From positions 248,001 through 312,000 of the forward strand of contig NZ_JAERMU010000001.1 of NCBI RefSeq assembly GCF_016756775.1: a stretch of DNA of 64,000 nucleotides. Direction: 5' to 3'. The notes under the pieces were generated by a model. It saw nothing but the letters and a program-made list of their open reading frames with translations. It was not told where the DNA came from and did not search any database. The position numbers were made by a program, and so were the translations under genes. The number at the start of each line of letters is the position of its first letter. The stretch's first letter is position 1. The DNA comes from Dryocola clanedunensis subsp. sulfonylureivorans (lineage in GTDB: Bacteria > Pseudomonadota > Gammaproteobacteria > Enterobacterales > Enterobacteriaceae). Below are positions 1-64,000 of this stretch, one piece after another.

Positions 1-1280
1 GTCGGCTCGTCGAGCAAAATCACTTTCATCTCTTCGGACAGCCAGCGGCCGAGAATCGCCTTCTGCTGGTTGCCGCCGGACAGGTTCATGATCAGCTGCT
101 CCGCCGACGGCGTTTTGATATTCAGCGAACGGATATGCGAGGCGGCATTTTCGTTTTCCCACTGGTTGTTGATGAGGCAGCCCGCGCTGATGTGCCTGCG
201 CCGGGCGCTGATGTTGATGTTGTCCTGTACCGAATGAACGGGAATGATGCCGTCCGCCTTGCGATCTTCCGGGCACAGCATCATGCCCGCACGAATGGCA
301 TCCGCAGGTTTACCGATGCTGATAGCTTTGCCATCGATCCAGACCTGCCCGCCGGTAATGCGCGTGCCGCCGAACAGCCCTTTCATTAATTCGCTGCGCC
401 CGGCGCCGACCAGGCCAAACAGCCCGACGATTTCGCCGCTGCGGACGCTCAGGGAAACGGGCGTGCGGACGCCCGGCGCTTTTAGCTCCTCGATGCGCAG
501 CCGCTCCGGGCCGTGCTCCCGTGGCTGCCAGCCGTAGATATCCCCCAGCTCGCGCCCGACCATCGCCTGCACCAGCGAGTCGTGGTTCACCTGCTGCATA
601 TCGTCGAACGTGCGCACGTAGCGCCCGTCCTTAAAGACGGTGATCGCATCGCTGAGGGCAAAAATTTCCTCCATGCGGTGCGAGACGTAAATAATTACCC
701 GCCCTTCCGCACGCAGCTCGCGGATCACGCGGAACAGGTTGTCGATTTCACGCTTCGACAGCGAGCTGGTCGGCTCATCAAAGGCGATAACCTTGGCGTT
801 GCGCGCCAGCGCCTTGGCAATTTCGACCATCTGCCACTGGCCGATGGAGAGATACTTAAGCGGCGTCTGCGGATCGATATCCAGACCCAGGTGCTGAAGC
901 TGAAGCCCCGCCTCGTAGTTGAGCAGCGAGCGGTTCACGAACCCGGCCCGGTGCGGTATCTGCCCCAGATAGATGTTCTCGGCCACCGACATTTCAGGAA
1001 CCAGATGCAGCTCCTGGTAAATAATCGCCACGCCAGCGTTCAGCGCCGCCGTGGTGTCGTTAAAGGCAACTTCTTCGCCCCGCAGAACAATGCTGCCCTG
1101 GGTGGGGGCATAGTTACCGCTGAGGATTTTCAGCAGCGTGGATTTCCCGGCGCCATTCTCACCCATCAGCGCGTGAACCTGCCCCGCATAGCAGTCGAAG
1201 CTGATGTCCTGGAGAGCTTTCACGCCGGGGAAGGTTTTGCCGATACCGCGAAACGAGAGATACGGTGTCTGTTGTTGCAT
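1..1280 (-). CDS. araG: L-arabinose ABC transporter ATP-binding protein AraG (C-terminus off the window)
   Basis: Energises high-affinity L-arabinose import together with the periplasmic binder AraF and the permease AraH. The start at 1280 gives an N-terminus nearly identical to E. coli AraG as recalled. The first ATPase domain has a Walker A motif GENGAGKST at residues 40-48, a LSIGQWQ signature and a FDEPTSSLS Walker B. A second ATPase domain follows, with the LSGGNQQK signature close to the window edge. About 426 of roughly 504 residues are present, and the frame is open to base 1. It lies 68 bp downstream of araF on the same strand, as expected for araFGH, so araH should lie to the left of the window. 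Confidence 0.97.
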
Positions 1281-1348
1281 GACATACCCCAAAGTTAGTG
1301 TTGGCGTTGGAGAGGTTTGGGTAAGGTGGATCCATCCACCACAGAAGA

Positions 1349-2338
1349 TTACTTGCCGCCCAGCCCTTTCTTCGCCAGCTCTTCCTTAAAGTTATCGCGG
1401 GTGATCAGCACCACGTCGGTCACTTCGGTGAACTTCGGCGGCTCGGCACCTTTGGTCACCCAGTTGTAGAGCATTTCGCTGCTCTTATAGCCGTGAACAT
1501 CCGGGCTTGGTAACAGGGAGCCGTAGAAGCCGGTCGGCTGCGCTTTCGACAGCTCGCTCACCGCATCCACGCCGTTGATGCCCACGCCAATCACGTCCGG
1601 CGCTTTGAAGCCCTGACCTTCGGTGGCGCGCACGCCGCCCAGCACGGTGTTGTCGTTCATGCCGACAATCAGCCAGTGTTTCACTTCAGGGTGCTGAACC
1701 AGCATGGAGTTGGCGGCGTCGAACGCGCCGGGGATATCGTTAGATTTGGTCGGCACCTTGTAGATTTGCTTTTCCGGGAAGCCGGCGGCCTTCAGGGCAT
1801 CCATAGATCCGCTGGTACGGCGGCGCGCGGTGTCCAGCTCGTCGGCGGTAATCGCCATCACGGCTGACTCTTTCACGTCCCAGCCGCGCTTGCGCATCTC
1901 TTTATAAAGCTCCTGGCCCTGGCGCTCGCCGATTTTCGTAGCGGCCATCATCACCAGCGGCACGGTTTCCATCGGCTTGCCTTTCGCCGTCACAAACTGG
2001 TCATCCACGGCGATAACCTTCATATCGTAGCTTTTCGCCTTCGCAACGATGGCGGAACCCAGTTTTGGATCCGGGGTACAGATGACAAAGCCCTTAGCGC
2101 CGCTCGCCGCCAGGCTATCGATGGCGTTCAATGTCTTCTCCCCGTCCGGGACGGCAATTTTGATCACTTCAAAACCCAGGTCTTTGCCGGCTTTATCGGC
2201 AAATTTCCACTCCGTCTGGAACCAGGGCTCCTCCGGCTGCTTGACCAGAAAGCCCAGCTTCATGGTTTCCGCCCAGGCGGATTGTGACATCACCGCCGCC
2301 AGGCCAACGGCCGCCAACGTTTTAGTGAATATGTGCAT
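1349..2338 (-). CDS. araF: L-arabinose-binding periplasmic protein AraF
   Basis: Periplasmic substrate-binding protein of the arabinose ABC importer. The 329 residues match the family length. The first 23 residues form a Sec signal peptide (basic start, hydrophobic core, cleavage after AWA before E). The mature protein opens with [16 protein letters not shown], the type 1 sugar-binder fold. It is the first gene of the araFG(H) operon. The 300 bp upstream should hold AraC and CRP sites, but I could not pick them out with certainty. In E. coli ftnB follows this gene; here an accessory block begins instead. Confidence 0.97.
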
Positions 2339-2654
2339 GTGGACTCCAGCTTGATTTTATTATCTGTAGGGTAAGAACTATGCAAAACAAGGTTTTAGCG
2401 AAACCGTTTGTCAACCTGATGTTTGCGATAGTTTTAGCGGGAAATTAATCATCCATAGGAGAGCGGAATCACACGGCAGAATTACAGTAATTGCGTGCAT
2501 ATATTCAGCAAGTTAAGCCATAAAAATTGGGGTATATGTATGATGAATGTGTTACGGGTTAGCTGAATTGTCCATGAGGCCAGTTAAACGGGAAGGGGTC
2601 TCTTAGTCACAACTCATCCCGGTTATACGTCAGGGTGGGATCTGTTAACCGGCT

Positions 2655-2925
2655 GGTTTTCCGTTCACCCGACCGTCTGGCTATCTCTGCTACCGTTGCG
2701 AACGGTGAACGTGCCATGGGATTTACGCCAATCCCCTGGCGACCCCGGCGCCCGGCAAATAAATCGCCGCTGAAGCGGTAAACTCCGGTTTTTACCCAAC
2801 ATGCAGGGTCGTTCGCGATTCGTTCCAGACGATCGCTCTCTCACGTTGTTCCCGACAACGTGACCCTGCCTGAAGGGCAAAAACCGGAGCGATTTAAGCC
2901 GGGAACAGGGTGTCGCTTTAAGTGA
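2655..2925 (+). repeat. Structured element, copy 1 (left arm of an inverted duplication)
   Basis: Copy 1 of a roughly 270-nt sequence that recurs inverted at 2990-3259. Hairpins seen: 2714-2723 with 2730-2739; an outer stem 2783-2797 with 2875-2889 (14 of 15 pairs); inside it 2803-2810 with 2862-2869, 2815-2823 with about 2829-2836, and 2843-2849 with 2855-2861. Two of the loops carry TTCC-type sequence (GTTCCAGAC and GTTCCCGAC). Stem sequences differ from copy 2 while the pairing is kept, which suggests selection on RNA or cruciform structure. I do not recognise the family, and no good ORF covers it. Confidence 0.75.
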
Positions 2926-2989
2926 AAATTCACATCAGATACTTCATCGCTTTAAAACCTACAGCGACACCGGAGTTGGGACATTCATG

Positions 2990-3259
2990 GAAGTTGAAGC
3001 GAGGGTGTTGGGTCCGGCTTAAATCGCCTCCATTTTTGGCTTCATGGCCGGGTCCAGCCGTCGGGAACGGCTGGAGGTTGTGATCGTCGGGAACGAATCG
3101 CAACCGACCCGGACAGGGAGCCAAAAATGGAGGTTTACCGCCGCAGGTGGCGATTTATTGCCGGGAGTCGGGAGCCCAGAGGGTGTGACGGCGAACACCC
3201 TCTGGTCGTTCACCGGTTCGGCAGCAACATATACCACCTGACGCAAAGTGAACGGAACC
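2990..3259 (-). repeat. Structured element, copy 2 (right arm, inverted)
   Basis: Reverse-complement relative of 2655-2925. Matching arms between the copies include 2661-2668 with 3248-3255, 2698-2711 with 3207-3220, 2751-2768 with 3149-3165, 2775-2783 with 3133-3141 and 2889-2902 with 3013-3027. Its own hairpins include a perfect 11-bp stem 3176-3186 with 3195-3205, an outer stem 3028-3041 with 3119-3132, and an inner stem 3053-3060 with 3066-3073 whose loop reads CGGGA. The same loop core, GTTCCCGAC on the minus strand, occurs twice. The spacer between the copies, about 2926-2989, shares no sequence with the arms. Confidence 0.75.
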
Positions 3260-3332
3260 TTCTCGATCTCTTAAATTACTCTCGAAGATCTGTATAAGAG
3301 GTCGCCGGGGTAAGGACGCCCGGGCTAACATT

Positions 3333-3836
3333 TCACCCCCAAAACTCCTGTATTCCCCCTTTTTTCCCCGCAACCGGGTCACAGGCGGGCATGGCTACCT
3401 TTGCCATGTGGTCACGCGCTTCGACCGGCACTTCGCGCTGGTCGAGATATTTATCGGGCGAGCAGCCTTCCGGGTAGGCCCCCACGCACATAAAATCTTC
3501 TGACGCTTCTATTTGCTTGTGCCCTACTCCCGCCGGGATCAGCACCGCGTCACCGCGGGTGATATCAACTATCGGGCCGGATTCGCCGCCGAGCTGGATT
3601 CTGGCGTTACCGGCGAACACGCCCAGCACTTCATGGGTGTTGGAGTGGAAATGGGTGTAGGTAAAAACGGTATAGCGCCAGCGCGGCGGCCAGCCGTTGC
3701 TGGCGAACAGGCTTTCAAACGCCTCAGCCAACTGCTCTTCGTGAGAGACGTGATGATAAAGCAGAAGCGGCAGCGCGCTGTTGGGCACGCCGCCGCTGGG
3801 CTGGTTCAGGGCCAGAGTTTCCAGTTCGGTCGCCAT
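3333..3836 (-). CDS. YjlB-like cupin-domain protein
   Basis: A 167-residue single-domain cupin resembling Bacillus YjlB-type proteins. The metal-binding cluster is visible as HFHSNTHE at residues 62-69, followed by a glycine-rich strand (FAGNARIQLGG) and the second cupin motif near GDAVLIPAGVGHKQIE. The reaction is unknown. The start is supported by a GGAG ribosome-binding site just upstream. It sits 59 bp downstream of the DJ-1-like gene on the same strand and may be the last gene of the accessory minus-strand run that ends here, next to the structured repeat. Confidence 0.8.
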   Translation of the reverse strand: MATELETLALNQPSGGVPNSALPLLLYHHVSHEEQLAEAFESLFASNGWPPRWRYTVFTYTHFHSNTHEVLGVFAGNARIQLGGESGPIVDITRGDAVLIPAGVGHKQIEASEDFMCVGAYPEGCSPDKYLDQREVPVEARDHMAKVAMPACDPVAGKKGGIQEFWG

Positions 3837-3895
3837 CGCTTTCTCCTTGGGTAAAAGAGTAAGTATAGAAACGACCGGGCTGAATGGCTTACTCC

Positions 3896-4453
3896 TTACC
3901 AGGGATAGTAGATGTGCTCTGCGTGATCCCGGGCCGCAGCCTCACTTCCTTCAAGCCGCGCCGCCACCGTCAGCGCAAAATCAAACACCTTGCCTAATCC
4001 CCTGCCGCTGATGAGATTACCGTCCTCTACCACGTCCGCATCGACGTAAACGCCGTCTGTCACCTGCTGCCATAAGTCTCCGGAGCAGACGTAGCGGCGG
4101 CCCTTCAGCAGGCCGTTACCGGCCAGCACGCGGGCGGCAGCGGAACAGATTGGGCAGATGAATTTGCCCAGCTCGTCATGACGGCGCACAAATCCGACAA
4201 CGCTGGCGTTTTTGGCCAGGTTCATGCTGCCGTCCGGCCCACCGGGCAGAACGACCGCATCGAACGTCGTGTCGAAGCTTTCTGCCAGGGTGGCGTCCGC
4301 CACCATCGGGATGTTGTGATAGCTGGTTACCGCGCGGGTATCAACACAGGATATCGTGGTCACCCCGATGTTCAGACGGCGTAAAATATCAATGGTGACA
4401 ATGGCTTCCCCTTCTTCGAAGCCGGGGGCCAGCAATACTGCAACGTTTTTCAT
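3896..4453 (-). CDS. DJ-1/PfpI family protein
   Basis: A 185-residue protein of the DJ-1/PfpI (ThiJ) superfamily, whose members include glyoxalases, chaperones and proteases. The N-terminal GFEEGEA supplies the conserved Glu (E16). The nucleophile-elbow cysteine is C103 in PICSAAARVL, with a second nearby cysteine at C100. VVLPGG at 67-72 is the usual strand-turn. The substrate cannot be told from sequence. It is co-directional with the GH88 gene (23 bp gap) and the cupin gene, so possibly one transcript, but neither protein has an obvious part in sugar breakdown. Confidence 0.85.
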   Translation of the reverse strand: MKNVAVLLAPGFEEGEAIVTIDILRRLNIGVTTISCVDTRAVTSYHNIPMVADATLAESFDTTFDAVVLPGGPDGSMNLAKNASVVGFVRRHDELGKFICPICSAAARVLAGNGLLKGRRYVCSGDLWQQVTDGVYVDADVVEDGNLISGRGLGKVFDFALTVAARLEGSEAAARDHAEHIYYPW

Positions 4454-4476
4454 ACCGCTTTCCTTTGCTTAATAAA

Positions 4477-5667
4477 TTACCAGTAGGGATACCAGATCTG
4501 ACGCAGGCGGGCCAGCGCTTCCAGATAGAAATAGTCGCCCCAGCTGCAGCACTGATCCACGCCCTTGCCGCTCGCCATGTGGTAAACGGAGTGCTTCAGC
4601 AGGCCTTCGGTTGGCTCATCGTCACCGGCCAGGTAGTTATCGGTCAGCGACTGGACGATGCGCAGCGCCATCTCTTCATAGTGGGCGCGATGCTCGTCCA
4701 GCGTCGGCAGCGCTTTAACCAGCTCCAGCAGGCCGCAGGCGGCAATGGCGCAGGCAGAGCTGTCTCGTATCGCATCCGTGCCGAGCAGGGCCAGATCCCA
4801 GTGGCAGACATCATCTTCCGGCAGGCGGTTGATAAAGTAGTGCGCCAGGCTGCGTGAAAGCTCCACCATACTGTGGTCGCCGGTGTGCTGGTAGCTGAGC
4901 AGGAAACCGTAGATGCCCCACGCCTGCCCGCGCGACCAGCAGGAGGTGTCGCTGTAGCCCTGGTGGGTATTACCAAAGCGCGGCTCGCCGGTGTTCACGT
5001 CCATATAGTAGGTGTGATAGGTCGACGAATCCTCGCGAACGATGTACTTCGCCGCCTGTTCAGCATGGGCCGTCGCCGCCTGCGCGTAGCGCTGGTCGCC
5101 GGTTTGTTCCGTCGCCCAGTAGAGCAGCGGCAGGTTCATGTTGCAGTCAATGATCATCCGCCCCTGCTGCTCCGGATCGTTCAAATCCCCCCACGCCTGA
5201 ATGATTTTCGCCACCGGGTTAAAGCGCTCCATCAGCGTTTCGGCAGCCAGCAGCGCAGACTGGCGGGCGGCTTCATTACCCGTTAAGCGCCATGCGCTGA
5301 CGCAGGAGAGCGAATAAAGGAAGCCCAGATCGTGGGTCGCCGTATCAATGCGTTTTTCGATGCGGTTGGCAAACGAAGGCAGATAGCGTTCGGCAGCGTC
5401 ACGGTATTTTTGATTGCCGGTCATCTCCCACGCCAGCCACAGCTGGCCCGGCCAGAAGCTCGTCGTCCACTCCACGTTTTCAGAGCGCGGCCAGACGCCG
5501 TTTTCGCACGCTTCGCCCGGGAACTTGTCGCCAAAGGCGACGATGTTCTTATCCAGCTTGCGCGTCACGCGGGCCAGCGCATCATCCAGCTTCTGGCGAA
5601 GGCGAAGCCTGTCCACCTGGTGCAATTCCACGGGGCGCAGGGCTTCGGTGATCACTGTCTTGGTCAT
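4477..5667 (-). CDS. GH88 family unsaturated glucuronyl hydrolase
   Basis: Predicted to remove the 4,5-unsaturated glucuronic acid that polysaccharide lyases leave on oligosaccharide ends. The start at 5667 is chosen over one 33 bp upstream because AGGAG lies 7 bases before it; this gives 396 residues. Family signatures: D113 in THDLGFLY and D174 in MIIDCNMN, matching the two catalytic aspartates of GH88, then a SDTSCWSRGQAW segment. No signal peptide is seen, so it acts in the cytoplasm on imported oligosaccharides. It follows the symporter gene by 13 bp, supporting uptake and cleavage as one function. The exact polymer is unknown. Confidence 0.88.
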   Translation of the reverse strand: MTKTVITEALRPVELHQVDRLRLRQKLDDALARVTRKLDKNIVAFGDKFPGEACENGVWPRSENVEWTTSFWPGQLWLAWEMTGNQKYRDAAERYLPSFANRIEKRIDTATHDLGFLYSLSCVSAWRLTGNEAARQSALLAAETLMERFNPVAKIIQAWGDLNDPEQQGRMIIDCNMNLPLLYWATEQTGDQRYAQAATAHAEQAAKYIVREDSSTYHTYYMDVNTGEPRFGNTHQGYSDTSCWSRGQAWGIYGFLLSYQHTGDHSMVELSRSLAHYFINRLPEDDVCHWDLALLGTDAIRDSSACAIAACGLLELVKALPTLDEHRAHYEEMALRIVQSLTDNYLAGDDEPTEGLLKHSVYHMASGKGVDQCCSWGDYFYLEALARLRQIWYPYW

Positions 5668-5680
5668 AACAACTCCTGAA

Positions 5681-6961
5681 TTAATGTCTGGACGTTTCAA
5701 CGGGGGCGGCGTCTAGGGCCGGAGAAAAAGTTCGCGATTCGTCCCGCGTTGACTGGCAGCGCGAGAGCGTAAAGGCGGAAATTAAGGTAAACAGCAGCGC
5801 GCAGCAGCCCATGATCAAATAGGTGTGCTCGAAGCCGATTTTGTCGTAGAGGTAGCCCGCGGGCGGCGCGACCACAATCGATCCCACGTAGATCATCGCC
5901 TGATAGCCCAGCAGGTACATGGTGGCGTTAACCCTTTTGTCGAAGTGTTCGGCGATGTACTTAAAGACGGAGATCAGCAGCAGCGCAATCTCCACGCCGT
6001 AGAAGGGTTTAATGATTGAAATAATGATCGGATCGTTGGTCAGGCCCGAGGCAATCAGCCTTGCGCCCACCACGCAGCCGCAGAACAGCAGGCCGCGTTT
6101 GGCACCGAAATGGTTAACCAGCAGCGGAATGAACATCATCATCACGAACTCCATGCCCGACTGCACCGTGCTCAGGTAGCCATACCAGGCGTTGCCCTGC
6201 TCTTTGGTGGAGAAGAACGAGACGAAGTAGCGCGGGAACTGCTGCTCAGCGATAAACATCATCCACGCCACGCCCGCCACATAGAGGCTGAACATCCAGA
6301 ACTTGCGGTTTCTCAGCAGCATCAGCACGTCGGCAAAAACGATTTTATTGGCGGAGAGCACGCTGTTATTGCGCAGCTGCTCGTCACCGATTTTCAGGCT
6401 GATGAGCACCAGCAGCATCAGCACTGACGTGGTGCTGCTGACCAGGAAATTTGCCAGCGGCGTGAAGTTAAACAGCAGCCCGGAGACGGAGGCGGCGACG
6501 GCCCAGCCGAGCGATCCCCACATGCGGATGCGGCCAAACTCCAGCCCGTACAGGCGGCTGAAGCGATCGGCGTAAGATTCGGATGCCGCCACGCCCGCAT
6601 ACCAGCCCAGGCTCAAATAGAGCGCGCCGATGACAATGCCAATCGTGGTGTGGCTAAGCAGCAGCGGCTGATAGACGGTGACGAAGAACGGAGCCATTAA
6701 CGCCGATACGGCACAGACAAAATAGAGCAGCCATTTGCTCATGCCTATCTTGTCCATGATGTAGCCGTAAACCGGCTTGAGGATCACCGCGAAGACGCCG
6801 TTAATGGCGAAAACGCTGCCGATGGTGATGCTGTCTAACCCTACTTTCTGGCTGAGCCACAGGGCGTAAAGCCCAAAGCTTGACGACCAGGTGAAGAAGT
6901 AGAGAAAGATAAAGGTGCTCATTTTGATCTGCGCGGTGCGCACGGTGGATGAAGCGGTCAT
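5681..6961 (-). CDS. MFS transporter, oligosaccharide:H+ symporter (LacY-like) family
   Basis: A 426-residue, 12-helix major facilitator of the oligosaccharide:H+ symporter type. The N-terminus (IKMSTFIFLYFFTWSSSFG) and the LEFGRIRMWGSLGWA segment after helix 4 are typical of LacY/CscB/RafB-like carriers. Its ATG overlaps the stop of the DUF2264 gene by 4 bp, so the two are translationally coupled. The GH88 hydrolase follows after 13 bp. The inferred role is import of unsaturated uronic-acid-containing oligosaccharides for the hydrolases beside it. Confidence 0.88.
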   Translation of the reverse strand: MTASSTVRTAQIKMSTFIFLYFFTWSSSFGLYALWLSQKVGLDSITIGSVFAINGVFAVILKPVYGYIMDKIGMSKWLLYFVCAVSALMAPFFVTVYQPLLLSHTTIGIVIGALYLSLGWYAGVAASESYADRFSRLYGLEFGRIRMWGSLGWAVAASVSGLLFNFTPLANFLVSSTTSVLMLLVLISLKIGDEQLRNNSVLSANKIVFADVLMLLRNRKFWMFSLYVAGVAWMMFIAEQQFPRYFVSFFSTKEQGNAWYGYLSTVQSGMEFVMMMFIPLLVNHFGAKRGLLFCGCVVGARLIASGLTNDPIIISIIKPFYGVEIALLLISVFKYIAEHFDKRVNATMYLLGYQAMIYVGSIVVAPPAGYLYDKIGFEHTYLIMGCCALLFTLISAFTLSRCQSTRDESRTFSPALDAAPVETSRH

Positions 6962-8796
6962 TGGGTGTTCTCCGGGGCCAGCGTGAGAGTTCTTTCTTCC
7001 TGTGCCGTCACGAAGCGTACAGCGTCATCGCGGATGAGGGCCTGTGGGCAAGATTGCGCGTTGAAGTCGTCGGGGTTGCCTGCCCAGACGGCGCTTATCA
7101 GCAGATGTTTGCCAGGCGTTAATTCACCGTGAAGTACCGGAACGGCAGCGCGTTCGGCAAACAAAAGATTGCTGTTCGGTGGGGTTAGCACCTGCTCGCC
7201 GCGACGCGTCTGCGGACTTAAGCAGAAGATGGCGGATGCTTCCGTTGTGGTTGTGAGCTGGCAGCTGCCCTGCCCGCCCTGCGATTCGGGCAGCGGCCGG
7301 TTCGGGATGCTGAATCCGCCTTCTGCCGTATCCAGGCCGCGGGCCGTATCAACATGGTGAACGCGTATCTGCCAGTCGCCCAGCGGCATTAGCCAGGTAT
7401 CGATAGTCACATCGTGCCACGCCTGCCAGCGGCAGTAAATCATGCCGTCCGCCGTGGTGACGTTCCTGCAGTCGCGGCGTCCGCGCCAGTAGCCGTCCTT
7501 CTCGGACAGCAGCAGCATAGAGTCCGCTGCCGCGTGGCTCAGCCCGAAGCGCCCGCGCTCTACGGTGAAACCGTAGCGGGTGGAGTAGGCAAACTTGCAG
7601 TATTTGGCTTCGGTATTGACGAAGTTATTCAGCTCGAGCTGCCCGGAAGTCAGCATCCACAGGTGATTGCGCTGATGAACAAGGATCTGATCGGCATGGG
7701 GAATACTGTGCTGCTTTGCCCGCTCGGGCAGAGGTAGCTCATCCGCCTGCCAGAAGGCGTCGTTCCCGGCCAGCGCCAGCACCAGCATGGTTTTCATGCC
7801 CCAGTAAGGGGAGCCGGGGGCGTTGTAATCCTCCGCCATAATCAGGTTCGGATAGCTGTAGCCGACGCTGAGCACGCCGTCGCGGTCGAACAGCGGCTGA
7901 CTCAGCCACCAGCGCAGATGGCGCAGCACTATGCCTTTCACCACGCCGGGGGAATACACCTCCAGCCCGGCAAACGCGACGGCGCTCCAGAACGCCCCCT
8001 GAGCGAAGCGGTAGGTCAGGCTGCGGCCAAACGGAATGGCGGCTCCGTCATCGGCGAAGAAATGGATAAAATCAGCGGCAAACAGCGTGGCGCGCTGGCG
8101 CAGTTCAGCGCAGCGGTCCGGATCTATGTCAGCCATCAGCTTCAAGTAAATCAGGCCGTAGAAATGGAAGCCCATGGAAATGTAGTAATCCCGCGGCCTG
8201 CCCGGCCCGTCGGAATACCAGCCGTCGCCCAGGTAGTACGCCTCCATGGCGGCGAAATGCTTTTCCAGCGCCTGGAAATTGGTTTCCATGCCGGCATGAT
8301 GAAAGCCGACCTGCACCAGAATCGGGAAGAAGTGCCAGTTGTTGTCCGGGATCGCCTGCTCTTCGCTCTGCTTCAGCCAGCGCCAGAGGTTCTCTTTCTC
8401 AGTCTCGCTGAAGTGGGCCAGCACGGTATCACCCGCCAGCGCCAGCAGCAGACCGTAGGCGGCCATTTCTACAATGCGCTGATCGTACGGCGCCACTTCG
8501 CCCCAGTAGTCCGCATGCTGTGGGCTGGTGCCGTTTTTGATCGCCTGAATATAGAAGGAGAACTGTTGCGGCTCGCTGCCGCCCGCCAGCAGCGGCGTAA
8601 CGCCCCACAGCAGGCGTGAAAAGGTTTCCATATTCGCTATGTGCTGCCCGTAGTGGGCGGTGAAATTCGCCAGGTCCACGCGGCTGGCATCATTTTTAAA
8701 GAATGGCGTCACCGCGCCGAGCAGCTCCTGAACCAGCAGCTGAACATCGTTTCGGCTTTTCAGCGGGTTAAGCAGGGTAATATTTTCAGGTTGCAC
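6958..8796 (-). CDS. DUF2264 domain protein, putative glycan-degrading enzyme
   Basis: A 612-residue protein starting at GTG behind a strong GGGAGG site. It has the DUF2264 opening (NPLKSRNDVQ, then NMETFSRLLWGVTPLL) with many aromatic residues over an alpha/alpha-barrel-like N-terminal two thirds, and a beta-rich C-terminal part. DUF2264 proteins are commonly encoded beside carbohydrate enzymes, and some are now assigned to glycoside hydrolase families, from memory GH154; I am not certain of that. No signal peptide is seen. As first gene of the minus-strand operon, divergent from an AraC regulator, it probably acts on the oligosaccharide that the symporter imports. Confidence 0.82.
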   Translation of the reverse strand: MQPENITLLNPLKSRNDVQLLVQELLGAVTPFFKNDASRVDLANFTAHYGQHIANMETFSRLLWGVTPLLAGGSEPQQFSFYIQAIKNGTSPQHADYWGEVAPYDQRIVEMAAYGLLLALAGDTVLAHFSETEKENLWRWLKQSEEQAIPDNNWHFFPILVQVGFHHAGMETNFQALEKHFAAMEAYYLGDGWYSDGPGRPRDYYISMGFHFYGLIYLKLMADIDPDRCAELRQRATLFAADFIHFFADDGAAIPFGRSLTYRFAQGAFWSAVAFAGLEVYSPGVVKGIVLRHLRWWLSQPLFDRDGVLSVGYSYPNLIMAEDYNAPGSPYWGMKTMLVLALAGNDAFWQADELPLPERAKQHSIPHADQILVHQRNHLWMLTSGQLELNNFVNTEAKYCKFAYSTRYGFTVERGRFGLSHAAADSMLLLSEKDGYWRGRRDCRNVTTADGMIYCRWQAWHDVTIDTWLMPLGDWQIRVHHVDTARGLDTAEGGFSIPNRPLPESQGGQGSCQLTTTTEASAIFCLSPQTRRGEQVLTPPNSNLLFAERAAVPVLHGELTPGKHLLISAVWAGNPDDFNAQSCPQALIRDDAVRFVTAQEERTLTLAPENTQ

Positions 8797-9024
8797 GAGG
8801 TCCTCCCGTCATTAAACGAGAATTAGATAAGTTATTGTTATTTGGCTTTTCTAAGGATATTTATGCGACATCGGGGCAAGAGTAGCTGCTTTTATGTCGC
8901 CCGCTGAGTGAGCAGGCTCACAAATTTAAACCGCCATTTCATTTTTAGTGGATATTTGCCCCTTTCGGGGCAATAAATTGCAAATGATGGCGTAAAAATT
9001 TAAATCTGTTGTCCTGGGGGATCG

Positions 9025-9879
9025 ATGAACGAAGCGCAGCGTCTTGAGCGGATCAAGCTCGACAGCCGGGCGATTTCTTTTAACCGCATGTGGTCGACGA
9101 GCGCGGCCTATTACCACTGGCATCAGTGCGTGGAGCTGCTGTATATCTCCAGCGGCTACGGCATTGTGGTGGTCGATAACCAGCACTACACCGCGCGGCC
9201 GGGGCGCCTGTTTATCTTCCCGCCCTTCCGCCTGCATAAGGTCCAGGTGGATGACAGTGATAAAAACCGCTACCACCGCACCACCATGCACATTGAGCAG
9301 TCCGTAGTAGAAAGCGCGCTGGGCGAGTTTCCGCGTCACAAGGCGCAGTTTGCCGCGCTGGCCGCCAGCAACGTTCCCGCCCAGGTGTACGACCTGAGCG
9401 AACATGCGGCGTTCATGGAGCGCATACTCGGGCAGTTTCACGATTTAGGCCACGACGGCCAGACGCCAGCCTGCGAAGTGGCCTTTATGGTCATGCAAAT
9501 CATGGAGTTCCTGCCCGCCCAGCCCCAGACGCTTGTCCCCGCCCCGCAGACCGTAGCCTCGCGCATCATGAGCTGGGTGGAGGCGAACTACGCCAGCAAA
9601 TTCTCCCTCGACGACCTTGCCTCGGCGATGGGCCTGTCCCGTAGCTATACCTCCAGGGTTTTTCGCCAGCAGACCGGCGGCAGCATCCATGAGTACCTGC
9701 TGACGCGCAGAATCAAACGCAGCTGCGACCTGCTGCGCAATACCATGCTGAGCGTAGACGAGATTGCGGCGTCGGTTGGCTTCAGCGAGGTGACCTATTT
9801 TATTACCTGCTTCCGCAAGCTGCTGCGCCAGACGCCGCTGCAGTATCGCAAGGCAAGCCGCACGCGCAGCCCTGCCTGA
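9025..9879 (+). CDS. AraC family transcriptional regulator
   Basis: A 284-residue regulator. The N-terminal half is a cupin-like sensing domain (HWHQCVELLYISSGYG, then RPGRLFIFPPFRLHKVQ). The C-terminal 95 residues hold the two helix-turn-helix motifs of AraC/XylS proteins (FSLDDLASAMGLSRSYTSRVF and SVDEIAASVGFSEVTYF). It is divergent from the DUF2264-symporter-GH88 operon, with 228 bp between, so it most likely controls that operon and perhaps the downstream dicarboxylate carrier. The inducer is probably a sugar or uronate derivative. Confidence 0.9.
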   Translation: MNEAQRLERIKLDSRAISFNRMWSTSAAYYHWHQCVELLYISSGYGIVVVDNQHYTARPGRLFIFPPFRLHKVQVDDSDKNRYHRTTMHIEQSVVESALGEFPRHKAQFAALAASNVPAQVYDLSEHAAFMERILGQFHDLGHDGQTPACEVAFMVMQIMEFLPAQPQTLVPAPQTVASRIMSWVEANYASKFSLDDLASAMGLSRSYTSRVFRQQTGGSIHEYLLTRRIKRSCDLLRNTMLSVDEIAASVGFSEVTYFITCFRKLLRQTPLQYRKASRTRSPA

Positions 9880-10003
9880 ATTGTTACGGTGATGTTATCA
9901 AGCAGCTGTTTTTATTGCGTTTTAACAAATCAGACGTGGGTCTCAAAGATAATCCTTACATTTTGTAATGCTTAGCGGCAGGGCAATTTTTTAAAGGATT
10001 ATC

Positions 10004-11347
10004 ATGATTACCATCGAGTTTATCGTCATCATTTTATGTCTGCTGGTCGGCACCCGCTTCGGCGGCATGGGGCTGGGGCTAATCAGCGGCATCGGCCTGT
10101 TTATCCTGACCTTTATCTTCGGGCTGGAGCCGGGCAAGCCGCCGGTCGACGTCATGCTGACCATCCTTGCGGTTATCGGCTGCGCCGCCACGCTGCAAAC
10201 GGCGGGCGGCCTTAACGTCATGATGCAGTTTGCCGAACGCCTGCTGCGCAGGCACCCTCAGCACATCACCCTGCTCGCCCCCTTCACCACCTGGACGCTG
10301 ACCTTCCTGTGCGGGACCGGGCACGTGGTGTACACCATGTTTCCGATAATCGGCGATATCGCGCTGAAAAAAGGCATTCGCCCGGAGCGCCCGATGGCCG
10401 TAGCGTCCATTGCCTCGCAGATGGCGATCACCGCCTCGCCGGTATCAGTGGCCGTTGTATCGCTGGTCTCTATTCTTGCTGCGGGACACGGGATCGGGCG
10501 GGTCTGGGGCATCCTGGAAATTCTTTCCGTGTCGGTTCCGGCCTCGCTATTTGGCGTGCTTATAGCCGCGCTCTGGAGCCTGCGCCGCGGTAAAGACCTG
10601 GCGGACGATGAAGAGTTTCAGGCCAAAATTGCCGACCCGAAACAGCGGGAGTTTATCTACGGCAGCAGCGAAACGCTGATGAACCAGACCTTCCCGAAGC
10701 AGGCGTACTGGTCAACGTGGATCTTCTTTGCGGGGATTCTGGTGGTGGTTCTGCTGGGTGCCGTGCCTCAGCTGCGCCCGGCCTTCGAGGTAAAAGGCGC
10801 GCTGAAGCCGCTGTCTATGAACCTGGTGATTCAGATGATGATGCTGATCGCCGGGGCGGTGATGCTAGTGGTGTGTAAGGTCAACGCGACAGCCATATCA
10901 AACGGCGCGGTCTTTAAAGCGGGGATGGTGGCGATTTTCTCGGTGTTCGGCGTGGCGTGGATGAGCGATACCTTCTTTCAGGCGCATCTGGACGAGCTGA
11001 AAATGGCGCTGGAAGGCGTGGTGAAAAGCCACCCGTGGACCTACGCGATAGTGCTGTTCCTGGTCTCGAAGCTGGTGAACAGCCAGGCCGCTGCGCTGAC
11101 GGCAGTCGCCCCGATGGGGCTGATGCTGGGCGTGGAGCCGAAAATGCTGATTGCCTTCTTCCCGGCGTCCTACGGCTATTTTGTCCTGCCGACCTACCCA
11201 AGCGATCTCGCCTGTATCGGCTTTGACCGCTCGGGCACCACGCGAATCGGCAAGTTCATCATTAACCACAGCTTTATCCTGCCGGGGCTTATCGGCGTCA
11301 GCTGCGCCTGTGCGGTGAGCTATCTGCTGGTGATGACATTCTTCTGA
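10004..11347 (+). CDS. Dcu family anaerobic C4-dicarboxylate transporter
   Basis: A 447-residue inner-membrane carrier of the DcuA/DcuB family. Diagnostic segments are PGKPPVDVMLTILAVIGCAATLQTAGGL near residue 45, LCGTGHVVYTMFPII near 105 and PERPMAVASIASQMAITASPVSVAVVSL near 125. E. coli DcuB is about the same length. It exchanges fumarate, malate or aspartate for succinate. Many substitutions relative to DcuB suggest a paralogue with its own specificity, so I give no symbol. It lies 124 bp after the AraC regulator on the same strand, which may place it under the same control. Confidence 0.85.
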   Translation: MITIEFIVIILCLLVGTRFGGMGLGLISGIGLFILTFIFGLEPGKPPVDVMLTILAVIGCAATLQTAGGLNVMMQFAERLLRRHPQHITLLAPFTTWTLTFLCGTGHVVYTMFPIIGDIALKKGIRPERPMAVASIASQMAITASPVSVAVVSLVSILAAGHGIGRVWGILEILSVSVPASLFGVLIAALWSLRRGKDLADDEEFQAKIADPKQREFIYGSSETLMNQTFPKQAYWSTWIFFAGILVVVLLGAVPQLRPAFEVKGALKPLSMNLVIQMMMLIAGAVMLVVCKVNATAISNGAVFKAGMVAIFSVFGVAWMSDTFFQAHLDELKMALEGVVKSHPWTYAIVLFLVSKLVNSQAAALTAVAPMGLMLGVEPKMLIAFFPASYGYFVLPTYPSDLACIGFDRSGTTRIGKFIINHSFILPGLIGVSCACAVSYLLVMTFF

Positions 11348-11359
11348 TGAGGGAAATGC

Positions 11360-11390
11360 GGCGGATGACGCTAACGCTTATCCGCCCTAC
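11360..11390. repeat. REP-like palindrome
   Basis: Arms GGCGGAT and ATCCGCC flank a GACGCTAACGCTT core, followed by CTAC. This has the layout of enterobacterial REP/PU elements. Related copies occur at 31001, 32112, 39996, 54871 and 54915. It sits between the convergent dcu-type gene and yecJ. Confidence 0.7.
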
Positions 11391-11413
11391 GCCCCTGAAT
11401 GGAGAGGGTGCTG

Positions 11414-11665
11414 CTAGTGTGCTTCGTTCTGGGGCGTGAATTTCAGCTCAATCAGCGAAATCGCTTTCTGAATAGCACGGCGGGTCACCGGGTCTGCCGC
11501 TGCGGGCTGGCTGGCAAAATCAATCGACTTCAGCTGCGCGGCCATTTTGTCGCGTACTTCCACCGGCGCTATCACATCAATAACGTCGAGGATCTGTTTA
11601 ATAACCAGCTGGCAGGCCACCACGTCGGAAACCAGTTCCTGGTCGGCAGAGAGTTGTTCAGACAT
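11414..11665 (-). CDS. yecJ: YecJ family protein (DUF2766)
   Basis: An 83-residue cytoplasmic protein nearly identical to E. coli YecJ as recalled, including [17 protein letters not shown] and [16 protein letters not shown]. The function is unknown. Its position to the right of the araF side and to the left of azuC, yecR and ftnA matches E. coli order and marks the right-hand border of the 3.3-11.3 kb accessory block. Confidence 0.93.
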
Positions 11666-11871
11666 TTTTAATCTCCTGTTTCAGTATGCGCGCCATAGTA
11701 CCCGCGGCAGCAATCGCGAGGCAAGATTCCATTCCGGAACCCAGCTCGTAAAACATCCATTCGCTTTGCGAAATCCCTTGTGAACTCGCCCCGCCCCGTA
11801 TTTAAGTACGCCATTGACTTACCCATTAATCCTGTTAACCTGATTATGGCTATACGCCATTGGCGGATATT

Positions 11872-12183
11872 ATGCTTTTTATTGAAACGCCTGTTTTTAC
11901 AGAGGATGTATTGGCACTGCTGACGGATGAGGAATACGCGACGTTTCAGGCCTTCCTTACCCTTTCCCCCCTGAGCGGCGACGTGATTCCGCATACCGGC
12001 GGCCTGCGCAAAGTGCGCTGGCGGTCAAAGTACCAGGGGAAGCGAGGCGGCGTCAGAGTCATCTATTTCTATAAGGCTCAGAATGACATCATCAGGCTCC
12101 TGCTGATTTATGCCAAAGGTGTGAAAGATAATTTAAGCGAGTCCGAGAAGCGTTTTCTTCGGCAGATGAACGAGAGGTGGTAA
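11872..12183 (+). CDS. RelE/HigB-like toxin of a type II toxin-antitoxin pair
   Basis: A 103-residue small basic protein of the RelE/ParE superfamily. RelE-like toxins are mRNA interferases. Features: an N-terminal strand (MLFIETPVFT), GGLRKVRWRS in the middle, GGVRVIYFYKAQ as the core strand, and LLIYAKGVKDNLSESEKR near the end. The ATG at 11872 is preferred over a TTG 12 bp earlier because GGCGGA lies just ahead of it. The gene for an XRE-type antitoxin begins right after its stop. The toxin-first order is that of HigBA and RelE-NadS modules. Activity is inferred from family and context only. Confidence 0.85.
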   Translation: MLFIETPVFTEDVLALLTDEEYATFQAFLTLSPLSGDVIPHTGGLRKVRWRSKYQGKRGGVRVIYFYKAQNDIIRLLLIYAKGVKDNLSESEKRFLRQMNERW

Positions 12184-12477
12184 ATGGATAAGCAGCTGTT
12201 CGAGCGCCTGGCAAAAAGCATGGCGCAAATGAACGATATCGTTGAAGGCAAGGCCGCGCCCTCTCGTAAGACGGAGGTCACCGCATTGCAGGTTAAAGCA
12301 ATCCGTCAGGCAACCGGGCTGTCGCAAACAGGATTCGCAAAACTGATATCGGTAAGCGTGGACACGCTGAAAAACTGGGAGCAGGGGCGACGTGAACCTA
12401 CCGGCCCGGCAAGGGCGCTGTTAAGAGCAATCGAGAACGATCCCCTCCACGTTATTCCGGCGCTTGCCTCGCGTTAG
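12184..12477 (+). CDS. NadS/HigA-like XRE antitoxin
   Basis: A 97-residue DNA-binding protein starting directly at the end of the toxin gene. The N-terminal 40 residues probably bind the toxin. A helix-turn-helix follows (ALQVKAIRQATGLSQTGFAKLI, then VSVDTLKNWEQGRREPTGPARALL), typical of NadS-type regulators. It should neutralise the toxin and repress the shared promoter upstream of 11872. The cassette lies between yecJ and azuC, a slot with no such genes in E. coli K-12. Confidence 0.88.
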   Translation: MDKQLFERLAKSMAQMNDIVEGKAAPSRKTEVTALQVKAIRQATGLSQTGFAKLISVSVDTLKNWEQGRREPTGPARALLRAIENDPLHVIPALASR

Positions 12478-12515
12478 GAGATGAATCCCACAGGCCACTT
12501 CGGGTTTACGGGCAC

Positions 12516-12683
12516 AAAAAAACCTGCCGCAGCAGGTTTTTTTTATCTTTACGTCAACTCAGAACATGCCGCCCGGCGGTACGTCTTTGAAGGTTTTGCA
12601 GTAGTTTTCAAACATGCTTTTCAGGATTTTGCGCAATTTCATGGTCTACTCCGGTTTTTATTTTTGCAGGTGTTGCTCGTTAT
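12516..12683 (-). ncRNA. azuCR: AzuCR dual-function small RNA
   Basis: The locus around azuC has the layout of the E. coli AzuCR RNA, about 164 nt, which both encodes AzuC and acts as a base-pairing regulator. A minus-strand -10 candidate TATTAT lies at 12690-12695, giving a start near 12683. The 3' end is an intrinsic terminator (stem ACCTGC/GCAGGT at about 12522-12536) followed by seven U on the minus strand at 12516-12522. The resulting length agrees with E. coli. The same hairpin has a T run on the plus side too, so it also terminates the toxin-antitoxin transcript. Confidence 0.8.
12559..12642 (-). CDS. azuC: Small membrane-associated protein AzuC (27 aa)
   Basis: A 27-residue ORF beginning MKLRKILKSMFENYC and ending VPPGGMF, differing from the 28-residue E. 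coli AzuC by only a few residues and one residue in length. It is an amphipathic, basic peptide. In E. coli AzuC associates with the inner membrane and interacts with GlpD, and the same RNA represses other messages by pairing. CCGGAG lies about 9 bases upstream of the start. It is easily missed because of its size. Confidence 0.92.
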   Translation of the reverse strand: MKLRKILKSMFENYCKTFKDVPPGGMF

Positions 12684-12723
12684 GTGCCCATAATATGACT
12701 TCCATCACACAAATCAACCATTT

Positions 12724-12739
12724 TGTGAGATGGGTCACA
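12724..12739. promoter_or_regulatory. CRP binding site upstream of azuCR
   Basis: TGTGA-N6-TCACA is a perfect match to both CRP half-sites (12724-12728 and 12735-12739). Its centre is some 45-50 bp upstream of the predicted azuCR start on the minus strand, suitable for activation. The MFS gene on the other side starts 118 bp away, so it could also be influenced. Confidence 0.75.
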
Positions 12740-12856
12740 TGTTTTGCCTGCCGGTTTTACAGCCCGTTCACATAAAACAGCTTGCAGATCCAACACTTAA
12801 CGGGTTATTTGTAGCCATACATTTTTAAAACATTATTTTAATTTCGGGCGGCCATC

Positions 12857-14275
12857 ATGTCTGACACTCCCACAGCGAGACAAAAACGCGGCATCTCCCC
12901 CACCGCCCTGCTGGTTGCCGGCGCTTTCTTTATGGAGTTCCTGGACGGGACGGTGATTGCCACGGCGCTGCCGGAAATGGCGCGAACCTTTGCCGTAGAT
13001 GCTGTTGATCTGAATATCGGTATGAGTGCCTATCTGTTGACCCTGGCGGTGCTGATCCCGGCCAGCGGCTGGATAGCGGATCGCTTTGGTGCCAGGAAGG
13101 TGTTTACCCTCGCGCTGGCCATTTTCACCGCCGCCTCGGTGCTTTGCGGGCTGGCAAATAGCCTGGAGCAGTTTGTCGCCATGCGGGTTTTACAAGGTGT
13201 GGGCGGCGCGCTAATGGTCCCGGTGGGCCGCCTTGCCGTATTAAGAAGCACGCCTAAACACCAGTTAATTACCGCCATTGCCACGCTGACGTGGCCTGCC
13301 CTTGTCGCGCCAATTATCGGCCCGCCGTTGGGTGGCTTTATCACCAGCTACGCCTCATGGCGATGGATTTTCTATATCAACCTTCCGCTGGGTCTGGCCG
13401 CTATGGCGCTGGCGTGGCGGCTGATCCCGGATATTCACGACGATGAAAGGCGTCCGTTTGATGGCGTCGGCTTTGTCAGCACGGCTACCGCTATGATCTG
13501 TCTGGTTTACGGGCTGGAGCTGCTGGGCGGCGAGCATGTTGACCTGCTGGCTACCGGCGGTCTGCTGGCGCTGGGCGCTGCGGCGCTCTGGTTTTCTCTC
13601 CGCCATTTCAGGCATGCCGCCCATCCGATGGTCAGGCTGGATGCGCTAAAAGTACAGACCTTCGGGGTAACGATGTACGGCGGGTCGCTGTTCCGCATCT
13701 CCATCAGTGCGGTGCCGTTTTTACTGCCGCTGCTGTTTCAGGTGGGCTTCGGGATGGATGCATTCCATTCGGGGCTGCTGGTGCTGGCGGTCTTCGCGGG
13801 AAATCTGACGATGAAACCGGGCACGACCTGGCTTATCCGCAGGCTGGGGTTTAAAAAGCTGCTGCTTATCAACGGGCTGCTGAACGTTGCCGCCCTCCTC
13901 GCCTGCGCATTCCTGACGCCACAGACCGCAACGTGGGTCACCCTCGTCATTCTGTTTTTGGGCGGGATGTTCCGTTCAATGCAGTTTACCGGCATCAGCA
14001 CGCTGGCCTTTGCGGATATTCCGGCGAATCAGATGAGCTACGCCAACACGCTGCTCAGCACGGCCACTCAGCTTTCGGTAGGTTTAGGCATTACGCTTGG
14101 GGCAATCGGTATTCGCCTGGGGGAGAAAATCAGCGGCTGGCTGGATTTGAGCACCATACCCGGCGTGAGCATCAAAATTTCGTTTGTGATGATTACGTTG
14201 ATTTGTTTGCTGGGGCTGGTGGATTTACTGCGGCTGCCGCGAACGGCGGGGAGTGCGGTCTCAAATAAACGATAA
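12857..14275 (+). CDS. MFS multidrug transporter, DHA2 (14-TM) family
   Basis: A 472-residue proton-driven efflux protein of the DHA2 family (EmrB/MdtD type). Motif D1 reads LDGTVIATALPEM near residue 30, motif A reads GWIADRFGARKVF near 72, and motif C-like PIIGPPLGGFI lies near 153. Some fourteen hydrophobic segments can be counted. Substrates cannot be told from sequence. There is no membrane-fusion protein partner beside it, so it probably works alone in the inner membrane. It is monocistronic and convergent with the isomerase gene. Confidence 0.87.
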   Translation: MSDTPTARQKRGISPTALLVAGAFFMEFLDGTVIATALPEMARTFAVDAVDLNIGMSAYLLTLAVLIPASGWIADRFGARKVFTLALAIFTAASVLCGLANSLEQFVAMRVLQGVGGALMVPVGRLAVLRSTPKHQLITAIATLTWPALVAPIIGPPLGGFITSYASWRWIFYINLPLGLAAMALAWRLIPDIHDDERRPFDGVGFVSTATAMICLVYGLELLGGEHVDLLATGGLLALGAAALWFSLRHFRHAAHPMVRLDALKVQTFGVTMYGGSLFRISISAVPFLLPLLFQVGFGMDAFHSGLLVLAVFAGNLTMKPGTTWLIRRLGFKKLLLINGLLNVAALLACAFLTPQTATWVTLVILFLGGMFRSMQFTGISTLAFADIPANQMSYANTLLSTATQLSVGLGITLGAIGIRLGEKISGWLDLSTIPGVSIKISFVMITLICLLGLVDLLRLPRTAGSAVSNKR

Positions 14276-14280
14276 AGAAC

Positions 14281-14299
14281 GGCCAGCATCCGCTGGCCG
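14281..14299. terminator. Hairpin between convergent genes
   Basis: GGCCAGC and GCTGGCC arms (14281-14287, 14292-14298) separate the MFS gene from the convergent isomerase gene. There is no clear T tract, so termination is only likely. Confidence 0.45.
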
Positions 14300-14309
14300 G
14301 GTCTGTCCG

Positions 14310-14948
14310 TCAGGCCAGGATTTCGCGCACGAACGCTTCAATCTCTTTGTTCTGACAGTTTTCAAAGAAGCACTTCTGGAAACGCTCGCCTGTCACGGTG
14401 GTTTTAACCAGTTCAGGATCGATGGCGCGCAGCGTGTCGAGGTAGTTCTCTTTCACCACGGCAGCTTTAACCTGGTTGAGGATACCCGCGTTGCGAACCT
14501 GCGGCTCTTTACGGTCTGCCGGATAACCTTCGCCTTTGCGGCCGGTGAAGGCTTTCTCAAACATATAGCGGACGTTAAGCTCCGCCCCCCAGCCAAAACC
14601 TTTCGCAAAGGCAAGAGATAGCGCGTTACCGTTGTTGATCTGCGAGAACAGGAAGGCATCCGCAGGATCCAGGCAGTAGCCACAGACGACACCTGGATGA
14701 ATATTCAGCGACATCATTGCGCCCTGGCCGGTACCACAGCCCGTCACGACAAAATCAACCGCTTTAGAATTGAGCAGAATGCTGGCCATGATCCCCAGGT
14801 GGATGTACGTCAGGTGGTGATCCTTTTCGTCACTCATCCCGACGTTGTAAACCGGGTACTCTTTTTGGGCAGCAACGGTCTGCAATTCGTTAAGGATGAT
14901 GGCGTTCTTGCCTGCCTGACTGTTTTCCATCATCAGTGCAATTTTCAT
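14310..14948 (-). CDS. RpiB/LacAB family sugar-phosphate isomerase
   Basis: A 212-residue protein whose N-terminal 140 residues match the RpiB/LacA/LacB isomerase fold. The motif VVTGCGTGQGAMMSLN (about 66-81) holds the catalytic-type cysteine and the phosphate-binding glycines. The 70-residue C-terminal extension is longer than in E. coli RpiB (149 aa) and typical of a separate subfamily. Substrate unknown. Start supported by GGAG 7-8 bases upstream. No sugar-uptake gene is directly linked; the closest carbohydrate genes are 6 kb away. Confidence 0.8.
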   Translation of the reverse strand: MKIALMMENSQAGKNAIILNELQTVAAQKEYPVYNVGMSDEKDHHLTYIHLGIMASILLNSKAVDFVVTGCGTGQGAMMSLNIHPGVVCGYCLDPADAFLFSQINNGNALSLAFAKGFGWGAELNVRYMFEKAFTGRKGEGYPADRKEPQVRNAGILNQVKAAVVKENYLDTLRAIDPELVKTTVTGERFQKCFFENCQNKEIEAFVREILA

Positions 14949-15275
14949 TCTTTCGTCTCCTGATTGGGCACGGGCTTTCCCGCGAACGATTACGACTGGA
15001 TAGCAAAGTATGGCTCAACCATACTATCTCGCAAACAGACTTTCAAATTTAATGAAAAATAGTTTCATTAATTTAGTCTCGCTCACATTTCTGGCAAAGC
15101 CTGACGCGGCAGGGCCGTGCGGACTCAAAAAAAGCAGCCATTTTTCAGCATGAAATTTACCTTAAGGGTGCGTTTTTACGTGATTTAAACGGAAATTTTT
15201 TGGCTTTATGCTGTCGCCAATTCTCTGCGAGATGGGCGTGCTAGACTGGCCAAAAGTGCTAATCGAGACTTCATC
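14949..15275. other. Intergenic region, isomerase / yecR
   Basis: A 327-bp divergent promoter region. AT-rich tracts near 15050 and 15180 could hold promoters for both genes. I looked for a sigma-28 box ahead of yecR, which belongs to the flagellar regulon in E. coli, and found no convincing one. No RNA gene was seen. Confidence 0.5.
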
Positions 15276-15620
15276 ATGTATCGTTCAACTGTATTCATTG
15301 CCGCCCTGTTATTAAGCGGCTGCACCGTCAATAAAACGCCCGTTCCGGTTAAAAGCAATGAAAATGCCGGTGTCGTCCGGCTGGGATTTGATAAATCACC
15401 GCTGCAAAATGCGAAGGTCGATACCTTTGTTGCTTTATCTGCCGCCAGCCACCAGTGCCAGCAGTGGGGCTATGTCTCTGCCCTGCCGTATGGGGAGCCA
15501 ATCAAAACCTGTAGCGTAACCAGCGGTGCGCTGTGCCTGAGCCAGCATGTCACAATGGAGTATCAGTGCCAGGGTGCTGGCATGGAGAAATACGTGCGGG
15601 AAGAAATTGTGGTGGAGTAA
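15276..15620 (+). CDS. yecR: YecR family lipoprotein
   Basis: A 114-residue lipoprotein. The signal peptide ends in a lipobox LLSGC with the acylated cysteine at residue 16. Four further cysteines in the mature part could form disulfides. E. coli YecR is controlled by the flagellar master regulator FlhDC, but its function is unknown. Position between azuC and ftnA matches E. coli. Confidence 0.88.
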   Translation: MYRSTVFIAALLLSGCTVNKTPVPVKSNENAGVVRLGFDKSPLQNAKVDTFVALSAASHQCQQWGYVSALPYGEPIKTCSVTSGALCLSQHVTMEYQCQGAGMEKYVREEIVVE

Positions 15621-15804
15621 CCGCCGCCGCGTTATTTGCCATTAAGTCATTAATGGCAAATATTCAGCTAAATAATACAAGAAAGATAAATAACATTAAC
15701 AACCATTCTCATTACGTTAAATTAATTAACATTCCATTTGCAATAAAGACATTATAAAAATAAAGTAGCGCCACTATTGGCCCTTATTAAAGATGGAGCA
15801 CGCC

Positions 15805-16302
15805 ATGTTAAAAGCAGAAATGGTTGAAAAACTAAATGAACAAATGAACCTTGAGCTGTATTCCTCCCTGCTGTACCAGCAGATGAGCGCATGGTGCAGC
15901 TACCACAGCTTTGAAGGTGCCGCCGCGTTCCTGCGCCGCCACGCTCAGGAAGAGATGGAACATATGCAGCGCCTGTTTGCCTATTTAACCGATACCGGAA
16001 ATATGCCGCGCATTAACGCCGTTCCTGCACCAGTTAATGAATATGCTTCTCTGGACGCGCTGTTTAATGCCACCTATGAGCACGAGCAGTTAATTACCCG
16101 TCAGATTAACGAGCTGGCCCACGCCGCCATGACGTCGCAGGATTACCCAACCTTTAATTTCCTGCAGTGGTATGTTTCTGAGCAGCATGAAGAAGAAAAA
16201 CTGTTTAAATCCGTGCTGGACAAACTGAGCCTGGTTGGCAAAAGCGGCGAAGGATTGTATTTCGTGGATAAAGAGCTTGCTACGCTGGATACGCAGGCCT
16301 GA
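15805..16302 (+). CDS. ftnA: Non-heme ferritin FtnA
   Basis: Main iron-storage ferritin: 24 subunits form a shell that oxidises Fe(II) and stores it. The start at 15805 has GGAG 6 bases upstream and gives 165 residues, as in E. coli; an ATG 12 bp earlier overlaps the ribosome-binding site. Ferroxidase ligands are present at E17, E50, H53, E94, Q127 and E130. It is followed by a strong terminator. The ftnB gene found near here in E. coli is absent. Confidence 0.97.
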
Positions 16303-16321
16303 TATTTATAAATGCATGACC

Positions 16322-16350
16322 AAAAGGCCGGGGAGAGTCCCGGCCTTTTT
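16322..16350 (+). terminator. Intrinsic terminator of ftnA
   Basis: A GC-rich stem (AAGGCCGGG paired with TCCCGGCCTT) is followed by five T. It may also serve the convergent yecA-like gene, since an A tract lies on the other side. Confidence 0.85.
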
Positions 16351-16359
16351 CGTTTGTCA

Positions 16360-16938
16360 TCAGTGCAGGCTTGCGTTCTGCTTGCTCTGCCAGTAGGCAA
16401 GGATGCTCAGCGCCGCTGGTTTGATCTTCTCAATGCTGTCTAAGAAATCCTCGTGGCTCAGGGTATCCAGCTCATCAAACTTATCTTCCAGACCGTGCAG
16501 GGCTATCGGCTCCATCATCGCCACTAATTCGGCCGGCAGCGGGTCGACGCCCCACAGCAGCACGCCGCGCATGTAGCCAAAGCACCACTCTTCAACGATG
16601 GTAAACTCCTGCTCTTCCACAAAGCTTGTGCCGAACAGCGGTTCGTACTGATCCGGGTAGCTGCTCAGACGTTCCGCAATATCGTTGACGTGCTTAAAGG
16701 TCAGCTCAACAAATTTCTTCAGCTCGTCTTCGGACTCCCACAGCGGTTGATCGCCCTCGCCGCCCCAGAATGCTGCGAATGTCGCTTCCGGCCCCACATC
16801 TTTTGGCCCGGAGAGAATGGCGGTCAGCATGCCGTCCATTTCCGCAACGTCCATCACGGAACGCTCGGTGGCGTGCTTCATCAGCACCTCGTCCAGCCAC
16901 TCAATTTCTTCTTCGCTTAATGGTCCCTGGTTCATCAT
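16360..16938 (-). CDS. YecA-like UPF0149 protein lacking the SEC-C motif
   Basis: A 192-residue UPF0149 family protein. The start at 16938 follows an AGGAG site. The conserved core is visible: GPLSEEEIEWLDE, DVAEMDGMLTAILSGP, FTIVEEWCFGYMRGV, ALHGLEDKF. E. coli YecA carries a C-terminal zinc-binding SEC-C segment (with a DPCPCGSGKK-type motif). Here the protein stops after AYWQSKQNASLH, and no remnant of that segment follows before the ftnA terminator. The molecular role of the core is unknown. It may be the yecA counterpart or a shorter paralogue. Confidence 0.8.
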   Translation of the reverse strand: MMNQGPLSEEEIEWLDEVLMKHATERSVMDVAEMDGMLTAILSGPKDVGPEATFAAFWGGEGDQPLWESEDELKKFVELTFKHVNDIAERLSSYPDQYEPLFGTSFVEEQEFTIVEEWCFGYMRGVLLWGVDPLPAELVAMMEPIALHGLEDKFDELDTLSHEDFLDSIEKIKPAALSILAYWQSKQNASLH

Positions 16939-17048
16939 CTGGACTCCTTTTAGGGAAAATGTTGTCGCCTTTTCGGGCGACGCATGCCGGGGAGGATAGT
17001 AGGAAAGCGATGTTGCAGGCAATAAAAAACGCTAAACAGCGGATCCCG

Positions 17049-17579
17049 CTACTGATACGTAAGCGTAAATTGCGCCGTGGCGTTAGCAAGGCCGGTGGTT
17101 ATCGTACTGCTGGTCTGGTAATAACGCGCCTTGTATCTCACCGCCAGCGGCCCCTCTACCGTGGTAGTTGTGTATTCCTTCGGCTGGCCGAAGACCACGG
17201 CCGTGTCCTGAGTATCCAGAAACAGCTGCACCCCAACGCCCGTTGCTACACCCGTACCGCTGTCGAGGCGCATTACGCCCGGCGTCCCGGACGCGTCCGC
17301 CGTGGCGTCGATTTGTGACTTCACGATGAGACCCGCCGGACAGTCCAGATTGATGGCAAAAGCGATCCACGGGCTGGCCGTGCCGACGCCAAAGAAATCA
17401 GTGTGTGCCTTGCGGCTGCCGAGCTGCACGTTAATCGGGGTCGTTGAGGCCAGGGTACAGCTGGTTGCCAGTACCCGTCCGGTAAAATTCATCGTCACGG
17501 CAGCTGCCAGAACATTTCCCGAATATCCCACTAACAGCGTCGCCAGTATTAGCAGACAGCTCTGAACGTTTTTTTGCAT
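17049..17579 (-). CDS. Fimbrial minor subunit, last gene of the fimbrial operon
   Basis: A 176-residue type 1-like pilin. A signal peptide ends near LAAAVT. Two cysteines about 35 residues apart form the pilin disulfide (ATSCTLAS and NLDCPAG). The C-terminus ATAQFTLTYQ with the penultimate tyrosine is the beta-zipper recognised by the periplasmic chaperone. It lies 10 bp after the adhesin gene. Its place at the operon end suggests a minor or anchor subunit. Confidence 0.87.
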   Translation of the reverse strand: MQKNVQSCLLILATLLVGYSGNVLAAAVTMNFTGRVLATSCTLASTTPINVQLGSRKAHTDFFGVGTASPWIAFAINLDCPAGLIVKSQIDATADASGTPGVMRLDSGTGVATGVGVQLFLDTQDTAVVFGQPKEYTTTTVEGPLAVRYKARYYQTSSTITTGLANATAQFTLTYQ

Positions 17580-17589
17580 GGCGGCTCCA

Positions 17590-18576
17590 TTATTGGTAGG
17601 TCAATGTCATCGTAGCGGTGGCGCTGGCATTACCGGGCGTGACTTTTTCCTGATACTGATAATAGCGCGCCCTCATCGGGATATTCACCGCCCCACCGTT
17701 GGTGGATGTCCCCAGCGCATATTGGGTACCTATATTCCAGGAAGCATTATTTTGATCGGTTATCCAGACGCCAATTCCTTTTGCCGTGGTACTGGCCGTA
17801 GGACTATCCAGCGCGATCACGCCGGTGGTTCCTGCAACGGCAGTACCGGTAATTTTGGCGCTATATTTGGTACCGGCGTTGCAGGTCAGAGCAATATTAA
17901 AATCTGCATATTCGGTGGTATAGCCGACCCGGACAAACTCATCATCTTTATGGTCTTTAAGCGGGATGCTAATGCTGGGCTGTGCGATGCTACAGGATGG
18001 TGAGATGATCATTCCCCCGGTAATATTCAGCGTCAGGACCGAGCCCAGTCCGGTCACCGACATAACATAAGAGCTGCTGCCTATATTGCCACTATTCTGA
18101 ATGGTATATGTTTTGGTTAACCTGATTTGGAAACTCGTTCCCCAGTTAGAATAGCTCCAGCTGGCTCCGGAACTAGCCGTCGTTTTTGGGTTGGCATAAT
18201 AGTATCCCGATGTGCCTGCTCCTACTTCAATACCTACCCCGCCAACGTTAGTCCGGTAAGTTTTAGAAAAATTTTTTATTGCTAATGCATTAACTGCATA
18301 CCACGAGCCGCTGTCCTGACCTGATACACAATCGACGGCGAAAACCGTGCTCGCTAATTTATTTGTGGGGATACTTTTGGTCGTAATAATGGTACCTATA
18401 CCTAAACCAGGAGATGCGTATATCGTTCCTAAATCGACTGATATCGTAGCGGCACTTTCACCGGGAGCCCATGCACAGGTCGCATGGGCAGTCCGTCCCA
18501 TTGCCAGCAGCACGATGAATGTTAATAACAGAAAGTATGAGTGACACGTTAGCCAGCGCTTATTTTTGTTTTCCAT
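17590..18576 (-). CDS. Two-domain fimbrial tip adhesin
   Basis: A 328-residue secreted protein with a signal peptide ending in AHA (about residue 33). The length, roughly twice a pilin, indicates two domains. An N-terminal receptor-binding domain (about 34-190), rich in Ser/Thr/Gly/Tyr, is followed by a C-terminal pilin domain with its own cysteine pair (SPSCSIAQ, LTCNAG) and the chaperone-binding end ATMTLTYQ. It follows the usher gene by 9 bp. The receptor cannot be predicted. Confidence 0.85.
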   Translation of the reverse strand: MENKNKRWLTCHSYFLLLTFIVLLAMGRTAHATCAWAPGESAATISVDLGTIYASPGLGIGTIITTKSIPTNKLASTVFAVDCVSGQDSGSWYAVNALAIKNFSKTYRTNVGGVGIEVGAGTSGYYYANPKTTASSGASWSYSNWGTSFQIRLTKTYTIQNSGNIGSSSYVMSVTGLGSVLTLNITGGMIISPSCSIAQPSISIPLKDHKDDEFVRVGYTTEYADFNIALTCNAGTKYSAKITGTAVAGTTGVIALDSPTASTTAKGIGVWITDQNNASWNIGTQYALGTSTNGGAVNIPMRARYYQYQEKVTPGNASATATMTLTYQ

Positions 18577-18585
18577 TGTTCCCTC

Positions 18586-21174
18586 TTAACGACAGATACC
18601 CTGCATCATGCTAATTCCCTGTGCTACATCTTTTTGTTGTACGGCCAGGCTATAAGCCACCTTGCACTGCTGCCCGGCTGCTTTACCCCATTTCACGGAT
18701 ATCCCGCCGCTGTCTGGCACCCCTGTCAGATAAACTTCGCCGTCTTCTCCGACAATACCTGCCTCTGCATAGGTTCCATCCAGGGACGCCGTTGCGCCAA
18801 ACGGTACGGGTTTTCCGCGGAAAAGCAGCGTCATCAGCACTCTGCGCCCTACTCGCGTCCTGAAGTCTGCCAGCACTACGGCTCCGCGAGTGGGGACCAC
18901 CGTCTGGGCTTGCGTATCGACGTCTACGTCCTCACCCAATGTCGTGGTATCCAGCGCTATCCTGTTCTTCTTATAGGCATTCACATAGGGCACCAGCGCA
19001 TAGCCTCGCCAGTCCGTCCTCACGCCGCTATTATTCTGAATTGCCGCCCCATCCGCTCCCGGAGCGCGGACCAAGGCTATGGCCTCTCCCAAAGGTTGTC
19101 CCAGCGTCACGCCGTACTGATGGGCGACAATACTGCCCTGCAGGCCATAATTAATCTGCCTTGAGCCGTCATCGTAGTTGTAGCCGGCATTCACCTCGCC
19201 ATAGGTTCCCTTGTAGTCTGCCGACGCGTTGCCTGCAGCCCCCTGCCCTTGATTGCCGTGGCTTTGCTGTACCGCATAGGTCAGATTATTATTCGCCAGC
19301 GCCGTACCGCTTAGCCCCACCTGCTGCGAGGTTTTTCCATGGCGGTTGCTGTTTACGTTATAAGTCGCCCATGAATTGCTTAGCCAGCGATCCAGCGGGA
19401 TCTGAACGTTAAAGGCAAGCTGCTGATCTGCCTGCTGATCGCTTTCCGGGTACTCGCTGTAGGTGTAGGTAATGCTATAGGTGATGCCGTTATAGCTGCC
19501 GTTATAGCCAGTACTCAGGGTGCGCTCGTACCCTTTTGTTTGCCAGTAGCTCTGCTGCCAGGCCGAGAAATACAGGGAGCCGTAATCATCCAGATTCTGA
19601 CTCACATCAAGCTGCAGCTTCTGCTTCTTGTTGTAGGTCATGTTGTACGACTGCTGCTCGTCGTCAGGCCGTAGCTCATTAGCCTCCTGGAAGGTATAAA
19701 AGCCTTTTGTAGAATAGCGGTATGCCGCCAGGGTCAGCGTGGTACCGGTTGTCTGCAAGTCTTTGGCGTACTGCAGCCGGTACGACTGACCATTTTTTTG
19801 CTCGTCGTTGGTCAGCTCGGAGCGGGCGTAAGTGATATCTGCCGACAGAGAGCCCGCTTCCCCAAGCCCCAGTCCTCCCCCGCCAACGAGCGAGTGATAG
19901 GATTCCCCAGCCAGTACTCCGCCGTACAGCGTCACCAGATTGGAAAGCCCGTAGATCAGCGTTCCCTGGCCGAAATCTGGGACGCTGGCTGCGCTGTTTG
20001 GCGAGCGGTATTGTCCTGCTGTGACGGCAAACCTGGCCCCGCCTTCACGCTGCATAATGGGCACCGCCGAGAACGGCTGGACAAACGATCGCTCAGAGCC
20101 ATCGGATTCGGTAATGGTGACATTCAGGTCACCGCTGGAGGACGTCGGGTAGAGATCCTTGATGGTGAAAGCGCCCGGAGCCACGTAGCTCTGATAGATG
20201 ACGTAGCCATCCTGCTTCACGGTGACTTTGGCGTTGGAGTTAGCAATACCTCTTATCACCGGCGCAAAGCCACGCAGGCTGTCAGGCAGCATATTGTCGT
20301 CCGACTCCAGCTGCACGCCGGTAAACTGCACGCTGTCGAAGACCTCCGACGGAGTGCTGCTTTGCCCCAGCGTCAGCTGCGCCCTGACGGGCTGAATGTC
20401 CCGCTGCAGGTAAGTATTGATAGTGTCAAAATTGTTGCCGCCGCCTTTACCGCTGCTGTAGTTCCAGGTGGAATAGTTTCGCAGCCGCCAGGCACCAAAG
20501 TTGAGGCCGCTTTGCAGGTTGGAGTAGTAGCTCTCTGCATGACCACCGTGGTTATTGAGATAGCGAGTATTTGACCCGTTCATACTGTAATTCAGGAACA
20601 TCGCCGGGATCCCCTGGTCCCAGGTTTTGGGATCCACCGCGCCTTGTATCTCGGTCTTTAATGCCGCCTGTGGGATGCTCACGTCCAGACGCAGGGTGTT
20701 GAAGGTTAATGTCGAGCTCAGGGCAGGAATATAGCTATCAATATCCTCAATCGGCTGCGTTTGTGGCAACGCGTTCAGCGCCGGAAAAGCTTCGAGGCGC
20801 ACACCAAACGCCGCCAAATCTGCGGGCGTCAATTGTGCTTTCAGCTTGCCATCTTTATCGACAATAAAAGCCACATCCTGGCTATCCTGCTGTTCGCCGT
20901 TAACATACACCGCGACGCGGTAAATCCCCGGCGCCTGGCTGTAGGCTTCCGCAAATTGCGTAAGATCTACCGCCTGCTGGTTCGGATTGTCGATCTCCAG
21001 CGCATTAATATTAAATGTTTCACGCGCCATGACTGGTTCAGGCAGCCCGCTTATTCCCAGTAACAATTGCCCTGCTATCAGCATTGAAACCGGCGAACGA
21101 CGTAATACCGGCTTGCCAACGTCTGAGGATCCATCGCAATGTGGCGATGTCTCATTAATGAGTAACTCTTTCAT
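18586..21174 (-). CDS. Fimbrial outer-membrane usher
   Basis: Outer-membrane pore that assembles and exports the fimbria. The start at 21174 gives 862 residues with a long usher-type signal peptide ending near PEPVMARETFNINALE. An open frame extends a further 78 bp upstream without a better start. Seen in order: the N-terminal chaperone-binding domain, the pore with plug (GFAPVIRGIANSNAKVTVKQDG near 290) and two C-terminal domains with a cysteine pair near the end (QQCKVAYSL ... MQGICR). The barrel section is rich in Tyr, Gln and Asn. Order subunit-chaperone-usher-adhesin-subunit is a standard chaperone-usher operon. Confidence 0.93.
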   Translation of the reverse strand: MKELLINETSPHCDGSSDVGKPVLRRSPVSMLIAGQLLLGISGLPEPVMARETFNINALEIDNPNQQAVDLTQFAEAYSQAPGIYRVAVYVNGEQQDSQDVAFIVDKDGKLKAQLTPADLAAFGVRLEAFPALNALPQTQPIEDIDSYIPALSSTLTFNTLRLDVSIPQAALKTEIQGAVDPKTWDQGIPAMFLNYSMNGSNTRYLNNHGGHAESYYSNLQSGLNFGAWRLRNYSTWNYSSGKGGGNNFDTINTYLQRDIQPVRAQLTLGQSSTPSEVFDSVQFTGVQLESDDNMLPDSLRGFAPVIRGIANSNAKVTVKQDGYVIYQSYVAPGAFTIKDLYPTSSSGDLNVTITESDGSERSFVQPFSAVPIMQREGGARFAVTAGQYRSPNSAASVPDFGQGTLIYGLSNLVTLYGGVLAGESYHSLVGGGGLGLGEAGSLSADITYARSELTNDEQKNGQSYRLQYAKDLQTTGTTLTLAAYRYSTKGFYTFQEANELRPDDEQQSYNMTYNKKQKLQLDVSQNLDDYGSLYFSAWQQSYWQTKGYERTLSTGYNGSYNGITYSITYTYSEYPESDQQADQQLAFNVQIPLDRWLSNSWATYNVNSNRHGKTSQQVGLSGTALANNNLTYAVQQSHGNQGQGAAGNASADYKGTYGEVNAGYNYDDGSRQINYGLQGSIVAHQYGVTLGQPLGEAIALVRAPGADGAAIQNNSGVRTDWRGYALVPYVNAYKKNRIALDTTTLGEDVDVDTQAQTVVPTRGAVVLADFRTRVGRRVLMTLLFRGKPVPFGATASLDGTYAEAGIVGEDGEVYLTGVPDSGGISVKWGKAAGQQCKVAYSLAVQQKDVAQGISMMQGICR

Positions 21175-21317
21175 TCCCTGTCCGATTGTGCCGACTGGCG
21201 CAGCCCTGAAAGCGATCTTCAACTGGCGAGTGAGATTCCGCGCGCCTGACAACAGGCAACAGTTTCCCCTCCGAAATAGTTGGCTATTCCGGCTTTCACC
21301 TGCGTATTTAATTAATT

Positions 21318-22010
21318 TTAGAGCGGCTTCGTTTCCGGTTCGCTAATACCACCGTAGTCATTGATGGTCTGCCAGACGACCTTGCCTGCGCTATCCGACG
21401 GCAGAGGGTAAGTGACGCTGCCTTTCGGAGGGACAAGATCTGCCTCTTTAATTTCTGTTCCCCCCACCTTCAGACGGTAAAACGTCACGAAATAAGGGGT
21501 TGGATTAACCACTTTTAACCGACCGCCGCTGCGGCTAAAACTCAGCTGCTTGTAGGCTTCCACCGGTAACCCTGACAAACCTGCCGGTCTGTAAAACATC
21601 TTGAGTCTGGATTTCATGACAATTTGCAAAACGTTCTGGCTATTGTCGTCCGACGCCGGTATCGCTTTAACATTCAGCCAGAATATCGATTCCCGGTCAG
21701 CGGGCAGAGTGCCGCCGGTGCGCACAATACGCAGAATATTCTCCTGACTGGCATTAATACGAAACAGCGGTGGCGTCACAATAAACGGCGCCCTGCCGCC
21801 GCTTTCGTCCACTTCAACCCATGACTGCACCAGAAAAACACCCGATTTCCCCGCTTCCGTCGGATTGCTGATGGACACGGATGTCTCTTTCTTGCTGCCG
21901 TCATAAATGACTCGTGTACCGCCAATAATCACGCTTGCCTGCGAGAGCTGGGAGGTACATAAGAACAAAATACTTATCAGGCTATGCCATGCCCATGGTC
22001 TCAATCGCAT
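21318..22010 (-). CDS. Fimbrial periplasmic chaperone
   Basis: A 230-residue PapD/FimC-like chaperone. The start at 22010 is chosen because it begins a signal peptide (MRLRPWAWHSLISILF...SQASV) and has AGGA about 9 bases upstream; an open frame runs further. The mature N-terminus VIIGGTRVIYDGSKKETSVSI is typical, with the conserved Arg in TRVIY and a second-domain Lys/Arg region (LKMFYRP). It donates strands to pilins in the periplasm. It lies 94 bp after the main pilin gene and 143 bp before the usher start. Confidence 0.92.
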   Translation of the reverse strand: MRLRPWAWHSLISILFLCTSQLSQASVIIGGTRVIYDGSKKETSVSISNPTEAGKSGVFLVQSWVEVDESGGRAPFIVTPPLFRINASQENILRIVRTGGTLPADRESIFWLNVKAIPASDDNSQNVLQIVMKSRLKMFYRPAGLSGLPVEAYKQLSFSRSGGRLKVVNPTPYFVTFYRLKVGGTEIKEADLVPPKGSVTYPLPSDSAGKVVWQTINDYGGISEPETKPL

Positions 22011-22104
22011 AAATTGATGTCCTGTATTACGCAAAATTAGGGGGCCAGTCCGTGGCCAGACAGACTCCTTATGGGTGGGTATGTAACAGTAAGAGCACCA
22101 ATTC

Positions 22105-22629
22105 TTACTTGTAGTTGAGGGTAAACTGCGACACGCCATTAGCGGTACCGTTCCCCACAACTGCCGACGTAGAGACATAACGCGCTGTAAATTGCAGTTT
22201 TGTCCCACCAGCCGCGAGCGGATAACTCATTGAGGCTGAGTGCAAAGGTACAACACCATTAACATCAGATATTTCGATCCCCACACCTGTCGCCACGCCC
22301 GTTCCTGAGGTAATTTTCAGCAGGTCACTGTTGGTCGCATCGGCTGTACCATCAAACTTCACCGTTGCGTTTGCCAGAGCAGCAGGACAGCTGGTTAAAT
22401 TAATCTCGAAGGGTTGTGGCGCAGATTTGGTCCCTGCTGCGCCTGTTAACGACGATTTGGACACTTTTCCAAGATCCACATTCATCGTTGACGAGGTTGC
22501 GGAAATCGCGCAGGTCTGATCCAAAATTTCTCCACTGAAGTTGATAGTGCCATCGGCTGCCCTGGCGGCGTTTGTCATGCCCATCAATGCAACACCTGCG
22601 ATTGCCATAGCCAATAATGTCTTTTTCAT
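22105..22629 (-). CDS. Major fimbrial subunit, type 1-like pilin
   Basis: A 174-residue pilin and first gene of the fimbrial operon. The start MKKTLLAMAIAG gives a clear signal peptide ending in ARAADG, with AGAG 8 bases upstream. The disulfide cysteines are in LDQTCAIS and LTSCPAAL, and the end is SQFTLNYK. First position and size indicate the shaft subunit. The gap to the chaperone gene is longer than other gaps in the operon, consistent with more mRNA for the main subunit. Confidence 0.92.
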   Translation of the reverse strand: MKKTLLAMAIAGVALMGMTNAARAADGTINFSGEILDQTCAISATSSTMNVDLGKVSKSSLTGAAGTKSAPQPFEINLTSCPAALANATVKFDGTADATNSDLLKITSGTGVATGVGIEISDVNGVVPLHSASMSYPLAAGGTKLQFTARYVSTSAVVGNGTANGVSQFTLNYK

Positions 22630-23325
22630 TGTTACTCTCTTATGTACATATTTTTTAAAAGGAGGAGCCATGAAATAAAACGCTCCCCACGTCCATTTTT
22701 GTTTGGTGAAAAAGACGACAAATTGTTACTGCTTTCATCCTTCAATTTGCCAGTTTGTACCAAACCGTCAAATACGCTTAACTCCCGCATAGCGGTAATT
22801 AAATATAACGACACACCTCGCGAAGCGTTATTAGCACCTGTGAAACAAGCGCGACCGTTAAAAGTATTCGACAGAGGCATGCTAAGTATAAAAAAAATCA
22901 ATGTAAAGCAACCTGAAATAACGTAAGCAACAAGAATCACTTTAATTAAAACCAGAGCTTGATTTTAATTTAATTAATAATTACGGTGCAAAACCATAAG
23001 TTTAAGATGAAATAAAAACAATATTAACATTTTAAAATCAAATAGTTATGTGGATACTGTGAGCTTGACGCTCTTTTGTGATAGCTATCTCAACATTCAG
23101 GCGCCATCAATAAAACATCTTAATAAGCCATGCGGGAAATAATCCCCGCCACCTATAAAATATTTAGCGGCAAAATTTCATCATTTAGATTTATTTAAAC
23201 AAAAAATAACACCCGCAGCGGTCAAAAAGTACAAGAGGTATATTTTTAGAACACAACGAGAAGAGGGAAGAGATGGAAATACCGAATGATATGGATGCCG
23301 TGTTAGCCCCACAGGGCGCATACGT
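22630..23325. other. AT-rich region upstream of the fimbrial operon
   Basis: About 700 bp of AT-rich sequence with no convincing gene. It should hold the fimbrial promoter. A CRP-like site TGTGA-N6-TCTCA lies at 23077-23092. No inverted repeats of the FimB/FimE switch type were seen, and no recombinase gene adjoins, so phase variation by inversion is not supported. Confidence 0.5.
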
Positions 23326-23519
23326 GCTTTGTTAAATGCCGGTTACCGGACCGTATTGTGCTGCTTCCCGGCGGTCGTCTCGTTTTTGTTGAATGCAAAT
23401 CACGCGGTAAACCACCGCGCGCCAACCAGTTGCGCGAGCACGAACGGCTTCGCGCGCTGGGCTTTACCGTGGTGGTGTTGGATAGCAAGATTCAGAGAAA
23501 AATATTGGAGCCGATTTAG
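23326..23519 (+). pseudogene. Remnant of a VRR-NUC domain (phage-type) nuclease
   Basis: In one plus-strand frame the segment reads LPDRIVLLPGG, RLVFVECKSRGK, PPRANQLREHERLRALGFTVVVLDSK, then IQRKILEPI and stop. This is the VRR-NUC fold with its D, E-x-K active site. The usual N-terminal half and start codon are missing, and the sequence ahead does not continue the family. VRR-NUC proteins are common in prophages, so this is read as debris of an element once inserted at the nearby tRNA genes. Confidence 0.72.
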
Positions 23520-23533
23520 CTCCAGTACATATT

Positions 23534-23686
23534 TTAACGTTTTTTAGGCGGGGGGTTTTCAACCTGGCTTGGTTGAGTCTGTCGAGGTGGCTGGTAACCA
23601 TTGTTAACTGGAGCTCGTGGAATTTCAGTTGTTCTCGATGGCTGCCAACCGTCTTGATTAAATTCTTTACCATCTTTATCTGACAC
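23534..23686 (-). CDS. Small proline-rich hypothetical protein (50 aa)
   Basis: GTG start at 23686 behind a well-placed GGAG (5 bases). An ATG 21 bp further upstream in the same frame is the alternative. The 50 residues are very hydrophilic and rich in Pro, Gln, Arg and Asn: SDKDGKEFNQDGWQPSR at the start, GYQPPRQTQPSQ in the middle, ending PPPKKR. There are no membrane segments. I recall similar small enterobacterial proteins of the type GW/GYQP...PPPKK with unknown role, but cannot check. It is flanked by nuclease and integrase remnants, so it may be island cargo. Confidence 0.55.
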   Translation of the reverse strand: MSDKDGKEFNQDGWQPSRTTEIPRAPVNNGYQPPRQTQPSQVENPPPKKR

Positions 23687-23728
23687 GTTTTCTCCGTTCT
23701 TTATCATGACGTACTAGACGCAGGTGCG

Positions 23729-24100
23729 TTGGTAATCTCGATAAACTCTACACTTTCAATGTCACTAGTCAAAATGATAATCCCAAGGTTATCTTCTGAT
23801 GTTGTTCGTGTAGCAATGGAGCTGGCATATTTATGCTGTGCCAGGCAGAACGACGTTCTGGATATGAAAAAAAGCCAGCTGATGGAGGAAGGAATATTAA
23901 TTAAGCAAAGCAAAACATCGGTGGCACAAATTAAAGGCTGGTCAGCTCGTTTAGCTGATGCTATCGGCATGGCTAAAACTTTACCTTTGATTCCTGGAAT
24001 GAGTAGCCTGTATATCATCCATCAGCCGGCTGGGCATAAGTACACCAGGGACGGATTTAACAGGAAACCTTTACGAGAAACAGGCTATATCAGGGCATAA
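23729..24100 (+). pseudogene. Tyrosine recombinase (integrase) remnant
   Basis: The frame carries the middle of a phage integrase catalytic domain: VAMELAYLCCARQNDVLDM with the first catalytic Arg, then SQLMEEGILIKQSKT holding the beta-strand lysine, and HKYTRDGFNRK. The N-terminal DNA-binding domain is missing, and the frame ends before the H-x-x-R and tyrosine motifs. It points at leuZ, 175 bp away, the expected place for an integrase that used this tRNA gene as its attachment site. Confidence 0.8.
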
Positions 24101-24209
24101 AAATGTTGAGCAGAGCGCTCGGTATGACAGGACAATTACGGTCGTTTCGGTTGTCGGTGGGCAGCAGGAGATGATGAAAAGGGAGGGTGAAACGGCAGAT
24201 TTAAGGCAA

Positions 24210-24233
24210 TAAAAAACCACCCGAAGGTGGTTT
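24210..24233 (-). terminator. Terminator of the glyW-cysT-leuZ tRNA transcript
   Basis: The stem CCACC/GGTGG with loop CGAA is followed on the minus strand by a run of U (A tract 24210-24216). It lies 43 bp past leuZ. Confidence 0.8.
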
Positions 24234-24275
24234 ACACGACACTGCTTATCATTGATTTTATTCTTTTTATTCCCG

Positions 24276-24361
24276 TGGTGCCCGGGGTGGGACTTGAACC
24301 CACAAGGCCATAAGCCGAGGGATTTTAAATCCCTTGTGTATACCGATTTCACCACCCGGGC
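24276..24361 (-). tRNA. leuZ: tRNA-Leu (anticodon UAA)
   Basis: Reading the minus strand: acceptor GCCCGGG paired with CCCGGGC, CCA encoded, anticodon loop ATTTAAAAT with anticodon TAA, a long variable arm and TTCAAGT in the T loop. It is 86 nt long. It is the last of three tRNA genes, and its 3' end faces the integrase remnant. Confidence 0.95.
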
Positions 24362-24372
24362 TCGGGGAAAAG

Positions 24373-24446
24373 TGGAGGCGCGTTCCGGAGTCGAACCGGA
24401 CTAGACGGATTTGCAATCCGCTACATAACCGCTTTGCTAACGCGCC
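24373..24446 (-). tRNA. cysT: tRNA-Cys (anticodon GCA)
   Basis: Minus strand begins GGCGCGTTAGCAAAGCGG and ends with CGCGCC-TCCA. The anticodon loop is ATTGCAAAT with anticodon GCA. It is 74 nt long, 11 bp from leuZ. Confidence 0.96.
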
Positions 24447-24497
24447 TTAATCTTTTACCTTCGCAGGCTGTAACAGCTGAAAGCTATTACATAAATC

Positions 24498-24573
<76 letters not shown>

Positions 24574-24732
24574 AAATTGCCAATCAGTGACTGAGTAGCT
24601 AATCACTTGATTTTATTATCTTCCGACAAGCTGTGCCGCCGTTCGATGCGTTGCATTCTACTTAGATGGCGCAGTGAGTCAATGAAATTTTCCGTCCTGG
24701 CGTTTCGTTTGCTGAATTTTGCGCCGCTTAGA

Positions 24733-25281
24733 TCAAGGTTCGAGCAAATCACCGCGTGCAGCGGCTAAATACTGGAACATAGACCAGAAAGTCAGCACCG
24801 CAGCGACGAAGAATAAACCGATGCCCAGGTACTCAATCCACATGTTTGGATGCCACAGCATGCCAATAAGTGCCAGCATCTGCGCCATGGTTTTGGTTTT
24901 GCCAATCCACGAGACCGCCACGCTGCTGCGCTTGCCGATTTCCGCCATCCACTCGCGCAGGGCGGAGATGATGATTTCACGGGCGATCATGGTTGCCGCA
25001 GGTAGGGTCACCCACCAGGCATGGTAGTGCTCCGCTACCAACACCAGCGCCACCACCACCATCACTTTATCCGCGACGGGATCGAGGAAGGCGCCAAAGC
25101 GAGTGCTTTGGTTCCAGCGGCGCGCAAGAAAGCCATCAAACCAGTCTGTAATGGCTGCCAGCCAGAAGATGAAAGCGCAAAGGAACGGCGCCCAGGTGAA
25201 CGGCAGATAAAAAGCCAGCACAAAGAATGGGATAAGGATGACACGGAACAGAGTAAGCAACGTTGGTATATTAAATTGCAT
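24733..25281 (-). CDS. pgsA: CDP-diacylglycerol-glycerol-3-phosphate 3-phosphatidyltransferase
   Basis: Committed enzyme of phosphatidylglycerol and cardiolipin synthesis in the inner membrane. It has 182 residues with several membrane helices. The CDP-alcohol phosphatidyltransferase motif is complete: DGFLARRW near 46, then [10 protein letters not shown] with both late aspartates. The start [14 protein letters not shown] matches E. coli. It follows uvrC with 58 bp between. Confidence 0.97.
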
Positions 25282-25339
25282 AGTGCCGGATAACTGTCTG
25301 TCGTAAGTGGGAAATTGTCTCTATGTTGCTACAGAGACC

Positions 25340-27172
25340 TCAATGTTTCAACGAGTAGTAGATCTTTTCTGCCAACGCCTGCGAGATACCGGGCACTTTT
25401 GAGATTTCTTCAACGGTCGCGTTGATTAACGGTTGCAATCCGCCCATATATTTCAACAACATTTGGCGACGTTTTGGCCCAATGCCTTCAATTGTTTCCA
25501 GTGTGCTGGTGTTTTTCACTTTTGCCCGTTTTTTCCGGTGGCCGCCGATGGCGTGATCGTGAGACTCATCGCGAATGTGCTGGATGACGTGTAGCGCAGG
25601 TGAATCGGGTGGCAGTGAGAACCCCTCCCCCTCTGGTTCAAAGAACAACGTCTCAAGCCCTGCTTTGCGGTCTGTGCCCTTAGCCACGCCCAGCAGCAAC
25701 GGATGATGCTTATCCCAGACCACGTCCAGCCCGGCAAAGACGGTTTTGGCCTGACTCAGCTGCCCTTTGCCGCCGTCAATAATGATAACGTCGGGAATTT
25801 TGCTCTCGTCAATATCTTTGCCGTAACGGCGGCTCAGCACCTGGTTCATGGCTGCATAGTCGTCCCCCGGGGTGATGCCCGCGATATTATAGCGGCGATA
25901 TTCGGCACGCAGTGGACCATTGGCATCAAATACCACGCAGGAGGCGACGGTTTGCTCCCCCATTGTATGGCTGATGTCAAAGCACTCCATTCGCTTAATT
26001 TCCGGAAGTTCCAGAACCTGAGCAAGAGCGGTCAGCCGCTGGTGAATTGTTGACTGCTGGGCAAGCTTCGTCACCAGCGCCGTCGCAGCGTTAGTCCGCG
26101 CAAGTTTCAGATAACGAGCACGATCACCGCGCGGCCTGGTCTGCACGTTGATGCGACGCCCCGCGACTTCGGAAAGAGAGTCCGCAAGCAGGGTTTTATC
26201 CGGCAGCGTAAAGTCGAGAAGGATTTCGCCTGGCAGGGTTCGCATCTGGCTGCCCTGTAAATAAAACTGACCAACGAAGGTTTCGACAACTTCCGCAATC
26301 TCCGTACCGCCCGGCACCTTAGGGAAGTAGCTACGGCTGCCCAGCACTTTCCCCTGGCGGATAAACAACACGTGGACGCAGGCCATCCCCGAGTCGAAGG
26401 CAACGCCAATCACGTCGAGGTCGTCACCCGTGTTGGAGACAAACTGTTTCTCAGTAATGCGTCTTACCGCCTGAATTTGATCGCGGATGCGCGCCGCGGC
26501 TTCGAATTCAAGGTTTTTGCTCGCCTGCTCCATCTGCCCGATAAGCTGGGTGAGCACCTGGTCGTCTTTGCCCGCGAGGAACAGACGGACATATTCAACC
26601 TGCTGCGCGTAATCGTCTTCAGCCACCAGTCCCGCCACGCAGGGGCCAAGACACCGGCCAATCTGGTACTGCAGGCAAGGACGGGTGCGGTTGCGGTAAA
26701 CGCCGTTTTCACACTGACGAACAGGAAACACCTTTTGCAGCAGCGCCAGCGTTTCTCTTACCGCGTAGCCGTTGGGAAAAGGGCCAAAATATTCACCCTT
26801 CGCGTGTTTTGCGCCGCGATGCATCGCCAGCCGCGGATGGGTATCCGCGCTGAGGAAAATAAAGGGATAGGATTTGTCATCGCGCAGCAGCACGTTGTAG
26901 CGCGGCTGATAGAGTTTGATGTAGTTGTGTTCGAGCAGCAGCGCTTCGGTTTCGGTGTGGGTGACGGTGACATCAATATGATGAATGAGCGCCACCAGCG
27001 CCTCGGTTTTGCGGCTCGACAGATTGCTTCTGAAGTAGCTTGCCAGACGTTTTTTAAGATCTTTGGCTTTACCAACATAGATAACCGTATTGCTGGCGTC
27101 ATACATACGATAGACGCCAGGTTTGCTGGTTACCGTTTTGAGGAAGGCTGCTGGTTCAAAAATTTCACTCAC
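25340..27172 (-). CDS. uvrC: UvrABC system protein C
   Basis: Excinuclease subunit that makes both incisions in nucleotide excision repair. The GTG at 27172 ([14 protein letters not shown]) is chosen because it gives 610 residues, as in E. coli; the open frame extends 21 bp further. Domains in order: GIY-YIG nuclease ([21 protein letters not shown], about 16-36), a cysteine-rich segment ([13 protein letters not shown]), the UVR helix pair that binds UvrB (about 200-240), the RNase H-like nuclease ([22 protein letters not shown]) and a C-terminal helix-hairpin-helix pair. It overlaps the uvrY end by 8 bp. Confidence 0.98.
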
Positions 27173-27824
27173 TGCTGGATAACGTCTCCGCATTGAACAA
27201 CCCGTGGCGTATCGCCAGGTGCGTCAGTTCTACATCGCCGCTGATATTCAGTTTACTAAACATGCGGTAACGATAGCTGTTCACCGTTTTCGGGCTCAGA
27301 TTAAGCTGCTCAGAAATCTCATTGACCTTCTGACCTTTGGTAATCATTAGCATAATCTGTAATTCACGCTCGGACAAACTGGCAAAAGGCGTTTCGCTTT
27401 TTTCCGGTTCGATCTGGCTCAGCGCCATTTGCTGGGCGATATCCGAAGCGATATAGCGCTGACCAGCATTCACCGAACGGATGGCATTAACGACATCCTG
27501 TGGGGCTGCACCTTTGCTGAGGTAGCCGGAGGCTCCTGCCTGCATGACTTTAGCGGGGAGCGGGTTTTCCGTGTGAATGGTGAGCATGATGACTTTGATG
27601 TCAGAAGAGTAACGTGCAATTTTGCGCGTTGCTTCCAGTCCGCCAATGCCGGGCATGTTCATGTCCATTAAGACAACATCAACCGGATGAGTACGACACC
27701 ATTTCACGGCGTCCTCACCACAATTTGCTTCACCTGATATCTTAATCCCTTTGATATCTTCAAGAATGCGTCGTATCCCTGCGCGCACCAGTTCGTGGTC
27801 ATCAACAAGAAGAACGTTGATCAA
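27165..27824 (-). CDS. uvrY: Response regulator UvrY of the BarA-UvrY system
   Basis: The 219-residue FixJ/NarL-type regulator activated by the sensor BarA (encoded elsewhere). It turns on the CsrB/CsrC RNAs that antagonise CsrA and so influences carbon storage, motility and biofilm. The receiver domain has D54 in VLMDMNMPG as phosphorylation site. The C-terminal LuxR-type helix-turn-helix spans about 150-205 ([16 protein letters not shown], then [19 protein letters not shown]). It is first in the uvrY-uvrC-pgsA-tRNA run. Confidence 0.98.
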
Positions 27825-28301
27825 AGGAGATTCTCCAGAAAAGGGATAACGCTGATAAATGCTCAGGCAGGTATATTAACAGGTTTTTCTTAGAATTTTA
27901 AAATGTAATAACTAAGAAAGCGGGATTGTACGCATTTCCGGAAGTCTATTTTTACAAGCCCCGTCCACTTCACACGCCTCTTTTAATACTTTGTACAAAG
28001 AAATATTAAAAATAGATGTTTAAGAAAGTCGATTAACTCGCTTATCTGAAACTCATTCCGGGCGTTAAGCTGTCAGATTTAACTTTTAATAAACAAACAG
28101 TAAACAAAATCGATTTAGGTTACGTTCTGTCGCGAATTAAATCCGCCTGCGCCATAAAGTGGCAAAAAACCTAAACATGGCTATAAAGTAAACGCTGGTA
28201 TTAGCACTAATAATTCCGCGTTTCTGTGTGCTATACTCCGCCGCCTTACGAAAGCCGTTGCGCTGAATGACGGTGTACCAACCGAGACTTGAGGAAAGTA
28301 A
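27825..28301. other. Divergent promoter region uvrY / yecF
   Basis: 477 bp without a gene. It is AT-rich near 27880-28010 and holds the promoters of uvrY (minus) and yecF (plus). I saw no RNA gene or strong palindrome. Confidence 0.5.
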
Positions 28302-28526
28302 ATGAGCACTCCTGATTTTTCCACCGCTGACAACCATAGCGAACTGGCTATTGAAGTCACCTGCCTGAAGGCCATGTTAACCCAGATGCTCAAGGCAATG
28401 GGCCAGGCCGACGCAGGCAAAGTGATTATCAAAATGGAAAAGCAAATCGCTCAGATGGAAGACCCAGCGCACGCTGAAGTTTTTGGTCATACTGTTAAGC
28501 AAATTAAACAAGCCTATCGCAAGTAA
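28302..28526 (+). CDS. yecF: YecF family protein (DUF2594)
   Basis: A 74-residue acidic protein, clearly E. coli YecF-like: [28 protein letters not shown] and [12 protein letters not shown]. Probably helical. The function is unknown. GAGGAAAG lies immediately before the start. It converges with sdiA across a shared terminator. Confidence 0.92.
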
Positions 28527-28536
28527 GCGGCGGGTT

Positions 28537-28570
28537 ACGGCGGTTTAAATCTGATTTGAACCGCCGTTTT
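28537..28570. terminator. Bidirectional terminator yecF / sdiA
   Basis: ACGGCGGTT pairs with AACCGCCGT and is followed by TTTT. It sits between the convergent ends of yecF and sdiA. Confidence 0.8.
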
Positions 28571-28588
28571 GTCGTTTTCGCTAACCTC

Positions 28589-29311
28589 TCAGATCAACCC
28601 CATCGCTGCCGCATAGCAGGCTATCTGCGTTTTATTTGGCGCATTAAATTTCTTCTGCATATTCTTCTGATGAAAATTCACCGTGTTTTCAGAAATCGAC
28701 AGGATTATCGCAATTTCCGCCGATGTCTTCCCCTCGCCTGTCCACTGTAAAATCTCTCTTTCTCGTTTGCTCATTTTGAGTGACATTGGCGCAACGGAGG
28801 GATCTTCGAGCCGTGCCAGCGTCATCAGGCTCAGTTCGGCAAGATACTGTAAACGCGCGTTCAGCTGGTCATCCGCCAGCAATTTTCCTTTCAGCCCCGA
28901 CCGTGAAACCGATAGCAGACCAGCCGCTCTGTTCGGTGACATGACACACTGCGTTACGCCGCGCCGCAAGCCATGATCCTGGGCGGCAGCCCACAATTCT
29001 GGGGTGTCGGCAAACAGCTCATCACTCCAGGGAAGATAGCCACGCATGAAATTCACCGGCTGTAGCACCGGGTCAACGGCCAGATAATTTTCTGCCTGAT
29101 AGTGCTGAAGCCAGGGCTGAGGATAGGTGGAAATGACCGAGGTTTTAGGGCGTGTAAAAGGCACCGGATGACGAACGCAGAAGGCGAAGTACTCAAACTC
29201 CAGCTGCTGCGTTTGTTGATGAATGGTGCTGGTTATTTCACTGGTCTCATTGATTGACTGGAAAGTCGTGAGTATTTCCCGTCGCCAGCTAAAGAAGTCG
29301 CAATCCCGCAT
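28589..29311 (-). CDS. sdiA: LuxR-type quorum-sensing regulator SdiA
   Basis: Senses acyl-homoserine lactones made by other bacteria. The start at 29311 gives 240 residues, as in E. coli; an upstream ATG 36 bp earlier is possible. Ligand-pocket residues known from E. coli SdiA are conserved: Y63, W67, Y71 and D80. The C-terminal LuxR helix-turn-helix is at about 175-225 (SKREREILQWTGEGKTSAEIA, SENTVNFHQKNMQKK). No luxI-type synthase gene is seen here. It lies next to the cystine genes and the flagellar cluster, as in E. coli. Confidence 0.96.
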   Translation of the reverse strand: MRDCDFFSWRREILTTFQSINETSEITSTIHQQTQQLEFEYFAFCVRHPVPFTRPKTSVISTYPQPWLQHYQAENYLAVDPVLQPVNFMRGYLPWSDELFADTPELWAAAQDHGLRRGVTQCVMSPNRAAGLLSVSRSGLKGKLLADDQLNARLQYLAELSLMTLARLEDPSVAPMSLKMSKREREILQWTGEGKTSAEIAIILSISENTVNFHQKNMQKKFNAPNKTQIACYAAAMGLI

Positions 29312-29539
29312 TTTATCTGGCGTTTCTCCGTAATCGCAATCATTCAATTTTTGTATGTTTTACGCTAACACATTTAATTAAATTATTAATGTGATTTTCG
29401 AACGATTGGGCCGTTTATTTAAATATATAATTTAGTAAACATGAATAACGTTGGGAGGGATAACGGAATTTGTGTGAAAGTCGGACAGATCGCCCATTCA
29501 ACCCGCAGCCAATAACACAGCAGGATGAATGGGATTCTT

Positions 29540-30292
29540 TTATTGCGTTAAAAATTTCTCGAGGAACTGCTTAGTTCTTGGCTGCTGAGGATCGGCAAAC
29601 AGTGCTTTGGCCGGCCCCTGCTCCACGATGCGTCCCTGATCCATAAAAATAGCTCTGTCCGCCACGTCGCGGGCAAAACTCATTTCGTGAGTCACGATGA
29701 CCATTGTCCGTTTCTCCTGTGCCAGCTGACGGATAGTGCTCAACACTTCCCCAACCAGTTCAGGATCCAGTGCAGAAGTTGGCTCATCGAACAGAATCAC
29801 TTCCGGGCGCATTGCCAGCGCACGCGCTATAGCCACGCGCTGCTGCTGCCCGCCGGAAAGACGACGAGGATAGCTGGTCTCTTTACCCGTCAGCCCTACC
29901 TTCGCCAGCAGTTCGCGCGCGCGCGATGTCGCCTCTTCTTTCGATTCGCCTTTAACGATGACCGGCCCTTCAATAATATTTTCCAGCACCGTTCTGTGCG
30001 GGAACAGATTGAAGCTCTGGAAAACAAATCCGACGTGCTGGCGCAGCTCGCGGACGCGATTTTTCTGTTTACTGAGCGACTGCGCGGCGTCGATAGTAAT
30101 CTCTCCCACCTGAATAGTGCCGGACTCCGGTTGTTCAAGCAGATTGATGCAGCGCAAGAGCGTGGTTTTGCCTGAGCCGCTTGGCCCAATAATGGCCACC
30201 ACTTCGCCCTTCTCCACCGCCAGATCGATACCATGCAGCACCGTCTGACCGTGGAATTTTTTCACCAGTTGGTTAACGTTGATAGCACTCAT
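29540..30292 (-). CDS. tcyN: L-cystine ABC transporter ATP-binding protein TcyN (YecC)
   Basis: ATPase of the TcyJLN high-affinity cystine importer. Its 250 residues include Walker A GPSGSGKTT at 36-44, the LSGGQQQRVAIARAL signature and Walker B VILFDEPTSALD. The start overlaps the tcyL stop by 4 bp. It is the last gene of the dcyD-tcyLN group. Confidence 0.96.
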   Translation of the reverse strand: MSAINVNQLVKKFHGQTVLHGIDLAVEKGEVVAIIGPSGSGKTTLLRCINLLEQPESGTIQVGEITIDAAQSLSKQKNRVRELRQHVGFVFQSFNLFPHRTVLENIIEGPVIVKGESKEEATSRARELLAKVGLTGKETSYPRRLSGGQQQRVAIARALAMRPEVILFDEPTSALDPELVGEVLSTIRQLAQEKRTMVIVTHEMSFARDVADRAIFMDQGRIVEQGPAKALFADPQQPRTKQFLEKFLTQ

Positions 30293-30957
30293 TTCGGATC
30301 CCTGTCCTGACGGTTAAGCTGATTTTCGAAATAGTTTTGCAGCGCGGACAACACCGTCGCCATGACCCAGTAAATTAACGATGCAGCCAGATACATGGTG
30401 AACACTTCAAGCGTGCGTGAGGTGATCAGCTGCGCCTGACGGAACAGTTCCGGGACCTGGATAGTCGCGGCAAGAGAAGTATCTTTCACAAGGCTGATGA
30501 AGCTGTTGCTCAGCGGTGGCAGCGCGACACGGGCAGCCTGGGGTAAAATGGCACGACGCATCGTCTGCCAGCGTGTCATGCCTATGCTGGCTGCCGCCTC
30601 CCACTGTCCCTTCTCGATGGAGGAGATAGCGGCACGCAGTGTTTCTGAAGCATAGGCCGCGGTATTCAGCGACAGGCCAATCATCGCCGCCGGCACAGGA
30701 TCCAGTTCGATGCCAAACTGCGGCAGGCCGTAATAGATCATAAACAGCTGGGCGATAAGCGGCGTGCCGCGGAAAATCGACACGTAAAAACGCGACAGCA
30801 GCGAAAAAGGCAGAAACGGCGACAAGCGCATCATCGCCAGTAAAAAGCCGAGTAGCAGGCCGAAGAACATACCGCCGATACTCAGCTGGAGCGTGAACAC
30901 GGCCCCGCGGAGAAGGTACGGTGCCGACTCGATCACCAGTTGTAAACTTTCTTGCAT
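30289..30957 (-). CDS. tcyL: L-cystine ABC transporter permease TcyL (YecS)
   Basis: A 222-residue polar amino acid permease with five or so membrane segments. The EAA loop that docks the ATPase is visible as EAAASIGMTRWQTMRRAILPQA (written in two parts: EAAASIGMTRWQ, then TMRRAILPQA). It forms the membrane channel for cystine delivered by TcyJ. It is separated from dcyD by 81 bp containing a REP-like palindrome. Confidence 0.95.
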   Translation of the reverse strand: MQESLQLVIESAPYLLRGAVFTLQLSIGGMFFGLLLGFLLAMMRLSPFLPFSLLSRFYVSIFRGTPLIAQLFMIYYGLPQFGIELDPVPAAMIGLSLNTAAYASETLRAAISSIEKGQWEAAASIGMTRWQTMRRAILPQAARVALPPLSNSFISLVKDTSLAATIQVPELFRQAQLITSRTLEVFTMYLAASLIYWVMATVLSALQNYFENQLNRQDRDPK

Positions 30958-31000
30958 ACGTAAATCACACCCTGTCTTGCTTATTATTATTTATAAAAAA

Positions 31001-31029
31001 GGTGGATGACGCTCGCTTATCCACCCTAC
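31001..31029. repeat. REP-like palindrome
   Basis: GGTGGAT and ATCCACC arms around GACGCTCGCTT, followed by CTAC, the same design as the copy at 11360. It lies between dcyD and tcyL. Confidence 0.65.
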
Positions 31030-31038
31030 AAAAATCAG

Positions 31039-32025
31039 TTATACATGCGGATGGTAGGCGAACAGCGCAGGTGCCCCACCGGTGTGTACAAAAATGATAG
31101 GGCCATTATCTTTAAAGCGCTTTTGTTCAACGCCATCGATAAGCCCGGCCATCGCTTTACCGGTGTAAACCGGGTCAAGCAGGATGCCTTCCAGACGGGC
31201 AAGCAGCTTGATGGCCTCCAGCCCCTCGTCATTTGGCGTGCCATACCCCGGTGCGAAATAGTCATCCCACAGGGTAATGGGCGCATGGGCCGTTAAGTCG
31301 AGAGAGAGTGCTACGGCCTGCTGTAAGGCCTCCACTTTTGGCCGCTGCTGGGCAATAGTCCGGGAAACCGTCACGCCGATCAGCTCCACGTCCGGCATGA
31401 CCTGCTCCAGCCCAACGGCCAGCCCCGCGTGCGTTCCCGCGCTGCCGGAAGCCACCACAACGGACGAGACGCTCACCGCGCTGTCGCACTGCTGGGCCAT
31501 TTCCAGCGCGCTTTCTACATAGCCCAACGCACCCAGTGCGTTGGAGCCACCGACGGGGATCACGTAGGGACGGAATCCCTGAGCCTCAAGCCGTGTGGCA
31601 AGCTCTTCCAGCTGGGCATCCGGCGAGTGCAGCGCATCGCACATCTCGATTTCCGTATCAAAAAGATCCAGCAACAGCCGGTTGCCGTTGGAGAGATAGT
31701 TTTCGGCACGGGTCGCGATGGGATTTTCCAGCAGCGCCACACATTTCAGCCCGAGCTTTGCCGCAACCGCCGCCGTCTGGCGCACATGGTTTGACTGAAT
31801 CGCGCCCGCCGTGACAAGCGTGTCGGCACCTTCACGCAGCGCATCGGCCGCCAGGAACTCAAGTTTGCGCAGCTTGTTACCCCCCATCGCCATCGGCGTG
31901 GTGTCATCACGTTTGATGAATATCTCCCGGCCAAGGTAGTCAGAGAAACGCGGCAGGTACTCAAGCGGCGTAGGCGCACCGATAAATTCCAGGCGCGGAA
32001 AGCGGGTCAGATTGTGCAACGACAT
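31039..32025 (-). CDS. dcyD: D-cysteine desulfhydrase
   Basis: PLP enzyme that converts D-cysteine to pyruvate, sulfide and ammonia, which both detoxifies D-cysteine and yields sulfur. It has 328 residues. The PLP lysine is K51 in [11 protein letters not shown]. The ACC deaminase/DcyD family motif [15 protein letters not shown] follows at about 78. It is flanked by cystine transporter genes (tcyJ before, tcyLN after), so uptake and breakdown of cysteine/cystine are co-encoded. Confidence 0.95.
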
Positions 32026-32111
32026 GAGCTACTCCATTAAACCAAAAGGAAAATCCACATCCCTTTATTATGTACCAGCACGGGCAGCCGCCCGCAAATA
32101 CAAATAAAAAA

Positions 32112-32141
32112 GGCGGATCACGCTTTCACGTATCCGCCCTG
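32112..32141. repeat. REP-like palindrome
   Basis: GGCGGAT and ATCCGCC arms around CACGCTTTCACGT, in the gap between tcyJ and dcyD. It belongs to the same family as 11360. Confidence 0.65.
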
Positions 32142-32156
32142 CGTTGTGCTTAACGC

Positions 32157-32957
32157 TTATTTAGTGACGTCAGCGCCAAACCATTTTTCAGACAGTTTTT
32201 TCATCGTGCCGTCTTTTTGCATGTCGGCGATGGCTTTGTCGATGGCGGTCACCAGGTCTTCGTTGCCTTTACGTACCGCAACGCCCGCTTCCTGACGGGA
32301 GAAGGCATCGCCGGCAACGGCCAGGGTATCTTTGGTTTTCTTCACCAGATCCAGCGCTGCCAGACGGTCAACCAAAATCGCATCGATACGGCCAACGCGC
32401 AGGTCCTGATATTTCGTTGGGTCATCGTCATAGGTACGAACATCGACGCCCTGGACGTTTTCACGCAGCCACTGTTCGTAGTTTGTCCCCAGACCGACAC
32501 CCACTTTTTTGCCTTTCAGGTCGGCGGCAGATTTGACGCTACCTTCATTGCCTTTTTTCACCAGCGCCTGGATACCAGAAACGGTATACGGCGTAGAGAA
32601 GTCATATTTTTTCTTACGTTCGTCAGAGATGGTGACCTGGTTAATCACCACGTCAATACGCTTAGAGTCCAGCGAGGCCAGCATGCCATCCCATTTGGTT
32701 GGTTTCAGCGCAGCCTTGACGCCCAGGTGCTGAGCAAGCTGCTCGGCAAACTCCACTTCAAAACCGGTCAGCTTGCCGTCATTGCCCTGGAAGCTGAACG
32801 GAGGATAAGTTCCCTCCAGGCCGACCAGCAGCGTACCGCGCTCTTTCACTTTATGAAGCAGATTTTCTGCCGCGAAGGTTTTTACGCTTGCTCCGGCGAC
32901 CAGCGCCACAGCCAGTACGCCCATTAGCGCCTGACGTCCTACCATTGCTATTTTCAT
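32157..32957 (-). CDS. tcyJ: L-cystine-binding periplasmic protein TcyJ (FliY)
   Basis: Periplasmic binder of the cystine importer. It has 266 residues with a signal peptide ending near KTFAAE. It is a family 3 solute-binding protein: GLEGTYPPFSF near 47, GFEVEFAEQLAQHLG near 65 and KWDGMLASLDSKRIDVVIN near 88. In E. coli it is also called FliY because it lies next to fliZ, from which it is separated here by 86 bp. Confidence 0.95.
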   Translation of the reverse strand: MKIAMVGRQALMGVLAVALVAGASVKTFAAENLLHKVKERGTLLVGLEGTYPPFSFQGNDGKLTGFEVEFAEQLAQHLGVKAALKPTKWDGMLASLDSKRIDVVINQVTISDERKKKYDFSTPYTVSGIQALVKKGNEGSVKSAADLKGKKVGVGLGTNYEQWLRENVQGVDVRTYDDDPTKYQDLRVGRIDAILVDRLAALDLVKKTKDTLAVAGDAFSRQEAGVAVRKGNEDLVTAIDKAIADMQKDGTMKKLSEKWFGADVTK

Positions 32958-33043
32958 TGTTACCCCAGCTATTCATCATTTTTGTCGTAGTGTAGCGGCT
33001 TACCATAACCGATCAAAATCAGTCTGCTACAACTTATTCCATA

Positions 33044-33595
33044 TTAATATATATCTGAAGTTGCTTTATTTTCCTGCTGCGCAATGACCGGATTTGCGAT
33101 CTGCGTCTGAAACTGCCAGTACTTGCGCAGCGCAATACGGTAATTATTGGTGCTGGTAGCAGGAAGCCATGCCTCGAGGGAATCATCCAGCAGCGCCTCA
33201 AGGGAATCAGGTCGAGGGATATTCTGTGCAACCAGATGGTTGCCCAGGCGACGCAGGCGCACAACATATTCACGGATGGTGCCGTGGCTCATATCAGTCT
33301 GTTCAAACAAAAATTGCTTAAAGCCGATGATATCGAAATAGTTGCCCTGCTCTTTGCAGTGCAGATCGCCGCAGAAGCGGCATAATGCCATCCACTCCTG
33401 TTGTTCGGTAAGCCAGGTTGCTTCGTCTATGGGCGTGTCGAGCTGCGCAATGGTCGCTTTATTGACAATTTCACCGTCGCGCGTCAGCGTAATGCGGTCA
33501 AGCAGCTTGCCGCAGTGCGCACAGTGAGTCTGTGTGTGTTTAAAATCTTTAAGATAGCGGCTTAAAGGCCGTCTTTTTGGCTGCTGCACCGTCAT
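33044..33595 (-). CDS. fliZ: Flagellar regulator FliZ
   Basis: A 183-residue DNA-binding regulator that competes with sigma-S at its promoters and so favours motility over the stationary/curli programme. In Salmonella it also raises FlhDC activity. Two cysteine pairs are seen (CAHCGKLL and CRFCGDLHC). The recombinase-like core includes GTIREYVVRLRRLGNHL and TSTNNYRIALRKYW. It follows fliA by 38 bp on the same strand, so it is co-transcribed. Confidence 0.96.
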   Translation of the reverse strand: MTVQQPKRRPLSRYLKDFKHTQTHCAHCGKLLDRITLTRDGEIVNKATIAQLDTPIDEATWLTEQQEWMALCRFCGDLHCKEQGNYFDIIGFKQFLFEQTDMSHGTIREYVVRLRRLGNHLVAQNIPRPDSLEALLDDSLEAWLPATSTNNYRIALRKYWQFQTQIANPVIAQQENKATSDIY

Positions 33596-33633
33596 GATAA
33601 TGTCCAGGTGGTCTGATAATCGTGCGGCACTCC

Positions 33634-34353
33634 CTATAATTTACCTAGCTTGATGCGTAAGCGTTTGATCGCCTGGCTATGCAGCTGACTGACCCGAGAC
33701 TCCCCGACTTCCAGGACCGCCCCAATCTCTTTGAGATTGAGCTCTTCCTGATAGTAAAGCGTCAGCACCATTTTTTCGCGTTCCGGTAGCGCTTCAATCG
33801 CGTCCATCACCCGACCACGCAAATTATTTTCCAGCAGGTGCTGCAAAGGATTTGCCTGTTGGTGCTCTTCGGTTACCAGCTCAATACTGTCACCGTGCTC
33901 TTCCCGCCACTCATCATAAGAGAAGAGCTGGCTGTTGTTGGTGTCGAGCAACATCTGACGGTACTCTTCGAGCGGGATATCAAGACGCGCTGCGACCTCT
34001 GTTTCCGTCGCGTTACGCCCCAGCTCCTGTTCCAGTTGTCCAATCGCCTGTGCGACCCCGCGGGCATTGCGCCTGACGCTGCGCGGCACCCAGTCTCGGC
34101 TGCGCAATTCATCAAGCATTGCTCCACGGATGCGCTGCACCGCGTAGGTAGTAAATGCCGTTCCTTGCAGGGCATCATAACGATCGACTGCGTTTAATAA
34201 GCCGATACCACCCGCCTGTAGCAAATCGTCCAGTTCCACACTGGCCGGCAGGCGAACCTGCAGGCGCAATGCTTCATGACGTACCAGCGGTACATAACGC
34301 TGCCACAGCGAGTGCTTATCCATCGTACCTTCAGCGGTATACAGTGTATTCAC
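33634..34353 (-). CDS. fliA: Flagellar sigma factor FliA (sigma-28)
   Basis: Sigma factor for late flagellar genes such as fliC, fliDST, motility and chemotaxis operons. Its 239 residues match E. coli. Region 2 (SVELDDLLQAGGIGLLNAVDRYD, then AFTTYAVQRIRGAMLDELR) reads -10 elements. Region 4 (LKEIGAVLEVGESRVSQLHSQAIKRLR) reads -35 elements. It is held inactive by FlgM until the hook is complete. The start is the second-codon-class MNTLYTAEG start; an internal ATG 10 codons later is the alternative. Confidence 0.97.
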   Translation of the reverse strand: MNTLYTAEGTMDKHSLWQRYVPLVRHEALRLQVRLPASVELDDLLQAGGIGLLNAVDRYDALQGTAFTTYAVQRIRGAMLDELRSRDWVPRSVRRNARGVAQAIGQLEQELGRNATETEVAARLDIPLEEYRQMLLDTNNSQLFSYDEWREEHGDSIELVTEEHQQANPLQHLLENNLRGRVMDAIEALPEREKMVLTLYYQEELNLKEIGAVLEVGESRVSQLHSQAIKRLRIKLGKL

Positions 34354-34378
34354 GATAAACAGCCCTGCGTTAGTTGAG

Positions 34379-34386
34379 TTATCGGC
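34379..34386 (-). promoter_or_regulatory. Sigma-28 type -10 element of the fliAZ promoter
   Basis: GCCGATAA on the minus strand, 26 bp upstream of the fliA start, matches the sigma-28 -10 consensus. The -35 region upstream is weaker (TGCAGAAA). The same layout is recalled from E. coli fliA, where it gives positive autoregulation alongside an FlhDC-dependent promoter. Confidence 0.7.
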
Positions 34387-34470
34387 ATGATTATCCGTTT
34401 CTGCAGGGTTTTTAATCGTCAGAATAGTGGGTGAAACGAGGGGTTATTTGCAGGTATGGGAGGGGGAAGA

Positions 34471-34678
34471 ATAAAAAAACCCTGGCGAAGCAGGGTTTAC
34501 AGACTGATGATAAACCTAAAGCGAATGCGTTTCGCAAAGATCTCACCGAATAAATAAAGAGGAAAATCAATTCATTGATTTTCGCCTGCTTATCACAAAG
34601 AAGGAAAAACCACGCTTTTTCCTTCTTTGTCAGCAATCTAAAACCCTGCCGAAGCAGGGTTTATCAGGCAGAAGGCGA
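34471..34678 (-). ncRNA. Hairpin-rich fliC 3' region, possible FliX-like small RNA
   Basis: Downstream of fliC, four hairpins follow in 200 bp. Stems: 34641-34649 with 34654-34662; 34595-34609 with 34616-34630 (15 perfect pairs); 34562-34570 with 34575-34583; and 34477-34484 with 34491-34498. The last is followed on the minus strand by seven U and is the true terminator. In E. coli the fliC 3' UTR gives the FliX small RNA. This region is positioned for a counterpart, but I could not match the FliX sequence. Confidence 0.45.
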
Positions 34679-35863
34679 TTAGCCCTGCAGCAGAGACAGA
34701 ACCTGCTGTGGAACCTGGTTAGCTTTAGCCAGTACGGAGTTACCCGCCTGCTGAATGATCTGCGCTTTAGACATATTTGACACTTCGGTCGCATAGTCGG
34801 CGTCCTGAATACGGGACTGCGCTTCAGACAGGTTAGTGGTGGTGTTGTTCAGGTTAGTTACCGCAGAACCCAGACGGTTCTGGATAGCACCCAGGGAAGA
34901 ACGGAACTGGTCAACAGACGCGATTGCATCGTCCAGTGCAGCCAGTGGGTCTGTGGAAGCAACAGTAGTCAGCTTACTCAGATCCATATTCTTAGTGTCG
35001 AGTGTAAAGGTAGCAGTACCAGCAGTCACGGTGGCATCAGCCTTCGGGTCAACAGCGATGAAGAATTCAGTGGTATCACCATTGGCAACATTGATGCCTT
35101 TTTCTTTCAGGCTCTGCGTCTCTGCATCGCTGGTGGATTTGATGCTAACTTTAGCAAACATGTTGCCGTTTTCATCTTTAACGAGGGCACCAGCTACTGC
35201 TGCGCCGCCATTAGCCAAACCCAGACGGGTGGACAGGTCATCAGTAGCACCTTCTGCAACGGTTGCAGCGGTAACAGAAGAATCAAATGCAGCAGCCAGG
35301 TCGGTTGCGTCTACTGGTGATGTAGTCTTAGGACCATCAACGTTGAAGTTGTCCAGCTTCAGGGTGCTGGAGTCAATTTTCTTCAGGTCGATATCGATGG
35401 TTTCACCGTCGTTTGCGCCAACCTGGATGGACATCTTCTGATCTTTAGCCAGCACGTTCACGCCGTTGAACTGAGTCTGACCGGATACGCGGTCAATTTC
35501 AGACAGACGGGATTTGATTTCGTCCTGGATTGAAGACAGGTCAGAATCGGAGTTAGTACCGGTAGAAGCCTGAACGGTCAGTTCACGTACACGCTGTAAG
35601 TTGTTGTTGATTTCAGACAAAGCGCCTTCAGTTGTCTGCGCAACTGAGATACCATCGTTGGCGTTACGTGCTGCCTGAGTCAGACCTTTGATGTTAGAAG
35701 TGAAACGGTTAGCAATCGCCTGGCCTGCCGCATCATCCTTTGCGCTGTTAATACGTAAACCAGAAGACAGACGCTCAATAGAACTGGACAGTGCAGACTG
35801 GTTCTTGTTGATGTTGTTCTGAGTGATCAGCGAGAGGCTGTTGGTATTAATTACTTGTGCCAT
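34679..35863 (-). CDS. fliC: Flagellin FliC
   Basis: Filament subunit exported through the flagellar type III apparatus. It has 394 residues. The conserved D0/D1 N-terminus (AQVINTNSLSLITQNN, ERLSSGLRINSAKDDAAGQAIA) and C-terminus (IQDADYATEVSNMSKAQIIQQAG, ending LSLLQG) flank a variable central part of about 175-285 that carries the surface antigen. The central region is shorter than in E. coli K-12 flagellin (498 aa). It is transcribed from a sigma-28 promoter at 35942-35968. Confidence 0.98.
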   Translation of the reverse strand: MAQVINTNSLSLITQNNINKNQSALSSSIERLSSGLRINSAKDDAAGQAIANRFTSNIKGLTQAARNANDGISVAQTTEGALSEINNNLQRVRELTVQASTGTNSDSDLSSIQDEIKSRLSEIDRVSGQTQFNGVNVLAKDQKMSIQVGANDGETIDIDLKKIDSSTLKLDNFNVDGPKTTSPVDATDLAAAFDSSVTAATVAEGATDDLSTRLGLANGGAAVAGALVKDENGNMFAKVSIKSTSDAETQSLKEKGINVANGDTTEFFIAVDPKADATVTAGTATFTLDTKNMDLSKLTTVASTDPLAALDDAIASVDQFRSSLGAIQNRLGSAVTNLNNTTTNLSEAQSRIQDADYATEVSNMSKAQIIQQAGNSVLAKANQVPQQVLSLLQG

Positions 35864-35941
35864 GATTATGTTTTCCTGTGTTTCAATTCTAGGGTTTATG
35901 GGTTTGGGTTTCCACCCTCGGCTTCGTCGCCGTTAAAACTG

Positions 35942-35968
35942 TTATCGTCTGGTCACCCATAACCTTTA
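35942..35968 (-). promoter_or_regulatory. Sigma-28 promoter of fliC
   Basis: On the minus strand TAAAGGTT, an 11-base spacer and GACGATAA. This is a near-perfect sigma-28 promoter (consensus TAAAGTTT-N11-GCCGATAA), 79 bp upstream of the fliC start. Confidence 0.85.
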
Positions 35969-36063
35969 GATTTTTTTTCACCTCAGCCCATTTTTTTTCT
36001 AACCGTCCGAAATACTCTTTTCCTCTACCTTTATTCTCGCCATTAAAAAAACCGAATTAGTCG

Positions 36064-36090
36064 TAAACTTTGTGTTTTCCAGGCCGATAA
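36064..36090 (+). promoter_or_regulatory. Sigma-28 promoter of fliDST
   Basis: TAAACTTT, an 11-base spacer and GCCGATAA, one mismatch from the sigma-28 consensus, 41 bp upstream of the fliD start. It is divergent from the fliC promoter. Confidence 0.88.
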
Positions 36091-36131
36091 TCCCGGTAAT
36101 CTTTTTATGCGTAATACATTAAGGAAATAAT

Positions 36132-37544
36132 ATGCCAAGTATTTCAACGCTGGGAATCGGGTCTGGTCTGGACCTCGCAAGTATTCTCGATAGTCTGGAG
36201 GCGGCGCAGAAAGCCACTTTAGCCCCTATCTCTACTCAGCAGAGTTCCTACACTGCCAAGCTAAGCGCTTATGGCACGCTGAAGAGCGCGCTGGAAACCT
36301 TCCAGACAGCTAACACCGCGTTAGGTAAAGCCGACCTGTTCTCTTCTACTACAACGAACAGCAGCAGTACGGCGTTCAGCGCGACCACCTCAGGCAGTGC
36401 GGTTGCCGGGAAATACAGCATTAACGTCACGCAGCTGGCGCAATCGCAAACGCTGACCACTAAAGCAAGCCAGACGGACACTAAAGCGGCGATCGCTACC
36501 AGCGACAGCGTGCTGACCATTCAGCAGGGCGGCGGTAAAGACCCGATCACCATCGATCTGAGCGCAGCCGACTCTTCGCTGAGCGGTATTCGCGACGCCA
36601 TTAACGACTCAAAATCTGGCGTCAGCGCAAGTATCATCAATACAGGGGACGGATACCGTCTTGCTATCACTTCTGACGATACCGGCGTTGATAATGCGAT
36701 GAGTATCAGCGTCAGCGGCGACAGCGACCTGCAGGCCTTTATGGGCTACAACGGCACCAGCACCGACGGCAACAACGGTATGGAAGAGAGCGTCACCGCT
36801 CAGGATGCCGAGCTGACCGTTAACAACATCAAAATTACCAACAGCAGCAACACCATCGACGATGCGCTGGAAGATATCACCCTGAACCTGAACGGTGTCA
36901 CCACCGGCAGCCAGACGCTGACCATTACGAAAGATATTTCAAAGTCTGAAACTGCCGTCAAAGCATGGGTTGATGCTTATAACTCGCTGCAGGATACCTT
37001 CGGCAACCTGACCAAATACACCGCGGTAGACAGCGGTGCCGACGCGCAGGATACCAGCAATGGCGCCCTGCTGGGTGATTCGACGTTACGTACGATTCAG
37101 ACCCAGCTCAAAGGCCTGCTCACCTCTACGCAAAGCACTTCGTCCTACAAGACGCTGACGCAGATCGGCATCACGACCGACCCAAGCAGCGGCAAGTTAG
37201 AACTTGATAGCGACAAACTGGAAACCGCGCTGCGCAAAGATTCTGCTGGCGTGAAAGAGATGCTAGTGGGCGACGGCGAGAAAACAGGCTTAACCACAAC
37301 TGTCGGCACTAACCTGACCAGTTGGCTCTCCAGCACCGGGATTATTCAGGCCGCCAAAGACGGCGTCAGCAAAACGCTGAACAACCTGACCGATCAGTAC
37401 AACGCGGCCAGCGATCGTATCGACGTAGAAATGGCTCGCTACAAAGCACAGTTTACCCAGCTGGACGTCATGATGAGTTCACTGAACTCCACCAGTAGCT
37501 ACCTGACTCAGCAGTTCGCGTCAACCAGCGACTCCAAAAGCTAA
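36132..37544 (+). CDS. fliD: Flagellar filament cap protein FliD
   Basis: A 470-residue capping protein (HAP2) that sits at the filament tip and folds incoming flagellin. The N-terminal domain begins PSISTLGIGSGLDLASILDSL, and the C-terminal coiled-coil domain ends with DVMMSSLNSTSSYLTQQF, as expected. The central part is Ser/Thr/Asp-rich and variable. It is first in fliDST under a sigma-28 promoter. Confidence 0.97.
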   Translation: MPSISTLGIGSGLDLASILDSLEAAQKATLAPISTQQSSYTAKLSAYGTLKSALETFQTANTALGKADLFSSTTTNSSSTAFSATTSGSAVAGKYSINVTQLAQSQTLTTKASQTDTKAAIATSDSVLTIQQGGGKDPITIDLSAADSSLSGIRDAINDSKSGVSASIINTGDGYRLAITSDDTGVDNAMSISVSGDSDLQAFMGYNGTSTDGNNGMEESVTAQDAELTVNNIKITNSSNTIDDALEDITLNLNGVTTGSQTLTITKDISKSETAVKAWVDAYNSLQDTFGNLTKYTAVDSGADAQDTSNGALLGDSTLRTIQTQLKGLLTSTQSTSSYKTLTQIGITTDPSSGKLELDSDKLETALRKDSAGVKEMLVGDGEKTGLTTTVGTNLTSWLSSTGIIQAAKDGVSKTLNNLTDQYNAASDRIDVEMARYKAQFTQLDVMMSSLNSTSSYLTQQFASTSDSKS

Positions 37545-37561
37545 TTAAACCAGGAGAAGAC

Positions 37562-37972
37562 ATGTACGGCGCAAGAGGTACACAGGCTTACGCAAAAATG
37601 GAAGTCGAAAGCGCAGTCATGAGCGCCAGCCAGTCTCAGCTGGTGAGCATGTTATTCGACGGGGCGCTCAACGCCCTGGTTCGCGCTCGTCTGTTTTTGC
37701 AGGATGGTAACCTGGAGGGGAAAGGGCTTTCCCTCTCTAAGGCCATCAATATTATTGATAACGGCCTTAAGGCCGGGATTGATGAAGCAAGCAGTGATGA
37801 ACTGACTCAGAATCTGCTCGCTCTTTATACTTACATGGTGCGACGTATTTTCGAGGCCAACATGCAAAATGATATCAGCGCGATCGAAGAGGTCGAGAAC
37901 CTGCTGCGTAACATTGCTGATGCCTGGAAAGAAGTTGCTCAGTCGCCTAACCGGACCCAGGACGTAGTCTAA
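37562..37972 (+). CDS. fliS: Flagellar export chaperone FliS
   Basis: A 136-residue chaperone that binds the FliC C-terminus and prevents early polymerisation. The N-terminus MYGARGTQAYAKMEVESAVMSASQSQ (seen as MYGARGTQAYAKM and ESAVMSASQSQLV) and the helical bundle with LLRNIADAWKEV are typical. It starts 17 bp after fliD, and its stop overlaps the fliT start by 1 bp. Confidence 0.97.
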   Translation: MYGARGTQAYAKMEVESAVMSASQSQLVSMLFDGALNALVRARLFLQDGNLEGKGLSLSKAINIIDNGLKAGIDEASSDELTQNLLALYTYMVRRIFEANMQNDISAIEEVENLLRNIADAWKEVAQSPNRTQDVV

Positions 37973-38349
37973 TGAATCATGCACCGCAACTGTATGCCCT
38001 CTATCAGCAGCTGTTAGAGCAAAGTAAGGTGATGTTGCACAATGCCCGGGAGGGCATGTGGGATGAATTGATCGCCAGTGAAGTTGATTACGTGAAGGCG
38101 GTGCATGATTTAACTGAATCCATGCGCGATATCAGGCTATCGACGCAGATTCAGGACCAGCTTCGCCCGACGCTTCGTACCCTTCTGGAAAACGAAACTG
38201 AGGTCAAGCACCTGCTGAAAATGCGAATGGATGAGCTGTCAAAACTGGTTGGACAAACCTCTATACAACAATCGGTGCTTTCCGCCTACGGAAAACAGGG
38301 AGGTCAGATACTGGCACCGAGGGAGACCCTGGACCCCCTCTCCTCTTGA
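37972..38349 (+). CDS. fliT: Flagellar export chaperone FliT
   Basis: A 125-residue chaperone for the cap protein FliD. Free FliT also binds FlhDC and turns down early flagellar genes. The N-terminal helices ([19 protein letters not shown] and [15 protein letters not shown]) match the family. It overlaps fliS by 1 bp and is the last gene of fliDST, followed by a perfect 11-bp hairpin. Confidence 0.95.
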
Positions 38350-38358
38350 TATCCTGAG

Positions 38359-38386
38359 GTGCGAAAAAGCCAAAACTTTTTCGCAC
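38359..38386 (+). terminator. Hairpin after fliDST
   Basis: A perfect 11-bp stem (38359-38369 with 38376-38386) with loop CCAAAA, 10 bp after fliT. There is no T tract beyond the stem, so it may be a terminator or an RNA-stabilising 3' end. Confidence 0.6.
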
Positions 38387-38443
38387 CATGCAAATTCATG
38401 TAAATCATTCATAATTGGGATCCTTGCCTCATGGAGCCTGACT

Positions 38444-39931
38444 ATGCGCAACCCGACTTTATTGCAATGTTTCCACTGGTACTACCCCGGCGGCGGTGAG
38501 CTGTGGCGTGAAGTTGAGGCGCTGGCCCCCAACCTCAATGAAATTGGCGTCAACATGATATGGCTGCCACCGGTTTATAAAGGCAGCTCGGGTGGTTACT
38601 CCGTAGGTTACGACGTTTACGATCTTTTCGATCTCGGAGAATTTGACCAGAAAGGCAGCGTTGCCACGAAATATGGCGATAAAGCTCAGCTGCTCAGCGC
38701 ACTCAAAGCGCTGAAAGAAAATGATGTGGCGGTGCTGCTCGACGTGGTGGTCAACCACAAAATGGGCGCCGACGAAAAAGAAAAAATCCGCGTTAACCGC
38801 GTCAATCAAGAAAACCGTAACGAAATCTCCCCTGAAGTTATCGAATGTGAAGCCTGGACCCGCTACACCTTTCCTGCACGCGCGGGTCAATACTCACAGT
38901 TCATCTGGGACTACAAATGCTTCAGCGGCGTCGACCACATCGAAAATCCCACCGAAGACGGCATCTTTAAAATCATCAATGACTACACGGGCGACGGCTG
39001 GAATGAGCAGGTCGATGATGAGCTGGGTAACTTTGATTATCTGATGGGCGAAAACATCGATTTTCGTAACCAGGCGGTCACCGAAGAGATTAAATACTGG
39101 GCGCGGTGGGTGATGGAGCAAACCGGCTGCAGTGGTTTTCGTCTCGATGCGGTAAAACATATCCCCGCCTGGTTCTACAAAGAGTGGATTGAGCATGTCC
39201 AGGAAGTGGCTGAAAAACCGCTCTTTATCGTGGCGGAATACTGGTCCCACGAAGTCGATAAGCTGCAAGAGTATATCGAGCAGGTTGATGGTCAGACCCT
39301 GTTGTTCGATGCCCCGCTGCAAATGAAATTCCATCAGGCCTCCAAAGAGGGCCGTGACTATGATATGCGCCAGATCTTCACCGGCACATTAGTCGAGGCA
39401 GACCCGTTCCACGCCATGACGCTGGTCACTAACCATGACACCCAGCCGCTGCAGGCCCTTGAAGCTCCGGTGGAACCCTGGTTTAAACCGCTGGCTTACG
39501 CGCTGATTTTACTGCGTGAAAATGGCGTGCCGTCGGTGTTCTATGCCGATCTGTTCGGCGCAAGCTACGACGATGAAGGTGGGGACGGCGAAACTTATCA
39601 TATCGACATGCCGGTCATTGAGCAGCTCGACGATCTGATTCACGCCCGTGAGCTTTACGCCCACGGCGTACAGACGCTCTATTTCGACCATCCCAACTGC
39701 ATCGCCTTCAGCCGCAGCGGCACAGACGAAGCGCCGGGCTGCGTCGTGGTATTGTCCAACGGTGATGAGGGTGAAAAAACCATCGAGCTGGGGGATAACT
39801 ACGGCGGAAAAAACTGGCGGGACTATCTCGGCAATCGCGAAGAGACGATCGCAACCGATGAAAAAGGCACCGCCACCTTTACCTGTAACGGCGGCAGCGT
39901 CAGCGTATGGGTGATAGAAGAGGTGCTGTAG
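38444..39931 (+). CDS. amyA: Cytoplasmic alpha-amylase AmyA
   Basis: Endo-acting GH13 alpha-amylase without a signal peptide. The start [17 protein letters not shown] at 38444 gives 495 residues, as in E. coli; the open frame extends 213 bp upstream into fliT and is ignored. Catalytic residues are visible as D in FRLDAVKHI (about 235), E in IVAEYWS (about 265) and D in VTNHDTQ (about 332). It hydrolyses internal alpha-1,4 links of glycogen and maltodextrins. Its place between fliDST and fliE is conserved in enteric bacteria. Confidence 0.97.
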
Positions 39932-39952
39932 CCAAAAAGTTGTCGTCAAAAA

Positions 39953-40023
39953 AAGCGGGTGTCGCATGATCACCCGCCCTGATTTGTCGATAGCAGGCTG
40001 GATAAGCGTATGCGCCATCCACC
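39953..40023. repeat. Two REP-like palindromes after amyA
   Basis: The first has GCGGGTG and CACCCGC arms (39954-39975). The second, GGCTGGAT and ATCCACC arms (39996-40023), resembles the copy at 11360. They lie between the convergent amyA and yedD and may stop transcription. Confidence 0.55.
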
Positions 40024-40029
40024 GCAAAA

Positions 40030-40443
40030 TTATTGGATGTCGCTGTCCAGCGGATGCTTATCCAGGTAATCCGCGCATTCCTGCGTCAGGCGGTCAACGC
40101 GTTTCAACGTCATACCCGCATACTCCAGGCGATCGCCTTCACGTTCGATATCATAGATCTCACGCTTATTGGTGATGTTGTAGAGCGTGTCTGAGCGCAG
40201 GGTCAGCCTGCCCGGCACCGCAATCACGCGCTGCCACTGGCGGCAATCCAGCGTATCCCCTTGCGGCGTCACCACGAGCGTCGCGATAGCTTCCGGGCTC
40301 ACCATTTCACTTTGCGGTCCTTCAGACTGCCAGTATCCCGCAAAGCCTGCCGGTGCCGGCGCTTTGACAACTTCACGATAATCATCAACCTGCACGCAAC
40401 CGCTCAGCGCGAGCAGTGCCACTAAACCTGCAACCTTCTTCAT
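40030..40443 (-). CDS. yedD: YedD-like lipoprotein
   Basis: A 137-residue outer-membrane lipoprotein candidate with a signal peptide ending in lipobox LALSGC (C16). The mature domain includes GFAGYWQSEGPQSEMVSPEA and DTLDCRQWQRVIAVPGRL. E. coli YedD has the same position downstream of amyA and the same strand. The function is unknown. Confidence 0.9.
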   Translation of the reverse strand: MKKVAGLVALLALSGCVQVDDYREVVKAPAPAGFAGYWQSEGPQSEMVSPEAIATLVVTPQGDTLDCRQWQRVIAVPGRLTLRSDTLYNITNKREIYDIEREGDRLEYAGMTLKRVDRLTQECADYLDKHPLDSDIQ

Positions 40444-40773
40444 CGTCTATCCTGACTGCGGAGAAAAAAGAATTTTGGCATTAAAGCCCTCTGGCTGCCA
40501 GTGTTTCTGCCGCAAACTCCTCACTATACCGCGAGCCTTCTCGTTTTTGTTCTACCCAACTTTTAAGATTTCTGGTCGGTCTGCCACGAAAGTTGCTCTT
40601 CCTGCGTCAGCAGGGAATCGTTACCCCCCTCCCGAAGCAGGAGCCCTGATTTGAGTACGGCGTTGCCACGCCAGAAGCTTATCCCGCCTCTTTCTTCAAT
40701 AAGCAAGATTGGCTATCGAGGTGAAATAATAGCCCGCGATGCGGACCTGAATGAAACTGAAAAATTGAAGCAA
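40444..40773. other. Intergenic region yedD / glycerophosphotransferase-like gene
   Basis: 330 bp between two minus-strand genes, likely the yedD promoter region. E. coli has yedEF and further genes hereabouts; none is present. Nothing else recognised. Confidence 0.45.
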
Positions 40774-41967
40774 CTAATATATTTGTTGTGCTTCAGCAGA
40801 ACGTTCCTGATAAATATTAATAATTTTTCTTGCAATATCAGCACATGCTCTGGTGTTATCCGTTTCGAATAATGTTCTCGCAAGGCTGTCTCTTTTATCA
40901 GCTTTTGAATCGCGATAAAACATTTCACTCAGCGTGTCGACAAGATTATCATGGTTAATTTTATAGCGGTATTCATCGTCCCCAGGAATAAGAGAATAAT
41001 CGAAATCCTCACCTTTATTGATATCAATGGTGGCAACAGGCTTCCCGGTTAATATAAAGTCATAGGCTATAGACGAATAGTCAGTGATCAGCGCATCAAA
41101 AGCACTGAGATGTGGGTAGATATCCACATCCGATGGCAGGTTGTACAGGTTTGAGCTTATAATATCATTTATCCCATTATCCTTTATGAAAGGATGCAAT
41201 TTAATAAATGCCGTTATATTATTTTCCTGACAAAACATAACTATTGCGGATAGCATAGCGATGTTATTTAACCCTGCATTTTTCTCCCAGGTGGGAGCCA
41301 GCAAAACCTTTTTATTTTCTTTGTTATATAAAGCCCGGTAGGTGCTTTCATTCAACTCAGAACCTAACAACTCTTTGTCACACGCAGCTCTCAGCATCAG
41401 TTCATTTCTTGGATATCCTGCTCTAAGGATTTTTTGTGCACCAAAAAACTTCCGCCATTTTGAATCTATAAAAACAGATGAACTAATGTAATACTCAGGA
41501 GATGTTGCACCCAAAATGGAGCGGGTGACATTTATATTTGAGATATCTTTTAATTCAGTCAATGCTAAATCAGCTTCTTTAGGGCCAATGCCATGCCACA
41601 TTTGAAAGGTCAACGCCCCACGTAAAGATGCCAGCAGCGCCATATTACCGCCAACACTATCCAGAGGGTTGACACAAAATATTGCAATTGCAGACTCTAA
41701 TAAAAAATCCATTGATTTTCTGGTGTTTTTATTCAAATTGAAACATGGAAGTTCGTTCTTAACCATGTCTTCAATCAAACTTTCATTCGTCGAGCACCAT
41801 TGTATATCTAAATGACTGTATTCTTTAATCATATAAAGATACAGGTATTTACAATTATCCGAAAACGAGTCCCTGCCAAAAAACAGAATTCTTGTTTTTT
41901 TCTGCTTTTTAACTGAAATTTGTTCGATATCTCTGCACAATTCCAAAAACAACTTAACGTCGCTCAT
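40774..41967 (-). CDS. CDP-glycerol glycerophosphotransferase-like protein (TagB/TagF domain)
   Basis: A 397-residue protein of the Glyphos_transf family, best known from teichoic-acid synthesis in Gram-positives and from capsule or O-antigen clusters in Gram-negatives. Family motifs: FQMWHGIGPKEADLALTEL near 121, LLAPTWEKN near 218, IKLHPF near 252 and ALITDYSSIAYDFILTGKP near 290. There is no signal peptide or clear membrane helix. It is strikingly AT-rich next to its GC-rich flagellar neighbours, which suggests transfer. It stands alone between yedD and fliE. It may transfer a polyol phosphate to a surface glycan or to flagellin. Confidence 0.82.
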   Translation of the reverse strand: MSDVKLFLELCRDIEQISVKKQKKTRILFFGRDSFSDNCKYLYLYMIKEYSHLDIQWCSTNESLIEDMVKNELPCFNLNKNTRKSMDFLLESAIAIFCVNPLDSVGGNMALLASLRGALTFQMWHGIGPKEADLALTELKDISNINVTRSILGATSPEYYISSSVFIDSKWRKFFGAQKILRAGYPRNELMLRAACDKELLGSELNESTYRALYNKENKKVLLAPTWEKNAGLNNIAMLSAIVMFCQENNITAFIKLHPFIKDNGINDIISSNLYNLPSDVDIYPHLSAFDALITDYSSIAYDFILTGKPVATIDINKGEDFDYSLIPGDDEYRYKINHDNLVDTLSEMFYRDSKADKRDSLARTLFETDNTRACADIARKIINIYQERSAEAQQIY

Positions 41968-42697
41968 TTTTCATCCTGCATATTTTATATTTGATTGATG
42001 TGCTAATAATACTAATTCTGAACAGGAGGGCAATGTAAAAGAAGATAGAAGCCTGCGATGAAAACGCGTTAAATAGCCAGGTTGACGCCAGGTCACGATA
42101 ATCTGAATAACATCGCCGGCCCCCGGAACAGTGCCCATACAGACAGACTGTTAACATGGCAGGGTTTTCTCATGCCCCATCAGGCAATGGCATGGTTGGG
42201 AAGTCCCCTGATACTCCACATCAAGCTGAGCTGCTGCACACCTACCCTCATCTGTCTTTTTCGGATCGTCGTGCATGAGCAGCCCGTTAAAAATCGGCTC
42301 AGGTGGTCGTCGCTCCAGCCGTTTGCAACAGGCAGCAAGGGCGTTTTCATCAGGGGATCATTGCCAGTTCGGCGGGAAACGTCAGAAGCGTTCATTCCAC
42401 TATGGGAAAAACGATTAGTCCAAAAGATAGGGGGCTCGCGGGCGGCGAAGTAATACGCCTGGCAGGCGGTGCGATATCGAAAACCTAATCACTCCTGGCG
42501 CGCCTGCGCATACTGGTCAATTCGGGTTGGAACAAACCCACATTTCAACGTGTGACAAATGAACCCATCAACTGCACGGATGGATAAAAAAACGACAGTT
42601 TGCCATTTGGGACATCAAACTATCATCATTTTCCCATCCCTGCCCTGCGCAAAAGCCGTTTGATAAACCCCATGGAGAGACCAAACAGCCTGATGCA
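41968..42697. other. Region without a recognised gene, upstream of the glycerophosphotransferase-like gene
   Basis: 730 bp holding several short overlapping open frames on both strands, none with a good start, a known domain or a good ribosome-binding site. The first 60 bp should carry the promoter of the AT-rich gene; base composition returns to normal near 42060. It may be decayed accessory DNA in the slot between yedD and fliE. Confidence 0.5.
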
Positions 42698-43009
42698 CTA
42701 CACCTGCATATTCATCACTTCTGAGTAAGCTGACACCAGCTTATTACGTACCTGAAGACCCATCTGTAATGACACCGAGGATTTCTGCAAATCGACCATC
42801 ACATCGTTAAGGGCGACGCCCGGCGTACCTAATGCAAACTTTTGTGCCTGAGTCCGTGCGTTGGTCTGCGTTTCGCTGATGCGGCCGAGGGCAGACTGTA
42901 GCTCCCCCGCAAAACTGACCTTAGGTTCATAGCTTTGCGTTTGATTTCCTGCACTTAGCGCCGTTGCCTGTAGCTGCTGAAGAACACCTTCAATTCCCTG
43001 AATTGCCAT
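42698..43009 (-). CDS. fliE: Flagellar hook-basal body protein FliE
   Basis: A 103-residue protein joining the MS ring to the rod, and an early substrate of the export apparatus. The C-terminus [26 protein letters not shown], ending at the stop, is the conserved end of the family (seen as [13 protein letters not shown] and YSEVMNMQV). It is monocistronic and divergent from fliF. The shared 229-bp region should contain FlhDC-dependent promoters. Confidence 0.96.
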
Positions 43010-43238
43010 TTTTCTGCTCCAGTGTTGTTAGACGCAGCAAGATTACCATCTTGTCAATAGGACTAAGGCGCTAAATAGACGCAAAAAATAGAGCTAATTC
43101 ACCAATCGAAATTATCTGAAACGAAAATAATGAATTCGCAATCTATCAGGAACTTTTGTCGTGTTTGTCGACCCGGGAGCTCGTTTTGTTTATCAGTTAC
43201 ACGAATTATTCTCTCTATGCTAAGCCGCGAGGTGCGTT

Positions 43239-44939
43239 ATGACCGCATCGGCTCAAACACAAACACAAACATCTCCTGGTAAAGCACAGGAGTGGCTGGC
43301 ACGCTTTCGAGCTAACCCTAAACTCCCCTTAATCGTCGCAGGTTCAGCAGCCATCGCTATCATGGTGGCCTTAACCCTGTGGGCCAAACAGCCCGACTAT
43401 AAGGTGCTTTATAGCAATCTGGCCGACCAGGATGGTGGCGCAATCATTACCCAACTGACCCAAATGAATATTCCCTATCGCTACTCCGACAACGGTACGG
43501 CGATAGAAGTCCCGGCAGAAAAAGTTTACGACCTGCGCCTGCGCCTTGCTCAACAAGGTCTGCCAAAAGGCGGTGCGGTTGGCTTTGAGCTGATGGACCA
43601 GGAAAAATTTGGTATCAGTCAGTTTAGCGAACAAGTGAACTACCAGCGTGCGCTGGAGGGCGAACTCGCCCGTACTATCGAAACACTAGGCCCGGTGAAG
43701 AGCGTTCGCGTTCATCTCGCCATGCCAAAACCCTCGTTGTTCGTCCGCGAACAGAAATCCCCTTCTGCCTCCGTGACCCTGAACCTTGAGCCAGGCCGCG
43801 CGCTGGATGAAGGGCAAATCAGCGCCGTGGTGCATATGGTATCCAGCGCCGTTGCGGGCCTGCCGCCGGGTAACGTGACGCTGGTGGATCAGGGCGGCCA
43901 TCTGCTGACCCAGTCCAATACCGCAGGGCGCGATTTGAATGACGCTCAGCTGAAGTACGCCACCGAAGTGGAAAGCCGTTACCAGCACCGCATTGAAGCC
44001 ATCCTTGGCCCTATCGTCGGGAACGCTAACGTTCACGCGCAGGTTACGGCCCAGATCGATTTCGCCAATAAAGAGCAGACCGAAGAGCAGTATCATCCGA
44101 ACAACGACCCGGCTCAGGCTGCGGTTCGTTCGCGCCAGCTCAATCAGAGTGAACAGGTCAACGGCCGTGCGCCGGGCGGCATTCCGGGCGCCCTCTCCAA
44201 CCAGCCTGCCCCACCGAACAATGCGCCTATTACCACGCCGCCGCCGCAAAACCAGGCTAACGGGCAGCAGGCCGCGAACGGTGGTCAGACGCGAACAGCT
44301 TCTACCGCTTCCCAGACCGGTTCGAGCAATACCCAGCGCGATGAGACGACCAACTATGAAGTTGACCGCACTATCCGCCATACCAAGCTGAACGTGGGTG
44401 ACATTCAGCGTCTGTCCGTGGCGGTCGTGGTCAACTATCGACAGCTGAAAGACGGCAAGCCGCTGCCGCTAAGCAAAGAGCAGATCAAACAGATTGAGAA
44501 CCTGACGCGTGAAGCGATGGGCTACTCGGAAAAACGTGGCGATACGCTCAACGTCGTGAACTCACCGTTTACCGTCAGCGAAGAGACAGGTGGCGAACTG
44601 CCATTCTGGAAGCAACAAGCCTTCTTCGACATGTTGATGTCCGCAGGCCGCTGGTTACTCGTACTGATTGTTGCCTGGCTGCTGTGGCGTAAAGTCGTCC
44701 GTCCACAGATTCAGCGCCGTGAAGAGCTACAGAAAGCGCAAATCGAAGCGATGAAGCAGCGCGAAGAGCAGCAGGAAGCCGTCTCGGTACGCCTGAGCAA
44801 AGACGAACAGCAGCAGCAGCGTAAAGCTAATCAGCGCCTGAGCGCAGAAGTCATGAGCCAGCGTATCCGCGATATGTCTGATAACGATCCGCGCGTTGTT
44901 GCGCTGGTTATCCGCCAATGGATGAGTACCGAAATATGA
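43239..44939 (+). CDS. fliF: Flagellar MS-ring protein FliF
   Basis: A 566-residue inner-membrane protein forming the MS ring. An N-terminal helix ([19 protein letters not shown], about 31-49) is followed by ring-building motifs ([47 protein letters not shown] in consecutive parts). A Pro/Gln/Asn/Thr-rich loop lies near 305-380. The second helix ([12 protein letters not shown]) is at about 470, and the C-terminal tail that binds FliG ends [11 protein letters not shown]. Its stop overlaps the fliG start (ATGA). Confidence 0.97.
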
Positions 44940-45928
44940 GTATTACCGGAACAGAAAAGAGCGCCATTCTGTTAATGACTATTGGCGAAGACCGCGCCGC
45001 CGAGGTGTTCAAACACCTCTCCCCGCGTGAAGTGCAGCATGTCAGCGCAGCGATGGCGAATGTCCACCACATCTCCAATCAGCAGCTGACTGATGTGCTG
45101 GCCGAGTTTGAGCAGGAAGCCGAACAGTTCGCCGCGATGAGCGTCAATACCAACGACTACCTGCGTTCGGTCCTGACTAAAGCCCTGGGCGAAGAGCGTG
45201 CTTCCAGCCTGCTGGAAGATATTTTCGATACCCGCGAAACCACATCGGGTATGGAAACGCTCAACTTCATGGAGCCGCAGAGCGCCGCGGACCTTATTCG
45301 CGACGAGCATCCGCAGATCATCGCCACCATCCTGGTGCACCTCAAACGCAGCCAGGCGGCGGATATTCTGGCGCTGTTCGAAGAGCGTCTGCGCAACGAC
45401 GTCATGCTGCGTATCGCCACCTTTGGCGGCGTTCAGCCTGCCGCGCTGGCGGAGCTGACCGAAGTGCTCAACAACCTGCTCGACGGCCAGAACCTCAAGC
45501 GCAGCAAAATGGGCGGCGTAAGAACGGCCGCAGAAATTATCAACCTGATGAAAAGCCAGCAGGAAGAAGCCGTTATTACCGCGGTGCGCGACTTCGACGG
45601 CGAACTGGCACAGAAAATTATCGACGAGATGTTCCTGTTCGAAAACCTGGTGGCCGTGGACGACCGCAGCATCCAGCGCCTGCTGCAGGAAGTGGAATCC
45701 GAGTCCCTGCTGGTCGCCCTGAAGGGTGCCGAGCAGCCGCTGCGCGAGAAGTTCCTGCGCAATATGTCCCAGCGTGCGGCAGATATCCTGCGCGACGATC
45801 TCTCCAACCGTGGCCCGGTTCGCCTGTCTCAGGTGGAGAACGAACAGAAGGCCATCCTGCTGATTGTTCGTCGCCTGGCAGAAACCGGCGAAATGGTCAT
45901 TGGCACCAGCGAGGATACCTATGTCTGA
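44936..45928 (+). CDS. fliG: Flagellar motor switch protein FliG
   Basis: A 330-residue C-ring protein that contacts the stator and generates torque. The start at 44936 overlaps the fliF stop by 4 bp and matches the E. coli N-terminus; an in-frame ATG 18 bp upstream is ignored. The middle domain has the [19 protein letters not shown] segment. The C-terminal charged helix ([24 protein letters not shown]) carries the torque residues. Second gene of fliFGHIJK. Confidence 0.98.
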
Positions 45929-46625
45929 TTCACTGCCATGGAAGGCCTGGATGCCGGACGATCTGGCCCCCCCTTCCGTACCCGAGTTCGAAAGAATTAC
46001 GCTGCCGGAAGGCGAGCACGATGCGGATGAACCGCGAACAGAGAGTGAGCCTGATTTACAGCAGACGCTGGCGATGATGCAGGCCCAGGCCCGGGAACAG
46101 GGCCATCAGGCAGGTTTTGACGCCGGCCGCCTGGCGGGCATTGAAGAAGGTCGTAAAGAAGGTATTGAACAGGGTCTGGAGCAGGGCCTCATTGAAGCCC
46201 GCCAGCAGCAGGCCCCCGTTCATGCCCGCATGCAGCAGCTGGTGAGTGAATTCCAGAACACGCTGGACGCGCTGGACAGCGTCATTGCCTCACGCCTGAT
46301 GCAGATGGCTCTGGAAGCAGCACGTCAGGTCATTGGCCATACGCAGGGTATTGATAACTCGGCGCTGATTAAACAGATTCAGGGCCTGCTTCAGCAGGAG
46401 CCGCTCTTCAGCGGCAAGCCGCTGCTGCGCGTGCACCCGGACGATCTGGAGCGCGTGGAAGAGATGCTTGGCGCGACGCTCAGCCTGCACGGCTGGCGCC
46501 TGCGCGGCGATCCGAACCTGCATCAGGGCGGCTGTAAAGTCTCCGCTGACGAAGGCGATCTGGACGCCAGCGTCGCCACACGCTGGCAGGAACTCTGCCG
46601 CCTCGCCGCACCGGGAGTGGTGTAA
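45921..46625 (+). CDS. fliH: Flagellar export ATPase regulator FliH
   Basis: A 234-residue regulator that dimerises, binds the ATPase FliI and docks it at the export gate. The start [18 protein letters not shown] at 45921 keeps the Trp-containing N-terminal motif that binds FlhA/FliN and overlaps fliG by 8 bp. A run of GxxxG-type repeats ([19 protein letters not shown], then [13 protein letters not shown]) forms the central helix. The C-terminal domain ends [14 protein letters not shown]. Confidence 0.96.
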
Positions 46626-47983
46626 TGACCGCCCGCCTGACGCGTTGGCTCAACACGCTCGACAGCTTTGAAGAGCGTATGTCGCAGCTCCCTGCCGTGC
46701 GCCGCTATGGCCGCCTGACCCGTGCCACGGGCCTGGTGCTGGAAGCGACCGGCCTGCAAATGCCGCTCGGCGCCACCTGCATCATTGAGCAGCACAGCCG
46801 TGAAGTGGAAGCCGAAGTGGTTGGTTTTAACGGCGACAAACTGTTCCTGATGCCGCTTGAAGACGTGGAGGGGATTTTGCCGGGTGCGCGAGTTTACGCC
46901 CGCTCATCCAGTGAAGACGGCCTGCACGGCGGCAAACAGCTCCCCCTCGGCCCTGCCCTGCTCGGTCGCGTACTCGACGGCAGCGGCCGCCCGCTGGATA
47001 GCCTGCCCGCGCCCGAGACGACAAGTTTTGGTGCGCTCGGAGCCGCTCCGTTTAACCCCCTCCAGCGAACGCCTATCGAGGATGTGCTGGATGTCGGTGT
47101 TCGCCCAATCAACGCCCTGCTCACCGTTGGCCGCGGTCAGCGTATGGGCCTGTTCGCCGGCTCCGGCGTCGGTAAAAGCGTGCTGTTAGGCATGATGGCG
47201 CGCTATACCCAGGCCGACGTGATTGTCGTGGGCCTGATTGGTGAACGTGGCCGCGAAGTCAAAGATTTTATCGAAAACATTCTGGGTGCCGAAGGCCGCG
47301 CCCGTTCAGTGGTTATCGCCGCCCCGGCGGATGTTTCCCCGCTGCTCCGTATGCAGGGTGCCGCGTACGCCACGCGCATCGCCGAAGATTTCCGCGACCG
47401 CGGTCAGCACGTCCTGCTGATCATGGACTCCCTGACCCGCTACGCCATGGCACAGCGTGAAATTGCCCTGGCTATCGGCGAACCTCCGGCAACCAAAGGC
47501 TATCCGCCTTCCGTGTTCGCCAAGCTTCCCGCGCTGGTCGAGCGCGCCGGTAACGGCATCCACGGCGGCGGCTCCATCACCGCGTTTTACACCGTACTGA
47601 CCGAAGGGGATGACCAGCAGGATCCCATCGCGGACTCCGCGCGAGCCATTCTCGACGGCCACATCGTTCTGTCACGTCGCCTTGCCGAAGCCGGACACTA
47701 CCCGGCCATTGATATCGAAGCGTCGATAAGCCGCGCCATGACCGCGCTTATCAGCGATGAACACTACGCACGAGTCAGGCAGTTCAAACAATTGTTATCC
47801 AGTTTCCAGCGTAACCGCGATCTGGTGAGCGTTGGAGCATACGCCAAAGGCAGCGACCCGATGCTCGATAAAGCTATCGTGCTCTGGCCACAGCTGGAAG
47901 CCTTTTTACAACAGGGAATTTTTGAGCGCAGCGGGTGGGAAGACGCCTGCACGGCGCTCGATCTTATCTTCCCTACAGTGTGA
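46625..47983 (+). CDS. fliI: Flagellum-specific export ATPase FliI
   Basis: A 452-residue hexameric ATPase related to F1-beta that energises protein export. Walker A is [13 protein letters not shown] at about 175-187, the Walker B region is [13 protein letters not shown] near 260, and the catalytic [12 protein letters not shown] lies near 204. The start overlaps the fliH stop by 1 bp. It forms FliH2FliI complexes with the preceding gene product. Confidence 0.98.
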
Positions 47984-47995
47984 TGAGAGGTAGCC

Positions 47996-48436
47996 ATGAA
48001 CCAGAGCACGGCGCTGGACACTCTGCACGAGCTTGCGGAAAAAGATGTCGATGACGCGGCCATTCGATTAGGTGAAATGCGCAGGGGATTCCAGCAGGCG
48101 GAACAGCAGCTGAACATGCTGATCAACTATCAGTATGAGTACCGCAACAACCTCAACGACAACATGAGTCAGGGGATTGCGAGCAGCCGCTGGCAGAACT
48201 ATCAGCAGTTTATTCAGACGCTCGAAAAGGCTATCGACCAGCACCGCCAGCAGCTGATGCAGTGGACGAATAAAGTCGATCAGGCGCTGACTTTCTGGCG
48301 GGAAAAACAAAAGCGGCTACAGGCGTGGCAAACGCTTCGCGATCGCAAAGCAGCTGAAGCGCTGCTGGTGGCAAACAAGCTCGATCAAAAACTAATGGAT
48401 GAATACGCCCAGCGGGCAACGATGAGGAAAAGCTAA
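47996..48436 (+). CDS. fliJ: Flagellar export protein FliJ
   Basis: A 146-residue coiled-coil protein, the central stalk of the FliI ring, and an escort for chaperones. Almost entirely helical with heptad-like pattern ([36 protein letters not shown]). It starts 12 bp after fliI, and its stop shares one base with the fliK start. Confidence 0.96.
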
Positions 48437-49683
48437 TGATCAAACTGCCTCTGGTGACCACCACCGCCGCAGCCGATGCAGACTCCGGTCTGACAACGGC
48501 GGTGACGGGTAAAAGTGGTAAAGGCGCTAATGGAGCAAGCGACGATTTTCTGAGCCTGTTCGGCAAGGCCCTGCCGGGTCAGGTGACTCTTGAAGATGGT
48601 CAGACGCTCTCCCTGAGCGCTGCGCTACAGAAAGTGACCGGCAAAGATACGGGTGAGGAAGGCGCCGATAAAGGCAAAACGACCCTCGCCGACCTGCTCA
48701 ACAAACTGGATACCGACAAACCAGAGGCGCTGTCCGCCCTGTTGGCCAACGCGGGAAAAAACGGTCTTAAAGACAAAACGGCGGTGACCGATGCAGCAAA
48801 AGACGGCGCGCATGAGTTAAGCAGTGCAGACATGCAGGCGCTCAGCGCGTTGTTTGCCATGTTGCCGCAGCAGACGCCGGCAACACCTGCCGCGACGTTA
48901 GCCAATGCCGCCACGGGTAAAGAGAGCGATGAAACGTCTGCGCTCAGCGCCCTGCTGGGCGGCGGCGCTGCGCAAGCTAAAAACACGACGGGCAAAACGG
49001 ATAACGATCCGGGCGCGGCCGGCACCGCGAATGACGGCAAGTTTGCGCTAAAAACGACGCCATCTTCTGCGCAGCAGGCAGCAGAAGACTCAGCCTTGCC
49101 TGCGGCAGCCGTCGATAAAGACAGCCGCGACAACGCTATCAGCAATAACACCACGCCAACGGTGACGGCTACCCCTACGCTCAGCAGCGCGACCGTCAGC
49201 ACACCGGTGAGCACGCAGGTCGCCGCACCTGTCGCACCGCAGATTAGCGCCCAGCTTGGCAGCCAGGAGTGGCAGCAGGCGGTCAGCCAGCAGGTCACGA
49301 TGTTTACCCGTAACGGCCAGCAAAGCGCCGAGCTGCACCTGCACCCTGAAGATCTGGGTCAGATCCAGATCAGCCTGAAGCTTGATGATAACCAGGCGCA
49401 GCTGCAAATGGTCTCGCCGCACAGCCACGTCCGCGCCGCGCTTGAGGCTACCCTGCCAACACTGCGTACTGCCCTGGCAGAGAGCGGCATCCAGCTTGGC
49501 CAAAGCAATATCAGCGGCGGCGACAACTTCGCCCAGCAACAGCAGCAGTCCAACCAGCAGCAGCCTTCTCAGCGTGCGAACGGCAGCTTCCCGTCGTTTG
49601 GCGGTGAGGCAGAACCTGTCGTTGTACCGGCAAGCATCCAGCGCCTTGCTACGGGAAATAACGCCGTCGACATCTTTGCCTGA
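48436..49683 (+). CDS. fliK: Flagellar hook-length control protein FliK
   Basis: A 415-residue exported ruler that measures hook length and switches export specificity through FlhB. The long N-terminal ruler is Ala/Thr/Lys/Asp-rich and low in complexity. The compact C-terminal hook domain (about 275-360) has the motif [20 protein letters not shown] (20 residues) and [16 protein letters not shown] Gln-rich tail follows (QQQQSNQQQ). Last gene of fliFGHIJK. Confidence 0.96.
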
Positions 49684-49722
49684 GCGATGTGACTTAAGTC
49701 AAACGTCCGAGGTAGCAACAAA

Positions 49723-49767
49723 TATCCCGTGTTTTCCAGGCTTTGAAGGCCGGGAGAAAACGGGATA
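49723..49767 (+). promoter_or_regulatory. Hairpin between fliK and fliL
   Basis: TATCCCG with a T-rich stretch pairs with an A-rich stretch and CGGGATA, closing a stem of about 13 pairs over a 17-base loop. It lies in the 125-bp fliK-fliL gap. It may end fliFGHIJK messages or protect the fliL message. There is no run of T directly after. Confidence 0.5.
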
Positions 49768-49808
49768 ATCAGCCAATATGCAGTACCGATAAAGGAATAA
49801 CGAGTAAT

Positions 49809-50276
49809 ATGACCGACACCGCTCAGACCAAAGGCCGCAAGCGCTCCATCTGGATGCCGTTATTGGTCCTGATCACACTCGCCGCCTGCGCCACCGCGGG
49901 TTACAGCTTCTGGCGGATGCAGGAACACCCGGCTGCACCTAAGGCTGCACAACCTGCCCCGCCGCCAGCACCGGTCTTTTTTGCCCTCGATACCTTCACC
50001 GTCAACCTCGGTGATGCTGACCGCGTGTTGTATATCGGTGTCACGCTGCGCCTGAAAGATGATGCCACTCGCCAGCGCCTGAGCGAATTCCTGCCTGAAG
50101 TCCGCAGCCGCCTGCTGCTGCTGTTCTCCCGCCAGGACGCCACCGCCCTTGCTACCGACGAAGGTAAGCAGAAACTGGTCGAAGCGATTAAAACGACGCT
50201 GGCACCGCCTCTGGTTGCCGGTCAACCTCAACAGGTGATCAGCAACGTGCTGTTTACCGCCTTCATATTGCGGTAG
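49809..50276 (+). CDS. fliL: Flagellar basal body-associated protein FliL
   Basis: A 155-residue inner-membrane protein around the stator that supports motor torque. The start at 49809 ([13 protein letters not shown]) matches E. coli; an ATG 66 bp upstream lies in the hairpin. One membrane helix ([21 protein letters not shown]) spans about 16-36, followed by a periplasmic SPFH-like domain. First gene of fliLMNOPQR. Confidence 0.95.
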
Positions 50277-50280
50277 GGCC

Positions 50281-51285
50281 ATGGGCGATAGCATTCTTTC
50301 ACAGGCCGAGATTGATGCGCTGTTAAACGGTGATGCCGATAACAGCGATGAACCCAAGGCCGGGGCGGCGACGGAAACCGACATTCGCCCCTACGATCCT
50401 AATACCCAGCGTCGCGTGGTGCGCGAGCGCCTGCAGGCGCTGGAAATTATCAACGAACGTTTTGCGCGTCAGTTCCGTATGGGCCTGTTTAACCTGTTGC
50501 GTCGTAGCCCGGATATTACCGTTGGCGCGATCCGCATCCAGCCCTACCATGAGTTTGCGCGCAACCTGCCGGTGCCGACCAACCTCAACCTGATGCACCT
50601 GAAGCCGCTGCGCGGCACCGGGCTGTTCGTCTTTTCACCAAGCCTGGTGTTTATTGCCGTGGACAACCTGTTTGGCGGTGACGGACGCTTCCCGCTGAAA
50701 GTTGAGGGCCGTGAGTTTACGCATACCGAACAGCGCGTCATCAACCGCATGCTGAAGCTGGCGCTGGAAGGCTACAGCGACGCCTGGAAAGCCATCTATC
50801 CGGTCGACGTCGAGTATGTGCGTTCGGAGATGCAGGTGAAATTCACCAATATCACCACGTCGCCAAACGACATCGTGGTGAACACGCCGTTCCATGTGGA
50901 AATCGGCAACCTGACCGGTGAGTTCAACATTTGCCTGCCGTTCAGCATGATCGAACCGCTGCGCGAACTGCTGGTGAACCCGCCGCTGGAGAACTCCCGT
51001 CAGGAAGATCAGAGCTGGCGCGACACGCTGGTGCGTCAGGTACAACATTCCGAGCTGGAGCTGGTGGCAAACTTTGCCGAAATCCCGCTGCGGCTTTCCC
51101 AGATATTGAAACTAAAACCTGGCGACGTACTGCCTGCCGACAAGCCGGATCGTATTCTTGCGCACGTCGACGGGGTACCGGTGCTGACCAGTCAATACGG
51201 CACGCTCAACGGCCAGTACGCACTGCGCGTCGAACACTTGATCAACCCGATACTGAATTCGCTGAATGAGGAACAGCCCAAATGA
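50281..51285 (+). CDS. fliM: Flagellar motor switch protein FliM
   Basis: A 334-residue C-ring protein that binds phosphorylated CheY through its N-terminal segment (LSQAEIDALLNGD, residues 5-17) and reverses rotation. The middle CheC-like domain includes GTGLFVFSPSLVFIAVDNLFGG. The C-terminal SpoA domain joins FliN. It starts 4 bp after fliL and overlaps fliN by 4 bp. Confidence 0.98.
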   Translation: MGDSILSQAEIDALLNGDADNSDEPKAGAATETDIRPYDPNTQRRVVRERLQALEIINERFARQFRMGLFNLLRRSPDITVGAIRIQPYHEFARNLPVPTNLNLMHLKPLRGTGLFVFSPSLVFIAVDNLFGGDGRFPLKVEGREFTHTEQRVINRMLKLALEGYSDAWKAIYPVDVEYVRSEMQVKFTNITTSPNDIVVNTPFHVEIGNLTGEFNICLPFSMIEPLRELLVNPPLENSRQEDQSWRDTLVRQVQHSELELVANFAEIPLRLSQILKLKPGDVLPADKPDRILAHVDGVPVLTSQYGTLNGQYALRVEHLINPILNSLNEEQPK

Positions 51286-51692
51286 GTGATATTAACGACC
51301 CGTCCGACGACAATGCAGGCTCCGTGGACGATCTGTGGGCTGATGCGCTAAATGAACAGAAAGTCTCCACGAAAAGCTCGACCGATAACATCTTCCGCGC
51401 GATGGAAAGCGGTGACATTGCAGGCTCTATGCAGGATATCGATCTCATCATGGATATCCCGGTCAAACTGACCGTCGAGCTTGGCCGTACCCGCATGACC
51501 ATCAAAGAGCTGCTGCGCCTGTCACAGGGTTCCGTTGTCGCCCTTGATGGCCTGGCCGGTGAGCCGCTGGATATTCTGATCAACGGTTATCTGATAGCCC
51601 AGGGTGAAGTTGTTGTGGTGGCCGATAAATACGGTGTCCGTATCACCGATATCATCACGCCATCGGAACGTATGCGCCGCCTGAGCCGTTGA
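51282..51692 (+). CDS. fliN: Flagellar motor switch protein FliN
   Basis: A 136-residue C-ring protein. The N-terminal 50 residues are acidic and flexible. The SpoA domain (LIMDIPVKLTVELGRTRMTI, then GSVVALDGLAGEPLDILINGYLIAQGEVVVV in consecutive parts) follows. It also receives FliH for export. Overlaps fliM by 4 bp. Confidence 0.98.
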   Translation: MSDINDPSDDNAGSVDDLWADALNEQKVSTKSSTDNIFRAMESGDIAGSMQDIDLIMDIPVKLTVELGRTRMTIKELLRLSQGSVVALDGLAGEPLDILINGYLIAQGEVVVVADKYGVRITDIITPSERMRRLSR

Positions 51693-51696
51693 TGCG

Positions 51697-52074
51697 ATGA
51701 AGACCCAGACCGCTGTTCAGCAACCGGCCGTCAGTGCCAGCGCCTCTCTCGTGCAGGTGAGCGGGGCATTAACGGCCATCATTCTGTTTATTCTGCTGGC
51801 AGCGTGGCTCGTGAAGCGCTTTGGTTTTGGCGGCAAAGTCGGCGCACCAAAAGGCCTGAAAGTCAGCGCGAGCACAAGCGTAGGGCCGCGCGAGCGCGTA
51901 GTGATTATCGATGTGGAGGACGCCCGCCTGGTGCTGGGCGTCACCGCTTCACAGATTACGCATCTCCACACCCTGCCCCCGGCAGCGGTGAGCCAGGAGC
52001 CTGCTTCTTCTGAGCAGGTTGATTTCCAGAGCGTGATGAAAAATTTGCTTAAACGTAACGGGAAAGCCGAATGA
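51697..52074 (+). CDS. fliO: Flagellar export component FliO
   Basis: A 125-residue single-helix membrane protein that assists assembly of the FliP ring. The helix ([20 protein letters not shown]) spans about 25-44. The cytoplasmic tail has the conserved [27 protein letters not shown] region. Its stop overlaps the fliP start by 4 bp. Confidence 0.94.
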
Positions 52075-52820
52075 AACGTTTGTTGTCCTTCTCGTTAATG
52101 GGTCTGATGGTCAGTTTGTTATTTGTCACGCCGCAGGCGCTGGCACAGCTGCCAGGCTTAGTGAGCCAGCCGATGGCCAACGGCGGCCAGAGCTGGTCGC
52201 TGCCGGTTCAGACGCTGGTGTTTATCACCTCGCTGACCTTCCTGCCGGCGATCTTACTGATGATGACCAGCTTTACGCGCATTATCATCGTCTTTGGCCT
52301 GCTGCGAAATGCGCTCGGCACCCCTTCAGCCCCACCTAACCAGGTGCTGCTTGGGCTGGCGCTGTTTCTGACCTTCTTTATTATGTCGCCGGTCTTCGAC
52401 AAAATTTACGCCGACGCCTATTTGCCGTTCAGCGAAAGCAAGATAGAGATGCCGGAAGCCATTGATAAAGGTGCCCAGCCGCTGCGCGAATTTATGCTGC
52501 GTCAGACGCGTGAAGCAGACCTTGCGCTGTTTGCTCGCCTGGCCAATACGCCGCCGCTGGAAGGCCCGGAGGTGGTGCCCATGCGTATCCTTCTTCCTGC
52601 CTACGTCACCAGCGAACTGAAAACTGCCTTCCAGATCGGTTTCACCGTCTTTATCCCCTTCCTGATAATCGACCTGGTTGTCGCAAGCGTACTGATGGCG
52701 CTGGGGATGATGATGGTGCCTCCGGCCTCCATTGCCCTGCCCTTCAAGCTGATGCTCTTCGTGCTGGTCGACGGCTGGCAATTGCTCATCGGCTCGCTTG
52801 CGCAAAGCTTTTACAGTTAA
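52071..52820 (+). CDS. fliP: Flagellar export gate protein FliP
   Basis: A 249-residue core of the type III export gate. It has a cleavable signal peptide ([18 protein letters not shown], ending AQALAQ-like at about 25), as known for FliP, and four membrane segments. The motifs [17 protein letters not shown] and [17 protein letters not shown] are family hallmarks. Confidence 0.97.
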
Positions 52821-52829
52821 GGAAAGACG

Positions 52830-53099
52830 ATGACTCCTGAATCGGTCATGATGATGGGTACGGAGGCGATGAAAGTGGCTCTGACCCTCGCCGCCCCGCT
52901 GCTGCTGGTTGCTCTGGTGACGGGGTTAATTATCTCTATGCTGCAGGCCGCGACCCAGATCAACGAAATGACGCTGTCGTTTATACCTAAGATTCTGGCG
53001 GTTTTCGCGACGATGGTCATCGCCGGACCGTGGATGCTTAACCTGCTGCTCGACTATATGCGCACCCTGCTGACCAATTTACCGACGATGATCGGCTAA
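52830..53099 (+). CDS. fliQ: Flagellar export gate protein FliQ
   Basis: An 89-residue protein with two membrane helices. [18 protein letters not shown] opens the protein, and [17 protein letters not shown] is the conserved cytoplasmic turn. Four copies pack around the FliP/FliR core. Confidence 0.97.
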
Positions 53100-53103
53100 C
53101 GGG

Positions 53104-53889
53104 ATGATCCACGTTGACAGCACGCAGTGGCTAAATTTGCTGAGCATGGGCTTCTGGCCCTTTCTGCGAATTATGGCGCTTATCAGCACGGCCCCGATTC
53201 TTAGCGAGCGCTCTGTTTCCAAAAAAGTAAAAATCGGCCTTGGGCTGATGATTACCTGGATTGTGGCCCCCACGCTGCCGCCAACCGACGTAACAATCTT
53301 CTCCGCAGGCGCCATCTGGCTTGGGGCGCAGCAAATTCTTATCGGTATCCTGCTTGGCTTTACGATGCAGTTCGCCTTTGCGGCCATTCGTATGTCGGGT
53401 GAAATTATCGGTCTGCAGATGGGCCTGTCGTTTGCCACCTTCTTCGATCCCGCAAGCCACCTGAACATGCCCGTGCTGGCCCGCCTGATGGATATGCTGG
53501 TGATGCTGCTGTTCCTGACCTTTAACGGACATCTGTGGCTGATATCCATCCTGGTCGATACTTTCCACACCCTGCCCATGGGCGGCGACCCGATTAACAG
53601 CAATGTCTTTATGGCCCTCACCCGCGCGGCCTACTTAATCTTCCTCAACGGGCTGATGCTGGCGCTACCGCTCATCACCCTGCTGCTGACCTTAAACCTC
53701 TCTCTCGGCCTGCTAAACCGTATGGCTCCGCAGCTTTCGGTGTTTGTCATTGGTTTCCCGGTGACGCTTTCTATTGGCATGCTGGTCATGGCGGCATTAA
53801 TGCCGCTAATTGCTCCCTTCTCGGAACATTTATTTAGCGAAATATTTGACTTACTTGCTGATATCGTCAGCGAGATGCCCGCAACATAA
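53104..53889 (+). CDS. fliR: Flagellar export gate protein FliR
   Basis: A 261-residue multi-helix membrane protein, one copy per export gate. Typical segments are [17 protein letters not shown] near 24, [18 protein letters not shown] near 105 and [18 protein letters not shown] near 208. Last gene of fliLMNOPQR. The ATG is 4 bp after the fliQ stop. Confidence 0.97.
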
Positions 53890-54192
53890 TCCACACTCTT
53901 ATTAATGCCTCTCTGAGGTTAATCCTAAAATTAATATTGAATAACATTCACCAGGATATCCCTGACGCGGGATATATGTTTTTATCCACCTCACACATCC
54001 AAAAGTTCACATTATTTTGAGATTAGTCTTAGCAAACAATACATAACTTTACGGGATAGTAATCCCGCTCAAAATTACTTTCGAATGCGTAGCCTATGGC
54101 TCAACATTCTGGAGTATTAAGGCAGGGTGATTTAGCAGCAGGCGATCGACTCCGATCGCCATAACGAAATGTACACTTAGTGAGGGTTTGCT
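53890..54192. promoter_or_regulatory. rcsA upstream region with RcsAB-type box
   Basis: 303 bp between fliR and rcsA, AT-rich. At 54018-54031 the near-palindrome TGAGATTAGTCTTA matches the RcsAB box pattern (TAAGATTATTCTCA-like) used for rcsA autoactivation. It lies 162 bp before the start codon. Confidence 0.65.
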
Positions 54193-54816
54193 ATGTCAAC
54201 GATTATTATGGACTTATGCAGTTATACCCGGCTGGGGCTCACCGGTTATCTGGCCAGCCGCGGAGTCAGAAAGCGGCATATAACCGATGTGCAGGACGTG
54301 GACCAACTGGACGAAGCCTGCCAGTCGCAGACGCCCAGCGTGGTGTTTATTAATGAAGATTGCTTTATTCATGACCCCCAGAGTAGCCTGCGAATTAAGC
54401 AGATCATTAATCAGCATCCGGGTACCTTATTTATTGTTTTCATGGCCATTGCCAATATCCATTTTGACGAATACTTGCTGGTCAGAAACAATCTCTTAAT
54501 CAGTTCAAAATCTATTAAACCAGAATCGCTAGACCAAATTCTGCAAGAGTATTTAGCAAAAAATGCGCAATGCATTGGCCATATTAATTTACCCACACTT
54601 TCTTTAAGCCGTACCGAATCCAGCATGTTAAAAATGTGGATGTCCGGACAGGGTACGATTCAAATATCCGATCAGATGAACATCAAAGCGAAAACAGTTT
54701 CATCCCATAAAGGCAATATTAAGCGCAAAATAAAAACACATAATAAGCAGGTGATATACCATGTCGTCCGCCTGACGGATAACGTCACCAACGGGATATT
54801 TGTTAATCTTCGTTGA
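54193..54816 (+). CDS. rcsA: Transcriptional activator RcsA
   Basis: A 207-residue partner of RcsB that activates capsule (colanic acid) synthesis and represses flhDC, and is degraded by Lon. The N-terminus [20 protein letters not shown] and the C-terminal LuxR-type helix-turn-helix ([21 protein letters not shown], then [18 protein letters not shown]; both as consecutive parts) match the family. Next to fliR in enteric bacteria. Confidence 0.97.
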
Positions 54817-54870
54817 GTCGTCGACCAGACCTCTTCCCTACGTTTTATCGGCTTGCTGTCATTCCTGTAC

Positions 54871-54939
54871 GGTGGATAAACAAAGCGTCATCCACCGGGA
54901 ACACTGTCAGATGCGGCGGAAGCCCTGTGCTTATCCGCC
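54871..54939. repeat. Two REP-like palindromes between rcsA and dsrB
   Basis: GGTGGAT and ATCCACC arms at 54871-54896, then GGCGGA and TCCGCC arms at 54915-54939. Together they separate the convergent rcsA and dsrB and belong to the same family as 11360. Confidence 0.6.
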
Positions 54940-54954
54940 AACGAACGCCAGAGA

Positions 54955-55143
54955 CTATTCCTGCTGCTCGACGAAAATACCGTCCGGATGCCCAGTCTCG
55001 TTAAAGAACCAGATCCCCAGCGGATAATCCTCAAGCGAGACCAGATACATGGTGCCTTCGCTGAACTCCTCTACCGCTAATACTACGCCCGGTCGGCGTG
55101 GACCCCCATCGGTCTTAACAGTCACTCGGTCATTGATATGCAT
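54955..55143 (-). CDS. dsrB: DsrB family protein
   Basis: A 62-residue protein: [21 protein letters not shown] and [20 protein letters not shown]. It is the E. coli DsrB type, of unknown function, sigma-S-linked in E. coli. The beta-rich short domain resembles small barrel proteins. Divergent from yodD. Confidence 0.94.
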
Positions 55144-55274
55144 AACAAAAAGCCTCCTGATTCATTGTGCCCAGTGTAGATCAAAAACGACTCATTCGCA
55201 TTGCACAACGCCACCCGCGATGCATTTTCCTGAGCGTCTATACTTAGGGGTGTTGAGTTGCAGGAGGATAACGC

Positions 55275-55508
55275 ATGAAGACCGCAAAAGAGTACAGCGA
55301 AACGGTACATCGTGAAATTGGTATCGATGTCGATGCCCTGCTGGCGGCCATCAATGAAATCAGTGAGAGTGAAGTCAAACGTGCGGGTGACGAAGAAGAT
55401 CCGCACCGGGTCAGCGTCGATGGGCGAACGTGGCATACCTATACCGAACTGGCGGAAGCCTTTGAGCTGGATATCCACGATTTCAGCGTCAGCGAGATTA
55501 ATCGCTAG
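55275..55508 (+). CDS. yodD: YodD stress-related protein
   Basis: A 77-residue acidic protein: VDALLAAINEISESEVKRAG and LAEAFELDIHDFSVSEINR. It matches E. coli YodD, induced by peroxide and acid stress, of unknown mechanism. GGAGG lies upstream of the start. Confidence 0.93.
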   Translation: MKTAKEYSETVHREIGIDVDALLAAINEISESEVKRAGDEEDPHRVSVDGRTWHTYTELAEAFELDIHDFSVSEINR

Positions 55509-55520
55509 CGATTAAACGGC

Positions 55521-55613
55521 GAAAAAGCATCCCGGCCGGGGAGCCGGGATGTAAAAAGCATGAATCATGCAAGAAGCATTTGAAATTCGCTACATCAGGA
55601 AATCTGATGGCGA
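55521..55613 (-). ncRNA. dsrA: DsrA small regulatory RNA
   Basis: On the minus strand the segment opens CCATCAGATTTCCTGATGTA then GCGAATTTCAAATGC, close to E. coli DsrA. It has the first stem-loop, the rpoS-pairing segment, GCTTCTTGCATGA, and a terminator (CATCCCGGC/GGCCGGGATG followed by five U). DsrA pairs with the rpoS leader to raise sigma-S and with hns mRNA to lower H-NS, with Hfq. The length is about 90 nt against 87 in E. coli. It lies between yodD and yedP (mpgP). Confidence 0.9.
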
Positions 55614-55730
55614 CACTCACCTTACTGCAAATTTTTTGTAAGACAAGGATATATTTTTAATGGATATGAATTGGGCTGCCTGAATTTGATCCACTAATGC
55701 CCGGCGAAAACTGGAAAATGAGGAAGGATA

Positions 55731-56549
55731 ATGCCGCACCTGCAAGACTCGTTACTGATTGCCTCCGATCTTGATGGCACTTTACTGGACCATCACACCT
55801 ACCGCTGGGAAGCGGCAAGCGGCTGGCTGGGCCTGTTTAAGCAGCGCGACATCCCCGTTGCCCTGTGCAGCAGCAAAAGTGCCGCAGAAATGATCGAATG
55901 GCAAAAAGAGCTGGGCCTCAGCGGCCAACCATTTATTGCGGAGAATGGCGCTGTCATTCAGCTTCCGGAAAGCTGGCAGGATCATGAAAACGCCCCCCGA
56001 ATATTGGTAGGGGTGCGCCACGAAGAATTAATCGCCATGCTGGACAATTTACGCCGCCAGTCTGGTTTTAAATTTATCTGTTTTGCCGACGTTGACGACA
56101 ACACCGTCAGCGAATGGACGGGGCTGACCCGTAAGCAGGCGTCGCTTGCGCGTCTGCGTGAGGCCTCGGAGGCTTTCATCTGGCGTGACAGCGAAGAGAT
56201 GTTCCGCGCTTTTGCCGCGCAGATTGCTGACCTTGGCCTGACGCTGGTTCAGGGAGGCCGCTTTTGGCACGTTGTGGACAAACAGAGTGATATTGGACAG
56301 GCGCTGCGCTGGCTGCTTCAGGAGTACCAGCAGCGGGACGGTGTTACCTACACCTCCATCGGCCTGGGTGATGGACCAAACGACACCACCCTGCTGGATA
56401 ACGTCGATTACGCGGTGGTTATTAAAGGCTATAGCCGACAGCCCATCGTATTACGTAATGATAACCCCGAGCGGGTCTATCATTCCCTTCACTACGGCCC
56501 GGAAGGCTGGAAAGAGGGGCTGGACCATTTTATTCCCACCGAAGCATGA
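55731..56549 (+). CDS. mpgP: Mannosyl-3-phosphoglycerate phosphatase-related protein (YedP)
   Basis: A 272-residue HAD phosphatase of the MPGP group. Motif I is DLDGTLLD at 14-21 with the nucleophilic aspartate. Motif IV is SIGLGDGPNDTTLLDNV near 210. The family dephosphorylates mannosyl-3-phosphoglycerate, though enteric bacteria lack the matching synthase, so the real substrate is open. The gene is transcribed away from dsrA. Confidence 0.92.
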   Translation: MPHLQDSLLIASDLDGTLLDHHTYRWEAASGWLGLFKQRDIPVALCSSKSAAEMIEWQKELGLSGQPFIAENGAVIQLPESWQDHENAPRILVGVRHEELIAMLDNLRRQSGFKFICFADVDDNTVSEWTGLTRKQASLARLREASEAFIWRDSEEMFRAFAAQIADLGLTLVQGGRFWHVVDKQSDIGQALRWLLQEYQQRDGVTYTSIGLGDGPNDTTLLDNVDYAVVIKGYSRQPIVLRNDNPERVYHSLHYGPEGWKEGLDHFIPTEA

Positions 56550-56553
56550 CTGA

Positions 56554-56700
56554 TTAATCCTGCGAACAGACCTGGTTACGCCCGTTCCGTATCGCCTTAC
56601 GCAGAGGTTGACGACTTTTAAAGGCTTTTGAAGCGGCTGACGGCACGCTGCAGGGCTGTTCCTGACACTCCACGCCCCCAATTAGAAACCCGATTCGTTA
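56554..56700 (-). pseudogene. Possible C-terminal remnant of a GGDEF protein (dgcQ position)
   Basis: A minus-strand stop-to-stop stretch ends RKAIRNGRNQVCSQD, resembling the AK..GRNRV end of diguanylate cyclases. E. coli carries dgcQ (yedQ) in this place and orientation, convergent with yedP. No start codon or upstream GGDEF sequence is present. The match is short, so this is a weak call. Confidence 0.3.
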
Positions 56701-56822
56701 CCTGATTTTTCCGTAAGTGCTCTCTGATTTCGTCCCCGAAGCAACGGCGGGTATTATGCCCGTAATCACAAGTTTTCACCCTGAATTCGCCGTAAGGATC
56801 ATTTTAAATTGAGGATTTCGCC

Positions 56823-57212
56823 ATGGCGACACTGAACGCTCATCAGGCGCTGGTTTTATCGCTGTGCGAATGGATTGAAAAGCATCTGGATTGCGGTATT
56901 GCATTGCCGGAGCTGGCGGCACTGTCTGGGTTTTCCGTGTGGTACATGCAGAGTGTATTTCGTGCCACTACCGGGATAGCCATCGGCCGCTACATCCGCG
57001 AGCGCAAGCTGACGGAGGCCGTGTATAAGCTGCGGGAAACCGAACTGCGAATTCTCGATATTGCCGTAGAGTTCGGCTTTAACTCGCAGTCCCAGTTTAC
57101 TACGTTATTTAAAAAATATTATGGGATAACACCTCAGGCCTGCCGCCAGAACCCCAACCTCGTGTTGCGCCTCACGCCGCCACTGGCCCAGATAACCGCT
57201 GACGTGGCATAA
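56823..57212 (+). CDS. AraC/XylS regulator of MarA size
   Basis: A 129-residue protein consisting only of the two helix-turn-helix units, like MarA, SoxS, RamA and TetD. The first helix pair is IALPELAALSGFSVWYMQSVF at about 25-45, and the second is LRILDIAVEFGFNSQSQFTTLFKKYYG (seen as ILDIAVEFGFNSQSQF). It lacks a sensing domain, so activity would be set by expression level. It is distinct from the MarA/RamA/SoxS sequences I recall, so its target genes are unknown. Confidence 0.88.
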   Translation: MATLNAHQALVLSLCEWIEKHLDCGIALPELAALSGFSVWYMQSVFRATTGIAIGRYIRERKLTEAVYKLRETELRILDIAVEFGFNSQSQFTTLFKKYYGITPQACRQNPNLVLRLTPPLAQITADVA

Positions 57213-57250
57213 AAAAATACCCGGCATATATATATACACCGGGTATTTTT
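57211..57250. terminator. Bidirectional terminator
   Basis: AAATACCCGG pairs with CCGGGTATTT over an AT-repeat loop, with A and T tracts on the outsides. It sits between the convergent MarA-size regulator and yodC. Confidence 0.85.
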
Positions 57251-57252
57251 GT

Positions 57253-57432
57253 TTAACTCTGCTGCTGTGCTCGCGTTGCCGTAGGGGCCAGATCATCCTC
57301 ACGGAAAGCCTCACGTTTAACGCCAAAACCATCATACCAACGACACTCAACCATGCCGCTGGAAAACCCGGTAACGATCATCCTTGGGCCACCTGTCTTA
57401 GGCTGGACTTCATCGCTGACCACATAGACCAT
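57253..57432 (-). CDS. yodC: YodC family protein (DUF2158)
   Basis: A 59-residue protein with GGPRMIVTGFSSGMVECRWYDG, read here as GGPRMIVTG and SGMVECRWYDGFGVKREAF, the E. coli YodC core. The start at 57432 follows GGAGG by 6 bases; the longer open frame running into yedI is not used. Function unknown, a small beta-barrel-like domain. Confidence 0.93.
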   Translation of the reverse strand: MVYVVSDEVQPKTGGPRMIVTGFSSGMVECRWYDGFGVKREAFREDDLAPTATRAQQQS

Positions 57433-57523
57433 ATCTGCCTCCGGTATCAGGGTGAAAACTTTTACAGGTATAGCTAATACGCCGCAGTTTTGCCCAGTCG
57501 CCAGCGCAAATTTAGGTAAATTC

Positions 57524-58447
57524 TTAATGTGCCTTCTTGCCACGCAGGTGGTTTATTCCGTTTACAGCCAGCAAAACGATCCCTCCGACAATAAAACCAA
57601 GCACGAGATTGGCAAGCGTTGGCCCAACAAGATGCGCCACACCGCCGAGCTGCTGTGCAAAGTTTTCAATGGCGTGGTGTAAAGCTGGAATGCCGTGCAC
57701 CAGAATACCGCCCCCCACGAGGAACATGGCCAGCGTGCCGACAATAGACAGGAATTTCATCAGCAGCGGGGCCAGTACCAGCAGCGCCTTACCGATCCCT
57801 TTCGCCAGCGCAGAGCTTTTCTCCACCAGCCAGAAGCCCAAATCGTCCAGCTTGACGATCATCCCCACCAGGCCATAAACGCCGACGGTGACCAGAATCG
57901 CAATGCCGGAGAGGACCAGGACCTGGGTCAGCAGCGGCGCATCGGCCACGATGCCAAGCGTGATAGCGACGATTTCTGCCGACAGGATAAAATCGGTGCG
58001 AATAGCCCCTTTCACTTTATCCCGCTCATAAACCATCGGATCCTGTTTCGCTACGGCATCCAGGCGAGCTTTTTTCTCTTCAGGCGTCTCTTTGTGTTTG
58101 CGGGCCTGAAGGCTGTGCACGACCTTCTCTACCCCCTCAAAACACAAAAATGCCCCCCCCACCATCAGCAACGGCGTGATTGCCCAGGGTGCAAAGGCGC
58201 TGATAATCAGCGCCAGCGGAACCAGAATCAATTTATTAAGAAACGATCCTTTGGCAACGCTCCACACCACCGGCAGTTCACGGTTTGCCCTCACGCCTGA
58301 CACCTGCTGGGCATTGAGCGATAAGTCATCCCCTAACACCCCGGCGGTCTTTTTTGCCGCCAGCTTGCCCATCAGAGAGATATCGTCCAGCAGCGTGGCA
58401 ATATCATCGAGAAGCGTTAATAAGCTACTTCCAGCCAAAATTATCAT
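57524..58447 (-). CDS. yedI: YedI family membrane protein (DUF808)
   Basis: A 307-residue inner-membrane protein with several hydrophobic segments. Signature: [31 protein letters not shown] near the start, seen as [39 protein letters not shown] lies near 150. Function unknown. E. coli yedA, which follows in K-12, is not present here. Confidence 0.95.
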
Positions 58448-58624
58448 CCTTATTTGTCGGTTTGCTTTTCAGTATGGAGCAAAACGGGAAACACGAAAAT
58501 CAAAGAGCACCGTCAACTGCAATTAACGGGCTAATCACAAGTCAATTTGTCGGCGGGAGTTGGGCTGCTTAGCCCCGCCGCGCAGACGAAGGAAGAACGA
58601 ATATGCATACCAATCGAAAAGGAA

Positions 58625-59125
58625 TCAGACAGGAGGCGAGGATTGTTGTCCCTGCACCTCTCTTTCGTGGATCCCGGCGGTATCAATTTCCGCAAAGCGC
58701 CCACCGCTGCATATCCACTCCTCCAGCCTCTCTATCAGCGCAGTATCGCTAAGTTTTTCACGTCCTCTTAGCGCACACTCCCAGACCACAAGCACGCGCC
58801 ATTGCCCCTCCAGCAGATGATGAATATCGCGACTATCCCGCGCAACGTTCTTGCCGATTTTCTCCAGCCAAAACTCAGTGCGCGTCGCAGGCACTTTAAA
58901 GAGGTAACAATGATGATGATGCCAGAAACAGCCGTGGGTAAAGATAATGCAGCGGTACGCTTCAACAACAAAATCAGGCCGTCCGGCAAGCGCCGCCTCC
59001 TGAGTCCGGAACTCAAATCCGCAGGCGCTCAACAGCCCTGCCAGACGCTTTTCAATGGCCGTGTCACGCGTCGCAATGGCACGCATATTTTTTCTGCGGA
59101 TTTCTTTGCTGTGAACGTCGGCCAT
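58625..59125 (-). CDS. vsr: Very short patch repair endonuclease Vsr
   Basis: A 166-residue endonuclease that nicks 5' of the T in T:G mismatches produced when Dcm-methylated cytosine deaminates. The catalytic and metal region reads GRPDFVVEAYRCIIFTHGCFWHHHHC (D in PDFVV, His/Cys zinc ligands), read as RPDFVVEAYRC and THGCFWHHHHC. It is 10 residues longer than the 156-aa E. coli protein at the C-terminus. It starts 10 bp after dcm. Confidence 0.96.
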   Translation of the reverse strand: MADVHSKEIRRKNMRAIATRDTAIEKRLAGLLSACGFEFRTQEAALAGRPDFVVEAYRCIIFTHGCFWHHHHCYLFKVPATRTEFWLEKIGKNVARDSRDIHHLLEGQWRVLVVWECALRGREKLSDTALIERLEEWICSGGRFAEIDTAGIHEREVQGQQSSPPV

Positions 59126-59135
59126 TGCGCCCCCC

Positions 59136-60536
59136 TTAGCGTTTCTTCACCGCCAGCTTAATTTTCTCTTCAAGCAGCTTCGCCACCGCGGCAAAAGCCG
59201 GAACGACAACAGAATTACCAAACTGCCGGTACGCCTGGGTATCTGAAACCGGAATGCGGAACGACCTGCCCTGCACAGCTTCAAACCCCATCAGCCTTGC
59301 ACATTCGCGCGGCGTTAAACGTCGAGGCCGGCGCAGCTGGTTATCAGGATCGTTAAAATCTTTTTCGCCAAGAGCTTTATCCCAGCCTCTGTCGACCAGA
59401 ATCTCCGCTCCATCTTTAAAATATCGGGCGGAGAGCGTTCTCGCCACGCTGGCCGGGTTCGTCGGGTCAACCAGACCATAGCCAAAACCGTTGCCTTTGG
59501 CCTGGTGCTTTTTGGCATAGTTATACAGGTACTTCCACAGCGTCGGCGTCAGGATATATTTCTCCTCCACCGTCGGCTCCAGCAGTTCACCAAAGGTGAT
59601 GCGCCGTTTCGGATAAAGTGAATCAAGCGCCCGCAGCGTAAAGTCCTGATGCAAATTGAGATCGCGTCGGAACCCCACCAGCACGATACGTTCGCGGTGC
59701 TGAGGCAGGAAGTTCTTACCATCGATAATCTTAGGGTCGCCCGATCCCACAACCGCTGCATCGGCCACCTCATAGCCCAGGCCATCGAGCGTTTCCATAA
59801 TAATGCGGAAAGTGTTGCCCTTATCGTGGCTCTTCAGATTTTTAACGTTTTCCAGCACAAATATAGCCGGGCGTTTTGCATCAATGATACGAGCGACATC
59901 GAAAAACAGCGTGCCCTGAGTTTCACAGGCAAACCCGTGCGCACGTCCTAACGCATTTTTCTTGGAGACACCGGCCAAAGAAAAGGGCTGGCAGGGAAAG
60001 CCAGCAAGCAAAACGTCGTGGTCAGGAAGGGTGGCCTTAATATGCGCCGCCGCTTCTTCATCGCTGAGATCGGTGCGGTGGCTTAGGGTGACATCGCGGA
60101 TATCTTCGTTGAACTGATGCTGTTGGGGGTCACAGAACCAGTTGGCTTTATAAGTGCGCACCGCATACTTATTCCATTCGCTGGTAAACACGCACTGGCC
60201 GCCGATGGCCTCAAAGCCGCTGCGAATGCCGCCAATACCGGCAAACAGATCGATGAAACGGAAGGCGTATTTCCCATGATGTAGAGGCGGCGCGGGGAGC
60301 ATGCTTTTCAGCATCTCGGCCTCAGCAGAAGTTAAGCTGCGCGGGGCTGATTTATGATTAAACCAGCGGTTGAGGGATTCCCGCGTCCAGTGGCCACTGA
60401 CCTGTCGCAGCCGATACGCAACGGTTTTTTGATCGTAAATTTTGAGGATCTGGCCGACCAGCGCATGATCTGCTTCAGTCTGCTGCTGTAAAGCCTGTTC
60501 GGAGAGGTGTTCTGAAATCGCGTCTGGGTCGTTCAT
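59136..60536 (-). CDS. dcm: DNA (cytosine-5)-methyltransferase Dcm
   Basis: Methylates the inner cytosine of CCWGG. It has 466 residues. Motif I is [19 protein letters not shown] near 95, the catalytic PCQPFSLAG has C182, and the ENV motif is VLENVKNL near 245. The end domain has [11 protein letters not shown] near 445. The N-terminal 85 residues are the extension typical of Dcm. In E. coli vsr overlaps the dcm end; here the genes are separate. Confidence 0.97.
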
Positions 60537-60616
60537 CCTGAGCCCTGGAAGGGAAAATAAAGTGTAACTCTATCACCGATTTGACCCAGAGAGAATTGAT
60601 GCCCGCCTGTCGCGGG

Positions 60617-61318
60617 CTACGGTTTAGCGATAGAGATAAATTGTTCCAGCACATCGCGATCGAGGTCGTGGTAGTCGCCTTTCAGCTCGGCACAGAGTTT
60701 CGCCATGTAATGCACCAGAAAATCGGCATTAAGACGCGCCAGCTCCCTGCCCGCTTCAGTTTGCATCGTTTCAGGAAGCTTAAAGAGTTTTTTCTGAAAA
60801 TGGTCGAGTGCGTAAGTAGTGTCATCAAGCTCACGCTCCTGAGCCAGCGGATCGCGGCTGTCGAACAACGGCCGCCCAAGCGCCCCTGAGGTATAAAACA
60901 CCCGAGCCAGACCAATGGCCCCGAGAGATTCCAGCCGATCGGCATCCTGCACAATTTTCGCTTCCAGGGTCTGCGGCGCGATGCCTGCGCTAAAGCTGTG
61001 TGCCTGAACGGCATGTGCCACGGCATCATAAAGCTGATGGGGGAAATCGGGGAAATGCGCATCCAGAATACGCAGCGTCTCTTGTGCCGCCTGCGTCGAA
61101 GCAAGATGCCTTTGCGGGTGGTTTTTGGGAAGATTAACTATGTCATGAAAATAGCAGGCGGTCAGCACGACCAATCTGTCAGCTTCGGTGCCGGCCATTA
61201 TTCGCTGCGCGGTTTTCCATACCCGATGAAAATGCGCGACATCATGGGCTTTGTCATCCTGCGCCCAGTTGCCGTGCAGATAGACTTCAAAGCGGTCTTG
61301 CCAGTGGGCTATCGGCAT
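60617..61318 (-). CDS. yedJ: HD-domain phosphohydrolase YedJ
   Basis: A 233-residue HD-domain protein. The metal ligands are seen in [14 protein letters not shown], then [16 protein letters not shown] and [16 protein letters not shown]. Family members hydrolyse phosphate esters, often nucleotides. The substrate of YedJ is unknown. It lies 80 bp upstream of dcm on the same strand, as in E. coli. Confidence 0.93.
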
Positions 61319-61410
61319 ACGTACTCCTCAATTCGTTGCTAAACCCGATAACTAATATGAGTACAAGATCACATAATTAGCAAGTTAACGGGCAAAACCT
61401 GGCGCGGGAG

Positions 61411-61683
61411 CTAGCTGCGGTTGGATGAGCGGTGACGGCCCTGATAGTGACGAGGCCTTGTATACCAGACAATCCAGCCTAATACGGCGGCAACAGATCC
61501 CAGAACCATCAGCCCCATTAAGGCCCCCATCAGCTTACCGCCCAAAGATCCCAAATCGCCCCCCGTTACGCTGCTGACAACCCAAAAATACTTCACCATC
61601 GTCCAGACGATGTAGAGGCAAAAAGCATAAAACAACCACAGCGCTAATTTTCCCCCGGGGCTACGGGTTGGTTTTGCATCCAT
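61411..61683 (-). CDS. Small inner-membrane protein, unknown function
   Basis: A 90-residue protein from the ATG at 61683; starts at 61695 and 61716 are also in frame, and none has a strong ribosome-binding site. Two hydrophobic segments are seen (LALWLFYAFCLYIVWTMVKYF and ALMGLMVLGSVAAVLGWIVWY in part), then a basic tail (RPRHYQGRHRSSNRS). E. coli has the membrane protein gene yedR about here, but I cannot claim homology. A perfect CRP site lies 65 bp upstream. Confidence 0.7.
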   Translation of the reverse strand: MDAKPTRSPGGKLALWLFYAFCLYIVWTMVKYFWVVSSVTGGDLGSLGGKLMGALMGLMVLGSVAAVLGWIVWYTRPRHYQGRHRSSNRS

Positions 61684-61747
61684 AAAGTTCAACATCTCAC
61701 TGTTAACTGACAACATTATTATAGCGACGGCACATCCATCTTCAGAA

Positions 61748-61763
61748 TGTGATTTTTATCACA
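61748..61763. promoter_or_regulatory. CRP binding site
   Basis: TGTGA-N6-TCACA, a full match to both half-sites, 65 bp upstream of the small membrane protein start on the minus strand. It is over 500 bp from the porin start, so the membrane protein gene is the likelier target. Confidence 0.7.
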
Positions 61764-62264
61764 TTTTACTCTGACATTGCTCGGATTTACCGATATTTTT
61801 TGTTCCTCATCAAACGCAGCGGGGCATCGGTTACTTTACATGCAGTCCGAGGGACCTTCCTGGTGAAGGGAAAGAGAGGCTTAACGATAAACGCACCGTC
61901 TGGAAATGCCTTTCACCTGCACCAGCATCATTGCTTAATTAATAATAAACCCTCACTTAATATAATCGCCCTGGTTGAGTTAACAGTCACCGACGTATTA
62001 AAAAATGGAAACAGAACTATCCATGCATATTATTTATATAGATAACAAAATCATAGCCCACTAGAATTAATATATTTATAATATTTTTATAAATTAAATA
62101 AAATCAATGCATTAGGCATAAATTACACTGTTACACATCGCAACATTTATTCCATGTAGGTTACATATACAGGCGCAATAACCCTGAACTATTTCGCTAC
62201 GATGTTGCAGGTTGTTTAGGACTGAAACAATCATTCATTCTAATAATATGAAGAGGGATTCTAT
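61764..62264. promoter_or_regulatory. Upstream region of the porin gene
   Basis: 500 bp without a gene, very AT-rich from 62030 to 62130. At about 62129-62170, GTTACAC, CAACAT and GTTACATAT repeats at helical spacing resemble OmpR boxes of porin promoters. E. coli encodes the RseX small RNA upstream of yedS; I could not identify it here. Confidence 0.45.
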
Positions 62265-63407
62265 ATGAAAAGAACAGCATTGGCGTTAATCATTCCTGCA
62301 ATACTGACGATGGGCGCCGCAAACGCGGCGGAGATTTATAATAAAGATGGTAACAAACTGGACCTCTACGGGAAAGTCGATGCCCGTCACACGTTCTCCG
62401 ATAATAAAGGAGATGACGGTGACGGCACTTACGCCCAGGTTGGTTTCAAAGGTGAAACTCAAATCACCAGCGAACTCACCGGCTATGGCCAGTGGGAATA
62501 CAAAATGATGGCCAATAACGTCGAGGGTAGCGATAAGCAGGCATGGACTCGTCTTGCTTATGCGGGCCTGCAGTTCGGCGATTACGGCTCCTTTGATTAC
62601 GGCCGTAACTACGGTGTGGTTTACGATATTGACGCCTGGACGGATATGCTGCCGGTCTTTGGGGGCGATACTGCTGCCGCCACAGATAACTTTATGATGG
62701 GTCGTACGAACGGCGTTGCCACCTACCGTAATAGTGACTTCTTCGGCCTGGTTGAAGGTCTGAATTTTGCAGTGCAGTACCAGGGTAATAATGAAAGCGG
62801 CCCGCACGAAGATGAAGATGGCAATGTAATAGATGTCCAGGAAGGCACCAATAATGGGCGCAGCGTCGGCTACCAGAATGGCGATGGCTGGGGTATCTCT
62901 TCCAGCTATGACTTCGGCGGTTATGGGTTCAGCGCGGGTGCAGCCTACGCCTCTTCGGACAGAACTAACGAACAACAGCGTTACACCAGCGCAGGCGGGG
63001 ACAAGGCAGATGCCTGGACCGTGGGCCTGAAATACGACGCGAACAATATTTACCTCGCCACAATGTATGCAGAGACCCGGAATATGACCCGCTTTGGGGG
63101 TTCCGATGCCTTTGTTGCTAACAAAACCCAGAACTTTGAAGTCGTCGCGCAGTACCAGTTCGACTTCGGCCTGCGTCCCTCTGTTGCCTACCTGCAATCG
63201 AAGGGTAAAGAGCTGAACTCGGCCTACGGTAATGACAAAGATCTGGTGAAATATGTCGACGTTGCCACCTATTACTACTTCAACAAAAACTTCTCAGCCT
63301 ACGCTGATTACAAAATCAACCTGCTGGATGACAACAGCGACTTCTACAGTGCTGCCGGCATTTCCACTGACGATGTTGTTGGCATCGGCATGATCTATCA
63401 ATTCTAA
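62265..63407 (+). CDS. OmpC/OmpF-family porin, YedS/OmpS2-like
   Basis: A 380-residue trimeric general porin. A signal peptide of 21 residues ends [21 protein letters not shown]. Constriction loop 3 is seen as [10 protein letters not shown] near 126. Alternating beta strands with aromatic girdles run to the terminal phenylalanine (GMIYQF) needed for assembly. Position beside yedJ corresponds to yedS, a broken gene in E. coli K-12; here the frame is intact. Loops around 165-185 are Asp/Glu/Asn-rich. Confidence 0.92.
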
Positions 63408-63489
63408 AAACCAAGCCTTACCCCCCTTGTTTCATTTAGCCCGCCCGTGCGCTGAGGAATCCCCAGTAATGGGCGGGTAAAAAAAGACA

Positions 63490-63549
63490 GGCATAGAGTT
63501 ATGTGATCTACTGGTTGTGCTAACAATTCAGGGAGATCACCTCTATGCC
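63490..63549 (+). promoter_or_regulatory. Fold-back inverted repeat covering the transposase start
   Basis: 63490-63498 pairs with 63541-63549 and 63503-63509 pairs with 63534-63540. Together they enclose the ribosome-binding site GGGAG (63531-63535) and the ATG at 63545. A transcript entering from outside would hide the start, as known for fold-back inhibition in IS10. Confidence 0.65.
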
Positions 63550-64000
63550 TGCTCGCCGATTATGCCAGAAGTTTTTCCGCAGCGCTTTAGCCCCGTTTCA
63601 TCAGTACCGCCAGAATGCTCTTCTTGATGCCACTGTTGCTTTAACTCGCGGTGCATCGCTCACTCTGACCAGTATCGGACGCCATCTTCCGGGCAGTGCG
63701 CAGGTCAAAAACAAAATCAAACGCGTTGACCGGTTACTGGGCAATACCGCACTGCATCATGACATCCCACTGATATTCAATAATATTATTTCTCTTCTGA
63801 CCCAGCGATTGTCATGGTGTGTGATTGCCGTTGACTGGAGTGGCTATCCGTCGCAGGAATATCATGTCCTGAGGGCAAGCCTGATCTGCGACGGGCGCGC
63901 CATTCCGCTCCTCAGTCAGGTCGTTCCTTCTGCAAAACAACAAAATGCACAGGTACAAAAGGCGTTCCTCAACGCGCTCCGTCAGGCCATTTCACCCGAT
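63545..64000 (+). CDS. IS4-family (IS10-like) transposase, partial
   Basis: The first 152 residues of a DDE transposase, open to the window edge. IS10-like segments include LTRGASLTLTSIGRHLPGSA near 30, KNKIKRVDRLLGN near 55 and VIAVDWSGYPSQEYHVLRASL near 98. The last has the first catalytic aspartate in VDWS. The remaining D, E and Y-R-K-E parts would lie beyond the window. Confidence 0.9.
   Translation, partial: MPARRLCQKFFRSALAPFHQYRQNALLDATVALTRGASLTLTSIGRHLPGSAQVKNKIKRVDRLLGNTALHHDIPLIFNNIISLLTQRLSWCVIAVDWSGYPSQEYHVLRASLICDGRAIPLLSQVVPSAKQQNAQVQKAFLNALRQAISPD

Follow-up and report, generated by a model that had tools for sequence, protein, structure and literature searches.

Structure of the element and its arms

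The window, a stretch of 64,000 nucleotides of the Dryocola clanedunensis subsp. sulfonylureivorans genome (G000), carries a 709-bp element (2596..3304, without assigned strand) between an araF-like gene (1349-2338, minus strand) and a cupin gene (3333-3836, minus strand). Six full copies at unrelated sites have the same limits, which replace the extent of 2610-3320 given in the preliminary description of this otherwise real feature. Protein coding was considered and rejected, as the element holds only short and overlapping open reading frames, the longest of 75 aa. The cupin gene itself belongs to a minus-strand set (3333-8796) of cupin, DJ-1/PfpI, GH88, LacY-type symporter, and DUF2264 genes, which adjoins the gene for the araF-like binding protein and perhaps serves sugar use.

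The two ends were defined by sequence and by alignment of copies. The left one (2596..2614, plus strand) reads GGGTCTCTTAGTCACAACT and the right one (3286..3304, minus strand), read inward, CGACCTCTTATACAGATCT; they agree with the Tn5 mosaic end at 14/19 and 15/19 positions, respectively. Between them lie the cores of two structured arms of 151 nt each, arm 1 at 2752..2902 (minus strand) and arm 2 at 3014..3164 (plus strand), recognized by their folds and by scores of 128 and 125.7 bits against R1, a covariance model of the arm with 155 positions into which both had been built. Each core consists of a long closing stem, two hairpins with GGA in the loop (P2 and P3), and a small hairpin, P4. 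Sequence and alignment place P2 and P3 of arm 1 at 2842..2862 and 2815..2836 (minus strand), and those of arm 2 at 3054..3074 and 3078..3103 (plus strand), with the loop GGA at 3064-3066 and 3090-3092, respectively. The 5' ends of the arms are separated by a 111-nt spacer (2903..3013, no strand), which contains an inverted repeat (2909-2923 / 2957-2971) and no promoter-like site.

That the feature consists of two mirror-image arms with like folds and double-sided stem changes had been proposed before and was confirmed within 2596-3304. The outer stems CTCCGGTTTTT/AAAAACCGGAG and CTCCATTTTT/AAAAATGGAG, the inner stems ACGTTGT/ACAACGT and CAGCCGT/ACGGCTG, and the loop core GTTCCCGAC, which the opposite arm carries as the reverse complement GTCGGGAAC, are all present in the sequence. 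The arm length of ~270 nt proposed at the same time holds only if the outer hairpins are included; the inverted match between the arms, at 67-68%, covers only ~160 nt (about 2744-2902 versus 3014-3172), so that the arms are otherwise shorter. The fold of 2610-3320 was more stable than those of all 20 dinucleotide shuffles on both the plus (z = -15.2) and the minus strand (z = -13.4). Of the 61 base pairs in the structure shared by the two arms, 30 were the same, 12 differed on both sides, and 2 differed on one side, the remainder being unpaired in one or both arms (13) or gapped (4).

Single-sequence folding of 25 related arms gave the same plan in most of them. Four of the five structure measures determined on these arms exceeded the values of all 500 shuffles, among them the covariation score (0.314 versus 0.128 shuffled), the share of paired cells (78.7% versus 66.0%), and the number of pairs with a double-sided change (41 versus 29.1), which is support rather than proof, because related sequences can outdo shuffles even when unstructured and these same arms were the source of the structure. 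The number of further pair types was not exceptional (79 versus 75.0, with 74 of the 500 shuffles as high), and versions of the structure slid along the alignment reached a covariation of only 0.049 to 0.098. Covariation is thus found beyond the two arms of the window.

Copies, ends, and target sites

A sister copy with 94% identity lies elsewhere in the window genome, with fragments on two further contigs, and nucleotide-level matches were found in 9 of 99 relatives, so the feature is not confined to one genome. Five near-full copies are present in another genome of the same genus (G004). When copies were aligned together with their flanks, six of them (that in the window, L035, and four in G004) turned out to end alike and to diverge beyond the ends, at unrelated sites, and a seventh (L042) extends only to the inner ends. 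From a genome labelled Buttiauxella agrestis DSM 4586 (G240, JALKFA010000001), an alignment was made of nine two-armed copies that are ~80% identical to the window copy; the left end was recognizable in eight of them. End-bounded copies in this genome match the Tn5 mosaic end at up to 18/19 positions. Sites resembling the end with at most 2 mismatches numbered 41 there, whereas the reversed pattern gave a single site. The element thus has Tn5-type terminal inverted repeats, which are degenerate in the window copy. Many copies are internally deleted.

Flanking sequences were compared for 22 end-bounded copies, 15 of them from G240. Identity between left and right flanks at fixed length showed a clear excess at 10 bp only (0.557 versus 0.408), and the scoring of 9- to 11-bp duplications with at most 1 mismatch, picked after this excess had been seen, detected them in 10 of the 22 copies. 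Crossed flank pairs gave 9/462, and none of 2000 permutations gave more than 4. The window copy has no recognizable target duplication. One half of a hairpin resembling CCCTCTCCC...GGGAGAGGG was seen in the left flank of 17 and the right flank of 16 of the 22 copies, a count made without a control. Among the insertion targets of L035, L045, and L255-L269, many resemble such hairpins, which are apparently a dispersed repeat themselves.

The araF-cupin site is empty in three of the five other genomes of the genus (G001, G002, and G003), where the flanks lie ~130 nt apart; G005 retains the left flank alone and no element, and G004 carries a truncated element. At one chromosomal site the window genome (L037, contig C15) and G004 (L089) hold element remnants in opposite orientations, which points to an inversion or to two insertions. 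A search for the Tn5-type transposase domain PF14706 found nothing in the window genome and no match in 30 of the 32 module-bearing genomes, G004 and G240 included; the other two gave matches, of which one scored below the cut-off. The cognate transposase of a Tn5/IS4-type MITE, sought through PF14706 only, was thus not found.

The shared termini, the copies, the target duplications, and the empty sites show a transposable element with Tn5-like ends, which the preliminary description had overlooked. Its mobility is well supported, and the element in the window is very probably one copy of a nonautonomous transposable element with degenerate termini resembling the Tn5 mosaic end.

Distribution of the module and its relation to TwoAYGGAY RNA

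At E ≤ 1e-3, R1 matched 56 of the 198 genomes sampled from the family; ten genomes had at least 15 scored candidates, and three of these ten had weak best matches (E of 3.5e-8 to 2.1e-6). At E ≤ 1e-5, the model matched 9 of 247 genomes in a sample of the order and 6 of 299 in a sample of the phylum, of which 8 and 4, respectively, belong to the family of the window genome; the three samples overlap and contain the window genome. The number of units at E ≤ 1 was 20 in Enterobacter hormaechei, 24 (one of them at 0.44) in Leclercia adecarboxylata, and 5 in a Citrobacter. With the Citrobacter copy as the blastn query, 5375 of 5426 Escherichia coli genomes gave a match, at a median of 3 places and usually partial, as did 30 records of the plasmid collection, and with an E. 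coli copy 5376 of the 5426 genomes did. The window copy as the query had no match in plasmids, E. coli, or phages. E. coli K-12 has a unit of 112.6 bits between lysO and aqpZ (NC_000913.3:915031-915184, plus strand), where its record shows no feature. That the window arms belong to a wide module family is therefore well supported.

In another family of the same class, two genomes (G294, locus L208, and G378, locus L209) gave weak module matches (E of 4e-7 and 6e-6) that could be true distant members. Pattern matches in Vogesella, Thioalkalivibrio, Planctomycetes (two), Clostridia, and Defluviimonas (L104, L125, L158, L168, L172, and L173) were rejected, as none had an R1 match. Direct arrays of the module with a regular spacing of about 640 and 446 nt were seen at L028 and L014 (G016) and at L087 (G196).

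The facing of the arms, with the 5' ends inside, had not been recognized as the usual layout in other genera: it was found in 38 of 48 adjacent unit pairs (L028 and L060 being among the loci counted twice). The spacer is 39 to 111 nt long in 35 of these 38 head-to-head pairs, and its sequence is not alike between genera. Arm 1 of the window and arm 1 of L129, from another genus, share an identity of 0.87 and the two arms 2 one of 0.79, versus 0.67 for arms 1 and 2 of the window. The arm types have thus been kept distinct across genera, and the pair is therefore old.

The core of the module is related to TwoAYGGAY RNA (RF01731), which was reported in 2010 (PMC2864571) and whose function is given as unknown in a passage of a 2014 paper (PMC4333381). 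Of 31 loci scanned, 11 had a TwoAYGGAY match at E ≤ 1 or, in one scan, E ≤ 0.1, and three scored above the gathering threshold of 43: L048 with 53.4 bits and L084 and L085 with 49.2 bits each. The E. coli units span the full model with only 31 bits (E of 0.15 and 0.23). The window copy had no TwoAYGGAY match at E ≤ 10, and a scan of it against Rfam returned just two chance-level matches to unrelated families; by score it is a nonmember. It does have the layout of two hairpins on a common stem, and of the AYGGAY loops it retains GGA only, while AYGGAY-like loops (CATGGATG and ACAGGGATGT) occur in many relatives. A match to a known repeat family, which had been named as a refuting outcome, would thus apply at most in part: some relatives match a known RNA family, and the old E. 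coli RSA repeat may be identical with the module. Beside R1 units, TwoAYGGAY matches of 35 and 32 bits without an R1 match were seen at L014:1787-1842 and L028:2765-2820, so R1 misses some partner arms.

The suggestion of a functional RNA or a protein-recognized cruciform thus holds insofar as the arms are a multi-copy, covarying, structured module with a core matching TwoAYGGAY in some relatives; the whole is a transposable element.

GGA loops, rival readings, and known systems

Among 52 nonredundant units, drawn from 138 full-length ones, GGA was found in the P2 loop of all 52 and the P3 loop of 50, R1 matches leaning toward its retention because R1 itself has GGA in both loops. A closed ANGGAN hexaloop was formed by P2 in 37 of the 52 units, by P3 in 29, and by both in 27. 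GGA was absent from the P4 loop in 49 of the 52 and from the antisense P2 loop in all of them. The distance from GGA to GGA was 26 to 30 nt in each of the 123 measurable units (of 141), a spacing suited to one CsrA dimer. The loops of the E. coli K-12 unit are CACATGGATGTG and TTACAGGGATGTTA. In the window and Buttiauxella units neither loop is ANGGAN, and the loops read CGGGA, CTGGA, and similar, with GGA kept. In three arms of G240 (L146, L162, and L165) the P3 loop carries a multi-hairpin insert of some 60 to 75 nt whose loops, as judged by eye, include CAGGA and either ACAGGGATGT or ACACGGATGT. L036 of the window genome has a related insert (about 2018-2076, contig C17), and its hairpins lack GGA loops.

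A passage on CsrA gives its consensus as RUACARGGAUGU, with AC/GU pairing and an ANGGAN hexaloop (PMC7652899), and CLIP-seq in E. coli is described as enriching AuGGAug in stem-loops (PMC5694010). The CLIP-seq site listed there in the ybjX 3' untranslated region was considered as the K-12 unit and rejected, as it lies near the unit and not at its position. CsrA has also been suggested, in a passage of PMC4333381, as a binder of TwoAYGGAY. Docking of CsrA, suggested by the loop motifs, is a plausible but tentative reason why the loops are conserved.

The strand tests weigh on any reading in terms of RNA. In the well-aligned core stems G-U and A-C mismatches numbered 15 and 12 at 80% redundancy and 29 and 29 at 90%, with a bootstrap range of -13 to 12 for the latter difference. 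This equality weakens the RNA reading, because more G-U than A-C would be expected in an RNA made from a single strand. When all 61 pairs were counted, G-U exceeded A-C by 146 to 118, a surplus located in the outer stem (98 versus 55), where the alignment is poor. As a benchmark, three tRNA genes (3 G-U, 0 A-C) were too few for use. Single arms between codirectional genes showed no orientation bias (9 sense versus 12 antisense); an inverted pair could make orientation irrelevant, yet single arms would then be expected to be biased, so this too speaks against the RNA reading. By crude open reading frames, 28 of 69 placed clusters lie between convergent genes, 38 between tandem genes, and 3 between divergent genes, with 22 more unplaced, which is consistent with the module being part of read-through transcripts.

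A palindromic element that acts at the DNA level or is neutral is a serious rival to CsrA docking. At the DNA level the hairpins would matter, if at all, as cruciforms or single strands, and the stem changes would arise by template switching that repairs imperfect palindromes, with no selection on RNA. The equal mismatch counts, the unbiased single arms, the conserved head-to-head layout, and the palindromic hairpins serving as targets all agree with this; it leaves unexplained why GGA is kept in both arm loops when P4 so rarely has it, and why half of the units fit the CsrA hexaloop, and we consider it somewhat unlikely. Doubtful as well is a neutral or weakly useful genomic parasite of the ERIC or BIME kind, whose stable fold merely affects the 3' ends of transcripts. 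The scarcity of divergent placements and the many internal deletions fit such a parasite; the conservation of two GGA loops and of the paired arms goes beyond what it would require and speaks against it. Two stand-alone small RNA genes, divergent from a shared central promoter, would suit arm 5' ends that face a short spacer and are very improbable, because scans of two copies (that in the window and L129) gave no sigma-70-like site and the spacer sequence varies between genera.

We lean modestly toward an element resembling a MITE with Tn5-type ends, whose cargo of head-to-head, TwoAYGGAY-related modules acts in read-through transcripts, perhaps by docking CsrA. A Tn5/IS4-type transposase would work in trans on both ends and move the element, often into CCCTCTCCC...GGGAGAGGG hairpins. 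The arms would most likely function within transcripts running through the insertion, and each would offer its two GGA loops to one CsrA dimer; owing to their inverted arrangement, one of the two is in the GGA sense on either strand. They may then titrate CsrA or couple the host transcript to it. If so, this would be a transposable element that carries RNA-protein docking sites in place of genes.

A broader version, which we regard as improbable, is that a family of Tn5-type miniature transposons seeded enterobacterial chromosomes with orientation-independent modules for CsrA docking. Were it true, every two-armed insertion would supply one module in the GGA sense to the transcribed strand, whichever that is, copy number would tune free CsrA while insertions rewire neighboring genes, and TwoAYGGAY would be mobile-element cargo, of which E. 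coli and many relatives keep ancient remains. Because the TwoAYGGAY-related core occurs in pairs and in many copies in bacteria that are well studied, E. coli K-12 included, the CsrA proposal is testable. Even without the CsrA step, a widespread enterobacterial repeat is defined, for which the K-12 record is blank at the lysO-aqpZ site.

A literature search over titles, abstract openings, and passages returned no publication on this element. Its ends are like those of Tn5/IS50, the 18/19 agreement in G240 being the closest, and its target duplication of 9 to 11 bp is similar in length to that of Tn5, given as 9 in a passage of PMC2229646. Unlike Tn5/IS50 and IS4-type MITEs, it combines the lack of a transposase gene with a structured cargo, a preference for palindromic hairpins, and duplications of variable length. 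The RSA (BEE95) repeats known from E. coli are dispersed enterobacterial intergenic repeats of ~150 bp. The module, with its 155 model positions and its presence in nearly all E. coli genomes, is like them in size and occurrence and, by description, may be this old repeat. ERIC, BIME, and YPAL are not known to resemble the module in sequence or structure. They share with it that they are dispersed, intergenic, palindromic, and foldable, and passages of a stem-loop survey list BoxC, Eco-1, ERIC, and PU-BIME as E. coli families (PMC2267715). With the decoy RNAs CsrB, CsrC, and RsmZ, as outlined in a passage of PMC7652899, the module shares GGA in hairpin loops; unlike these RNAs with their many sites, it has two sites per arm, no promoter of its own that we found, and many dispersed copies. 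Like TwoAYGGAY RNA, some relatives have a closing stem and two GGA-loop hairpins joined by AG and followed by CGG. Unlike that RNA, which Rfam types as cis-regulatory, the module stands mostly in inverted pairs and is part of a transposable element in some genera.
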